Made by a program: the position numbers and the translations under genes | Assembly (NCBI GenBank): GCA_009841105.1 | Contig: VXMM01000030.1 | Span: 1-51,918 of the forward strand | DNA length: 51,918 nt | Source of the DNA: Acidimicrobiia bacterium | GTDB lineage: Bacteria > Actinomycetota > Acidimicrobiia > Spongiisociales > Spongiisociaceae | Direction of reading: 5' to 3' | In this document: positions 1 through 51,918 of the stretch, piece after piece | Numbering within the stretch: the stretch's first letter is position 1 | Layout: each line of letters starts with the position of its first letter | Notes under the pieces: generated by a model | The model's input: only the letters and a program-made list of their open reading frames with translations | Databases searched by the model: none | Told to the model about the DNA's origin: nothing

Positions 1-153
1 GACCCGTTGGGGGAGCCCGGTCCCCGGGGGCGGCGTTTTTCGCGCTCTTTGAATGAATCAGGACCATCGCCCTGGTTGTTCAAGGCCTGGCGTCCTGGCA
101 TCGCAGGCGGCGATTCCAGTTGAGGATCGTCCCTGCCGGTCGGGGAGAGGGGA

Positions 154-417
154 TCACGCCCTGGGTCTGCTATTCCACTCGGTCGGTGGCCGCTCCAGTC
201 GCCTATCCCATTTCGCGGACCATTGCTCGTACCAGTCCGGGTCGAGCAGTTCCACTTCGTCGATATCGAAGTCTGCCGGCAGGTTGATGAGGTCGGTTGC
301 CATGCCTGCCAGCGTGCCGGTTGGGTGTCTCCCGGAGCAGTGCGGGGCGGTTTGCACGGACTCGCTCACCGAGGCGGCAGGGGCCTCCGAAGCCACGGGT
401 GGGTCGTTCTCGGGCAC
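154..417 (-). CDS. small acidic protein of unknown function, divergent from the ATP synthase operon
   Basis: An 87-residue product starts at a GTG that has a strong ribosome-binding site (AGGAGG, six bases upstream). An internal ATG at 303 would give a 49-residue form beginning MATDLINLPADF. The C-terminal half is acidic and then rich in Trp and Arg (DPDWYEQW, KWDRRLERPP). I see no signal peptide, membrane segment or Cys motif. It runs divergently from atpZ and shares the 182-base intergenic region with it. I do not recognise a family. The good Shine-Dalgarno sequence and the sensible protein-like composition are the only reasons to call it a gene. Confidence 0.5.
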   Translation of the reverse strand: MPENDPPVASEAPAASVSESVQTAPHCSGRHPTGTLAGMATDLINLPADFDIDEVELLDPDWYEQWSAKWDRRLERPPTEWNSRPRA

Positions 418-561
418 GCGTAGCCTCCTCGGCCTGCGATGTGATACCCAATGTAATGGAAGTACAGCACCTGCTGCGTAGTCGGCTCTCTTGTGGGCCT
501 GGGCTGCGCCGGGCTCGGTCCCGAGCAGCACGCGCGCTCAAGAACATTCGCTCTGACCAGA

Positions 562-591
562 TTGTGAGCGGGATCACAAGCGGGCTACCAT
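562..591 (+). promoter_or_regulatory. CRP/FNR-type palindrome overlapping a candidate atp promoter
   Basis: Positions 562-579 read TTGTGAGCGGGATCACAA, a perfect 6-bp inverted repeat spaced by six bases. It matches the CRP-family consensus TGTGA-N6-TCACA. A weak promoter can be drawn with TTGTGA (562-567) as -35 and TACCAT (586-591) as -10, spacing 18. This would start transcription close to the atpZ ATG at 600, a near-leaderless arrangement. The palindrome is seen directly. The promoter and regulator binding are inferred. Confidence 0.5.
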
Positions 592-599
592 CCGGGCTG

Positions 600-902
600 A
601 TGCCCGAGCCCGTCGGACAGCACCACTCCCAAGCGGAAACTCCCGGGTCACCTGCGGATTCAGCCCTCCGGACAGCACATGCCGGGGTTACCTCTGCGGT
701 GGCTGACGGATGGGTTGTGGGAGGCTCCTTCTTCGGTTCGATAATGGCCGGCACCCTGTTGGGCTGGCTTGCTGATCGATGGCTCGACACCGAGCCTTGG
801 CTAATCGTGGCTGGCATCGTCCTGGGATCCGTCAACGGGTTCTACCGCCTGTGGATGGTGGGCAGGGTCCCCACCGGGAAGCAGCCCGTTGCCGGCCGCT
901 GA
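600..902 (+). CDS. atpZ: AtpZ/AtpI-family membrane protein of the F1Fo ATP synthase operon
   Basis: The 100-residue protein has a polar N-terminus of about 38 residues followed by two membrane segments (about 41-59 and 67-87). The signature around GSFFGSIMAGTLLGWLADRW and the Asp-Arg/Gly-rich hairpin is typical of the AtpZ ('ATPase gene 1') family. Members are encoded at the head of many atp operons and are thought to aid c-ring assembly or cation supply; this is family knowledge, not visible here. The first ATG after the palindrome was chosen, because upstream in-frame sequence does not look like protein. The next gene overlaps its end by 14 bases. Confidence 0.8.
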   Translation: MPEPVGQHHSQAETPGSPADSALRTAHAGVTSAVADGWVVGGSFFGSIMAGTLLGWLADRWLDTEPWLIVAGIVLGSVNGFYRLWMVGRVPTGKQPVAGR

Positions 903-1401
903 AACCCCCACGCATCCAGGCGGTCTGACCCGCCACGAGGTGGAGGACTATCTGGCCGGTCGCCCGCCCGTCGAACTCAACCTGGTGCGTTCCCTGCTGC
1001 GCCGCGCCGTGGTGGTGGGTCCGGTCGCGGTGGTGCTGGCCGGCGTCGTTAGGGGTGTCGATGGCGCCGTGGCCGCGGCCATAGGGGTTGTCCTGGTGGT
1101 CGGCTACTACCTGCTGTCGGGGGCGCTCATGTCCTGGTTGGCTAGGGTGTCGCTCGGGGCCTATCATGCCGGTGCCCTCTTCGGGTTCGTGGCGAGGCTC
1201 GGCCTGATAGTTGCAACGATGCTGGCGGTGGCAGCCCTCTTCGATGTGGATCGCCCGGCGCTAGGGCTGACGGTGATCGGGACCTACATGGTGTTGCTCC
1301 TCTGGGAGGCGGGGGCGCGCGGGAACCGGCGAACCAGGAGATCCGGCAAAGCGTGGAAGGCCGGGACGGCGAGCGGAAGGAGTGATCGATCGCATGGGTG
1401 A
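889..1401 (+). CDS. AtpI-like four-helix membrane protein
   Basis: The product has 170 residues. A TTG start is preceded by GGGAAG about nine bases upstream and overlaps the end of atpZ; other in-frame starts have no better site. A soluble N-terminus (HEVEDYLAG) is followed by four hydrophobic segments at about 38-54, 58-80, 96-118 and 124-140, then a basic tail rich in Arg, Gly and Ser. Topology and position between atpZ and atpB match the poorly conserved ATP synthase I (AtpI) proteins, which are proposed to help assemble the c-ring. The family assignment rests on context and topology rather than sequence identity. The 3' end overlaps atpB. Confidence 0.65.
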   Translation: MPAAETPTHPGGLTRHEVEDYLAGRPPVELNLVRSLLRRAVVVGPVAVVLAGVVRGVDGAVAAAIGVVLVVGYYLLSGALMSWLARVSLGAYHAGALFGFVARLGLIVATMLAVAALFDVDRPALGLTVIGTYMVLLLWEAGARGNRRTRRSGKAWKAGTASGRSDRSHG

Positions 1402-2218
1402 TGTGATGATTCTGGCGATCGACTGTGACCTCGAGGCCGAGGTGATATGCGCGCCCTCCGACGTCAACAGTCTCTTCGAGTTCACCACGCCGCTGTTCTC
1501 GATAGGCGGGTTCCACTTCACCCGGACCGTCTTCCTGATCTTCGCCGCCATGGCCATCGTCCTGGGGCTCCTCTACTTCGGCCTGCGCCGCGGGCAACTG
1601 GTCCCCTCCAAGTACGAGCTGGCGATCGAGAGCCTGGTGGGTTTCGTCCGGGACGACATCGCCAAGGGCGTGATCGGACCGGTGCACGGGATGCGCTACT
1701 TCCCCTACCTCCTCGCGGTCTTCTTCTTCCTGCTGGTGGGGAACCTCTTCAAGGTCACTCCGTTAATCAACTTCCCCATCAGCTCCAGGATGGCCCTGTC
1801 CGGTTTCCTGGCCATCGTCACCTGGGTGATCTTCGTGTTCGTGGGCTTCGCCAAGAACGGCTTCAAGCACTACTTCGTCGACGCCATCTGGCCGAAGTCG
1901 GTCCCGATCGGTATGCGCTGGCTGGTCGGGATCATCGAGGTGGTCTCGACCTTCCTGCTCCGTCCCATCACCCTGGCGGTGCGGCTGTTCGCCAACATGG
2001 TGGCCGGGCACCTCATGCTGACCCTGCTGCTCGTTTCGGGCATCCTGTTCGTGGCCGGCGTGGGCGACATCGGCCTCAAAGCGGGTATCGGAGTCATCTG
2101 GTTCGCCTTCGGGCTGGCCATCTGGATCTTCGAGTTTGTGGTGGCGGTGCTTCAGGCCTACATCTTCACCCTGCTCTCCGCGGTCTACATCCAGACCTCG
2201 CTGGAGCCGGCCCACTGA
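1394..2218 (+). CDS. atpB: ATP synthase Fo subunit a
   Basis: The 274-residue a subunit forms the proton half-channels against the c-ring in the cytoplasmic membrane. The C-terminal half carries the diagnostic LRPITLAVRLFANMVAGH, with the essential Arg (about residue 197) in RLFANM. Several hydrophobic helices precede it, and a final helix pair ends at LSAVYIQTSLEPAH. I chose the ATG at 1394 because AAGGAG ends 11 bases upstream; an in-frame GTG at 1382 would lie inside that Shine-Dalgarno sequence. It overlaps the upstream gene by eight bases, indicating translational coupling. Its length is normal for the family. Confidence 0.95.
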   Translation: MGDVMILAIDCDLEAEVICAPSDVNSLFEFTTPLFSIGGFHFTRTVFLIFAAMAIVLGLLYFGLRRGQLVPSKYELAIESLVGFVRDDIAKGVIGPVHGMRYFPYLLAVFFFLLVGNLFKVTPLINFPISSRMALSGFLAIVTWVIFVFVGFAKNGFKHYFVDAIWPKSVPIGMRWLVGIIEVVSTFLLRPITLAVRLFANMVAGHLMLTLLLVSGILFVAGVGDIGLKAGIGVIWFAFGLAIWIFEFVVAVLQAYIFTLLSAVYIQTSLEPAH

Positions 2219-2273
2219 CGGGCAGCGGGCCGGACACGTAAGCAAGTGGCCTGAGTACGAAACGACGAAATAG

Positions 2274-2566
<293 letters not shown>

Positions 2567-2567
<1 letters not shown>

Positions 2568-3133
2568 TGGTGACCTCGAACAGGCGATATATGGCGGCAG
2601 CGCCCCTGGTGGTGGCTGCCGAGGAGTCGGGGAGCAGCGGGATCGACCTGCTGCGGCCCGAGATCTCGGAGTTGATCGCGGGCGTCATCGCCTTCGCCAT
2701 CATCTTCTTCTTCGCGTGGCGATGGGTCATTCCGACGTTGAGCGCCACCCTGGCTCGCCGCCAGGAGGCCGAGCGATCACGCCTAGAGGCGGCCGAGAAC
2801 AGCAAGGAGGAAGCCGAGCAGCTGGCCTCCCAATACCGCGAGCAGCTCGCCGGCGCCAAGGACGAGGGGGCTCGCATCGTCGACGAGGCCCGCCAGGCGG
2901 CCGAGTCGGTGCGCGCCGAGACGATCGCCCGGGCCCAGCAGGAGGCGGACGACATAGTGGCCAGGGCGCGCGACGAGGCCGACGCGGAGACCGCTCGCGC
3001 CCTCGCAGAAGCGCGCACCACGGTGGCGAGCCTGTCGGTCGACCTGGCCGAGAAGGTGGTCGGACGCAACCTCGACCGCGAGGCCCAGATGGGCTTAGTC
3101 GAGGACTATCTCGACGAGTTGGAGTCGAGTTAG
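2567..3133 (+). CDS. atpF: ATP synthase Fo subunit b
   Basis: The 188-residue peripheral-stalk protein has an N-terminal extension of about 30 residues, one membrane helix (about 33-55, ending FFFAWRWVIP) and a long charged coiled coil (about 58-175) rich in Glu, Ala, Arg and Gln. The C-terminal LSVDLAEKVVGRNLD motif is typical of b subunits and binds delta. The start overlaps the atpE stop by one base. The gene is not fused to delta, unlike the b-delta fusion of mycobacteria. Downstream an inverted-repeat element starts at the last base of the stop codon. Confidence 0.94.
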
Positions 3134-3294
3134 TGGCCTGCCTGCGAAATAACTTGCCGCGCCCTGCTTGCCAGCGACACCCCTCGCTGCGTTCCGCCTC
3201 CTCAACGTACCCTGCGGGTATGCCTTCGTCAGCGGGCCTTGCGAGGTACGCCGCTGCCGGCGCATGCCGCGCCGCCATTCCGCAGGCAGGCCAC
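3133..3294. repeat. inverted-repeat intergenic element between atpF and atpH
   Basis: The ends are a perfect 14-bp inverted repeat: GTGGCCTGCCTGCG at 3133-3146 and its complement at 3281-3294. Allowing one mismatch the match extends to 18 bp (GTGGCCTGCCTGCGRAAT). The interior holds smaller palindromes such as TACCCTGCGGGTA. There is no convincing open reading frame. It resembles a non-autonomous palindromic element (REP/MITE-like) inserted inside an operon. Confidence 0.75.
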
Positions 3295-3299
3295 TTGTG

Positions 3300-3335
3300 A
3301 CCTGCCTGCACACCGCCATTCCACGGGCAGGCCAC
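3300..3335. repeat. short second unit of the atpF-atpH inverted repeat
   Basis: ACCTGCCTGC at 3300 and GGGCAGGCCAC at 3325-3335 form a compact inverted repeat. The right arm (3312-3335, CCGCCATTCC then GGCAGGCCAC) repeats 3271-3294 with about three mismatches. It looks like an internally deleted copy of the longer element and ends two bases before the atpH start. Confidence 0.65.
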
Positions 3336-3337
3336 TG

Positions 3338-3871
3338 ATGGCCGACGCACGGGTTCAGGGTTACGCCGCCGCCATCTTCGAGCTGGCCCGCGGCGAGGGT
3401 GTGCTGGAGCGGGTCGAGAACGAGCTGTTCCTGGTAGCACGGGCGCTGGAGGGTTCCGACGACCTGAGGGAGGCACTCAGCGATCCTCGCCTGCCCATGG
3501 AGCGCAAGCAGGCGGTGATCGATGACCTCCTGGCTGCTCGTGCCCACCACCTGACCGTCGCATTCGTGAGCTTCGCGGTGGGGCTCGGTCGGGGCGGAGA
3601 CTTGATGGCTATAGCCGATCAGTTGACCGCCCGCTCGGCCGAGGCGCGCGATCGGGCCGTGGCGGAGGTGCGGAGCGCGGTCCCGCTGGATGATGAGACC
3701 GTCGATCGCCTGGCGCGGGCCCTCGCCGCGCGGATCGGCAACCAAGTGGAGGTCCGGGTGGTGGTGGACGAGTCGGTCCTCGGCGGTCTGGTGGCCCGGG
3801 TGGGCGACACCGTGATCGACGGCTCCGTCCGCACGCGTCTCGAACGGCTACGCGAGGCGGTGGCCGGATGA
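3338..3871 (+). CDS. atpH: ATP synthase F1 subunit delta
   Basis: The 177-residue subunit links the b-dimer stalk to the top of the alpha3beta3 head. The N-terminal helical domain begins [21 protein letters not shown], and the C-terminal part has the family motif [30 protein letters not shown]. The ATG at 3338 gives the normal length; an extended reading starting near 3239 would translate the repeat element. The inserted element has replaced the normal close spacing to atpF and leaves only a weak ribosome-binding site (GGCAGG), so delta translation may have changed. The 52-base gap to atpA is ordinary. Confidence 0.93.
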
Positions 3872-3923
3872 CCGGACCCGCACCCGACACAACGTCAACC
3901 GAGATTCAGGAGTGGAGTATTCG

Positions 3924-5456
3924 ATGGCTCAACTGACCATTAGTCCCGATGACATAACCGCCGCGCTCCGGGAGCATGTGGAGAGCTGGTCTCCCAGCCT
4001 CGAGCAGGAGACCGTCGGCTACGTGACCTCGGTCGCCGACGGTGTGGCACGGGTCTCCGGCCTCCCCAAGGCGGCTGCCTCGGAGTTGATGGAGTTTCCG
4101 GGAGGCCTGATCGGCGTGACCCTGAACCTCGACGAGGAGGACCTCGGCGTGGTTCTGATGGGCGACGCCTCCCATATCGAGGAGGGTGATGCGGTCCGCC
4201 AGACCGGGCACGTCCTCTCCGTTCCAGTGGGCGACGGGCTGCTGGGCCGGGTGGTCGGCCCGCTGGGCGAGCCGCTGGACGGCAAGGGGGACATCCCCTG
4301 GACCGAGCGCCGCCTGCTGGAGACGCAGGCGCCGTCGGTGGTGCAACGCCAGCCCGTGACCGAGCCGCTCCAGACCGGCATCAAGGCGATCGACTCGATG
4401 ACCCCGATCGGCCGGGGACAGCGCCAGCTGATCATCGGCGACCGGCAGACCGGCAAGACCGCCATCGTGGTCGACACGATCATCAACCAGAAGCAGTTCC
4501 AGGGCACTCCCGACGAGGTCAAGTGCATCTACGTGGCGATCGGCCAGAAGGCCTCGACCGTCGCCGAGGTGGTGGCCGCCCTCGAGGAGGCCGGCGCCAT
4601 GGAGTACACGGTGGTGGTGACGGCGGCGGCATCGGAGCCGCCGGCCCTCCAGATGTATGCGCCCTATGCGGGTTCGGCCATCGGCCAGCACTGGATGTAC
4701 AACGGGCAGCACGCCCTGGTCATCTTCGACGACCTGTCCAAGCAGGCGGTGGCCTACCGCGAGATCTCCCTCCTCCTGCGGCGCCCGCCGGGACGCGAAG
4801 CCTTCCCCGGCGACGTCTTCTACCTGCACAGCCGGTTGCTGGAGCGCTGCGCCAAGCTGTCGGACGAGATGGGCGGGGGATCCCTGACCGGCCTGCCGCT
4901 GATCGAGACCAAGGCCAACGACGTGTCGGCCTACATCCCGACCAACGTGATCTCGATCACCGACGGCCAGATCTTCTTGGAGACGGACCTCTTCTTCGCC
5001 GGCATCCGTCCCGCCATGAACGCCGGCATCTCGGTGTCGCGGGTGGGTGGCAACGCCCAGATCAGCGCCATGAAGAAGGTGGCCGGAACGCTCCGGCTCA
5101 ACCTGGCCCAGTACCGCGAGCTGGAGGCCTTCGCCGAGTTCGGCTCCGAGCTGGACGCCGTGTCGCTGGCCCAGCTGGAGCGGGGCCGCCGGGTGGTCGA
5201 GGTCCTCAAGCAGCCCCAGTTCGCCCCCGTTCCGGTCGAGGAGCAGGTGCTGGCGATCTACGCGGTGACCCAGGGTCTCTTCGACGACATCCCCGCCGAG
5301 GACATCTCGAGAGCTGAGCGAGAACTGCGGGAGTTCGTGCGGGTGCGGCACGCCCACCTGCTCGACACCATCAAGCGCACCGGCAAGCTCCCCGACGCAA
5401 GCACGCTGGAGGACGCCATCTCGGCCTTCAAGGACTCCTTCGGGGGAGGGGAGTAG
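3924..5456 (+). CDS. atpA: ATP synthase F1 subunit alpha
   Basis: The 510-residue nucleotide-binding but non-catalytic subunit of the F1 head has the P-loop GDRQTGKT at about 172-179. The signature [20 protein letters not shown] is intact in the C-terminal half. The N-terminal beta-barrel and the helical C-terminus (ending FKDSFGGGE) are complete. The ATG at 3924 has GGAG at 3914-3917, six bases upstream; an in-frame GTG at 3912 would lie within the Shine-Dalgarno region. Nine bases separate it from atpG. Confidence 0.97.
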
Positions 5457-5465
5457 CGCCCCGAA

Positions 5466-7793
<2,328 letters not shown>

Positions 7794-7794
<1 letters not shown>

Positions 7795-8069
7795 TGGTAG
7801 TCGCCTCGACCTCCATGAAGGTCGACGTGGTCTCCCCCGAGGCCGTGTTGTGGTCCGGCGAGGCCGAGTTCGTGGTGGCCAGAACAGTGGAAGGCGAGAT
7901 CGGCATCCTCGCCAACCACGAGCCCGTGATGGCGGCCCTAGCCGCCGGAACGGTCAACATCCAAGCCGGCGAGGACCGGATCCGGGCGACCGTGGGCGGT
8001 GGCTTCCTCCAGATCCTCAACAACGCCGTCACCCTGCTGGTAGACGAGGCCACACTAGAAGAGGATTGA
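7794..8069 (+). CDS. atpC: ATP synthase F1 subunit epsilon, short form lacking the C-terminal helices
   Basis: The 91 residues are read from the GTG at 7794, which overlaps the atpD stop and has AGGAAG seven bases upstream; the ATG at 7815 would give 84 residues but has no ribosome-binding site. The sequence covers only the beta-sandwich (MKVDVVSPEAVLWSGEAEFV to VTLLVDEATLEED). It ends where the two-helix C-terminal domain of the roughly 130-residue family members would begin. That domain is the regulatory brake in many bacteria, so the brake may be missing or altered here. Two decayed copies of this 3' end lie at 9121-9269 and 18113-18186. Confidence 0.9.
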
Positions 8070-8218
8070 CCCCCGGTCTGGAGGCGAACGGTGGTGATGC
8101 CGTCGTAAGCGAACCGCTCCCTAACGTCGGGTGGGAAGGGGTGAGCCGTTCCAGGTCTCTGGAGGGTGTCCCCAAAGAGGGTCTTGAAAAGGGTCCGGGG
8201 ATGGGGTACGTTGCCGGT

Positions 8219-8503
8219 ATGGAAACCAAGCAGGCACGCGAGCCCTCGCCCGACGAGGCGCCAAAGCTCTACGCCATATTTGTGGCCGGTCCCAACCCAG
8301 ACATGGATCCGGACCTGGCCGCGGCTATGGAGGAGATCCATCAGGCCAGCCTCAGCAACCCTGACAACTTCTACAACAATCCTAAGAAGCATCGGGAGGC
8401 GCTGGAGGGCCTGGGCCGGCTGCTTGATGAATGGCAGGAAGAGAATGGGGCGTTCACCGAAGAGGAGTTGGAGGCTGCCCGGATCAGCCTGTACGGGGAA
8501 TGA
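8219..8503 (+). CDS. VapB-like antitoxin
   Basis: The 94-residue acidic protein is encoded directly before a PIN-domain toxin, with an ATGA overlap. The C-terminal part LDEWQEENGAFTEEELEAARISLYG has the pattern of antitoxin tails that wrap around VapC toxins in actinobacteria. The N-terminal part (METKQAREPSPDEAPKLYAIFV) shows no clear DNA-binding motif to me. The ATG at 8219 follows a G-rich stretch without a strong Shine-Dalgarno site. The pair lies 150 bases behind atpC and before the first atpC remnant, so it is part of the accessory block. Confidence 0.7.
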   Translation: METKQAREPSPDEAPKLYAIFVAGPNPDMDPDLAAAMEEIHQASLSNPDNFYNNPKKHREALEGLGRLLDEWQEENGAFTEEELEAARISLYGE

Positions 8504-8895
8504 CCATCGTCCTTGATGCCGGTGCGCTCATCGCCATCGACCGCGGTAGCCGTGATCTGCTGTCCCGACTGCAAACTGCGTTCGCGAACGGCGACCGAAT
8601 CCGTGTTCCCGCCGGGGTGATCGGCCAGGTTTGGCGGGACGGCGGTCGCCAGACCCTGTTGTCACGTGCTCTCAATCGATGCGAGGAGATACCGCTGGAC
8701 GGTCGGGCAGCCCGATCGGCAGGACAATTATGTGGTCGGACGGGCACTCGGGATGTGATCGACGCTTCGGTTGCGGTTGCCGTCGGTGAGTCGAGGGGTC
8801 GCGACAGAGAGGTCGTGCTCCTCACGTCCGACGCGGACGACCTGCGCACGTTGTTATCCGCCCTGAACACAGTTGCCCTGATCGTCGACGTGTGA
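8500..8895 (+). CDS. VapC-like PIN-domain ribonuclease toxin
   Basis: The 131-residue PIN-domain protein carries acidic residues at the expected places: Asp6 in MTIVLDAGALIAIDR, Asp85/Asp88 in DVIDASVAVA and Asp111-Asp114 in LLTSDADDL. VapC toxins cleave tRNA or rRNA with Mg2+ and are neutralised by the cognate antitoxin encoded just upstream. The ATG overlaps the antitoxin stop (ATGA), the usual VapBC coupling. There is no truncation. The exact RNA target cannot be read from the sequence. Confidence 0.8.
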   Translation: MTIVLDAGALIAIDRGSRDLLSRLQTAFANGDRIRVPAGVIGQVWRDGGRQTLLSRALNRCEEIPLDGRAARSAGQLCGRTGTRDVIDASVAVAVGESRGRDREVVLLTSDADDLRTLLSALNTVALIVDV

Positions 8896-8991
8896 GAGCT
8901 GCTGAACAACCCAGGATTGGCCCTTCTGTACCGACACGATGATGGAGGGCCGCTCGAGGTACGAGATGAGCCGTTCCAGTATGGGGCGGTG

Positions 8992-9111
8992 AGCGACCAC
9001 CTTGGTAGCCGATCCTTGGCATGGGTCGCACATCGGGGATACAGTAAGCCCCGAAGACCCCGGAACCGTCCCTGCTTTGGCAAACGGCCGGGGTTACGCC
9101 CTTCCGGGCCG
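8992..9111. repeat. dispersed repeat X, copy 1
   Basis: About 120 bp align without gaps over most of their length to 18280-18401. The best conserved block is CCCCGGAACCGTCCCTGC, then GGCAAACGGCCGGGGTTACG and TTCCGGGCC. The block can fold: CCCCGG..CCGT pairs with ACGG..CCGGGG. On the minus strand both copies can be read as similar peptides (ARKGVTPAVC, RDGSG, VRPMP). This copy directly precedes the first atpC remnant. Confidence 0.7.
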
Positions 9112-9120
9112 ACCACCACC

Positions 9121-9269
9121 AGCCCCCTGGTGGCACCGCTCGCTACCCGCATCGTGAACATCCAGGCCGGCGAGGACCGGATCAGGGCGACGGTAGGCGG
9201 CGGCTCCCTCCAGATCCTGAACAGCCCGGTCACCTTGCTAGTCGACAGGCAGACCTCGAAGAGGACTGA
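9121..9269 (+). pseudogene. decayed copy of the atpC 3' end
   Basis: The reading frame gives VNIQAGEDRIRATVGGG, then LQILN and VTLLVD, clearly homologous to the last 45 or so codons of atpC. A one-base deletion after GTCGAC shifts the frame; restoring it yields VDEADLEED and a stop, just like atpC (VDEATLEED). No start or 5' half is present. It ends at the TGA at 9267-9269. Confidence 0.85.
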
Positions 9270-9647
9270 AACTAGGGGTTCGACAGCCCAGAGAGACCGC
9301 GGGTCCGCCATGGGGTGGTTGGGGGCGCTGCCGCTCCTCCGTAGACATGAGCCGGTTCACCTCCGCGGCGGTGTCTATGGCTCGATGGGGCGAACCGACG
9401 AGCTCGAAGGCGCCGTCAGCCGAGCCTGGAATGCGTTGGTCGACACCAACTCGGAGCACCCCGTGTCTCAAGGGTGCCTTAAGCTATCCAGTCCGGGCGT
9501 CCTCGGCCTCCGAGCGAGTTTCTAACCCGAACAGGGCTGCGGCGGAGCAAGGGACCACATTCGGAGCCGACGTTTGGCGATGGAGGCGTGTCACGCGGGA
9601 TGCTATCGTGACGAATTACGTGGATGTAATTGACGAAGGATGAGAAA
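9270..9647. other. left edge of the low-G+C island, no gene recognised
   Basis: A minus-strand frame (9238-9471) contains protein-like text (FELVGSPHRAIDTAAEVNRL) without a start signal or a family I recognise; it may be a gene remnant. From about 9520 the base composition falls towards A+T, marking the left edge of the methyltransferase island. Confidence 0.3.
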
Positions 9648-12050
9648 TTGGCCCTGAGCACTCAGCTCACTCTGCCAGCCGTGCCATCGGTTCGCGGACT
9701 CAGCGGTACCTTCAGCCCGAATCGTTCCCGCCCGCTGCACCGTTGGTATCAGTACCTCGAGGGATTCTCAGAGGACTTCGTGCTCGCATTACTGGATGAG
9801 TTCGGTGATCGAGCGAAGACCGTGCACGATCCCTTCGCAGGTGCCGGGACGACCGTCGTCGTTTCGGCGTTTTCGGGTCGGCTGAGCACTTACTGCGAGA
9901 TTAACCCCTTTATGCGTCTGGTAATTGATACTAAAACCACTGGAGTGCGAGAGGCAGTCCGAAGTACCTCCGACTTGAGTTTCTACTTACGTAGGGTCGC
10001 TCAAGTGGCGAGGACGAATCTGCCTGCTGCCGACGATGCTCGCAACGAACTCGCATCGACCTTTGGAGATAAGAACTACTTCGAGCTACAACGACTTCGT
10101 GAGTTGATCGCGTTGCGTCGAGCAATCACCGAGATGGACCCAGAAGTTCCCGCGTTTCGAGGTTTCGCCCAACTGGCCTTGGCTTCTATCGTCGTAGATA
10201 GTAGTGAACTGATAAGAGCCGGTGACGTGCGATATAGAAGGCCACGAGAGCTAGAACGGCGTATTGAGTCACCGCTCACGGCATTCGAGGAATGCACAGC
10301 CCAGTTCGTCACAGACCTCAGTCTCATCTCGGTCCAGGGAATGGCTAAGGCAGAGCTATTGACTGACTCAGCATTAGACACCCCAACATCGGCCGGCAGT
10401 ACCGATTTGGTTATCACCTCACCTCCATATCTCAATGGGACCAATTATTTTCGGAATACGAAGCTGGAGCTTTGGGCCACAGGCCTTCTCCAACATGAGA
10501 GTGAACTAGGCGAGTACAGAACACAGGCGGTTGCTGCTGGGATCAACAATGTGTCGAGCAGAGGGCGCGATCCTAGAACGCTGCCGTTCGTTGAGGGAGT
10601 GGCAACGGAGTTGGACATGGTTGCCTACGATCGTCGGATACCTGAGCTTGTCCGACGGTATTTCTCAGATGCATACGATTGGCTGAAGAACGTGTACATG
10701 CTGCTGCATCCTAGAGGCCATGCCCTAGTGGACATCGGGGACTCTCGGTTCGCTGGTGTACTTGTTAAGACCGATAGGCTTCTAACACAAGTTGCCCAAG
10801 AAGTTGGCCTCGAACTTACAGAGTCACGAGTCCTGCGCAAGCGTCGGTCGAAGGATGGTTCCCCACTTGAGCAAGTACTCTTGGTCTTTAGGCGGCCTGC
10901 CGAAAGCAAATACTCGGCGAGCTCTAGAGTTACTTTCCGTGCCAAGGCTAAGGACTTCGCAGCGACTTTGCCTCATCAGGAACAACCTCTGAGTGCGCGG
11001 AACTGGGGACACGGATGGCATTCTCTATGTTCTTATCAAGGGAAGCTCAAGCCAGCGATAGCGCATATTCTAGTGAAAGAGTTCACAACACCAGGAGAAG
11101 TAGTACTTGACCCGATGTCAGGAGCTGGGACGATTCCCTTGGAAGCATGTCTCCAAGGGCGGCGTGGATGGGGCAATGATCTTCTAGATCTTGCCTTCAT
11201 TCTAACTCGTGCGAAGGTAGGGCATGGAGAACACCATCTTGTTAGATCGGAGGCGGACAAGCTCATATCGTGGATCAAGGACCATCGCGCGGGCGACCAC
11301 CCGACGGTCTACAGCGACTTTGGTATGAATGGCCGTTTGCCAGATTACTTTCATCCCGACACGTATAGGGAGATACTGGCGGCGCGTGAGTACATCTGTA
11401 AGCATCCGGTCGACACGTGGGAAAGGGCAGTAGTCTATGGATCACTACTACACATCTTACACGGGAATCGGCCTTATGCCTTGTCACGGCGATCACATCC
11501 TGTGACACCATTCAAGCCGACAGGGGACAGCGAATACCGCTCGATCGAGCCTCGACTGATGGCGAAAATCGAACGAACATTGGGACAAGGATGGCCATCT
11601 CATTCGGGTCGAGGCCGCGCCTTCCAGAGTGATTTATTTGATCTCCCGTTTTGGCAAGAGATCGATGCGATTATTACGTCGCCTCCGTTCGCAGGTTCAA
11701 CCCGGTTTTATGTCGCGAACTGGATGCGACTGTGGATGACAGGGTGGGAGCCTTCAGATTTCGATGGCAATAAGACCAGGTTCATTGAATACAGGCAGCG
11801 TACCAGTTTGGATGTTTACAGCGAGTTCTTCGCCGCTTGCCACAGATGGCTTAGGCCGGATGGCCGTCTAATCATGCATGTCGGCCGCAATGGGAAATGG
11901 GACATGGCCACCGAACTGGGGCCGATGGCTCGGAAATGGTTTGACGTGGTGTACTCGTTTGATGAGTCTGTCGTCGGGAGAGAGAAGTTTGGCATCCGGG
12001 ATCAGGGTGGTACGAGATCACACCAGTACCTATTCATGGTGCGGGCTTGA
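9648..12050 (+). CDS. two-domain DNA methyltransferase (N4-cytosine/N6-adenine type)
   Basis: The 800-residue protein contains two complete amino-methyltransferase cores. Domain 1 has SAM motif I DPFAGAGTT (about 61-69) and catalytic motif IV TSPPY (about 257-261). Domain 2 has motif I DPMSGAGT (about 487-494) and motif IV TSPPF (about 677-681). Such tandem enzymes usually methylate the two strands of an asymmetric site. It protects host DNA, and the HNH protein encoded convergently two bases away is the likely nuclease partner. The TTG at 9648 has GAAGGA seven bases upstream; an in-frame TTG at 9630 is an alternative. G+C is clearly lower than in neighbouring core genes, a sign of transfer. 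Confidence 0.9.
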   Translation: MALSTQLTLPAVPSVRGLSGTFSPNRSRPLHRWYQYLEGFSEDFVLALLDEFGDRAKTVHDPFAGAGTTVVVSAFSGRLSTYCEINPFMRLVIDTKTTGVREAVRSTSDLSFYLRRVAQVARTNLPAADDARNELASTFGDKNYFELQRLRELIALRRAITEMDPEVPAFRGFAQLALASIVVDSSELIRAGDVRYRRPRELERRIESPLTAFEECTAQFVTDLSLISVQGMAKAELLTDSALDTPTSAGSTDLVITSPPYLNGTNYFRNTKLELWATGLLQHESELGEYRTQAVAAGINNVSSRGRDPRTLPFVEGVATELDMVAYDRRIPELVRRYFSDAYDWLKNVYMLLHPRGHALVDIGDSRFAGVLVKTDRLLTQVAQEVGLELTESRVLRKRRSKDGSPLEQVLLVFRRPAESKYSASSRVTFRAKAKDFAATLPHQEQPLSARNWGHGWHSLCSYQGKLKPAIAHILVKEFTTPGEVVLDPMSGAGTIPLEACLQGRRGWGNDLLDLAFILTRAKVGHGEHHLVRSEADKLISWIKDHRAGDHPTVYSDFGMNGRLPDYFHPDTYREILAAREYICKHPVDTWERAVVYGSLLHILHGNRPYALSRRSHPVTPFKPTGDSEYRSIEPRLMAKIERTLGQGWPSHSGRGRAFQSDLFDLPFWQEIDAIITSPPFAGSTRFYVANWMRLWMTGWEPSDFDGNKTRFIEYRQRTSLDVYSEFFAACHRWLRPDGRLIMHVGRNGKWDMATELGPMARKWFDVVYSFDESVVGREKFGIRDQGGTRSHQYLFMVRA

Positions 12051-12051
12051 G

Positions 12052-13437
12052 TTATCCCTCCGCATCCCGACGGAGAGTAGCCATCGTAAAGGGGGGACCA
12101 CCCGGCGTTCGCTGAAGTGCCTTGTCGAGCGCTTTCAGGAGGAGGTCGCCGGCCTTCTTTCCGTCCTTAACCTCTTGAAGCTCGGGAATCGAGAGGAACT
12201 CATCAAAGAACCAGTTCGCTCGGGAGCGCAAGTACTCAAGCGCCTGGAGATTGGGTGACGGATCTCGGAGTTCCAAGAGAGGAATGCCTGTTATTTCGGA
12301 TAGATCGTGGAGTTCGGTCGGGTTGTAGAAGTCGACGGGGGGGCGATCGCGCTTCGACGAATTGCACGTGCCACACAATGCTGTCGCCGTCTCGTCTAGC
12401 GGCCACGGAAGGGCTAGTGGGCGAGTGTGATCGAGGTGCATATCAGTAGGGGTTGCGAGCGGCGTGCTACACTTGAAGCAGCGGCCGTCGAAGCGCGAGT
12501 ACACATTATTCGCGAGTTCGGAGCCAGTTCGATGGCGGTAGCGGAGCTGATCGCTGCCTTCGTAGAGGTGTTCCAAGAGCAGTTCGAATGATCGGCGGCG
12601 CTGTGCGTCCTCCTTCATCTGAGCTGATGTACGCTGAGGATTGTGTGCGGCGTTGACCTCGAACTTCTTGCAGAACCGGCACTCAAGTTGGAAACCATAC
12701 TCCAAGTCGAGTACGGCACGGCTTGACTCCTCCTGTATACGCCCAAAGCTCGGGTGCTGGCAGGGTCGACGGTGATCAGCGACACAGTGGTTTGAGAAGC
12801 TGAGGTGTGCCCGTTCGTTATGTGTATTGATCGGTAAGAGTCGTCCGCAGCGATTGCAACTCTTGAGGTGGAGGGTCACGACATCCTCAGCCCGCACCAA
12901 CTCTTGGTCAGATTCAAGCGTTACATTGCCCGTCGCTGACGGGCGGTAGAAGTTCCCTTCCGGTGCGAAGTTCCACATGTTCGGGAGGAGCTCGGGCCGG
13001 GCCGTCGTAAGGTATTCATGCTCGACGATTCCGCATTGGAGCGCGTAGACAGCCACCGTAGCGGCAGTTCTGGCTCGCAGGCGCAACTCGATGGATCGCG
13101 TCGGCGCTGCATTGGTCACCCACTGACTGCCAAACTTGTTCCAGTTGGGTGTTGCGTGCGATGTGAGGACATGTCGTTCCGGTGGTCCGACGATGGCCGC
13201 TTCGACTTGATCGCTTCGGTAGTACCAACCGCCGAAACCGACTCTGTTCCCCTCGTCTACATCGGGGAGGTGGAAGGTGAATCGCATCTCGTGACCGGTG
13301 TCCAGGTGCACGGCGTCGATGTTCACGATCTCGAACCTGACCGGGAAGTGTGCCTTGAAGCCCGACTTTCTAGTCATCGCTCGGCGTCTACCGGCCCATT
13401 TCGCTTTTCCGGCTCTCTTGGGGCCCTCGCTCGTCAT
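12052..13437 (-). CDS. HNH endonuclease, probable restriction enzyme partner of the methyltransferase
   Basis: The 461-residue protein is encoded tail-to-tail with the methyltransferase. The C-terminal half contains an HNH core: CFKC, then HLDHTRPLA (the HxxH-type catalytic part), then LCGTCNSSKRD. Two further CxxC pairs (CNRCGR and CRFCKK) lie earlier, so it probably binds more than one structural zinc. The N-terminal 180 or so residues have no motif I recognise and may recognise DNA. Convergent placement with a methyltransferase supports a restriction-modification pair; a Septu-like HNH partner of the neighbouring ATPase is a second possibility. The ATG at 13437 follows a TTG at 13440. Composition matches the island. 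Confidence 0.8.
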   Translation of the reverse strand: MTSEGPKRAGKAKWAGRRRAMTRKSGFKAHFPVRFEIVNIDAVHLDTGHEMRFTFHLPDVDEGNRVGFGGWYYRSDQVEAAIVGPPERHVLTSHATPNWNKFGSQWVTNAAPTRSIELRLRARTAATVAVYALQCGIVEHEYLTTARPELLPNMWNFAPEGNFYRPSATGNVTLESDQELVRAEDVVTLHLKSCNRCGRLLPINTHNERAHLSFSNHCVADHRRPCQHPSFGRIQEESSRAVLDLEYGFQLECRFCKKFEVNAAHNPQRTSAQMKEDAQRRRSFELLLEHLYEGSDQLRYRHRTGSELANNVYSRFDGRCFKCSTPLATPTDMHLDHTRPLALPWPLDETATALCGTCNSSKRDRPPVDFYNPTELHDLSEITGIPLLELRDPSPNLQALEYLRSRANWFFDEFLSIPELQEVKDGKKAGDLLLKALDKALQRTPGGPPFTMATLRRDAEG

Positions 13438-14207
13438 CAAGCTCCATAGCTGCGGTGCTGGCCAAACTATCTCCGCTGCGCACTATTTCAAAACAAGATG
13501 CACGGATCAGGTCGGGCCGAGGCCGCGGAGACGAGATTACGGTGCGTCAGCACGTCAGCATGTCGGGCCGGGCGTTGACGAAGATCCCATTGCCCGCGCC
13601 GAACAGATCGGACGGATCGGCGGGAAGCTCGACCGTGGCCGTCTCCACCTCCCTGCTGCGGAGGTAGATCAGGCACCACGGCCATGCGACGATGATTACA
13701 CCGAGGTCGGCACTAAGGGCTCCGCAAGAGGGATCCGTCCCTGGGCTGCCCGCATGGGCTAGAAGTCCGGGACCGTCAAACACACCCCCAAGTTCTGGTC
13801 CATCATCGACCGCGTCAGGCCCGCCTCCCAGACCCAGGGGGACGTCGCTTCCGCGGGCAGGAGCATCTGGCTGGGCTCTCGCTGAGGCCAACATCCACCC
13901 GCGCCGCTAACCGATGTCTAGGGGCTAGCAGTCACCCCTCGCCCACCGTCCATGCCGGCGAGTGGGTAGCGGGGCGTCGACAATGACTAACATGGATCCG
14001 TCTAGGAACCTGCGAGCCGCGCAGTTCGTTTAGCCCCTGGTCGGAGGGAACCTGCCCGCGGATTAGGAATTGTTGCCGCGGCCAGGTGGGGGCGATCTTG
14101 ACCGAGGATCACGATGAGCGACTTCTTCGAATCACGACTTGGAAGGCCAATTGCAATCTCTAACGTGACTCGCTCGTGTGGCAAAGCCCCCGGAGTGGTC
14201 TGAGCGC
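13438..14207. other. 770-base region between divergent island genes
   Basis: No gene is convincing here. A minus-strand frame (13547-13894) ends in protein-like text (VIIVAWPWCLIYLRSREVET) but lacks a ribosome-binding site. A short plus-strand frame from 14114 (MSDFFESRLGRPIAIS) stops after about 30 codons. Both may be remnants. The regulatory regions of the HNH gene and of the ATPase gene must lie in this stretch. Confidence 0.3.
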
Positions 14208-16799
14208 ATGTCAAGCGAATCAGAAGATCTGGTACGCGCGATAGTCGAATGGTCGCGTGGGCGGCCACAGTGGCAGCGACAAGCTCTTCGAATGCTCGCG
14301 CGCCATGAGCCAGTCGGCGACGACGAGATATGTGCACTCGCCGATCTGGCGGAGCAAGAAGCAAGCGGTAGCTCTATTCGCATCAGCCCTTTACAACCCG
14401 AGGACTTCATGGGTGGTGCGGACGGGCAGGCGGTACGACTGCTCGCCGTTACAGAGCCAAGGGCGGTCAACGCACTGACGAGGAGTGGCGGTGTGGCCTT
14501 CGAGCCACACGGGATCACGTTGGTCTACGGTGAGAACGGAAGCGGGAAGTCAGGCTATGCCAGGATTCTTAAGAAAGTTACACGGGCACGCCATAGTTCT
14601 GACGTTCTAACCAACGTCTTTGAACCACCGGCTGAACAGTCTGCCTTGCTCAATGTGTCACTTGGATCGGATGAGATTGAGTTGACATGGCCCTTGGACC
14701 ACCCTGATTACCTCTCACGGGTGAGTTTCTATGATGCCAACTGCGCAGAGCGCTATATCTCTACCGAGACGGAGGTAGCCTACAGGCCTACGGCGATTGC
14801 CCTACTTCATGAGCTTGTGGGCCTGTCAGGCAGGGTCAAACACCAACTCGAAGTCAGACGCCGGTCCGAACTGCTCTACAAGACGGACCTGCCTTTGTTA
14901 CCAGAGGGCTCAAGAGCTGCAGGCTTCCTAGCATCATTGTCAGCTAAGACCACTCCACTTGAGATCGATATCGCTTCGGAGATACCAGCTAACGCCGATG
15001 AGCGCTTAGCCTCACTGCGTCGCCGGATCAACACTCTGGAGTCACAGGATTTGGATGAGAAACGTCGCCAGTTGAGCCAACTCCTTCAAGGCCTGACAGA
15101 CTTGATAGAGCACATCACCCGAACACGTGACCTACTGTCCGACACAAAGGTAGCCGCGATAATGCAGGCTCGGTCAGATCTAACCGTCACGCGTGAGGCT
15201 TTAGACTTGGCTAGCGCAGCTCGGTTCGAATCTCTGCCAATCAGCGGTGTCGGTAGTCAAGCGTGGATGAGCCTTTGGTCTGCGGCGAGGCGCTTCAGCG
15301 GTGAAGTGGCCTACCACGGGCGCGAGTTTCCGGTTCTCGACGTTGATGGTGAGCGGGGACGGTGCGTACTGTGCCACCAGCAACTGTCCGATCGCGCCGC
15401 TGCACGACTCCGTGCGTTTGATGAGTTTGTTGTGGCCGATGCGGAACGGATCGCTCGTCAAGCTAAAGATACATTCGAAAGGCTTGCGAGTATTCCTCGT
15501 ACGTACACTATCTTCAATACGAAGATCGAACTTGCTCTGCAGCGGGTTGACACGGCTAGTACGTCAACTCATGCCGAACTTCGTTCGGAGCTCCAGGCCC
15601 TTGAAGATCGGCGGTGCACGCTTGTTAGGGCGCTTGCTGATGGCGTAGTTGAGATTGAGAGCTTACCGTCGGCGGGCGACTTGGTAGCAGTGGAAGCCTT
15701 AGTTGAAGCTACTAAACAACAACTTAAGGATCTCAAAGCTGATAATCAACAAGCACAGCTGGCCGAACTGCGCGCTGAGGAAGCAGAAATACGCGGTCGT
15801 CAGACTTTGAGGGATGCTCGTACGGCGATTGATAGGCGAGTTGAGTATTTGAAGAAGTCTCGTTTGCTCGACGAGGCGATTCGTCTCACCAACACCCAAG
15901 GGATCACGCGGAGGGCGGCGGAACTCACACGGAGTCACGTGAGTGATGTGCTGAAACACCATTTCAGTCAGGAGACTCTGAGGCTCGATCTGGAACGCGT
16001 GCGCCTGCGCGATGCCGGAGGTGGGCGAGGAAACCTCAAACATCAAGCACAGCTAGTTGGGGCTATCCAGCCTGCCCCTCTTCGTGCCGTCCTGAGTGAA
16101 GGGGAGCAGACGGCCCTTGGCCTTGCCGGCTTCTTAACGGAGGTGGAGAGCGACTTCACCAACTCTGCGGTTGTTTTGGATGACCCTGTTACATCGCTTG
16201 ACCATGTGCGGCGCGAGCGAGTTGCCCGCCGCATCGTCGAACTCGCCATGCGGCGGCAGGTGGTTATCTTCACGCATGATGTCGCCTTCGTGGTGGATTT
16301 GAAAAGGGCAGCTGAAGCGGGGTCGGTGGCCGTTGCCGAGCGGTGGGTCACTAAGTTCCAGTCACATGTGGGTCGCGTGTCGGACGGGGGTCCGTGGGAT
16401 AGTCGAACCGTTGCCCAACGCATCGACCAGTTGAACCAGAGACTGGCCCAGATCAGGAGGGTCTACGACGAGGGCGACCCAACGGCTTGTCACGAGGCGG
16501 TTCGATCCTGGTATCAGGATCTCCGCCTGGTATGGGAGCGAGCCTTGGAAGAAGTGGTCGTTGGACCGGTTCTCGTACGAGGTCGTCTCGAACTCAGGCC
16601 CTCAAACCTAAAGGTATTCGTCCGATTCACAGACGTCGACGACCAGGAGTTTCAATCCGCCTTTACGCGATGTGGAGACCGAGGCAGCCATGATCGAAGC
16701 TCGGAACTCAACCGTCCTCTGCCGTCCGTGTCGGAACTCAACGAAGACCTCGAGCTATTGAGGAGTTGGCACGACCGAGTCCGTAGGTACGCTCGGTGA
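14208..16799 (+). CDS. RloC/PrrC-like ATPase with zinc hook and candidate anticodon-nuclease residues
   Basis: The 863-residue AAA_13/SMC-like protein has Walker A GENGSGKS (about 108-115), a coiled-coil arm with a CVLC zinc-hook motif (Cys386 and Cys389), an ABC signature LSEGEQ (about 629-634) and Walker B VVLDDPVTSLDH. The C-terminal domain contains RALEE followed by GSHD: Arg778, Glu782 and His828. This matches the Arg-x3-Glu plus downstream His pattern of the PrrC triad (Arg320, Glu324, His356). PrrC and RloC cleave tRNA when a phage or DNA damage disables restriction. The start at 14208 has GGAG about 14 bases upstream; a GTG at 14178 is also in frame. Anticodon nuclease activity is inferred; membership of the ATPase family is clear. 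Confidence 0.75.
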   Translation: MSSESEDLVRAIVEWSRGRPQWQRQALRMLARHEPVGDDEICALADLAEQEASGSSIRISPLQPEDFMGGADGQAVRLLAVTEPRAVNALTRSGGVAFEPHGITLVYGENGSGKSGYARILKKVTRARHSSDVLTNVFEPPAEQSALLNVSLGSDEIELTWPLDHPDYLSRVSFYDANCAERYISTETEVAYRPTAIALLHELVGLSGRVKHQLEVRRRSELLYKTDLPLLPEGSRAAGFLASLSAKTTPLEIDIASEIPANADERLASLRRRINTLESQDLDEKRRQLSQLLQGLTDLIEHITRTRDLLSDTKVAAIMQARSDLTVTREALDLASAARFESLPISGVGSQAWMSLWSAARRFSGEVAYHGREFPVLDVDGERGRCVLCHQQLSDRAAARLRAFDEFVVADAERIARQAKDTFERLASIPRTYTIFNTKIELALQRVDTASTSTHAELRSELQALEDRRCTLVRALADGVVEIESLPSAGDLVAVEALVEATKQQLKDLKADNQQAQLAELRAEEAEIRGRQTLRDARTAIDRRVEYLKKSRLLDEAIRLTNTQGITRRAAELTRSHVSDVLKHHFSQETLRLDLERVRLRDAGGGRGNLKHQAQLVGAIQPAPLRAVLSEGEQTALGLAGFLTEVESDFTNSAVVLDDPVTSLDHVRRERVARRIVELAMRRQVVIFTHDVAFVVDLKRAAEAGSVAVAERWVTKFQSHVGRVSDGGPWDSRTVAQRIDQLNQRLAQIRRVYDEGDPTACHEAVRSWYQDLRLVWERALEEVVVGPVLVRGRLELRPSNLKVFVRFTDVDDQEFQSAFTRCGDRGSHDRSSELNRPLPSVSELNEDLELLRSWHDRVRRYAR

Positions 16800-17169
16800 C
16801 GGTTCTTGGTCTGGCCTCGGAGCCGTCCAATTCGCCATGGTCATAGCGCGGCGGGCTACAGCGACCGGGGGTTCCCGCACTCGGGTCAGCCAGGGGCAAC
16901 CCGATAGCTCCCTTTATGGCGGGCACATGATGCTGGGCCACTTGGATGAGCACTCAGGTCGGCGGTAGCAGGCGCCGGGAACAATAAGCGCTGGCCGAGA
17001 GGGAGTCCCCACGTTTCTAATCCTAGTCAGGTTGAGGTCCTACGCCACTGCTCTCCGGGCTTTTCTGGTACCAATCTATGGGCGTCAGTGGTACCGGTGG
17101 CACCGAATGAGCCACTTAAGTGTGTCAATCGAATCTACCAAGTTTGGTCTCCAGAGCCCTTTCTCCGGC
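16800..17169. other. intergenic stretch inside the island, no gene seen
   Basis: I see no reading frame with a start signal or recognisable product. A minus-strand frame at 16738-16953 is protein-like only in patches. The genes on either side converge, so both 3' ends fall here, but I do not see a clear hairpin followed by a T-run. Confidence 0.3.
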
Positions 17170-17802
17170 TTATGTGATGCGTGTGAATTCGGCTACCTGT
17201 ATTCGTCCCTCGAATGAGACTCCGTTGTCATCCACTCCCGTTCCTGACATCAAAATACGGTACATCATGTTCTCATTCAAGACCGTGATTTGGTGATGTG
17301 AGAGAAGGTTGCTTATCTTGTCATTCAAGTAGGCACATCTGGTATAGACTTCGACATAGTCGACAGGATCACCTTCGTAGGCCTTTAGGTTCCGGTGAAC
17401 TATGTTGCCGAGCCTCCCATACTCCTTAACTGCTTCTTCTCTTGTTAGCCAATCACCTTCAGGTCGAGGGTATGTTGCCCTGAAATTGCCGTGCGATGCC
17501 GTGAGATTCTCCACCATCGGGATTGGATAGCAATCTGGGTTGATGCCCTCCAGTCCCTTCAGTATTCGCTTAGGGCTGTATGCTCTTCGCAGACTGTGTG
17601 CTAATTCTGGCAGCTCATCAGCATTAGCGACAACACAGGCGACCGCAATGTCCTCTATGGTCATCCGTAATTGTAGGCATATGGATTCAATCATTGCCGT
17701 AGATATTCGACCCGTGGAGTGGGCATGGCTCACCGTCTCACTGATGTATTCCTTGCGCCACTTGATGCTCTGCATCACCCGTTCATACTTCTGGGTATCC
17801 AC
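17170..17802 (-). CDS. uncharacterised island protein, possibly 5'-truncated
   Basis: The 210 residues start at a GTG. The composition is the most A+T-rich in the window. Visible features are an early LQLRMTIEDIAVACVVAN helix pair and a later segment RILKGLEGINPDCYPIP followed by WLTREEAVKEYGRLGNIVH. I recall unnamed bacterial proteins with this same order of motifs, but know no function. In-frame protein-like codons (SASAEEYGGRRNAYV) continue upstream of the GTG to a TGA with no start among them. The gene may therefore have lost its 5' end. It lies at the right edge of the defence island and could be a further defence component. Confidence 0.65.
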   Translation of the reverse strand: MDTQKYERVMQSIKWRKEYISETVSHAHSTGRISTAMIESICLQLRMTIEDIAVACVVANADELPELAHSLRRAYSPKRILKGLEGINPDCYPIPMVENLTASHGNFRATYPRPEGDWLTREEAVKEYGRLGNIVHRNLKAYEGDPVDYVEVYTRCAYLNDKISNLLSHHQITVLNENMMYRILMSGTGVDDNGVSFEGRIQVAEFTRIT

Positions 17803-18112
17803 TACGTACGCATTCCTTCGACCGCCGTATTCTTCTGCCGAAGCTGACTTGGGTTTGTATCAACCAACAGACTCCGAATGGGATGGCATGGTACCGGCTA
17901 TAGGGGTTTGTCTGGAAGGCTGGCCATGTGGACTTTGGATGGTAAGCACTCGGTAGCCGCTGTGAGCCTGAACATCACTGGGTGACCTCGCGGCAGAGCC
18001 ACGCTTCCAGCCTTTCGTCAGAGACTGTAGTCAGCTGCCGCTGTGATGACCTAAGGCCGATTCCGACCAGGCTGGTGGATTGGGCCGAGAGTCTGTGATC
18101 CCGTATTGATAC
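17803..18112. other. right edge of the island, no gene seen
   Basis: Base composition returns to the host range within this stretch. Apart from the in-frame codons just upstream of the minus-strand gene, no coding signal is visible. Confidence 0.3.
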
Positions 18113-18186
18113 ATCAGGGCGACGGTCCGCGGAGGTTTCCTCCTGGTCCTGAGCGACGCCGTCACCCTGCTCGTAGACGAGGCAGG
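18113..18186 (+). pseudogene. second decayed copy of the atpC 3' end
   Basis: Seventy-two bases align without gaps to atpC (IRATV.GGFL..L..AVTLLVDEA); I count 59 identities. It shares with the copy at 9121-9269 the variant ATCAGGGCGACGGT, where atpC has ATCCGGGCGACCGT. The reading frame then runs into unrelated sequence. No 5' half is present. Confidence 0.75.
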
Positions 18187-18279
18187 ACCGAACCTCTCAA
18201 GCGGGGTATCGTTGACCGCTTCACACCCGGCCACAGCAGCCTCAAGAGCTACCAAGCGAGTCGGTCGCGTGTGAGGCGA

Positions 18280-18401
18280 TCGGCGACCACCTGATTATGG
18301 ATGCTTGGCATCGGTCTCACAGTGAGGGCACATTGGGCCGTGAAAGCCCCGGAACCGTCCCTGCCTCGGCAAACGGCCGGGGTTACGCCTTTCCGGGCCG
18401 T
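18280..18401. repeat. dispersed repeat X, copy 2
   Basis: This is the second copy of the repeat at 8992-9111, sharing GGCGACCACCT, CTTGGCAT and the CCCCGGAACCGTCCCTGC block. Here the outer arms GGCCGTGAAAG (18337) and CTTTCCGGGCC can also pair with two mismatches, so the fold is better preserved. It lies after the second atpC remnant, the reverse order of the left end. Confidence 0.7.
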
Positions 18402-18497
18402 GAGCATCGCCTCGGCGCCCGGAACGGTCATCGCCATCGACCGCATCCGCTGAGGGGTCATGGCCGCGGGCGTAATCGGATAAGGTCGGGAGTACGC

Positions 18498-19631
18498 ATG
18501 ACAGAGTTTCCGTACATCAGCGACGAGCGGCGCATGGAGATGCTGGCGCCGCAGCCGGGCAGGGTTCGGGTCTTGATCGACACCGATGCGGCGAACGAGG
18601 TCGATGACCAGTTCGCCATAACCTGGGGGCTGCTGTCGCCAGAGCGGTTGGATATCGAGGCCATCGTCGCGGCGCCGTTCTCGCGGGCCTACTTCAGGGA
18701 GCCCCTCCTGGCCGCGGCCCGGGCGAACGTCGACCATTCGACTGCCGCAGAGGTTGACGACATCGCGGCATGGGTGCACAGGCTCCGGGCTGCGGGGATA
18801 GACCCCAAGGATGTCACCTTCGAGACGGTGGCCGAAGGGATGGAGATGTCGTTCGCCGAGATCGGCACCCTCATGGGGTGGCTGGGCATGTCATCGGATG
18901 GGGTGGCCTTCCGGGGCGCTGACCGGTTCATGGAGTCACCGAACGACATCGTGGACAGCGAAGGCGCCCGGCGGATCATCGAGGCCGCCATGGCGGACGA
19001 CGACCGGCTGCTCCATGTCGTAGCGATCGGCGCGGTCACCAACATTGCCGCGGCCCTGCTGATGGAACCGGAGATCATCACCCGGATGGTGGTGTCGTGG
19101 ACCTCCGGCTTCCCGACGTTCGTGAGGTTCAGCAACTCACCCTCGATGAACCTGGTGCAGGACCAGCACGCCTCCCGCCTGCTCTTCGACTCGGGTGTGC
19201 CGCTCCTTTACCTGCCGGGCTACTACATCGGCGAGCAGTTGGTGATGTCGCTGCCTGAGTCGGAGCGGTGGGTCAACGGTCGCGGAGAGATCGGCAGCTA
19301 CCTCCATTACCTGTATACGAACAACCGTCTCCGGGCCCAACGGCTCGTCGAGCCCTTCCCGGGCCAGTCCTGGGTGTGCTGGGACTTCATCAACTTCGCT
19401 TGGCTGATCGATCCCTCGTGGGTGCCGACTGCATTCGTGCCGACCCCGACCCTGGACCACGATCTCAAATGGCGGCATCTTCCCGGTCGGCCGCTGATGA
19501 GCGAGGCCACCGACGTCGACCGGGACGCGGTTTATCGCGACTTCTTCCACAAGCTGGACCGGCACAGCAGGGCAGTGGACAAGCTTCCTCACGGGGTAGG
19601 CCCTGCACCGTCGGACACGGCGTGCTGCTAG
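18498..19631 (+). CDS. inosine-uridine nucleoside hydrolase family protein
   Basis: The 377-residue protein has the family metal-binding motif near its N-terminus: LIDTDAANEVDDQFA, with Asp28, Asp30, Asp36 and Asp37 as likely calcium ligands. A central VVAIGAVTNIAAAL segment matches the usual second family motif. These enzymes hydrolyse the N-glycosidic bond of nucleosides in the cytoplasm, giving ribose and a base. The DTD-x3-EVDD spacing differs from the classical DTDPGxDDA form and belongs to a less studied subgroup, so the substrate may not be a common nucleoside. The ATG has GGGAG seven bases upstream. It stands alone to the right of the island. Confidence 0.85.
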   Translation: MTEFPYISDERRMEMLAPQPGRVRVLIDTDAANEVDDQFAITWGLLSPERLDIEAIVAAPFSRAYFREPLLAAARANVDHSTAAEVDDIAAWVHRLRAAGIDPKDVTFETVAEGMEMSFAEIGTLMGWLGMSSDGVAFRGADRFMESPNDIVDSEGARRIIEAAMADDDRLLHVVAIGAVTNIAAALLMEPEIITRMVVSWTSGFPTFVRFSNSPSMNLVQDQHASRLLFDSGVPLLYLPGYYIGEQLVMSLPESERWVNGRGEIGSYLHYLYTNNRLRAQRLVEPFPGQSWVCWDFINFAWLIDPSWVPTAFVPTPTLDHDLKWRHLPGRPLMSEATDVDRDAVYRDFFHKLDRHSRAVDKLPHGVGPAPSDTACC

Positions 19632-20248
19632 GCGAACCTGATCCAGTCAGATGGGGTGTGCCGTGTGACGGGTATGAACGAGGCTGATCCGGCTGGCCCG
19701 GGTGATCCCGCTTTCATGTATCGCTAAGACGAGGGCGGAGTATCAGGCTCCGAAGCCCCGCGTCTAGAGGTTGCCGCCAGCCGTCAACTGGTCGACGAGC
19801 TGTGCGACCATGCGTAGCAAACCTTAAACCTTTGGTAGAAAGTTATGTTAGGATGTCTCGGAAGAGGTGTGGCCCTGGAGAGCGGGGTTCGGAAGCAGAA
19901 CACCACCTTGCCGGCCGTGCCCTGCGGGCTGAACGCGCGATCAGTTCCCAGGGCCACACCCTCCTATACATCCCTGGACTTTATCGGCTAGGGCGGTGGG
20001 AGCTACTCCATGGGCTCTGGATGACGCTTTGGCAACGGCGACGTTCGCGGACTATGCCGGGTTGAGCGCTCGGTGGGTCAACGGGATAGCCGCGGTATGG
20101 AAGGGAGGTTTCAGCCCGGAGTTCATCAAGGTCCGCCCGGCCGGTGACGCGGGGAGGCGGTGCCTAGCTAGGGGCGGCGCAGCCATAGACTTTGCTGCAA
20201 GGCCCGATGGAGGGCGGTGCTTGGTCTGACCGCCGTGAGGAGGATCCA
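19632..20248. other. 617-base intergenic region with an AT-rich patch and a long stem-loop
   Basis: No gene is supported. A plus-strand frame at 19996-20229 (FADYAGLSARWVNGIAAVW) is unrecognised and may be a remnant. An AT-rich patch at about 19818-19855, unusual for this DNA, precedes the inverted repeat described at 19866-19960. Confidence 0.35.
19866..19960 (+). ncRNA. candidate structured RNA (13-bp stem, 69-base loop)
   Basis: GGTGTGGCCCTGG (19866-19878) is the exact complement of CCAGGGCCACACC (19948-19960). The enclosed 69 bases contain a smaller GTTC/GAAC hairpin. An AT-rich promoter-like stretch lies just upstream (TATGTT and TAGGAT near 19844-19854). Orientation is inferred from that patch. 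No known RNA family is recognised, and a simple inverted repeat of another kind is possible. Confidence 0.3.
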
Positions 20249-21709
20249 GTGGCGAGGGTGCTGGTCTTGGGCGCCTCCGGGTATGTGGGGAGCCATTTGA
20301 TCCCGCGCCTGGTAGAGCGGGGGTACGAGGTCCGCGCTGCCGGACGCCGGCCGGAGGCTCTGGCTGCCCGGGGGTGGGAGGGTGTCGAGACGGTTCGCGC
20401 TGACGCTCTTGATCCCGGGTCGCTGGCTCAGGCGTTCGAGGGGATCGAGCTTGTCTACTACCTGATCCATTCGATGGCGTCGGGGAAGGACTTTCCGGAG
20501 CTGGACCGGCGGGCGGCGACCTATGTCCGGGATGCTGCCGCGACCGCCGGGGTGGGCCGCATCATCTATCTGGGCGGGTTGCAGCCGCGGGAGGCGGCCT
20601 CGGCGCATCTCGACTCCCGTCGGGAGACGGGTGAGGTGCTGCGATCGGGTTCCGTCCCGGTGACCGAGATCCGTGCCGGGATAGTCGTGGGGCCGGGCTC
20701 GGCGGCTTTCGAAGTCATCCGAGACCTCGTCTACCACCTACCCGCGATGGTGACTCCCCGGTGGGTCGACTCCCGGACGCAGCCGATCGCGCTGGATGAC
20801 CTGATCGAGTACCTCCTCCGGCTTCCGGATACCGCGGCTTCGGCAGGTCGTATCCATGACATCGGCGGTCCGGAGGCGTTGCGCTACCGGGACATGCTCA
20901 CCGGCTTCGCCCGGGTGATTGGCAAGCGGCTCCTGATCGTGCCGGTACCCGTCCTCACCCCGCGCCTCTCCTCCTACTGGCTGAACCTGGTCACCGCCGT
21001 CCCGACGAGCGTTGCCAGACCGCTGATCGACGGTCTCAGGTACGACCTGGTCATCGATCCCGGCGCCGACCTGGCCATCTCGATTCCCCTCCCTCTCCAC
21101 ACCTATGAGGAGGCGGTCAGAGCGGCCCTCGAGGCCGAGCGCGATGCCGAGATCCCGGCGCGCTGGACGGAAGGCTCGTTCGCGATGCGCGATTATCGGT
21201 CGGACGTCTCGTTCTACAGCCGTAGCGAGCGGGTCGAGCGCGTGTGCGAAGCGGAACCGGAGACGGTCTGGGAGGTCGTGTCCTCGATCGGGGGGACGAA
21301 CGGGTGGTACTACGCCAACCCGTTGTGGAACCTGCGGGGCATCCTGGATCGCATGGTGGGGGGAGTCGGTAGGCGCCGGGGTCGTCGCCATCCGACCCGG
21401 TTGCGAGTGGGCGATGCGGTCGACTTCTGGCGGGTGGTGGCTATCGAGCCGGGTCGCCGCCTGACGCTCCTGGCTGAGATGCGCCTTCCCGGCACCGCAA
21501 TACTCGAGTTCGAGGTACTACCCGAGGCAGACGGAACCCGCCTGGTCACCGCCGCCTATTTCCATCCGGCGGGTGCTCTAGGCCTCCTCTACTGGTACGC
21601 GTTGTGGCCCATCCACAAGCGCATATTCGCCGGCCTGGCCGATGCGGTGGTCAAACGCTCGGTGGACGGAGTGCCTGCCAAGGTACGGGTGGTGCCCCAC
21701 AGCAGCTAG
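20249..21709 (+). CDS. NAD(P)-binding SDR-type protein with C-terminal DUF2867 domain
   Basis: The 486-residue protein starts with a Rossmann motif LGASGYVG (residues 7-14) and an atypical/extended SDR fold of about 330 residues (NAD(P)H-dependent NmrA- or epimerase-like). It continues into a DUF2867/SRPBCC-like domain (WEVVSSIGGTNGWYYANPLW to GLLYWYALWPIHKRIFAGL). The same two-domain protein is common in actinobacteria, with no established reaction. The GTG start has GAGGAGG six bases upstream. Its 3' end is 155 bases from recC and there is no obvious operon partner. Confidence 0.85.
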   Translation: MARVLVLGASGYVGSHLIPRLVERGYEVRAAGRRPEALAARGWEGVETVRADALDPGSLAQAFEGIELVYYLIHSMASGKDFPELDRRAATYVRDAAATAGVGRIIYLGGLQPREAASAHLDSRRETGEVLRSGSVPVTEIRAGIVVGPGSAAFEVIRDLVYHLPAMVTPRWVDSRTQPIALDDLIEYLLRLPDTAASAGRIHDIGGPEALRYRDMLTGFARVIGKRLLIVPVPVLTPRLSSYWLNLVTAVPTSVARPLIDGLRYDLVIDPGADLAISIPLPLHTYEEAVRAALEAERDAEIPARWTEGSFAMRDYRSDVSFYSRSERVERVCEAEPETVWEVVSSIGGTNGWYYANPLWNLRGILDRMVGGVGRRRGRRHPTRLRVGDAVDFWRVVAIEPGRRLTLLAEMRLPGTAILEFEVLPEADGTRLVTAAYFHPAGALGLLYWYALWPIHKRIFAGLADAVVKRSVDGVPAKVRVVPHSS

Positions 21710-21864
21710 CCGGACTGCAGCCAAGATGGGGCCCGCCGGGATCCGGATCACGATCTCCTCGCTGAGATTGTCGATGAATGCGATGTGTCGGTGTCGGGTG
21801 ATAAGTTCGACTCTGTGGAGGACCTGCACCGGACACACGCTCTGGACCGATCGGGCGACGCGAC

Positions 21865-24800
21865 GTGGCGCTGCTGATCCACGTCGGGTCGCATCCCGAC
21901 GAGTTGGTGGGTGGATTGTGCGAGATGCTGGCGTCACCCCCGGACGATCCCTTCGCGCAGGAGGTGGTGGCCGTCCCGACGCGCGGTATCGAGCGCTGGC
22001 TCACCCAGCGGATCGCCTCGGAGTTGGCCGACCGGACGTCCGGCGACGGGGTGTGCGCCAACGTGGAGTTCCCCTCGCCGCGCCGCCTCGTCCGCGACGT
22101 GCTACGGGCGGTTCCCGAACTGGCCTCGGCGCTGGATGCCTGGGAGGGACCCGCTCTGACCCGCACCGTGGTCTCGGCGGTCGACGATCACCTCGATGAG
22201 CCGTGGATGTGGCTTCTGGCCCGCTTCATCGATGCCCCGAATGCAGTCGACGCGCTCGGCAACAGCCAGCGCCTCCGGGCGGCCCGCAAGATATCAGGGC
22301 TGTTCACGCGCTATGCCCGGCGCCGGCCCGAGATGATCCGGGCCTGGATGGAGGGGAACTATGTAGGACCCGATGGAGCGGCCCTTCCCGAGGCGGACGT
22401 CTGGCAGGCACGGCTGTGGCGCTTGGTCCGGGCGCGGATAGGGACGCCGGGCCTGGCCGAACTGATCCCTTCGGCCCTGGAGCCGATCCGGAGCGGTGCG
22501 CTCGACCTGGACCTGCCGGAGCGGATCTTCGTGTACGGGCTCACGTCGGTGGACCCGATGGATGTCGAGGCGTTCGATGCGCTGGCCGCCGAGCGCGATG
22601 TGCACCTGCACCTGCTGCATCCCTCTCCCGTCCTGTGGCGGGACACGGCGGTCCTTGCCGGACGGGCCGGGGTCGGTGCCGCTCCGGGTAGGGGGTCCGA
22701 TCCCACCGCGCATCTGCCTCGGCATCCGTTGCTGCGTTCCTGGGCGCAGGAGAGCCGCGAACTCCAGCTGGTCCTGGCGAGCCGCAGCCACACGAGCGAA
22801 CCATCCGTCGGCACATCGGGAACCGCGGCCACCACCCTGCTCGGGCGGCTCCAGCACGACATCCGTTCCAACGCCCTTCCCGGCAAGGGCGTCGCTCCGG
22901 TCCATGGCTCCGCCGAAAGAGACCGGTCGGTCCAGATCCACGTCTGTTACGGCGCCCGGCGGCAGGTGGAGGTCCTGCGTGACGCCATCCTCCACGTGCT
23001 CGCGGCCGACAGCACCCTGGAACCCCGGGATGTCGTCATCATGACGCCCGATCTCGTCACCTTCGCCCCCCTCCTCGAAGCGGTGTTCCTCGGCTATGCC
23101 GCTGGTGGCGAGCCCGATACCGGCGCGGATGCCCTGCCTGACCTGCGCCTCCGGATTGCCGACCGGGCGCCCGCCGCCACCAACCCGCTGGTCCGGTTCG
23201 CGGCAACCGTCCTCGACCTGGCCTGCGCCCGCCTCGAAGCGGGCACGGTCCGCGAGCTGGTGGCAATGCCGGTCGTGCGGCGACTGTTCGGCTTCGACGA
23301 GGAGGCGGCCGACACGATCGCCGCGGTTATCGAGGACACCAACGTGCGGTGGGGCCTCGATGCCGACCATCGCGCCCGGTGGAACGCCGGCCGGGTGGGT
23401 GACCACACCTGGCGGCGCGGGCTCGACCGGGCTCTGTCCGGCGTCTTCTACTCGGACAGCAGCGTGCGCGTGGTCGGCGCCATCGCCCCCCTCGACGGGG
23501 CCGAGGGGCAGGAGGCGTTGCCGATCGGTCTGCTGGCCCAGATCATGGACCGGATCGTCGCGGTCCGGGAGCTTCTCGGCGAGCCTCGGCCTTACTCCGA
23601 ATGGGGCCCGGCCATCGCCGCGGCCGTGCGCCTGCTGGCGGCGCCTGCCTGGGACGACCAGTGGCAGTGGGGCCAGCTGGAGCGCCTGCTCGAGGAGAGC
23701 TTCCCGGGGGTGGAGGCAGGCAACGACGATCCGCTGCTCGATCCTGCCGAGGCCCGGTTGGTGGTGGACTACTGGTCGCAGGATGTACCGAGCCCCCTGC
23801 ACTTCAGGACCGGGGACATCACGGTCTGCACGCTGGTCCCGATGCGTTCGGTGCCCTACCGGGTGGTGTGCCTGCTCGGGATGGACGACCAGCGCTTCCC
23901 CAGGAGCAGCCGGGCCGACGGCGACGACCTGCTGGTCGACAACGAGATCATCGGTGACTCCGACCGGGGCGTGGAGGACCGCCAGCTCCTGCTCGATGCG
24001 GTCATGGCGGCCGGCGACCACCTGATCGTCACGTACTCGGGTCGTGACCCTCTGACCAACGCCGAGTACCCGCCGGCCGTCCCGATCGCCGAGTTGGCAG
24101 ACCTGTTGTCCGGCATGGCGGGGGAGGCCGGTCTCGAGAGCTTCCGGACCCACCATCCTCTGCAGCCGTTCAGCGAGACCAACTTCGTCTCTGGAAGCCT
24201 CGGTGTGTCCGGACCGTGGGGGTTCGACCCCATGCAGTTCGAGGGTTCGCTGGCCGTCCAGTATCGCACCGCTGGGGAGGCGCCCTATCTCTCGTTGCCG
24301 GCCCCCGAGGACGACGTCTTCTCGGTGATCCGGCTCGCGGACCTGGGCCGCTTCCTCGAGCATCCCGCCCGCGAGTTCATCCGCAGCAGGCTCGGCTTCG
24401 TGATCCCGCGCCAGGGAGAGATCCCCGACGACACAGTGCCCACCGAACTCGGCCCCTTGGAGGAGTGGCAGGTGACCGACCGCTTACTCGCCGGACTGCT
24501 GTCGGGTCACCCGATCGAGTCGCTCGAAGCCCATCAGCGAGCCGGCGACACCGTGCCGCCCGGCGACCTCGGCCGGGCAGGCCTCGACCGGGCCCGGCAG
24601 CGGGCGGTTGAACTGTGGGAGGCTGCCAGGGAGGTGGGATACGACCCGGAAGCTCACGAGCAGTTCGTAGGGGCGGTGCGGGTGGGCGGCCGCACGGTCG
24701 AGGGCGTGATAACGGCCGATCCGGGCGCATCCCGAGTCGACATGGTGACCCCGTCGAGGCTCAAGGGTAAGCAACGCCTGAGAGCGTTCCTCCAGATGGT

Positions 24801-25236
24801 CTTCCTGTCGGCTCTCGACCCGCATCACTCCTGGCAAGGGTTGCTGCTCGGTCGCCACCTGCGGGGCGACAAGCTCCGGAGCGTGAAGATCGGACCGATC
24901 CGCGGTGACGCGGAGCGCCGCCGGCACCAGGCGGAGCGTCTGCTGTCGGGCCTCGTGGACCTGTACGTGGAAGGCCTCACCATCCCCATGCCGTTGCCCT
25001 GCGAAACGGCCTTCAACTGGCAGATGAAGGTGGGCGGAGATCTCGGAAGTGCCCGCAAGCAGGCCGAGAAGGCGTGGGAGACGGACCGTTTCTCCCCGGA
25101 GGCCAGGGATCCGGCCAACGAGTTCCTGTTTCCGCACTTGGGGACGATGTCCGCCCTTGAGCGGAGTCCCTTCCCGGACCACGCCCGGAGGCTGTGGGGG
25201 CCGATCCTCCCGCTGCTGGTGGAGAAGTCGCTATGA
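21865..25236 (+). CDS. recC: exodeoxyribonuclease V subunit gamma (RecC)
   Basis: The 1123-residue RecC subunit holds the RecBCD complex together and, in the model enzyme, reads Chi during double-strand break repair. Its N-terminus (HVGSHPDELVGGLCEML, then VVAVPTRGIERWLTQRIA) and the central VCLLGMDDQRFPR motif are typical; it is a helicase-like fold without a functional P-loop, as expected. The GTG at 21865 gives the normal length. The end overlaps recB by four bases (ATGA), showing translational coupling. Confidence 0.93.
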   Translation: MALLIHVGSHPDELVGGLCEMLASPPDDPFAQEVVAVPTRGIERWLTQRIASELADRTSGDGVCANVEFPSPRRLVRDVLRAVPELASALDAWEGPALTRTVVSAVDDHLDEPWMWLLARFIDAPNAVDALGNSQRLRAARKISGLFTRYARRRPEMIRAWMEGNYVGPDGAALPEADVWQARLWRLVRARIGTPGLAELIPSALEPIRSGALDLDLPERIFVYGLTSVDPMDVEAFDALAAERDVHLHLLHPSPVLWRDTAVLAGRAGVGAAPGRGSDPTAHLPRHPLLRSWAQESRELQLVLASRSHTSEPSVGTSGTAATTLLGRLQHDIRSNALPGKGVAPVHGSAERDRSVQIHVCYGARRQVEVLRDAILHVLAADSTLEPRDVVIMTPDLVTFAPLLEAVFLGYAAGGEPDTGADALPDLRLRIADRAPAATNPLVRFAATVLDLACARLEAGTVRELVAMPVVRRLFGFDEEAADTIAAVIEDTNVRWGLDADHRARWNAGRVGDHTWRRGLDRALSGVFYSDSSVRVVGAIAPLDGAEGQEALPIGLLAQIMDRIVAVRELLGEPRPYSEWGPAIAAAVRLLAAPAWDDQWQWGQLERLLEESFPGVEAGNDDPLLDPAEARLVVDYWSQDVPSPLHFRTGDITVCTLVPMRSVPYRVVCLLGMDDQRFPRSSRADGDDLLVDNEIIGDSDRGVEDRQLLLDAVMAAGDHLIVTYSGRDPLTNAEYPPAVPIAELADLLSGMAGEAGLESFRTHHPLQPFSETNFVSGSLGVSGPWGFDPMQFEGSLAVQYRTAGEAPYLSLPAPEDDVFSVIRLADLGRFLEHPAREFIRSRLGFVIPRQGEIPDDTVPTELGPLEEWQVTDRLLAGLLSGHPIESLEAHQRAGDTVPPGDLGRAGLDRARQRAVELWEAAREVGYDPEAHEQFVGAVRVGGRTVEGVITADPGASRVDMVTPSRLKGKQRLRAFLQMVFLSALDPHHSWQGLLLGRHLRGDKLRSVKIGPIRGDAERRRHQAERLLSGLVDLYVEGLTIPMPLPCETAFNWQMKVGGDLGSARKQAEKAWETDRFSPEARDPANEFLFPHLGTMSALERSPFPDHARRLWGPILPLLVEKSL

Positions 25237-28200
25237 CCGAGGTCGGTCGTTACGACCCCTACGCGCCGATCGCCGGCGGTCGCACGGTCATCGAAGCGAG
25301 CGCCGGTACCGGCAAGACGTTCACGATCGCGGCCGTGGTCACCCGCCTGGTGGCCGAGGAAGGGCTTCCGCTCGAGCGCATCCTCGTGGTCACCTTCACC
25401 CGGGCCGCCACGGCCGAGCTCAAAGACCGGATCAGGCGGCGGATCGTCACCACCCTCGGTGCTCTGCGCGGTTCACATGCCGGGCCGTTTGATGACCACG
25501 TCAGCGTCCTGCTCGACGCCGACCCCGACCGGCAGGGTGAGTACTCGGAACGGCTCGAGGAGGCTCTGACCCACTTCGACCGCGCCCAGATCTTCACCAT
25601 CCACGGTTTCGCGCTCCGGTTGCTGGAGAAGCTCGGGTTCCGGTCACGGCTCTCCGGTGACATGGAGCCCCGTGAGATAGACGAACTGCTGTTGCGCCGG
25701 GCCGCCAGTGACCTGGTGGTGGGTCGTTTCGCCGCGCCGCGGCCGGATGACAGACTCGAGCAGGTCACCCAGGAGCACCTGGCCCAGATCGGAAAGGTCG
25801 TGGTGACTGTCCCGGATGCCCGGATCACGCCTGTACCGGACTCCGTGGACGGACTGGCGAGAGTCCGGGCGGAGATGGCCCGGGATATGAAGTCGGTACT
25901 GTCCCGGCGGCTCTGGGCGGAAGGCATGGTCACCTTCGACGACACCCTCGTGGAGGCCCGCGACGCGCTGAACGAGGCGCGGGTGGGCGCCGGTGCCCGC
26001 GCTCTTTTGAGAAGGCGCTACTCCATCGCCCTGGTCGACGAGGCCCAGGACACGGACCCCATCCAGTGGCAGATCCTCAGGGCGGTGTTCGACGAGTCCC
26101 GGCTGGTCGTGATCGGGGATCCGAAGCAGTCGATCTACGCCTTCCGTGGCGCCGACATCGAGTCCTACCTCTCGGCCGTCGAGGACCCCGCCGGCCACCG
26201 CACCCTGGCCACCAACTGGCGCAGCGACGGACCGCTCATCGGCGCGCTTGACGCGTTGTTAGCGGGCGCCACGTTCGGGGACGACCGTATCGGCTACCGG
26301 CGGGTGCGGGCATCCGAGCGGAACCGGACCGCCCGGATCCGGGGCGTCCGTGGAGCCATGGAGATCCGCCGTTTCTCGGAGGACTTCCCGCTGCCGCGCC
26401 AGCAATTCAGACCGTTCTTCTACGTGAGGGAGGCTCGGGAGGCAGTCGCCTCGGACGTGGCCTCGGAGGTGGTCCGGCTCCTCGAAAACAAGGTCTATCT
26501 GGACGGGAACGACGGTAGGGAACGCCGAGTCGCCCCGGGGGACATCGCGGTGCTGTGTCGCACCGGGATGCAGGTCGGGATGATCCGGGAGGCCCTCGCG
26601 GCCGCGAGCGTGCCTTCGGTGGTGGCCCGGACCGGGAGCGTGTTCGCCACCCAGGCGGCCGAGCACTGGCGCCGGTTCCTCCTTGCGATCGAACGGCCCA
26701 GCCGGGCGGATTACCTGCGCCTGGCGGCCACAACCCCGCTCGTCGGTATGGAGCCTCCCGAGGTGGCGGGTCTGGAAGGGGACACGATCCTCGACCTGCA
26801 GCAACACTTCCTGCGCTGGCAGGGACTGCTCCACGACCGCGGGGTGCCGGCCATGTTCGCCGACATCGACCGGGCCATGGGTCTCACGGCCCGGGTGCTC
26901 TCCCGATTCGAGGGCGAGCGGGAACTGACCGACCTCAACCACATCGCCGAGGAGATGCATTCCGCCTGGCGGAGGGGCCGGATTGGCTCGTTGGTGGTGT
27001 GGATCGAGGCCGCCATGGACGAGGCGGCCCGCAACGCCGAGGCGAACGTGGAGGATGCCGAGTCCCGCCAGCGCCGCCTGGACACCGATGCGGCGGCGGT
27101 GCAGGTCCTGACGGTGCATGCCGCCAAGGGTCTGGAATACCCCGTGGTGATGGCGCCGTACCTGTGGGACATCCCCCGACCCCCGGTCAGGATCCCGGTC
27201 TTCCACGATCCCGAGCCTGCTCCGGAGGGGGAACCCCGGAGACGTGTCATCGACGTCGGCGGTCCCACCTCGCCCGGCTTCAAGTCGCACCAGGAGATCG
27301 CCATGTCCGAGGAGGCGGCCGAGGAGGGACGGTTGCTGTACGTGGCGCTGACCAGGGCCAAGCACCGCCTGGTGGTGTGGTGGATCGAGAACACCATGTA
27401 CTCGGACCGGACCAAGCTCCATCAGATCCTGAGCCGCGGGGGTGACCCTGACAGCGAGATCGAGCGGCTCGTAGGGGTCTCCGGGGGGACCATCGGCCAG
27501 ACCATCCTGTGCCGGCCCCAGCCGGCGGTGCCGTACACGGGGGAGCACCGGACTCCGGGCCGGCTCGAACGGGCCCGCCTCGATCGTTCCCTCGACTACT
27601 TCTGGCGGCGGGTCTCCTTCTCGTCGTTGTCGCCGGACCGTCCCCTGGGCGGAGAGGCGGACACGATGGACGAGCCCGACCGGATCGATGAACCCCCGGA
27701 GGTCGGCGAGCCGGGCGGTGCCGGAGGCGGGCTGTTGATGGACGAACTGCCTCGAGGGCCGCGGTTCGGGTCGCTGGTGCACCGGATCTTCCAGAACGTG
27801 CCCTTCGACTCTCCCGATCTCTCCGCGGCGATCGGTGCCGAACTGGCCCGGCTCACCCGGCACGCTTCCTGGGACTTCGAGACGGATGCCTTTGTTGGAG
27901 GGATGACTGCGGCGATGCGAACACCCCTCGGACCCGGGGACGACGCCCTGTCACTACGCGACCTGGATCCGGGGCGGATCCTCAAGGAGGTGAGTTTCGA
28001 GCTGCCGCTACGTATTTCCGCATCGACCACCTCCCTGCGTGACATCGCGGCGGTCGTGCTCGAACGCCTGGACGAAGATGATCCCCACCGCGGCTACTTC
28101 TCGCGGCTGGGGGACCTGGAGCCCCATCGGTTCCGCGGTTTCCTGACCGGGGAGGTCGATCTCGTCACTGTCCTGCCGGGCCGCCGCGGCGATCGCTACG

Positions 28201-28535
28201 TGGTGATGGATTTCAAGTCCAACACGCTTCCGGCTGCGGGCGAGCTACCCGCCGCGACCGACTACGGGCCCGGCCCGCTCGTCGCCGCCATGCACCATGG
28301 CAACTACGTGCTCCAGGCGCTGCTGTACCAGGTGGCTCTCCACCGGTACCTCGAATGGCGCCTCCCCGGCTACCGTCCGTCCGTCCACCTCGGCGGTTCC
28401 ATGTACCTGTTCGTGAGGGGCATGATCGGTCCCGACACCCCGGTCATGGACGGGGAGCGGTGCGGGGTGGCGCGCTGGCTCCCGCCCCCGCAGGCAGTGG
28501 TGGCGGTGAGCGATCTCTTCGCAGGGCGTCGATGA
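25233..28535 (+). CDS. recB: exodeoxyribonuclease V subunit beta (RecB)
   Basis: The 1100-residue UvrD-like 3'-5' helicase-nuclease has Walker A ASAGTGKT (residues 22-29), helicase motif II LVDEAQDTDPIQW, GDPKQSIYAFRGAD and the C-terminal VQVLTVHAAKGLEYPVV. The RecB nuclease domain is present near residues 975-1040, with GEVDLV, VVMDFKSN and QALLYQVALHRYL supplying the Asp-Asp-Lys metal site and the downstream Gln-Tyr motif. It loads and processes broken ends with RecC and RecD. The ATG overlaps recC, and its stop overlaps recD. Confidence 0.95.
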   Translation: MTEVGRYDPYAPIAGGRTVIEASAGTGKTFTIAAVVTRLVAEEGLPLERILVVTFTRAATAELKDRIRRRIVTTLGALRGSHAGPFDDHVSVLLDADPDRQGEYSERLEEALTHFDRAQIFTIHGFALRLLEKLGFRSRLSGDMEPREIDELLLRRAASDLVVGRFAAPRPDDRLEQVTQEHLAQIGKVVVTVPDARITPVPDSVDGLARVRAEMARDMKSVLSRRLWAEGMVTFDDTLVEARDALNEARVGAGARALLRRRYSIALVDEAQDTDPIQWQILRAVFDESRLVVIGDPKQSIYAFRGADIESYLSAVEDPAGHRTLATNWRSDGPLIGALDALLAGATFGDDRIGYRRVRASERNRTARIRGVRGAMEIRRFSEDFPLPRQQFRPFFYVREAREAVASDVASEVVRLLENKVYLDGNDGRERRVAPGDIAVLCRTGMQVGMIREALAAASVPSVVARTGSVFATQAAEHWRRFLLAIERPSRADYLRLAATTPLVGMEPPEVAGLEGDTILDLQQHFLRWQGLLHDRGVPAMFADIDRAMGLTARVLSRFEGERELTDLNHIAEEMHSAWRRGRIGSLVVWIEAAMDEAARNAEANVEDAESRQRRLDTDAAAVQVLTVHAAKGLEYPVVMAPYLWDIPRPPVRIPVFHDPEPAPEGEPRRRVIDVGGPTSPGFKSHQEIAMSEEAAEEGRLLYVALTRAKHRLVVWWIENTMYSDRTKLHQILSRGGDPDSEIERLVGVSGGTIGQTILCRPQPAVPYTGEHRTPGRLERARLDRSLDYFWRRVSFSSLSPDRPLGGEADTMDEPDRIDEPPEVGEPGGAGGGLLMDELPRGPRFGSLVHRIFQNVPFDSPDLSAAIGAELARLTRHASWDFETDAFVGGMTAAMRTPLGPGDDALSLRDLDPGRILKEVSFELPLRISASTTSLRDIAAVVLERLDEDDPHRGYFSRLGDLEPHRFRGFLTGEVDLVTVLPGRRGDRYVVMDFKSNTLPAAGELPAATDYGPGPLVAAMHHGNYVLQALLYQVALHRYLEWRLPGYRPSVHLGGSMYLFVRGMIGPDTPVMDGERCGVARWLPPPQAVVAVSDLFAGRR

Positions 28536-30385
28536 TGGTCGCCTCCGGACGGCTCGAAGCGGCCATCGCCGGACCGCAGGCCGTGGCCGGCGCGTCCGGC
28601 TTGCTGGCGGCCTTCAACGAAGGGGGTGCCCTCTCGCCGCTGGAGGTCCACGCAGCAATGGTGATCAGCCGTTTGTGGAATGAGTCCGACCAGGCGGTGA
28701 TGCTGGCCGCCGCCCTGGCCGTTCGGGGCACCCGCTTCGGGCACGTATGCATCCGTCTCGATACGCAGCGGGACGCGATGGTGATCGAGGGCCAGCCTCC
28801 GGAGGTGGTGGAGGCCCTTCCATGGCCGGATCCGGAGGACTGGGTGGCGGCGGTGTCCCGTAGCGCGATGGTCGGCGACGGCACGGGAGAGGAGCCTCTC
28901 GTGCTGGACGGCGATCGCCTCTACCTCGAGCGTTACTTCCGGCACGAGGAGCGGGTGGTCAACCTGATCGGAACCCGCACGGCCGTGCCCCGGACCACCC
29001 TCTCTCCGGAGTCCCGGACGGTCCTGGACGAGTTGCTTCCGCCCGTCTCCGACAACAAGCCGAACCTCCAGCATGCCGCCGCCGTCAACGCCCTGACCGG
29101 GAGGCTGACCGTGGTCGCCGGCGGTCCCGGCACCGGCAAGACGTACACGGTGGCCAGGATGCTGGCCGCTCTGGCCGAGACCTCCACAGACTTCCCGCGG
29201 GTGGCGCTGTGCGCTCCCACCGGGAAGGCGGCCGCCCGGCTGGGGGAGGTAATCGACGAACTCGCGGCCGAGGCGGAGCACCCAATAGTCCGGGAGAGGC
29301 TGGAGACGCTCCAGACGGGCACCATCCACCGGCTCCTCGGGTGGGCGTGGGGCCGAGCCCGGTTCGCGCACCACGAGCGGAACCGGCTTCCCCATGACAT
29401 CGTGGTCGTCGACGAGATGTCGATGGTCTCGCTCCCGCTGGCGGCCAAGCTCATGGCCGCGGTGCGGGCGGACGCCACTCTCGTGCTGGTCGGGGATCCT
29501 TACCAGTTGGAGTCGATCGAGGCCGGGACGGTCCTGGCCGACATAGTGGGTCCCGCAGCCCGGTCCCCCGATCCGGCCCAGCGGAGTCGCCTTCCAGGCG
29601 GACCCGAGATCGCCGGCTGTGTGGTCGTACTGGAGCGGGTGCACCGCTTCGAGGAGCAAGGCCCAGTCGCCGATTTCGCCGACGCGGTTCGGGACGCTGA
29701 TCCAGACCGGGCGATGGAGTTGCTCGACCGAGGAGTCGACGGCCTTCACTGGGTGAGGGACCGTGCCGAGGCCGGCTTCCGGAGGCTTCGAGACCGGGTC
29801 ACCGAGCACCGGGCCCGGCTGGTGGAGGCGGCATCCCTGCCGGGCGGCGAGGAGGAGGCGCTGGCCCGCCTGGGCGGGATGGCGGTGCTGTGCGCCAATC
29901 GCGAGGGTCCGGGCAGCGTCGGGCAGTGGAGGCGCGACATCGAGGACGCCCTCGACGAGAGGTTCCCCGGCCTCAGATACCGAGGCGAGTGGTACCCCGG
30001 GCGGCCGCTGATGATCACCAAGAACGACTACAACCTGGGCCTCTACAACGGGGACATCGGCGTGGTGGTCCGGGCCGGCGAGGGCATGCGCGTCATGTTC
30101 GACCGGGGCGGCGTCCGCTCCTTTCCGCCCGGCTACCTGGGGGAGCACACGACCGTGCATGCCCTGACCATCCACAAGAGCCAGGGCTCCCAGTTCGAAG
30201 AGGTGGTCGTCTCGCTCCCGCTGGAGTCCTCGCGGTTGCTGACCCGTGAGCTCCTCTACACCGCCGTCACCCGGGCGTCCGGGAGAGTGACGGTCGTCGG
30301 TCCCGAGTCCGCTATCCGCCTGGGTATAGAACGCTCCGTCCAGCGCGCCTCGGGCCTAAGGTCAAGGCTGTGGGATGAAAGTTGA
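28532..30385 (+). CDS. recD: exodeoxyribonuclease V subunit alpha (RecD)
   Basis: The 617-residue SF1B 5'-3' helicase has Walker A GGPGTGKT (about 197-204), Walker B IVVDEMSMVSL, GDPYQLESIEAGTVL and the C-terminal HALTIHKSQGSQFEEVVVSLP. The motifs are complete and the length fits RecD of RecBCD enzymes. The ATG overlaps the recB stop by four bases. The last 20 or so codons (IERSVQRASGLRSRLWDES) are duplicated at 30786, behind a decayed toxin-antitoxin cassette. The stop codon overlaps a potential ATGAAAGT gene start. Confidence 0.94.
   Translation: MMVASGRLEAAIAGPQAVAGASGLLAAFNEGGALSPLEVHAAMVISRLWNESDQAVMLAAALAVRGTRFGHVCIRLDTQRDAMVIEGQPPEVVEALPWPDPEDWVAAVSRSAMVGDGTGEEPLVLDGDRLYLERYFRHEERVVNLIGTRTAVPRTTLSPESRTVLDELLPPVSDNKPNLQHAAAVNALTGRLTVVAGGPGTGKTYTVARMLAALAETSTDFPRVALCAPTGKAAARLGEVIDELAAEAEHPIVRERLETLQTGTIHRLLGWAWGRARFAHHERNRLPHDIVVVDEMSMVSLPLAAKLMAAVRADATLVLVGDPYQLESIEAGTVLADIVGPAARSPDPAQRSRLPGGPEIAGCVVVLERVHRFEEQGPVADFADAVRDADPDRAMELLDRGVDGLHWVRDRAEAGFRRLRDRVTEHRARLVEAASLPGGEEEALARLGGMAVLCANREGPGSVGQWRRDIEDALDERFPGLRYRGEWYPGRPLMITKNDYNLGLYNGDIGVVVRAGEGMRVMFDRGGVRSFPPGYLGEHTTVHALTIHKSQGSQFEEVVVSLPLESSRLLTRELLYTAVTRASGRVTVVGPESAIRLGIERSVQRASGLRSRLWDES
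30318..30382 (+). repeat. 65-bp direct repeat, copy 1 (recD 3' end)
   Basis: It covers the last recD codons from GCCTGGG to GGGATGAAAGT. It pairs with 30786-30850 without gaps; I count 57 of 65 bases identical. The repeats bracket 403 bases carrying a higB remnant and higA. Confidence 0.85.
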
Positions 30386-30386
30386 T

Positions 30387-30441
30387 TTACGACCAGATAG
30401 GTCGCGTTGCGCTTGACATCGAGGTCACCGACTACCACTGA
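30387..30441 (+). pseudogene. 3' remnant of a HigB-type toxin gene
   Basis: The frame reads IYDQIGRVALDIEVTDYH and a stop. The ending ...D(I/V)E(V/I)xDYH is characteristic of HigB/RelE-type toxins encoded directly before higA. Only about 18 codons remain, following the recD stop without a start, so no toxin can be made. It ends 12 bases before the higA start. Confidence 0.6.
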
Positions 30442-30453
30442 GGAAGGAAAACC

Positions 30454-30744
30454 ATGACCACCGCAGAGCCGATCCATCCAGCGGAACACCTGGCAGAGAT
30501 CATGGAAGAACTGGGCATAACTCAGTACCGCCTGGCCCGGACCATCGGTGTTCCCCAGATCCGGATCAGCGACATCGTGCACTGCCGCCGTTCCATCACG
30601 GCTGACAGCGCTCTGCGGATCGGTAAGGCCCTGGGCATGACCCCCGATTTCTGGCTGAGCCTCCAGCGCATGTATGACCTGGACAAGGCTCGCGCGAGCA
30701 CTGACGTCAGCGGTATCGAGCCCCTGGTGGAAATGGCTCTTTGA
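30454..30744 (+). CDS. higA: HigA-type antitoxin (orphan)
   Basis: The 96-residue XRE-family protein contains a helix-turn-helix in ITQYRLARTIGVPQIRISDIV and the typical HigA pattern HPAEHLAEIMEELG, then RIGKALGMTPDFWLSLQ. It normally neutralises HigB and represses its own operon. Here the toxin gene is reduced to a short 3' remnant, so it may be a leftover antitoxin or act against a toxin elsewhere. GAGGAAGGAAAACC lies just before the ATG. It sits between the two copies of the recD 3' repeat. Confidence 0.9.
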   Translation: MTTAEPIHPAEHLAEIMEELGITQYRLARTIGVPQIRISDIVHCRRSITADSALRIGKALGMTPDFWLSLQRMYDLDKARASTDVSGIEPLVEMAL

Positions 30745-30785
30745 ACCGTTGGTGGGCGCGGCTCCCCGACAAGTCAGCACGGCGG

Positions 30786-30850
30786 GCCTGGGCATCGAAT
30801 GCTCCGTCCAGCGCGCCTCGGGCCTAAGGTCAAGCTAAGGGGATGAAAGT
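30786..30850 (+). repeat. 65-bp direct repeat, copy 2 (duplicated recD 3' end)
   Basis: Read in the recD frame it gives LGIECSVQRASGLRSS and a stop, almost the same as the recD C-terminus. It ends in GGGATGAAAGT, which supplies the start codon of the next small gene (30843). Confidence 0.85.
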
Positions 30851-31019
30851 GCCGACCCAGAAGGATTCCGACGACGTGACGGCCCGCCTTGACGCCGTGT
30901 ACTCCGAAGAGCCCTCGGAGATTGACGAAGAGTCGCTAGAAGCGCAGCGGAGAGCGTTGAACGACGCTGGTGATCCTCTGTGGGCTCCGGTCATTCCCCG
31001 TTTGGCCTCTCGAGGCTGA
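30843..31019 (+). CDS. small acidic antitoxin-like protein
   Basis: The 58-residue protein has an acidic, helical middle (DDVTARLDAVYSEEPSEIDEE, then SLEAQRRALND). This resembles the start and toxin-binding part of small type II antitoxins. The last residues (LWAPVIPRLASRG) look unlike such tails and may come from a frameshift or rearranged 3' end. No toxin gene follows. The ATG lies inside the duplicated recD 3' segment, with AAGGGG three bases upstream, so recD was probably once followed directly by this gene. Confidence 0.5.
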   Translation: MKVPTQKDSDDVTARLDAVYSEEPSEIDEESLEAQRRALNDAGDPLWAPVIPRLASRG

Positions 31020-31051
31020 ACCCGCGTTCAACCCCCCTGGGATGACCGATG

Positions 31052-31261
31052 TCATCGGGGAGCGTTGAGGATGATCGTGACGGCTATCCCGAAGGCGGCG
31101 ATGATCACAGCCGTGGCCCTCCACACCAGGGCCGTGGTCTCTTTGTGAATGGTCAGGAGGGCTTGTGCGATGTCCGTCCGTACTTCTGCCTGGCTTGCCT
31201 CGTCCTTGGCGTCGGAGAGCGGCTCGGTGACCCGTGCGGTGTCCACAGCAGTCATTCTCAT
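31052..31261 (-). CDS. small membrane protein with one C-terminal helix
   Basis: The 69-residue protein has an amphipathic N-terminal half (EPLSDAKDEASQAEVRTDIAQALLTI) and a C-terminal membrane segment (about residues 47-65, ATAVIIAAFGIAVTIIL). This layout recalls small tail-anchored proteins such as the XhlA-like or DUF1640 groups, but I would not assign either. The ATG has AAAGGGCAG immediately upstream. The upstream region on this strand is AT-rich and contains TTGACT, a plausible -35 hexamer. It is transcribed away from the hut locus and stands alone. Confidence 0.6.
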   Translation of the reverse strand: MRMTAVDTARVTEPLSDAKDEASQAEVRTDIAQALLTIHKETTALVWRATAVIIAAFGIAVTIILNAPR

Positions 31262-31371
31262 CTGCCCTTTCTCATAAGTAACATATTATTGGTATCCTCA
31301 GCATAACAAGACAGTGAGTCAAGTCTCCTTCGCGTAGCGTGTCCGCTTTTTCGCGACCTCGCCTCGCCACC

Positions 31372-31540
31372 GGATTGTTCGATCTGCGGCGACCCGGCCG
31401 GTCCGACGGACCTCGCCGAATGGAACCTTCCGGCGGAGATCAAGTTCCTGATGATCTCGGTGGCCGTGACGGTGCTGCTCCTACTGACCTACCAGTTCTT
31501 CATCCGGTATACCCCACCCGCCGTCACGTCCGGTCCGCGT
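31372..31540 (+). pseudogene. C-terminal fragment of an acyltransferase-3 family membrane protein
   Basis: The frame gives DPAGPTDLAEWNLPAEIKFL, then a membrane helix (ISVAVTVLLLLTYQFFIRYTP). This is how many acyltransferase-3/OpgC-like proteins end, just before a final TPxGxxLNG motif that is lost here. No start or upstream domain remains, and the downstream sequence is unrelated. The assignment comes from remembered family endings. Confidence 0.45.
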
Positions 31541-31590
31541 CTCGTGCCTCCAGGATCAGCGAACTCGGAATGCTCGTCCCGGCAGCCTCC

Positions 31591-32373
31591 TTACGCCTCC
31601 GTACTTCGGAGACCAAGGTGGCTCGGGATAGGCATCACGTCCTGGTAGAGGTCGAGCCCGGTGGGAACCACGCCGTCCAGTGAGGCGATTTCCGCCGGAC
31701 CGATGGCGTGCAGCGCTTCGGTGAAGCTGCGGCGCGTTCCGGTCTCCAACTTCGAGTTCAAGCTGAATGGTGGCGCCGGCCAGTCGACGGTGCGGTCGAT
31801 CACGCGAAGTTCTGCCACCTCCTCCGGTCTCTCGGCCCACGCGTCGTCCCAGACGGTCACGTCAACCGAGGCGACATCACAGGCCCGCTCGACCAGCGCT
31901 CCGAGCGAGGCTCGGTGCGAGCCGGTCACGGTCTGGTCGGCGAACCATCTACCGGGGAAGGATCGCTCGACATGAGCCCGGAGCCCGAGAAAGCCGGACC
32001 AGGATTCGACCTCGTTCACGGCCAGCCTGGTGTCCAGCGCGGCGGCCAATGACGGCGGACCGGACGCATGCGTGACGATCACCGCGTGGTAGACCGGCTG
32101 CCCGTGGCCGGTGAAGATCGGCGCGCCCACGATCGTATGCGACATCCGGCCGGCCGAGATGAGCGACACGGTCGGGTATCCGCACATCCATACCAGGTCG
32201 AGCGTGGGCGCGTGGCGGAGCGCCTCGATGGTCGTCCTCCCCGCAGTCTGGTCGATCACCACCTCGATGCCGGTCATCTTCGACAGGTGTCCGACCAGAT
32301 CGCCCATGATGGGCTGCGTGTTGTCGCCCAGATAGGTTGCGGCTCTCAGCGGCCCTTCCGGAGGCGTGCTCAA
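31591..32373 (-). CDS. PhnD/SsuA-like substrate-binding fold protein without signal peptide
   Basis: The 260-residue protein resembles PhnD-type periplasmic binding proteins: TYLGDNTQPIMGDLVGHLS, LVWMCGYPTVSLI, YHAVIVTHASG, then LAVNEVESWSGFLGL and FADQTVTGSHRASLGALV. There is no signal peptide or lipobox, so it is probably cytoplasmic and could sense or deliver a small molecule rather than serve an importer. It is the last gene of the minus-strand hut operon, 70 bases behind the FAD oxidoreductase, with a strong hairpin in the gap. Its ligand is unknown. Confidence 0.7.
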   Translation of the reverse strand: MSTPPEGPLRAATYLGDNTQPIMGDLVGHLSKMTGIEVVIDQTAGRTTIEALRHAPTLDLVWMCGYPTVSLISAGRMSHTIVGAPIFTGHGQPVYHAVIVTHASGPPSLAAALDTRLAVNEVESWSGFLGLRAHVERSFPGRWFADQTVTGSHRASLGALVERACDVASVDVTVWDDAWAERPEEVAELRVIDRTVDWPAPPFSLNSKLETGTRRSFTEALHAIGPAEIASLDGVVPTGLDLYQDVMPIPSHLGLRSTEA

Positions 32374-32386
32374 CGTTTTTTCCCGG

Positions 32387-32429
32387 GTTGGTAGTTGGTA
32401 GCTGCTAGTGGAGACTACCGACTACCAAC
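32387..32429. repeat. stem-loop between the FAD oxidoreductase and PhnD-like genes
   Basis: GTTGGTAGTTGGTAG at 32387-32401 pairs with CTACCGACTACCAAC at 32415-32429, with a G-T pair at one position and a 13-base loop. Neither strand has a T-run directly after the stem, so it is not a standard terminator. It may attenuate or protect the operon mRNA. Confidence 0.6.
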
Positions 32430-32443
32430 AAGGAACTAGTCGT

Positions 32444-33901
32444 CTAGACCCATGGGCTGTTCGAGTTCCGGTTGCCGAAGGTGCCGCCGGTGCGGTACCG
32501 GTCCAGGGTGAACGGCTTCAACTCCTCGGGCTTCTCCCCGTACACGAGCATCTGAGCGGTGAGCTTGCCCACACCGATCATCTTGAAACCGTGGTTGGAG
32601 TCGGCGATCACCCACGCGTTGTCGCCGAGATGGTCGAACACCGGCACGTTGTCGGGTGTGAAGGCTCCGATTCCTCCGTTACGCCGATCCTTGAAGTAGG
32701 GCCTCAGGTTCTCGAGCCGCTTGAACAGCATGCCCAGGGCCGAGCAGTAGTAGTCGGCGAACCAGTCTTCCGCCTGGTAGAGGTCATTGAGATGGCCGTA
32801 GGGCTCGACCTCCGCCCGTGGTCCGATTTTGATGGGGATCGTCCCACCCTGGAGACCGGGAGCGCCAACCCGCTCCGCTGCGTAGCGCGTGTACACGTAG
32901 GTGTGGTCCTTGATCATCGCCCCGTCCTCGCCGTAGACCGGCGTGTCCAGAAGCTCCACATGCAAGACCGGTGAGTCCCGGTACTGGGCGGTGCGGAAGT
33001 CCACGCCCTCGGGGAGGAGCACTTCACCTTCCAGGAGGCGCCAGTAGGTCCACATGTCCATCTGTTCCTCGACGTGACCGTCGGGATAGACGACATCGAG
33101 GTGTGACGGGCCGCCGAGCCACTCCCAGTGCGTGGGTGTCCACGCTCCCGCACCGACGACAACCTGTTCGCATGAGATCGATCCCTGGTCGGTCTCGACC
33201 GCCGTCACAGAACCTGATGCGTCCAGTTGGTAGCCGGTGACCGTGGTCCCGTAGACGCGCTGCACGCCCCACTGGCGGCACTTCTGATCGAGGCCCCACA
33301 CGGCGATGTGGGTTCCGGCATATCCGGAGCGGTGCTCGTGTAGCACGACGTCGCAGTTCTCGGTCTTGAAGTCGGGCCACAGCTTGGTCAGGAACGCATG
33401 CGCGTCCGATCCCGTGTAGAGGTCCGATGGGTAGCCGCTGGCCGCCTGCGAAGCGTGGAGTTCGATGTAGTCCTCATACTGGTTCGCTTCGCCGACCGAG
33501 ACGTAACCGACCTGCTGGAAACCGAAGTTCACGGGGTCGGACTCCCACACCTCCACGCTGGCCCGCAGGATGGGGTGGAGTTGGTTGGTCATGTAGAGGT
33601 TGCGCACGCATCCACATGCCAGCCCGGTGGCGCCGGCGCCCGGACCCTGCTTGTCGATCAGCACCACATCGCTTCCCTTGCCCTTGCCTGATCGTTCGAG
33701 ATACATGGCCAGGTGATAAGCACTCGACAGGCCATGGACACCGGCGCCGACCACGACGAACCGCGCGCTCCGCGGCAGGGGCACGGAGTCGAAGACCGGT
33801 ATCGCCGGCGGGTTGACCATGCAACCGTCGACTTCGGGAGGCAGGGGACGGTTGGCGAATGGATACCACTGGTTGTGCCCGGTGGGGTTCGGGAGGTTCA
33901 T
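32444..33901 (-). CDS. FAD-dependent amine oxidoreductase (DAO / dimethylglycine-oxidase-like)
   Basis: The 485-residue flavoprotein has the dinucleotide motif [17 protein letters not shown] (GxGxxG at about 52-57), then [20 protein letters not shown] and a C-terminal [15 protein letters not shown] segment that closes the FAD site in DAO-family enzymes. Relatives oxidise N-methyl groups or secondary amines (sarcosine, dimethylglycine). Its ATG overlaps the hutI stop (ATGA), so it belongs to the hut operon. The likely substrate is a histidine-derived N-methyl amine, but this is inference. The ATG at 33901 has AAAGG eight bases upstream and was chosen over an upstream start within hutI. Confidence 0.85.
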
Positions 33902-35097
33902 GAGCTTGCCTTTCTGCTTAGGGTTTCGTTTTCGGTAGTTGGTTGGACGTAGTCGGCGCCGAGGGTTCGCCATATCAGCGGGACGCCCGGCCGGTAGGCG
34001 AGATGGTGACGACTCGGTGCGTCGAGGATGGTGAGGTGGGCAGGCCCACCCGGCGCCAGGCGGCCCACATCCTTACGCCGGAGAGCTGCGGCACCGCCGG
34101 TCGTGGCGGCGGAGATCGCCTCGTCGATGGTCATGTTCATGTCTCGCACCGCCAGCGCGATGCAGAACGAGATAGAGCTCGTGTAGCTCGACCCGGGGTT
34201 GCAATTCGATGCGATAGCTACGGTGACCCCGGCGTCGATGGCCCGCCGGGCGTCGGGATACGGTTGGCGGGTGGAGAAGTCCGCGGCGGGGAGGAACGTG
34301 GCCACGGTGTCGCTGGCGGCGAGCGCCTCGATGTCGTCGTCGGACAGGTAGGTGCAATGGTCCACCGACGCGCAGTCCATCTCCACGCCGAGGCGGACTC
34401 CGGGACCGTAATCAAGCTGGTTGGCGTGGAGGCGTAGACCGAGGCCGGCGGCGCGGCCCGCCTCGAGGACCGCCCTCGACTGGTCGGCGTCGAAGGCCCC
34501 GATCTCGCAGAAAGCGTCGATCCAGCGGACATGGGGCCGGACGGCCTCGAGCATCGGCCCGCACACCAGGTCGACATACTCGTCGGTCCGGCCCAAGTAC
34601 TCGGTCGGCACCACATGGGCGCCCATGAAGGTGCTCTCCGGAGTGACTTCCGCTGCGAGCGAGGTGGTGACAGCCTCGGACTCAACCGACAGCCCGTACC
34701 CGGACTTGATCTCCACGGTGGTGGTTCCCGCCTGGTGGACCTCCTCGAGTCGCCGGGCGAGGCCGGCCCGCAGGGCGTCCCTACCGGCGGTGCGGGTGGC
34801 CTCGGTCGTCACGCGGATCCCTCCCCCGTCGTAGTGCTCCCCGGCCATCCGCCGCGTGAACTCTTCCGCCCGGTCGCCGGCGAAGATCAGGTGGGTGTGG
34901 GAGTCGACAAACCCCGGCATCACGCACCTGCCTCCGGCGTCCATGCGCTCGTCCGCCACCGCGCCGGCGGGACCGACCGCGACCACGGCGGCCCCGTCAA
35001 TCACCACCGAAGCGTTCTCGACGATCCCGAGTGGTCCCGCCCCGATCCCGGGGGCGTTGGTGACCAGTTCGCCGATGTTGTCGATCACCAGCGTCAC
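33898..35097 (-). CDS. hutI: imidazolonepropionase
   Basis: The 399-residue amidohydrolase opens the imidazolone ring to give N-formimino-L-glutamate, the third step of histidine breakdown. The metal motif [20 protein letters not shown] (His67, His69), the substrate-binding [16 protein letters not shown] and the second metal region LRLHANQL followed by SVDHCTYL are all present, with [11 protein letters not shown] near the C-terminus. The GTG start overlaps the hutF stop (GTGA) and the stop overlaps the next gene (ATGA). Length is normal. Confidence 0.95.
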
Positions 35098-36461
35098 GCC
35101 GCCACCACCTTGGCGATGGCGGAGTCGAGCTCGCCCGCCACATCCAGCGAGACGTGGGTGCCGCCGACCACCACCGGCCGTCCACCGACGACAAGGTTGT
35201 GAACGTCGGCGCTCGAGGCGGCGAAGATCACCGCGTCGAGAATGTGGGGAGTGTCGATTCCGGCCAGGCGAACCGAGTCCAGCCCCACGCTGGTGAAGTC
35301 GGCCAGACAGCCTGGCCTGATGGTCCCTCCGTCCTTCCAGCCGAGTGACCGGTACCCGTTGACGGTGGCGATGGCGGCCAGCGTCTCGGTGGAGTGGACT
35401 CCCCGCCGGTTGGTCAGGATCCTCGCGCTCAGTTCCACTGCCCGCGCCTCCTCGAGCAGATCGATGACCGCGTGGGAGTCCGATCCAGCGCAGAGGGTCG
35501 CCCCAGCCCGGACCAAGTCCGGGCAGGGCCCGATCCCGTCGGCCAGATCGCGCTCGGTCGTGGGGCAGATGCAGCAGAGGGCTCCGGCGGCGCCGATCAG
35601 GTCGATGTCGTCGCGTGAGAGGTGCGTGGCGTGCACCAGGGTGGTGTCGGGGCCCAGCGCGCCTGCGCCAGCCAGCAGCGCCGTCGGGGTTCGACCGTGG
35701 ACCCCTAGGCAGGCTTCGTTCTCGGCCGGCTGCTCCGAGACATGGACGTGAAGGGGCAGAGCCCTGTCCTTGGCCCAGCGCGCCACCATCCCGATCGACG
35801 GCGGGTCGACGGCGCGGACCGAGTGGACCGCCGCCCCGACCCTGGTGCCCGGTCCGGAAACAGTCGCCCTCAGGCTCTCGACCCGTCGCGTCCAGGCGTG
35901 GACAGACCCGTCTCCGAACCGGGCCTGCTCGGGAAGCAGCGGTGCGTACCCGGACCTCGACCCGGAGGACAACCCGCCGTGCAGGTACAGCGTGTCGAGC
36001 AGGGTCAGGCGGACTCCGGCATCACGCGCCGCGGCCACCAGACTCGCCCCGAAGGCGTTCGGGTCGTCATAGGGGTCCCCGCCGGGCCGGTGGTGGATGT
36101 AGTGGAACTCGCCCACCACGCCTATTCCTGCCATCGCCATCTCGGCGAAGGTCGCCCGGGCGAGCCCGTAGTAACTCTGCGGATCGAGGTTGGCGGCCAC
36201 CCCGTACATCAGGTCGCGCCACGTCCAGAACGTTCCTTCACCGCCTTGGGTCCGGCCCCGCAATGCCCGGTGAAAGGCGTGACTGTGGGCGTTGGCCAGT
36301 GCGGGAAGGGTCAGCCCGGACAACTCGATGGCGTCGCAGGGAGGCGATGCGTGGCCGGAAGAGACTCCTGCGATGCGGTCGCCCTCCACTTCGATCACGA
36401 CCCCGGGCGTGGCGCTCGGGCCGCCCAGCCAGGCCAGCTCGCACCAGTAGCGGCTGCTCAC
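35094..36461 (-). CDS. hutF: formimidoylglutamate deiminase
   Basis: The 455-residue amidohydrolase converts N-formimino-L-glutamate to N-formyl-L-glutamate and ammonia, the branch of histidine breakdown that then needs a deformylase. The metal motif [17 protein letters not shown] (His59, His61), the later [18 protein letters not shown] and the [17 protein letters not shown] segment fit HutF. Finding HutF rather than HutG-type formiminoglutamase tells which route is used. The GTG start at 36461 overlaps the deformylase stop (GTGA); longer readings upstream translate that neighbour. Confidence 0.93.
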
Positions 36462-37027
36462 GAGCCGACCTCGGCCGCGAAGCGGGTGATGCGCTCGACA
36501 AACGAGTCGCGGTGATACCGGTCGAACTCCTCCCAGGTGCTGAGGGTCCGAGGGTCGATGCGGTCGACCACCAGGACGCCGTCGAGGTGATCGCACTCGT
36601 GCTGCCAGGTACCGGCGGTGAGGCCGCGCAGGACTCGTTCATGATCGGTCCCCTGGCGGTCGGTGTAGCGGACGCGGACGTTTACGTGGCGTTCCAGTTC
36701 ACCGCGCAGCGGGACCGACAGGCATCCCTCGTTGATGATCACCGTCCTGTCATCGAGGATCTCGTACTCGGGATTGATGGCCACCAGGAGCGGGAAGGGT
36801 GGCTTGTAGGGATAGCGCGGGTTGTCGTCGACCTCCATCACCATGATCCGGACGGGCTCGCCTATCTGGTTGGCGGCGATCCCCGAGCCGTTGGCATGCC
36901 GCATGGTGTCGATGAGATCGTCGACCAGCTCCTGGATCGCCGGGCGCGAGATGTCGTGGCGGGTCACTTCCCCTGCCCGTACCCGTAGTGTCGGGTGACC
37001 TATCGAAAGGATCCGCCTGACCGTCAT
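36458..37027 (-). CDS. peptide-deformylase-like enzyme, candidate N-formylglutamate deformylase
   Basis: The 189-residue protein has all three deformylase motifs: GSGIAANQ (47-54), EGCLS (100-104) and HECDH (143-147). Cys102, His143 and His147 are the metal ligands and Glu144 the catalytic base. Housekeeping deformylases are usually near fmt or the translation genes. This one is coupled by ATGA and GTGA overlaps between an unknown gene and hutF. HutF makes N-formylglutamate and no HutG is encoded in the locus, so this enzyme may remove the formyl group. That role is inferred; the fold and catalytic residues are seen. A second ordinary def elsewhere would support specialisation. Confidence 0.85.
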   Translation of the reverse strand: MTVRRILSIGHPTLRVRAGEVTRHDISRPAIQELVDDLIDTMRHANGSGIAANQIGEPVRIMVMEVDDNPRYPYKPPFPLLVAINPEYEILDDRTVIINEGCLSVPLRGELERHVNVRVRYTDRQGTDHERVLRGLTAGTWQHECDHLDGVLVVDRIDPRTLSTWEEFDRYHRDSFVERITRFAAEVGS

Positions 37028-37698
37028 CGGTGGCCAGGCCAGGGGTCGGCCGATGTGATCCCTCCGGGTAGGGTCCGGACGGCGTGCCACATCGGGTCCG
37101 AGTCGTAGTCCCAGTACTTGCTGACATCCACGGTCACCCGGCCGTCGCCGATCGGGCCACCGGCCAGCCGCCCGTTGTGGATGCGGACGTTGTGGTAGAT
37201 GACCGGGGACAGGACCTCGGCCGCTTCTACGTGAACCGCGCTATGGCGCCAGGCCTCACGGTCCCCGACCTCCTGATGCACGACCAGGTTCGCCCATTGC
37301 TTCGGGGTTCTCTCCATCGAGCTGTAGCTGAGGATTCCCGGGTACTGCCGGAATTCGGAGATCACGTCGATGTCGAACTCGTCGATCGCCTGGGCCTCCG
37401 CGGTCGACCGGCGATTCCCGAGAAAGCCCACGATCAGCACATCCGTACCCTTCAGCAGGGCCGCCGGGTCGCACATGACGATCCTGCGGCGCAGCCCGTC
37501 CTCTTCCCAGGTGCGGACCTCGTACGGACGTAGTACCAGTTCGCCCGCCTCGGTGCGGCGGAGAAGGGCCCGGAGGTCCCGGCGGAGGTGGTTCAGCACG
37601 GTGAGGTCGGCCTCGTAATGAAGTAGGTCCGCGCACGGATGGCCGGCGCGGTTCTCGTCGGTCCGAAGGCGGGTCGGGCTGTAACGGACAGGCTTCAC
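37024..37698 (-). CDS. unknown protein of the hut operon, possibly an alpha/beta-barrel enzyme
   Basis: The 224-residue protein starts at a GTG with AAGGGA close upstream and lies ten bases behind the mttB-like gene; its stop overlaps the deformylase start (ATGA). Recognisable segments are LLHYEADLTVLNHLRRDLRA, DVLIVGFLGNRRS and SYSSMERTPKQWANLVVHQE, followed by a His-rich part (WRHSAVHVEAAEVLSPVIYH). The latter recalls dimeric alpha/beta-barrel monooxygenases, but I cannot assign a family. Full integration in the operon suggests a role in the same pathway, for example in handling the N-methyl or imidazole part. Confidence 0.8.
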   Translation of the reverse strand: MKPVRYSPTRLRTDENRAGHPCADLLHYEADLTVLNHLRRDLRALLRRTEAGELVLRPYEVRTWEEDGLRRRIVMCDPAALLKGTDVLIVGFLGNRRSTAEAQAIDEFDIDVISEFRQYPGILSYSSMERTPKQWANLVVHQEVGDREAWRHSAVHVEAAEVLSPVIYHNVRIHNGRLAGGPIGDGRVTVDVSKYWDYDSDPMWHAVRTLPGGITSADPWPGHR

Positions 37699-37708
37699 GC
37701 AATTCCCT

Positions 37709-39250
37709 TCAATAGTCGGTCGCCACGCCGCCTTCGCGGGCTCGGCGGGCGACGAAGTCTTCGAGTTCTTCACGGACAGCGATGTCCATCGGGGGCTTCT
37801 CGTAGGCGTCCAGCAACTCCCTGGCCAGGGTCTCGGTCCGCCGGGCGGGATCGGGACGTCCTGCCTCGTCCCAGGTCTCGAAGTTGCTCCAGTCGGAGAG
37901 GAGGGGAGTGTGGAAGGCGTCGCGGTAACGGGCCTGGGTATGAGCGGTACCGAAAAAGTGGCCGCCAGGTCCGACGTCGGCGATGGCTTCGAGGGCCAGC
38001 GACCCTTCATCAGTCGCCGGTGGCTCGAGCGCCGCGCAGATCATCTGCAGCAGGTCGGCGTCCAGCACCATCTTCTCGAAGGACGCCCGCAGCCCGCCCT
38101 CGAGCCACCCGGCCGCGTGCATTACCAGGTTGGCGCCGCCCATCACCGCTCCCCACAGCGAGAACATGCTCTCGTAGGTGGCCTGGAGGTCCACGGCGTT
38201 AGAGGCGTTGGCGTTCGACGACCGGTACGGGAGGCCGTAGCGGCGCGCCAGCTGACCGCCGACCAGCGCGGCCTGCAGGTATTCGGGGGTCCCGAACGCG
38301 GGAGCGCCCGACTGCATGTCCACGTTGGAGGTGAAGCCGCCGTAGGCGACCGGCGCTCCCCGCCGCACGGCCTGCGTGAGGACGATGCCGGCCAGGGCCT
38401 CTGCGTTCTGCTGGACCAGCGCTCCGGCGATCGTCACCGGCGCCATCGCTCCGGCCAGCGTGAAGGGGGTCACCACCACCGGCTGGTTCCGGGCGGACAT
38501 CTCGAGGATCCCTTCGATCATCGGGGTGTCGAGCCGTAGCGGAGACGAGGTGTTGACGACCGTGAACAGGGAAGGTTGGGTCTCGAGGTCTTCGCCGGTT
38601 ATCCCCCGGGCGATCCGGGCCATCTCGATCGTGTCGAGCGTCCGCCGGCGTCCGAGGCTGTAGGTGTGGAAGGCCTTGTCGCTGAGCGTGAGCAGATCGA
38701 GGGTGGCGTAGAGGTGACGGACCGAGGGGTGGAGGTCGGTGGGTTCCACCGGGTACCCGCCGTGCAAGTGCACGACGTTCAGGTGCTGGCTCAGGCGCAC
38801 AAGCTGTCTGAAGTCGTCCCGGTTTCCCGTGCGCCGGTCGCGGCCGAGGCCGGAGACGTTGGGCGGGCTGGCTACCGCCGTGAACGCCAGGTGGTTCCCG
38901 CCGAGGTGGACGTTGTGGGCGGGGTTGCGGGCGTGGAGGGTGAATGCGGGCGGGGCGTGGCCGACCAGCTCGGTGACCATCTCGGGATCGAAACGCACCC
39001 GGGCCGAATCGGGATCGACATCCGCTCCCTCCCGGCCGAGAAGCCTCCTGGCCTCGAGGTGCAGCATGTCCATCCCGACGTCCCGCAGCACCTGCAGGGA
39101 CGCCTCGTGGATGGCCTCCACACGGTCGTCGGGAATGGCCCGGACCGGCTGCCAGGGGAGCCTCGGCTGGCGGAAGGGGAGTTGGGGGTTGTCGGGCCCG
39201 CGATCGGCGATGCGGGCGCGGCGCCCGCCCCGCCCCCGTCGTGCAGCCAC
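37709..39250 (-). CDS. MttB-superfamily methyltransferase without pyrrolysine
   Basis: The 513-residue protein matches the trimethylamine methyltransferase (COG5598) superfamily: an N-terminal helical part (EAIHEASLQVLRDVGMDMLH), AFTAVASPPNVSGLGRDRRTGNRDDF, and a barrel region with TPFTLAGAMAPVTIAGAL and YGGFTSNVDMQSGAPAFGTPE. The frame has no in-frame amber codon, so no pyrrolysine; such members demethylate quaternary amines like glycine or proline betaine onto a corrinoid protein. No corrinoid protein gene is nearby. The GTG start shares a base with the hutU stop (TAGTG). Its place inside a histidine operon suggests a methylated histidine substrate. Confidence 0.85.
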   Translation of the reverse strand: MAARRGRGGRRARIADRGPDNPQLPFRQPRLPWQPVRAIPDDRVEAIHEASLQVLRDVGMDMLHLEARRLLGREGADVDPDSARVRFDPEMVTELVGHAPPAFTLHARNPAHNVHLGGNHLAFTAVASPPNVSGLGRDRRTGNRDDFRQLVRLSQHLNVVHLHGGYPVEPTDLHPSVRHLYATLDLLTLSDKAFHTYSLGRRRTLDTIEMARIARGITGEDLETQPSLFTVVNTSSPLRLDTPMIEGILEMSARNQPVVVTPFTLAGAMAPVTIAGALVQQNAEALAGIVLTQAVRRGAPVAYGGFTSNVDMQSGAPAFGTPEYLQAALVGGQLARRYGLPYRSSNANASNAVDLQATYESMFSLWGAVMGGANLVMHAAGWLEGGLRASFEKMVLDADLLQMICAALEPPATDEGSLALEAIADVGPGGHFFGTAHTQARYRDAFHTPLLSDWSNFETWDEAGRPDPARRTETLARELLDAYEKPPMDIAVREELEDFVARRAREGGVATDY

Positions 39251-40941
39251 TACGGGAGGCCCGTTTCCGCCATCGGGACGCGTACCCCGCGGTCGGCGGC
39301 TACTCGTGCGGCAAGTCCGTAACCGGCGTCCGCATGCCTGATGACGCCGGTGGCCGGATCGTTGAGAAGCACGCGCTCCAGTTTCTCGGCACCCAGATCG
39401 GTGCCGTCGGCCAGGCACACCTGGCCGGCATGGATCGAGCGGCCGATCCCGACCCCTCCTCCATGATGGATGCTGACCCAGGATGCCCCGGATGCCGTGT
39501 TGACCAGCGCGTTGAGGAGGGGCCAGTCGGCGATGGCGTCGCTGCCGTCCGCCATGTCCTCGGTCTCTCGGTAGGGCGAGGCCACCGATCCGGAGTCGAG
39601 ATGATCCCGCCCGATCACGATGGGCGCCTTGAGTTCTCCCGACCGCACCATGTCGTTGAACCGCAATCCCAGCCGGTGGCGCTCGCCGTAGCCCAACCAG
39701 CAGATCCGGGCGGGAAGCCCCTGGAAGGCGACCCGTTCACCGGCCAGCGTGATCCAGCGCCGCAGGCCCTCGTCGTCGGGGAACTCCTCAAGGACGGCCC
39801 GGTCGGTGGCCGCGATGTCGGCCGGGTCGCCGGAGAGCGCCACCCAGCGGAACGGTCCCTTGCCCTCGCAGAACAAGGGGCGGATGTAGGCGGGTAGGAA
39901 TCCCGGGTAGGCGAAAGCCCGGTCGTAGCCGCCGAGCTCGGCTTCGGCCCGCAGGCTGTTGCCGTAGTCGAACACCTCCGCTCCGCCGTCGAGGAATCCG
40001 ACCATGGCCTCGACATGGGTCGCCATAGCGGCTCGCGAGCGAATGATGTACTCGTCGGGTTTGGCCTCCCGGAGCTCGTCGGCCTCCTCCAGGGACAGGC
40101 CGTCGGGGATGTAGGCGAGCGGATCGTGGGCCGGTGTCTGATCGGTCACTATGTCGGCGGCGACCCCGTCGGCCAGGAGGCGGGGCAGCAACTCCGCCGC
40201 GTTGCCGGCCAGCCCCACCGACAGCGGCCGGCGGGCTGCCACCGCCTCCGTACAGCGGCGGAGGGCGTCTGCGTAGCCATCCGCGACCACGTCCAGGTAG
40301 CGGGTCTCAACACGACGGTACGCCCGGTCGGGGTCTAGTTCGACGCAGAGGGCCACGCCGCCGTTCATGGTGATCGCCAGAGGTTGGGCGCCGCCCATTC
40401 CGCCCAACCCGGCGGTAACCGTGAGGGTGCCCGCCAGGGAGCCCCCGAACCGTTTCCGGGCGATGGCGGCGAAGCACTCGTAGGTGCCCTGCAGGATGCC
40501 CTGGGTGCCGATGTATATCCAAGAGCCGGCCGTCATCTGCCCGAACATGGTCAGCCCGAGGTGTTCCAGGCGGCGGAACTCGTCCCAATCGGCCCAGTCG
40601 GGAACGAGGTTCGAGTTGGCGATCAGCACCCGGGGTGCCCATTCATGGGTGCGGAGGACGCCCACCGGTTTGCCCGACTGGACGAGCATCGTCTCGTCGT
40701 AGGCGAGGGTGGTGAGCGTTCGGATTATGGCGTGGTAGGCATCCCATGACCTGGCGGCACGTCCGGTACCGCCGTACACCACCAGGTCGTCCGGACGTTC
40801 CGCCACCTCGGGGTCGAGGTTGTTCTGCAACATGCGGAAGGCCGCTTCCTGCGGCCAGCCGGGACAGGTCAGATCGGTTCCGGTAGGGGCGCGGACACCT
40901 CCGACCGGCGGGCCTGAACCGGGGTGCCTGATTGCCGTCAT
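39250..40941 (-). CDS. hutU: urocanate hydratase
   Basis: The 563-residue enzyme hydrates urocanate to 4-imidazolone-5-propionate, the second step of histidine breakdown. Visible signatures are the NAD-binding [14 protein letters not shown] (about 175-188), [19 protein letters not shown] near the N-terminus, and the active-site region [14 protein letters not shown] (Cys414). The ATG has GAGG seven bases upstream and follows a strong promoter at 40996-41025. It is the first gene of the minus-strand operon. Confidence 0.96.
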
Positions 40942-40991
40942 CGCAGACCTCGCCGATCCGATGGGATAGGTTCTCGCAGGGCGAACTCTCC

Positions 40992-41020
40992 TTGAATAAT
41001 ACCTGGTTTGGGTCTATCCT
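40992..41020 (+). promoter_or_regulatory. candidate promoter of iclR-hutH
   Basis: TTGAAT (40992-40997) and TATCCT (41015-41020) are spaced by 17 bases and read towards iclR (start at 41049). They overlap the opposing hutU promoter almost completely, so both promoters could be controlled by a single bound regulator. Confidence 0.5.
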
Positions 41021-41025
41021 GTCAA
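40996..41025 (-). promoter_or_regulatory. strong sigma-70-type promoter of the hutU operon
   Basis: On the minus strand TTGACA (41025-41020) and TATTAT (41001-40996) are spaced by 18 bases, near the consensus. Transcription would start close to 40989, giving a leader of about 48 bases with GAGG before the hutU ATG. Confidence 0.75.
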
Positions 41026-41048
41026 CAAACAGAAGGCGATTTCAGTTA

Positions 41049-41789
41049 ATGAAACTCCAGCAGGCGATAACGTCCGAAGATCAGGCGGCCACCCGTGCCC
41101 GGTCGTCCGACCGATCCGGGTCGACGCTTCATGCGTCGCGCTCGGCGGAGAGGGTCCTGAGCCTGCTCGACACGGTGGTGACCGGAGGGGCGACCGGTTT
41201 GACCGAAGCCGCCGGAGCGACCGGCATACCGGTCAGCACAGCACTCCGCCACCTGCGGGTCCTGACCGCCCGCGGCTACCTGGTCCGGGACGATCTCGGC
41301 AGGTACTCTGTCGGGCCGAGCTTCGTCCGGGTCGCCCTGGCTGCCTTCCAGTCCGGCCCTTATGCCCGGCTCACGGCCGCGGCCCAGCCGGCCCTGCAGC
41401 ATCTCGCCGAGGCAACCGAGGAATCCGCATACCTGGCGGTCAGGGACGGCAGCGAAGCCGTTTACATCGCGACCGTGGAGAGTCACCGGGCGATCCGCCA
41501 CGTCGGATGGGTGGGTAGGTCGGTGCCCGTCGAGGGAACGGCGGTGGGGAAGGCCCTGACGAGCGAGGTGACGAACCTCGCGCAGCGTCCCGTTCCATGC
41601 TTCAACACGGGGGCCATCGAGCCGGATGTGACGGCGGTGGTGGCGCCCATCCATGGATCGGCTGGGATTGTCGGCGCCCTCTCGGTTCTGGGGCCTGCGG
41701 AGCGGTTGGTCGGAGAGCGCCTGGACCGGACCGCCGAGGCCGTGGTCGAGGCGGCCCAGAAGACCTCGCTGGCGCTCTTCCCGCGGTAG
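41049..41789 (+). CDS. IclR-family transcriptional regulator of the hut locus
   Basis: The 246-residue regulator has an N-terminal winged helix (SAERVLSLLDTVVTGG, TGIPVSTALRHLRVLTARGYL, about residues 30-90), then the IclR effector domain (PALQHLAEATEESAYLAVRDGSEAVYIATV, VGRSVPVEGTAVGKAL). IclR proteins bind small catabolites and repress or activate nearby catabolic genes. It is divergent from hutU and 11 bases ahead of hutH. It probably binds the shared promoter region and responds to urocanate or the operon's substrate, which is inference. The ATG at 41049 fits the domain boundary; upstream in-frame text covers the promoter. Confidence 0.88.
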   Translation: MKLQQAITSEDQAATRARSSDRSGSTLHASRSAERVLSLLDTVVTGGATGLTEAAGATGIPVSTALRHLRVLTARGYLVRDDLGRYSVGPSFVRVALAAFQSGPYARLTAAAQPALQHLAEATEESAYLAVRDGSEAVYIATVESHRAIRHVGWVGRSVPVEGTAVGKALTSEVTNLAQRPVPCFNTGAIEPDVTAVVAPIHGSAGIVGALSVLGPAERLVGERLDRTAEAVVEAAQKTSLALFPR

Positions 41790-41800
41790 GCGGCGGCGGG

Positions 41801-43327
41801 ATGACCGTGCTGCTCGAGGGTCTCGGTGTGACGGTCCCGGACGTGGTCGGGGTTGCTCGCCGCGGCGAGAAGGTCCGGATCACGGATGGCGCCCTGGAAC
41901 GAATGAGGGCGGCCTGGTCCATAGTGGAAGAGCTCGCCGAAGGTGACCCGGTCTACGGGATCACTACTGGCTTCGGCGCCCTGGCCACCACCACGATCCC
42001 TACGGGACGGAGGGCCGACCTGCAGCGTTCGCTCATCCGTTCCCACGCGGCGGGGATGGGGCCGCCCGTGGAGGCCGAAGTGGTCCGGGCCATGATGTTC
42101 CTACGGGCGCGGACCCTGGCGCTCGGGTATTCGGGCGCCCGGCCGCTGGTCGCCGAAGCGCTGGTGCGCCTGCTGAACGCCGGGATCGTGCCCATGGTGC
42201 CCGAGCACGGCTCGCTGGGGGCCAGCGGGGACCTGGCTCCGCTGGCTCACGTCGGTCTGGGACTCATCGGTGAGGGTGAGGTGATGACCGGCGCAGGGGT
42301 TGAGGCGGCCGCCGGCGTCCTGGCCCGGAACGGCATCGCGCCAGTGGTCCTGGCCGAGAAGGAGGGCCTGGCTCTCACCAACGGCACGGACGGGATCCTG
42401 GGGATGCTCTGCCTGGCGGTTCACGACGCCTCGTACCTGCTCACCGTAGCCGACATCGTGGCGGCGCTCAGCGTCGAGGGTCTCCTGGCCACCGACCGGG
42501 CCTACGCGGCTGACCTCCAGGCGTTGAGGCCCCATCCGGGCCAGGCCGCCAGCGCCGCCAACCTCCGGGCCGTCCTGGCCGCGTCGCCGATCGTCGCCAG
42601 CCACCGCCACGATGACCTGCGGGTCCAGGACGCCTACTCGATCCGTTGTACGCCCCAGGTCCACGGCGCGGCCCGCGACACTCTGGCCTTCGTGAAGGAT
42701 GCGACCGATCGCGAGCTGGCCTCGGCCATCGACAACCCGATGGTCCTTCCCGACGGGCGGGTCGAGTCCTGTGGCAACTTCCACGGGGCGCCGGTCGCGC
42801 TGGCAGCCGACTACCTGGCCATCGCCCTGGCCGAGGTGGGCGCCATCGCCGAGAGACGGCTTGATCGCCTGCTCGATCACAACCGCTCCCACGGACTCGC
42901 TCCGTTCCTCGCCGACGATCCCGGTGTCGACAGCGGCCTGATGATCGGCCAGTACACCGCGGCCGCCATGTGCGCCGAGAACCGCCGCCTGGCCGCCCCC
43001 GCGTCGGTCGACTCCTATCCGACCTCCGCCATGCAGGAGGACCACGTGTCGATGGGATGGTCCGCGACCCGCAAACTCCGCGTGGTAGTCGGTAACCTGC
43101 GCCGGATCCTCGCCATCGAGTGGGTCACGGCAGCGCGGGCCATCGACTTGCGGGCACCGCTCGAACCGGCGGCCGGCACCGGGGCCGCTATACGGCTGCT
43201 AAGAAGCCGCGTGCCTGGACCAGGCTCCGATCGCGTGCTCTCACCGGAGTTCCTGGAAGCCGAGGAGCTTCTCTTGGATGAGGTCCTGGTGGATGCGGTA
43301 GAGGCCGCGACGGGGCCGCTCGGATGA
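41801..43327 (+). CDS. hutH: histidine ammonia-lyase
   Basis: The 508-residue enzyme removes ammonia from L-histidine to give urocanate. The Ala-Ser-Gly triad that cyclises into the MIO cofactor is at 141-143 (GSLGASGDLAPLAHVGLG). The catalytic Tyr52 region YGITTGFGAL and the later SIRCTPQVHGA, SGNFHG-like SCGNFHGAP and MQEDHVSMG segments are complete. It follows iclR on the plus strand by 11 bases, opposite to the rest of the pathway genes. Confidence 0.95.
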   Translation: MTVLLEGLGVTVPDVVGVARRGEKVRITDGALERMRAAWSIVEELAEGDPVYGITTGFGALATTTIPTGRRADLQRSLIRSHAAGMGPPVEAEVVRAMMFLRARTLALGYSGARPLVAEALVRLLNAGIVPMVPEHGSLGASGDLAPLAHVGLGLIGEGEVMTGAGVEAAAGVLARNGIAPVVLAEKEGLALTNGTDGILGMLCLAVHDASYLLTVADIVAALSVEGLLATDRAYAADLQALRPHPGQAASAANLRAVLAASPIVASHRHDDLRVQDAYSIRCTPQVHGAARDTLAFVKDATDRELASAIDNPMVLPDGRVESCGNFHGAPVALAADYLAIALAEVGAIAERRLDRLLDHNRSHGLAPFLADDPGVDSGLMIGQYTAAAMCAENRRLAAPASVDSYPTSAMQEDHVSMGWSATRKLRVVVGNLRRILAIEWVTAARAIDLRAPLEPAAGTGAAIRLLRSRVPGPGSDRVLSPEFLEAEELLLDEVLVDAVEAATGPLG

Positions 43328-43345
43328 CGGCCGGACCGCCGCCGC

Positions 43346-43705
43346 TCAGGAAGGAAGACCCTCCAACTTCGACACCAGTTCGCCGACCTGGGCGAGGTAG
43401 TCCTCGACGGTCTCGCGAGGCAGCCAGCCTTCGTAGAAGTTGGTGTGCAGGGCACCCGCCAGGCCGAAAGCGGCCCGTATGTCCGGGTCTCCGGTCTCGT
43501 CCACGAGGCGGTTGACCACGCGCCAGAGTTCGTGATGGCCGTTGTGGGGCCAACCTCTCGCCTCGGCGACGCTCTTGACCATCTGGGCAGCAGCACCCCA
43601 GCCCTTCTCAGAGGCTTGTAACAGGTCGTCTTCGGCCAGGTAGGTTTGGGCTTTGGTGAGGAATTCCCGTCCGGTGGCGTTGTAGTACCTTGTCTTAGTG
43701 GTCAT
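43346..43705 (-). CDS. HEPN/PaREP1-like small protein
   Basis: The 119-residue helical protein (YLAEDDLLQASEKGWGAAAQMVKSVAEARGW, HHELWRVVNRLVDETGD, LHTNFYEGWLPRETVEDYL) resembles the PaREP1/HEPN group. The Rx4-6H ribonuclease motif of active HEPN toxins is not clear to me, and no nucleotidyltransferase (MNT) partner is adjacent. The gene ends 18 bases from the end of hutH, convergent with it. The ATG at 43705 gives a full domain, but no strong ribosome-binding site precedes it. It might be a toxin-like or nucleotide-binding helper protein. Confidence 0.65.
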   Translation of the reverse strand: MTTKTRYYNATGREFLTKAQTYLAEDDLLQASEKGWGAAAQMVKSVAEARGWPHNGHHELWRVVNRLVDETGDPDIRAAFGLAGALHTNFYEGWLPRETVEDYLAQVGELVSKLEGLPS

Positions 43706-43930
43706 GGGGACATCATATCGTGACTGTGGGGTAGTTGGAAGAGGCATGCCGCCAGCCCGACAGGTTGGCTCTCGAGCGTGCATGGTGCGCCCGTTGAGCT
43801 TCCCCTCGGTACCTGGAAACCGACTCGTCGGTCTCGGTGTTTGATGGGGGGCAGGTAGCCACGTCAAGACATGGTCCCGGTTCTTCCTACTGGAATCGGT
43901 CAACTCTGATGGGTCAACCTCGGATTTGTG

Positions 43931-43941
43931 CTACATTGTAG
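43931..43941. promoter_or_regulatory. operator-like palindrome before the Phd-type antitoxin
   Basis: CTACATTGTAG is a perfect 5-bp inverted repeat around one base, four bases before the antitoxin ATG. TACATT could also serve as a -10 element. Phd/YefM antitoxins repress their own promoters through short palindromes, so autoregulation is likely. Confidence 0.5.
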
Positions 43942-43944
43942 AAC

Positions 43945-44220
43945 ATGGTGGAGATAGGAATCCGCGCCCTGAAGCAGAACGCATCGGCTGTCGTCAGACG
44001 GGTGGCGGCCGGGGAGTCGATAACGGTCACGGACCGTGGTCGGCCGGTTGCCCGTCTGGTGCCCCTGGCCAGGAGCCGGGTTGAAGACCTGATCGAATCG
44101 GGGCGGGCGCGGCCGGCGAGTCTGTCGCTGAGCGAGCTACCGCCCCCGGTGCCTGCTCCACCGGGCCGGCCGCGTGCATCCGAGGTGCTGGAGGAAATGC
44201 GTGAGGGCGAGCGGTACTGA
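43945..44220 (+). CDS. Phd/YefM-family antitoxin
   Basis: The 91-residue protein has the Phd/YefM N-terminus (IGIRALKQNASAVVRRVAAGESITVTDRGRPVARLVPL), which dimerises and binds operator DNA. It is followed by a Pro-rich linker and an acidic tail (ASEVLEEMREGERY) that blocks the toxin. It is three bases upstream of a VapC-type PIN gene. A perfect palindrome just before the ATG suggests autorepression. Confidence 0.88.
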   Translation: MVEIGIRALKQNASAVVRRVAAGESITVTDRGRPVARLVPLARSRVEDLIESGRARPASLSLSELPPPVPAPPGRPRASEVLEEMREGERY

Positions 44221-44223
44221 CCC

Positions 44224-44613
44224 TTGTTCTACTTGGAAACGTCCGCAGCCGTGAAGCTGGTCTTCGCTGAGCAGGAGTCGGCTGCTTTGCAAAGGTGGAG
44301 CGTTGCGGTTGGGGATCAGGTCGTTTCGAGCGATCTCCTTAGAACGGAGTTGCTGAGGGTCACGAGACGGGTTGATCCGGAGCAGTTGGGGCAGGCCCGA
44401 GGACTTCTCGACTCACTGGTTCTGTTAAGCCTGTCGACAACGGTGTGCGAGCGAGCGGCCGTGCTCGAGCCCGTGGTGCTCCGGAGCCTTGACGCCTTGC
44501 ACCTAGCCGCGGCCCTTGAGTTGGGTGATGACCTCGAGGGTGTGGTCATCTACGACCGCCGTTTGCGAGAGGGCGCACGATCGTTGGGAGTCCGGGCCGT
44601 CGCTCCGGCATGA
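44224..44613 (+). CDS. VapC-family PIN ribonuclease toxin
   Basis: The 129-residue PIN protein has Glu42 (TELLR), Asp90 (LDALHLAAA) and Asp111 (YDRRL) at family positions. The first metal ligand, normally Asp in 'YxDTSAxxK', is Glu5 here (FYLETSAAVKL). Conservative Asp-to-Glu changes can keep or weaken metal binding, so activity is uncertain. The TTG start lies three bases after the antitoxin stop. It forms a typical Phd/VapC pair with the upstream gene and lies in the accessory segment between hutH and ridA. Confidence 0.85.
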   Translation: MFYLETSAAVKLVFAEQESAALQRWSVAVGDQVVSSDLLRTELLRVTRRVDPEQLGQARGLLDSLVLLSLSTTVCERAAVLEPVVLRSLDALHLAAALELGDDLEGVVIYDRRLREGARSLGVRAVAPA

Positions 44614-44716
44614 GGATTAGTCTCGTCGCCGGTGAAGCTGCGCCTGGCGGGGAGCGAGTCCCTGTGTGGGCCCAGTGGATCATGGGTAATAGCCTCTTGG
44701 GAGTGACGGTACAGAC

Positions 44717-45091
44717 ATGAAAGAAGAAATCCGCGCCGAAGCGGCGGCGGCGCCGTTGGGTCCTCACTCGCAGGGCATGCGGGTCGGCAACCTCGTATTC
44801 ACAGCAGGAATGGGACCGATCCACCCGGATACAGGCCAGATCGTCGGCGACACGATCGAGGAGCAGACGGAGCTGACCATCGACAACCTGAGCGCGGTTC
44901 TGGAGGAAGCGGGTTCCAGCCTCGACCATGCCGTCAAAGCGACGGTGCATCTACAGGACCTCGATGACTTCGCAGCCTTCAACCGGGTCTACGAGCGGCG
45001 CTTCGGTGATCCCAAGCCGGTCCGCACCACCGTGGGCAGCAACCTCCACGGCATCATGGTCGAGATCGACCTGGTAGCTGTCATCCCTTAA
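44717..45091 (+). CDS. RidA/YjgF-family enamine/imine deaminase
   Basis: The 124-residue protein has the family core: GPHSQGMRVGNLVFTAGMGP, TIDNLSAVLEEAGSSLDHAVKATVHLQDLDDF, then PVRTTV (Arg103) and VEIDLVAVIP (Glu116). The Arg and Glu correspond to the catalytic Arg105 and Glu120 of E. coli RidA. RidA hydrolyses reactive enamines released by PLP enzymes. It stands between a toxin-antitoxin pair and an AAA ATPase without a clear operon. A hut-linked role is possible but not shown. Confidence 0.9.
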   Translation: MKEEIRAEAAAAPLGPHSQGMRVGNLVFTAGMGPIHPDTGQIVGDTIEEQTELTIDNLSAVLEEAGSSLDHAVKATVHLQDLDDFAAFNRVYERRFGDPKPVRTTVGSNLHGIMVEIDLVAVIP

Positions 45092-45120
45092 GCTCCCAGC
45101 CGCAAACATGTAGGTTGAAG

Positions 45121-45189
45121 TTCCTGATTATTGTTGTGTCGTCTTCCTGATAATTGTAGGATAGACTTCCCGGTTATTGTAGGATCGGC
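45121..45189 (+). repeat. three 23-bp tandem repeats (iteron-like operator) before the AAA/DUF4143 gene
   Basis: Units begin at 45121, 45144 and 45167. The consensus is TTCCYGRTWATTGTAGGATM, followed by GRC. A degenerate fourth unit (TGTAGG in phase at 45109-45114) lies upstream. The units are A+T-rich in a G+C-rich background and end 24 bases before the ATG of the ATPase gene. Confidence 0.85.
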
Positions 45190-45213
45190 TGAACTCCCTC
45201 GTGTGAGGTACGA

Positions 45214-46497
45214 ATGTTCACAGATCCAGGCTATGTGACTCCCGAGCCGATGTATCTGGATCGGATCGTGGACGCCGAGGTTCCGGTGGCGCTGGGCTCT
45301 GCGGGAGCAGTGCTGATAGAAGGCCCGAAGGGATGCGGAAAGACCTGGACCGGTCAGCGCTTCGCCCACAGCGAGATCCTGCTGGAGGAACGTCCCGATC
45401 TTTGGGATATCGCTTCCCAGGTTCCGGAGCTGTTGCTCGATGGCGCTACGCCCCGCCTGCTCGACGAGTGGCAGCGTGTCCCCGAGTTGTGGCATCTGAT
45501 GCGCGTCGAATGTGATCGTCGCGGTAGGCCCGGCCAGTTCATCCTTACCGGGTCTGCAGTTCCGGCTGACGAGATGACACGCCATTCGGGCGCCGGCCGG
45601 GTGAGCCGCGTCCGCATGCGCCCGATGTCTCTGGCAGAGAGCGGGCCATCCGAGCCGGTCGTGTCCCTAGGTGGGTTGCTGGAGGGCCAGGCATTTACCG
45701 CGGGGGAATCACCTGTCGACGTCAAAACCCTCGTGGAGGCGGCATGTAGGGGCGGCTGGCCTCGGCTGATCGGCGCGCCGATCACGGCAGCCCGCCGCTT
45801 CACTCGTGACTACCTGAGCGACATCTGCCGAGTCGACATCTCGGCGGTAGACGGCATCAGCCGCAGTCCCACGGGGGTCATGCGTCTGCTGCAGTCACTC
45901 GCACGCAACGTGGCCACTACCGCGGGGTGCCGGAAGCTGGCTTCGGAGACGGGCGGGGATGTTCCGGTGGGCCGCACCACGGCCAAGACCTATCTGGATG
46001 CGCTGAGCCGCTTGTTCGTCGTCGAGGACCTACCGGCCTGGAATACGCATCTCAGGTCACGGACGAGCCTGATCCGCTCCCCGAAACGCCACTTCGTCGA
46101 TCCGTCCCTGGCGCCGGCGGCGCTCGGAGTCGGCCCGGAGCGGTACTTGAGCGACTTGAGCGCCTTCGGTTTCTTGTTCGAGTCCATGGTTGTCCGCGAC
46201 CTGCGCATCTACGCCCAGGCGCATGACGCCAACGTCTACCACTACCGCGACACCTACGGATTGGAGGCCGACGCGATCGTCGAGACCGGCGACGGCCGGT
46301 GGATCGCCGTAGAGGCAAAGCTCGGAGGCACCTCGACGGTCGAGAAGGCCGCGGCGGCTTTGCTGAAGCTGAGAGACCGTGTGTCGAGGGAGCGGGCTGC
46401 GACGCTCGCCCGCTTGATGGTCATCACAGGCGGCCGCTACTGCTACCAACGCCCTGACGGCGTGGCGGTCGTGCCGCTGGCGTGTCTGGGACCATGA
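45214..46497 (+). CDS. AAA_14/DUF4143 ATPase
   Basis: The 427-residue protein of the COG1373 type has Walker A GPKGCGKT (37-44), Walker B LLDEWQ (about 82-87) and the sensor strand FILTGSAVP. The C-terminal DUF4143 domain is complete (KRHFVDPSLAPAALG, FGFLFESMVVRDLRIYA, DTYGLEADAIVETGDGRWIAVEAKLG) and has a nuclease-like Glu-x-Lys strand (VEAKLG). The biological role of the family is unresolved; it behaves like a mobile or accessory gene. The 23-bp tandem repeats directly upstream suggest it or a partner binds there. No antitoxin gene accompanies it. Confidence 0.88.
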   Translation: MFTDPGYVTPEPMYLDRIVDAEVPVALGSAGAVLIEGPKGCGKTWTGQRFAHSEILLEERPDLWDIASQVPELLLDGATPRLLDEWQRVPELWHLMRVECDRRGRPGQFILTGSAVPADEMTRHSGAGRVSRVRMRPMSLAESGPSEPVVSLGGLLEGQAFTAGESPVDVKTLVEAACRGGWPRLIGAPITAARRFTRDYLSDICRVDISAVDGISRSPTGVMRLLQSLARNVATTAGCRKLASETGGDVPVGRTTAKTYLDALSRLFVVEDLPAWNTHLRSRTSLIRSPKRHFVDPSLAPAALGVGPERYLSDLSAFGFLFESMVVRDLRIYAQAHDANVYHYRDTYGLEADAIVETGDGRWIAVEAKLGGTSTVEKAAAALLKLRDRVSRERAATLARLMVITGGRYCYQRPDGVAVVPLACLGP

Positions 46498-46581
46498 CTA
46501 CCGAGGTTTCCGAACGCTCACGGTGTGGTTCAGAGAACGGATCCGCCGGCACCGGCGGCGCTCGAGGGAGGAGTGGGATAG

Positions 46582-47751
46582 ATGGTGAGTGAGCGAGTGG
46601 TCGCCGAGGGCAGGATCGCCTGGGCCAGGAGGCGCATGCCGGTGCTGGGGGCGGCTCTGGCCGAACTGGGGCAGCGGCGGGTGTTCGACGGGCTGACGAT
46701 CGGCTTCCGTCTCCATCTGGAGCCCAAGACGGCGGTACTGGTCGAGGGCCTGCTGGCCGGCGGCGCCCGGGTGGTGGCCATGGGCAACGAGGGCACCACC
46801 CAGTTCGGGACTGCCGAGGCACTGGCCGATCGGGGTTGTGAAGTGCTCGACCGTCCCGGCGACGGCAGGAGCGCGGTACGGGCCCATCTCAGCGAGATTG
46901 CCGCGGCTGGCCCCGATCTGGTCCTGGACAACGGCGCCGAGTTGATCGAGGCGTGCATCCGGGCCGGCCAGCCGCCGAAGGGGGCCACCGAGGAGACCAC
47001 TTCGGGTGCGTTCCGGCTGCGGGAAGCCTTGACCGGGGCGGTGGGCTTCCCCGTCATCGTGATCAACGACAGCCCGCTGAAGGCGATCGTGGAGAACAAG
47101 CACGGGGTGGGGGAGTCCGTGGTGGACGCCATCGTGCGGGCCACCAACATGTCGTTGCACAAGAAGCGGGTGGTGGTATTCGGCTACGGATGGTGCGGCC
47201 GGGGCATAGCCCTATATGCCCGCCACCGGGGGGCCGATGTAGTAACGGTGGAGCCCGATCCGGTCAAGGCCCTGGAGGCCGCCATGGACGGCTTCGACGC
47301 GGCGGCTCTGGACAGGGCCGTCCGGACCGCCGACGTGGTCATCACCGCTACCGGACGGGAGCGGGTGGTTGGTTACGAGCTGATCGAGGCGATGCCCGAC
47401 GGAGCTCTGCTGGCCAACGCCGGCCACACCGACGCCGAGATCGACGTGCTCCGCCTGGAGCTAGAGGCTCCAGGCGAGTTGGTGGCCCCATCGCTACACG
47501 CCCACGAGTTACCCGGCGGCCGTACCGTGTTCCTGCTGGCCAAGGGCCGGATCGTCAATCTGGCCGCCGCCGGGGGTACCGGCAACCCCATCGAGGCCAT
47601 GGACCTCGGGCTTACCCTGCAGGCCCGGTCGCTGGCCGCCCTGGCCACCTCCGGTGGCGATTTCCGGCCCGGTCCCCAGCCGGTGCCCCGGCTGATCAAC
47701 GACCGGACGGCCATCGCGATGCTCGAATCCATGGGCCAGGCGCCGGCCTGA
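46582..47751 (+). CDS. divergent S-adenosylhomocysteinase-like enzyme
   Basis: The 389-residue protein has the SAHH fold: LHLEPKTAVLVEGLL (His45), EETTSG (Glu138), Lys167, an NAD motif FGYGWCGRG and AGHTDAEIDV (His equivalent to His301 of human SAHH). Two active-site positions differ by my alignment: human Asp131 is Asn117 (VLDNG) and Asp190 is Glu171 (VENKHG). The usual C-terminal tail with Lys-Tyr is missing. It may act on another thioether nucleoside, or be a regulatory SAHH-like protein. Shine-Dalgarno GGAGGAG lies before the ATG. It is convergent with an alcohol dehydrogenase. Confidence 0.85.
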   Translation: MVSERVVAEGRIAWARRRMPVLGAALAELGQRRVFDGLTIGFRLHLEPKTAVLVEGLLAGGARVVAMGNEGTTQFGTAEALADRGCEVLDRPGDGRSAVRAHLSEIAAAGPDLVLDNGAELIEACIRAGQPPKGATEETTSGAFRLREALTGAVGFPVIVINDSPLKAIVENKHGVGESVVDAIVRATNMSLHKKRVVVFGYGWCGRGIALYARHRGADVVTVEPDPVKALEAAMDGFDAAALDRAVRTADVVITATGRERVVGYELIEAMPDGALLANAGHTDAEIDVLRLELEAPGELVAPSLHAHELPGGRTVFLLAKGRIVNLAAAGGTGNPIEAMDLGLTLQARSLAALATSGGDFRPGPQPVPRLINDRTAIAMLESMGQAPA

Positions 47752-47817
47752 CTCACGTCCCGGTTACTTCGGGATTTCCGATGGATCGGAGACGATGGGG
47801 GCCCATGCGGTGACCGA

Positions 47818-48831
47818 TCATGCGAACGTCACCACGTTCCTGCCCAGGACGCGGCGGTCTCTCAGGCTGAGGATGGCGGCCTCGAGGCCGTCGAGGTCGG
47901 TACGGTTGGCGATCACGGCGTTCAAGCGACCCTGGGCGGCCAGCGCGATCGCTGTCTCCAGGTCGTTCTTGGAGCCTGCGGCGGAGGTGAGGATGCGGAG
48001 TTCGTTCCTGATGAGAGCGCCCGGATGGATGTCCAAGGGCTGGCTCGTGTATCCGATCTGGACGAAGGAACCGCCCGGAGCGAGGCATCCGAACCCGGCT
48101 CTCATGGTTTCGCGGGTCCCGACGGTTTCGAAGAACACGTCAGGCGCCCGTCCCAGCATCCGGCTCGCCTCTACCGGAAAGGTCGAGTAGCCCTCCGGAT
48201 CGCCGATCACCAGGCCGGCCTGGGCGCCGAGGCTCTGTACCAGATCCAGCTTGGCCGCGTCGTCTGCCACCGCCAGTACGGTGGCGCCCGCCAGCGCCGC
48301 CACCTGGGCGACCATCAGCCCGACGCCTCCGATGCCGTTGACCACCACCGGATCGCCGGCACCGATTCCGGCCAGCCGGACCGCATGGACGGCGGTCATG
48401 CCGCTGCAGGCCAACACAGCGCCCGCCTCGAAGCTCACGGTGTCCGGCAGGGGAACGAGGTTCGCCTCGGGTACGACCACGTACTCGGCAAAGCCCCCGT
48501 CGGCGGTGAATCCGATCATGCCCTTCGAGTTCTCGCACAGGCGGTCCCGGTTCGTATTGCAGTAGCGGCACGAGCCGCAGTTCATCACGTTGTAGACCGC
48601 GACCCGCGAGCCTGGTGATCCGGCCCGAGCGCCGTTGACCTCCCCGGCGATCTCGTGTCCGAGCACTCGCGGGGTGCCCATCGGATCGATCAGGCCCTCC
48701 AGGAAATGCAGCTCGGTCCCGCACACTCCTGCCGCCCTCACCCGTACCAGCGACCAGCAGTCCGGCACTCGCGGAACCGGCCGCTCTGCCAACCGGAGCG
48801 CGCCATCCCCGGCGAACTCGGCCGCCTTCAT
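47818..48831 (-). CDS. zinc-dependent alcohol dehydrogenase family protein
   Basis: The 337-residue medium-chain dehydrogenase has catalytic zinc ligands Cys37 (GVCGTELHF) and His59-Glu60 (GHEIAGE). The structural zinc motif is CGSCRYCNTNRDRLC (Cys85, 88, 91 and 99). The coenzyme fold has VNGIGGVGLMVAQVAALAG and later FFETVGTRETM. It oxidises an alcohol or polyol with NAD(P); the substrate is unknown. The ATG at 48831 was chosen; a TTG at 48864 would add 11 residues and neither has a strong ribosome-binding site. It is divergent from the ABC transporter genes and convergent with the SAHH-like gene. Confidence 0.88.
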   Translation of the reverse strand: MKAAEFAGDGALRLAERPVPRVPDCWSLVRVRAAGVCGTELHFLEGLIDPMGTPRVLGHEIAGEVNGARAGSPGSRVAVYNVMNCGSCRYCNTNRDRLCENSKGMIGFTADGGFAEYVVVPEANLVPLPDTVSFEAGAVLACSGMTAVHAVRLAGIGAGDPVVVNGIGGVGLMVAQVAALAGATVLAVADDAAKLDLVQSLGAQAGLVIGDPEGYSTFPVEASRMLGRAPDVFFETVGTRETMRAGFGCLAPGGSFVQIGYTSQPLDIHPGALIRNELRILTSAAGSKNDLETAIALAAQGRLNAVIANRTDLDGLEAAILSLRDRRVLGRNVVTFA

Positions 48832-48947
48832 CACCGTAGGAACGGACACAGCCACGAGTTGCAAGCGTACTCAGGCCGGCTTGGGAAGCCGAACAACGGA
48901 GCTACTAGCATCACAGCGCGATCCCATCTATTCGAGAGGAATGACGC

Positions 48948-49757
48948 GTGGTTTCTGAGCCGTCCCGTACCGGCTCGTCCCGCCGGTACATCCCAGGACG
49001 TAGCCCGGCGCTCGCGGTGGATCGCATCACCCAGGTGTTCGAGAAGAACGGTGAGCCGCTGGTGGCTCTGCGGGATGTGTCGCTGGACGTCCGGCAGGGG
49101 GAGTTCCTCACGCTGGTCGGGCCGTCGGGGTGCGGGAAGTCCACCCTCCTCAAGATCATCGCCGGTCTCCTGAACCCCACGGGGGGCAACGTCTACCTGG
49201 AAGGCAACGAGGTCACCGAACCCCGCGAGGAGATCGGTCTCATGTTCCAGACTTCCACCCTCTTCCCGTGGCGCAACGTGATCAGGAACATCTCCCTTCC
49301 TCTCGAGATCATGGGCAACATGGAGCCGGACGGGGAACGACGGGTCGCGGACGTGGTCGAGTTGGTCCGTTTGGAAGGATTCGAGCAGCACTACCCACGG
49401 GAACTCTCGGGTGGCATGCAGCAGCGGGTGGCTCTGTGCCGGCTCCTGGTCTCGGATCCGGACCTGATGCTGCTCGACGAGCCGTTCGGTTCTCTGGACG
49501 AGTTCACCCGCGAGCACTTGAATACCGAGTTGGCCCGCATCGCCGAGCACGAGCACAAAACCACAGTGTTCGTCACCCACAACATCAGGGAGGCGGTGTT
49601 CCTCTCCGACCGGGTGGCCGTGATGGGAACCGCGCCGGGCCGGATACTAGATCTGGTGGAGGTCGACCTCCCCAGGCCGAGAGTCCCGGGCTCTCGGCGG
49701 TTGGCGGAGTACACCGAGACGGTCAACTACATCCGCGAAGTGCTTGGTCTCTTCTAG
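48948..49757 (+). CDS. ABC transporter ATPase (nitrate/sulfonate/taurine type)
   Basis: The 269-residue ATPase has Walker A GPSGCGKST (58-66), a Q-loop in LMFQTSTLFPWRNV, the signature LSGGMQQR (153-160), Walker B LMLLDEPFGSLDEFT and the switch His in VFVTHNIREAVFLSD. This is the SsuB/TauB/NrtD class, which powers import of small anions or amine-type nutrients through the following permease. The GTG at 48948 has GAGAGGA nine bases upstream. About 25 bases separate it from the permease gene. Confidence 0.92.
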   Translation: MVSEPSRTGSSRRYIPGRSPALAVDRITQVFEKNGEPLVALRDVSLDVRQGEFLTLVGPSGCGKSTLLKIIAGLLNPTGGNVYLEGNEVTEPREEIGLMFQTSTLFPWRNVIRNISLPLEIMGNMEPDGERRVADVVELVRLEGFEQHYPRELSGGMQQRVALCRLLVSDPDLMLLDEPFGSLDEFTREHLNTELARIAEHEHKTTVFVTHNIREAVFLSDRVAVMGTAPGRILDLVEVDLPRPRVPGSRRLAEYTETVNYIREVLGLF

Positions 49758-49777
49758 AGAGCGGAAGGAGTTCTCGA

Positions 49778-50647
49778 TTGGATACTGACATGTCCGGCGC
49801 CGACACCCTCGGGATGGATCCGCTCTCGGGGTCCGGTCCGGCCTCCCGTTTTCGCGGCTTCTGGACGCAGGTCCTTCTGACCGGTTCGGTGGTGGTCAGC
49901 ATCTGCCTGATCTGGGAGTTGCTTAGCAGTTGGGAGGTTATCACCGGGAGCCGCCTGTCGTTCTGGCCGGAGATCGTGCTGTCCAAACCGTCGGAGATAA
50001 TCCCGGCCTTCTTCGAGGCCATATCCACCGGGTTCGTGCTGTGGCACTTCTGGGTCACCTTCCAGGAGACGGCCATCGGTTTCGTCATCGGCGCCGGTGG
50101 GGGATTCTTGCTGGGTACCTACGTGGCCCTGGTACCGACCTTCAGGAAGGCCTTCTACCCGGTGATAATCCTGTTCCAGTCGACGCCCCGGGTCGCCCTG
50201 GCCCCGGTGTTCATCGCCTGGTTCGCTTTCGGAATCGCCTCCAAGATCGCGCTGGCGGCCACGATCTGCTTCTTCCCGGTCCTGATCAACACCATCACCG
50301 GTCTGACAGTCATCGACGAGAACGCGGGGCTTCTCATGAGATCTCTCAGGGCCACTCGATGGCAGACCTTCCGTCATCTCCGGCTCCCGAGTTCCGTACC
50401 GACCGTGTTTGCCGGGCTCAAGGCGGCTCTCACGTTCGCACTTATCGGGGCCATCGTGGGCGAGTTGACCGCCACCAACGAGGGGGCCGGCCACCTGATC
50501 GAGACGGCGGCATTCCAGTTCCGCAGCGACGATGTGTTCGCGTACCTGCTGATGTTGGCGCTGATAGGCCTGGCGCTGTTCCTGATGGCTGCGTGGTTGG
50601 AGCGGAAGCTCCTCTTCTGGCATGTGGATCTTGAAGAGGCCACTTAG
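49778..50647 (+). CDS. ABC transporter permease (SsuC/TauC type)
   Basis: The 289-residue permease has five to six hydrophobic segments after a soluble N-terminus. The coupling-loop region LMRSLRATRWQTFRHLRLPSSVPTVFAGLKAAL has the EAA-like pattern that contacts the ATPase. The TTG at 49778 has GGAAGGAG seven bases upstream; an ATG at 49790 is an alternative. It sits between the ATPase and the binding lipoprotein, so the three genes form one importer operon. Confidence 0.9.
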   Translation: MDTDMSGADTLGMDPLSGSGPASRFRGFWTQVLLTGSVVVSICLIWELLSSWEVITGSRLSFWPEIVLSKPSEIIPAFFEAISTGFVLWHFWVTFQETAIGFVIGAGGGFLLGTYVALVPTFRKAFYPVIILFQSTPRVALAPVFIAWFAFGIASKIALAATICFFPVLINTITGLTVIDENAGLLMRSLRATRWQTFRHLRLPSSVPTVFAGLKAALTFALIGAIVGELTATNEGAGHLIETAAFQFRSDDVFAYLLMLALIGLALFLMAAWLERKLLFWHVDLEEAT

Positions 50648-50705
50648 CGGGCCACCGGATAGAATCGTGGTGAGCACCTGCTCACCCGGATAAGGAGGAA
50701 GGGAT

Positions 50706-51779
50706 ATGAAACCAACTACCCGCTGGGCACGACCATGGTCGGTCATGCTGGCGCTTGCCGTCGTTCTGGGGATAGTCGGCGCTGCCTGCGCGGAGGATGA
50801 GGAACTCCGCGATGTGAACCTTGCCCTGTCAACTACGAGTGGGTTCGGCTACGGCTACTGGATCGCGGTAGGTCTCGGCTACTACGAGGATGAGGGCCTC
50901 AATGTGAGCCTGCAGGGCACTGGAGGATCATCTGAGGTTGCCCAGATTCTGGCGGCCAACAACGCCGAGGCGGGAATGGGGGTTCCAGGGGCGATGTTGC
51001 CTGCCATCGAGGCAGGGGCGGGCCTGTACCCGTTCTTCACCTACGCCTACGGTGAGGTGTTCGACGTAGTGGTACCTGCGGGATCGTCGATCAACAACAT
51101 CGCCGGCCTGGCCGGTCTGAAGATCGGCATCTCGGAGTTGGCCGGTGGCGAGGTTCCGCTCGTGCGGGCGCTGCTCGTTGAAGCTGGACTCGATCCGGAT
51201 TCCGACGTGGAGATCATCGAGGTTGGGACCAACGCTCCGACCGTCAAGGCGGCTCTGGACGATGGACGGATCGACGCCTACTCGTCCGCCAAGTCCGATA
51301 TCGCCTCGATGAATGCGGCCGGGCTCGACACCGTGTCGATCGCGCCCGCCTCGCTGAACACCCTCCCAGCCGAGGGGTTGCTGGCTGCCGAGGACTACAA
51401 GGACGACGACGAACTTCTGATCGGCCTTGGCCGGGCCACTGCCAAGGGCCAGCTGGTGGCCTACACCAACCTCGACGGCGCGGTGTGTGTGCTCAAGGAA
51501 CTCATCCCCGAAGAGTTCACCGATGAGGCCGAAGGCCGGGCCGGCTTGGCGGCGGTCATCGAGATCACCACTGCCCCGCAGGAGGGCGGCGACTACGTGT
51601 TCGGATTCCTGGATGCTGCCGGATGGAACACCTATGTGAACATCTTCATCCAGGGCGGTGTGATCTCCCAGCAAATCGACATGGGCCAGTATGTGATCGC
51701 TGATCTCCTCGACGAGATCAACGATTTCGACCAGGCGGCCATTATCGAAGAGGCCAACGGGCTTTCAACCGATTGTTGA
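50706..51779 (+). CDS. NMT1/SsuA-like substrate-binding lipoprotein
   Basis: The 357-residue exported protein has a signal peptide ending in GIVGAACAE with a likely lipidated Cys28, though the -3 residue (Gly) is atypical for a lipobox. The core has NLALSTTSGFGYGYWIAVGLGYYEDEGLNV, GMGVPGAML and LKIGISELAGGEVPLVRALL, as in NMT1/SsuA proteins that bind sulfonates, pyrimidine precursors or other small ligands. GGAGGAAGG precedes the ATG. It is the third gene of the importer operon. The acidic surface and absence of a clear anion-binding motif leave the ligand open. Confidence 0.9.
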   Translation: MKPTTRWARPWSVMLALAVVLGIVGAACAEDEELRDVNLALSTTSGFGYGYWIAVGLGYYEDEGLNVSLQGTGGSSEVAQILAANNAEAGMGVPGAMLPAIEAGAGLYPFFTYAYGEVFDVVVPAGSSINNIAGLAGLKIGISELAGGEVPLVRALLVEAGLDPDSDVEIIEVGTNAPTVKAALDDGRIDAYSSAKSDIASMNAAGLDTVSIAPASLNTLPAEGLLAAEDYKDDDELLIGLGRATAKGQLVAYTNLDGAVCVLKELIPEEFTDEAEGRAGLAAVIEITTAPQEGGDYVFGFLDAAGWNTYVNIFIQGGVISQQIDMGQYVIADLLDEINDFDQAAIIEEANGLSTDC

Positions 51780-51918
51780 TTGTCGCCTGATCGCCTTCTC
51801 GTAAACGCTTCCTTCGCCACTGACGGCGACCGTCCCATACGGGCGGGCGCCCTCAGCGGGCGGCGGTTCCGGGCTATTGGCGGCAGACGAGATGGTAGGG
51901 CCCCGGGCGGCTCGGGTG

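Follow-up and report, generated by a model that had tools for sequence, protein, structure and literature searches.

A probable RloC-type ATPase with a putative C-terminal RNase domain beside an independent restriction-modification cassette in an Acidimicrobiia bacterium

It was found that an Acidimicrobiia contig (VXMM01000030.1; its whole stretch of 51,918 nucleotides is the window referred to here) carries an rloC-like gene (PDC-S06 / AAA_13) at positions 14208..16799 of the plus strand. The open frame, coding to 16796, specifies a protein of 863 amino acids, and an upstream GTG at 14178 offers an alternative start that would give 873 residues. By analogy with characterised proteins, the product is probably an RloC-type ATPase with a triad-bearing RNase domain, which would cut tRNA in response to DNA ends and would act alone, the restriction-modification (R-M) cassette beside it being an independently acquired neighbour. 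Such a protein would be kept inactive until DNA double-strand ends, such as those left by phage-driven DNA degradation, are bound by its ATPase head and hook. ATP hydrolysis would then free the C-terminal domain, the anticodon loops of tRNAs would be cut, and translation would be halted until the DNA ends disappear. The R-M cassette may contribute at most indirectly, by supplying DNA ends. Catalysis, tRNA as the substrate, break sensing and phage protection are what I infer for the 863-aa protein from its likeness to RloC.

The protein matches the Pfam family AAA_13 (E=2.8e-19) and, over nearly its full length (residues 9-860), the PADLOC family PDC-S06 (E=1.7e-170). I assessed the conservation of its motifs in 117 full-length homologues (116 for some columns). 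The zinc hook and the ABC motifs claimed in the first-pass annotation were both recovered, all on the plus strand. The Walker A motif GENGSGKS (residues 108-115; 14529..14552) has G108, N110, G113, K114 and S115 conserved at 95% or more, as are S630-E633 of the ABC signature LSEGE (residues 629-633; 16092..16106) and D658, D659, P660, S663, L664 and D665 of the Walker B/D-loop VVLDDPVTSLD (residues 655-665; 16170..16202). The switch histidine H690 (16275-16277) is present in 117/117 sequences, and so is each cysteine, C386 and C389, of the zinc-hook CVLC (residues 386-389; 15363..15374). In the structure model of the full-length protein (pLDDT 89.0, pTM 0.64), the head fold resembles Rad50/SMC, a helical insert of about residues 195-592 separates the two ATPase halves, and long helices flank the CVLC hook on both sides of this coiled-coil insert.

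Relatives of rloC in genomes were recovered with an alignment query, while scans of genome and viral collections with the single sequence found none. The full-length relatives, at about 20-38% identity, are distributed over plasmids of many Proteobacteria and genomes of many phyla. One relative, in an Acidimicrobiaceae metagenome-assembled genome (L056), is 70% identical. None of nine same-genus genomes matched, and neither did the phage records searched for the 863-aa protein.

The C-terminal stretch contains two overlapping R-x3-E motifs (...DLR773LVWE777R778ALEE782...), of which R773-x3-E777 (16524..16538, plus strand) starts five residues before the other. The first-pass annotation had proposed R778, E782 and H828 as the nuclease triad, the invariance of which was assessed by aligning the homologues. 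All three residues exist, and H828 (16689..16691, plus strand), preceded by Ser827, held up with 115 of 116 sequences. The other two were misplaced: R778 is conserved in 99/117 and E782 in 69/116, with Asp in a further 24, and that register was ruled out by conservation. E777, on the other hand, is present in 117/117 and R773 in 106/117. Thus, the working triad is R773-x3-E777-x50-H828, since R773, E777 and H828 are the conserved residues and E782 is much less so. The E777-H828 spacing of 50 residues is 48-53 in nearly all homologues. Because R-x3-E-x36-52-H arises in 37% of shuffles of the C-terminal stretch, the pattern in one sequence is weak evidence; judged from the alignment, it is the conservation across homologues that makes the motif real. 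The Rx4-6H motif of HEPN proteins is also fitted, by R821-x6-H828, and position 821 is Lys or Arg in 102/117 sequences.

In a clade of ten proteins among the closest relatives (L057-L065 and L113), the putative catalytic Arg773 is replaced by Ser within a conserved LSETWER-like motif, while E777, R778 and H828 are retained. Thus, Arg773 is not absolutely required for the persistence of the family. The Ser773 proteins may be weakened, or another residue, possibly R778, may stand in for the Arg. Since all ten retain Arg778, its use as the alternative Arg is kept in view as a minor possibility. The same substitution would suit a degenerate or non-nuclease Rad50-like ATPase of defence or repair, whose C-terminal domain serves for binding only. 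I give this explanation a slim chance, given that R773, E777 and H828 are all present both in the 863-aa protein and in its 70% identical relative L056, and that E777 and H828 hardly vary among more than 100 divergent proteins.

Is the C-terminal domain related to proven anticodon nucleases? The all-helical domain of residues 728-863 (16389..16796, plus strand), a putative HEPN-like RNase, was modelled alone with AlphaFold2 as a helical bundle (pLDDT 93.6, pTM 0.87). The HEPN entries 2hsb, 1jog, 7bxo and 3o10 recur as weak structural matches (best Z 8.6), and vinculin and hemerythrin bundles score equally; the structural matches of the model thus fall within helical-bundle noise. No anticodon nuclease was among the matches of the structural search with Foldseek, where such an absence is not evidence, and a search of the PDB by sequence turned up no PrrC structure.

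Against the corresponding domains of other AAA_13 proteins from actinobacteria, the C-terminal profile scored 27.7 (60 column shuffles, at most 15.3; reversal, 12.9), and the alignment puts R773, E777 and H828 onto the conserved R, E and H of those domains. A shuffle control of the combined profile gave two aberrant scores and was left out of the evidence. The profile was linked to an intermediate AAA_13 group with P=2e-4, the intermediate group to the classic RloC-like group with P=5e-10, and the classic group to a PrrC profile with P=1e-4, R falling on R, E on E and H on H. The PrrC set was assembled from PADLOC model matches in genomes related to one of Enterobacter; R320, E324 and H356 stand as published in several of its 396-aa members. 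The RloC of Geobacillus kaustophilus, sought among sampled Bacilli via the published residue numbers, was not recovered. Compared directly, the C-terminal domain matches the classic RloC-like group weakly (P=0.02) and the PrrC profile not at all (probability about 1%). Judged from these profiles, the homology to proven anticodon nucleases is transitive, not direct.

This transitivity leaves room for a C-terminal RNase whose target is not the tRNA anticodon but another RNA, such as mRNA, under an unchanged break-sensing head. The nuclease domains of RloC and PrrC were assigned by Anantharaman and colleagues to the HEPN superfamily, and HEPN-type RNases vary widely in substrate (PMC3710099). However, the triad and its spacing match a group whose two tested members both cut tRNA (PMC2610378, PMC3874168). 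Another RNA substrate is considered unlikely, and tRNA cutting by an RloC-type protein is the reading followed here.

The neighbours are as the first-pass annotation described them. A tandem DNA methyltransferase of 806 aa (9630..12050, plus strand; PF01555, E=3.4e-20; PADLOC MTase_II, E=8e-82) has two domains with the motifs SPPY and SPPF, both of the amino-methyltransferase type. The next gene (12052..13440, minus strand) encodes an HNH protein of 462 aa, a probable type II restriction endonuclease (weak match to TIGR02986, E=2e-4; PADLOC REase_II, E=4.6e-5 at residues 266-366). The two genes lie tail to tail, with a single base between their stop codons. A pair of the same kind, likewise arranged, was found on the 6,453-bp Psychrobacter plasmid pA39BP3 at 40-44% identity (40% for the methyltransferase, which is split into two genes there). 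It was also found on four virus-like contigs (L180-L183), in one of which, L183, the methyltransferase frame is interrupted. HNH relatives that are 44-52% identical adjoin the same kind of methyltransferase. Those of the virus-like contigs L180-L184 are at 49-52% identity, four of the five adjoining a tandem methyltransferase, and may belong to a phage-borne R-M system. The pair is a self-contained cassette and not part of an rloC unit.

The first-pass annotation had further suggested that the rloC product guards this type II-like system, as PrrC guards its own. In such an arrangement the methyltransferase/HNH system would silence the protein, which would fire upon inhibition of the system. 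Immediate adjacency would suit a guard, as would the position of all three genes in one low-GC island missing from the corresponding site of a same-genus genome (G399). However, rloC and the HNH gene are divergent and about 770 bp apart, with a spacer that partly matches same-genus chromosomal DNA, and each of the two units also travels alone. No rloC relative lies beside the pair in the DNA examined of pA39BP3 or L180-L183. Conversely, at the L056 locus an Mrr-like restriction gene adjoins rloC and the pair is absent, and the pair was found at 0/116 rloC loci. This screen used single query proteins and flanks of up to 10 kb, shorter at contig ends, so its counts are lower bounds. Thus, each unit is complete without the other, and the independence of rloC from the R-M pair was established. 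Moreover, characterised RloC works without an R-M partner (PMC3874168). Taken together, a guard has a very slim chance indeed, and the juxtaposition looks like a chance neighbourhood in a defence island rather than a new partnership.

Most of the 116 rloC loci have none of the screened genes nearby and thus show a solo gene, in line with published accounts of R-M linkage as rare. Genes resembling type I hsd occur at no fewer than five loci, and other methyltransferases or SbcCD-like pairs at a few. A gene pair for an SbcD-like nuclease and a YhaN/SbcC-like ATPase was observed near rloC at L039, L040, L041 and L119; these cases are from plasmids and one Methylocystis genome and are about as frequent as nearby hsd genes. 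A loose link between RloC and R-M systems would not be new in principle. On a more novel reading, RloC would cooperate with the adjacent system in a two-layer defence of cutting followed by arrest, with HNH-made ends or loss of the methyltransferase triggering the tRNase. I regard this as decidedly improbable. Cooperation at the level of this strain draws what probability it has from the co-location in one island, which no relative found repeats. The solo, DNA-end-triggered RloC-type protein remains the preferred reading.

The surroundings show how the neighbourhood may have arisen. The G+C content falls from about 0.65-0.70 to 0.53-0.57 over the methyltransferase, HNH and rloC genes. In G399, only about 50 bases separate the atpC end from a nucleoside hydrolase gene whose counterpart in the window starts near 18.3-18.5 kb. 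The whole stretch of about 8.07-18.5 kb is therefore absent from this site in G399. The rloC gene lies in a horizontally acquired defence island. The approximately 770 bases between HNH and rloC have a higher G+C content of 0.62-0.63, and parts of them match DNA of four same-genus genomes (75-81%); where a genome yielded both this match and atpC, the two lay on different contigs. This host-genus spacer favours two separate acquisitions.

Some other features of the island were observed. Three diverged copies of the atpC 3′ end (77-83%) flank it at 7923-8050, 9115-9277 and 18112-18184. The inserts after atpC differ among same-genus genomes, from 0 to about 10 kb, so that the end of atpC resembles a hot spot for insertions. 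At the island edge (8196-8895, plus strand), a short acidic ORF is followed by a PIN-like ORF beginning with DAGALIAIDRG; the two have the look of a VapBC-type toxin-antitoxin pair and no Pfam match. A 210-aa protein encoded at 17170-17802 on the minus strand, in the low-GC part, contains RLGNIVH (R-x5-H), which is compatible with a small HEPN-type protein, and has no family match.

These results provide a testable mechanism for PDC-S06, an orphan family of PADLOC, which near-invariant E777 and H828 together with R773 would mark as an RloC-type nuclease family spread across many bacterial phyla and conjugative plasmids. They also remove a false lead, since the supposed new type of R-M partnership had rested on one chance neighbourhood.

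How does the 863-aa protein compare with known systems? Its full-length PDC-S06 match names no mechanism, as this candidate family is uncharacterised. In the definition of Davidov and Kaufmann, an RloC is 658-897 aa long, has an ATPase domain interrupted by a zinc-hook insert, and carries Arg-X3-Glu-X36-52-His, in which a Ser often precedes the His; cleavage was lost when any one of the three triad residues was changed to Ala (PMC2610378). RloC is rarely R-M-linked, and DNA breaks activate it even in R-M-deficient hosts (PMC3874168). All published sequence features of RloC are present here, namely the ABC motifs, their splitting by the hook insert, the triad with S827 and the length, and the RloC-like part of the first-pass annotation is borne out once the triad register is corrected. 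The protein shares with the RloCs of G. kaustophilus and Acinetobacter baylyi the coiled-coil-split ABC ATPase, the CxxC hook, the triad and the usual lack of a linked R-M system; however, the sequence similarity is distant, the E777-H828 spacing is at the long end, and I found no published test of the PDC-S06 subgroup, to which the protein belongs. The adjacent pair in turn resembles type IIS systems of the Alw26I/Eco31I/Esp3I type in its tandem methyltransferase and HNH endonuclease region, although the TIGR02986 score is far under the curated cut-off. PrrC of E. coli shares the ABC motifs and an Arg-x3-Glu...His triad (R320/E324/H356), whereas it is 341-416 aa long, lacks a zinc hook and resides in a type I hsd locus. 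The PrrC reading of the first-pass annotation was not sustained: the protein is hooked and twice as long as PrrC, the PADLOC PrrC model matches it at residues 654-694 only, around Walker B (E=0.0046), and family scans of the neighbours found no hsd-type genes. Rad50/SbcC proteins share the ATPase head and the zinc-hook coiled coil, but they have no RNase domain at the C-terminus, and their partners are Mre11/SbcD. By its sequence features, the 863-aa protein is probably of the RloC type, a known kind of defence protein, and not PrrC.
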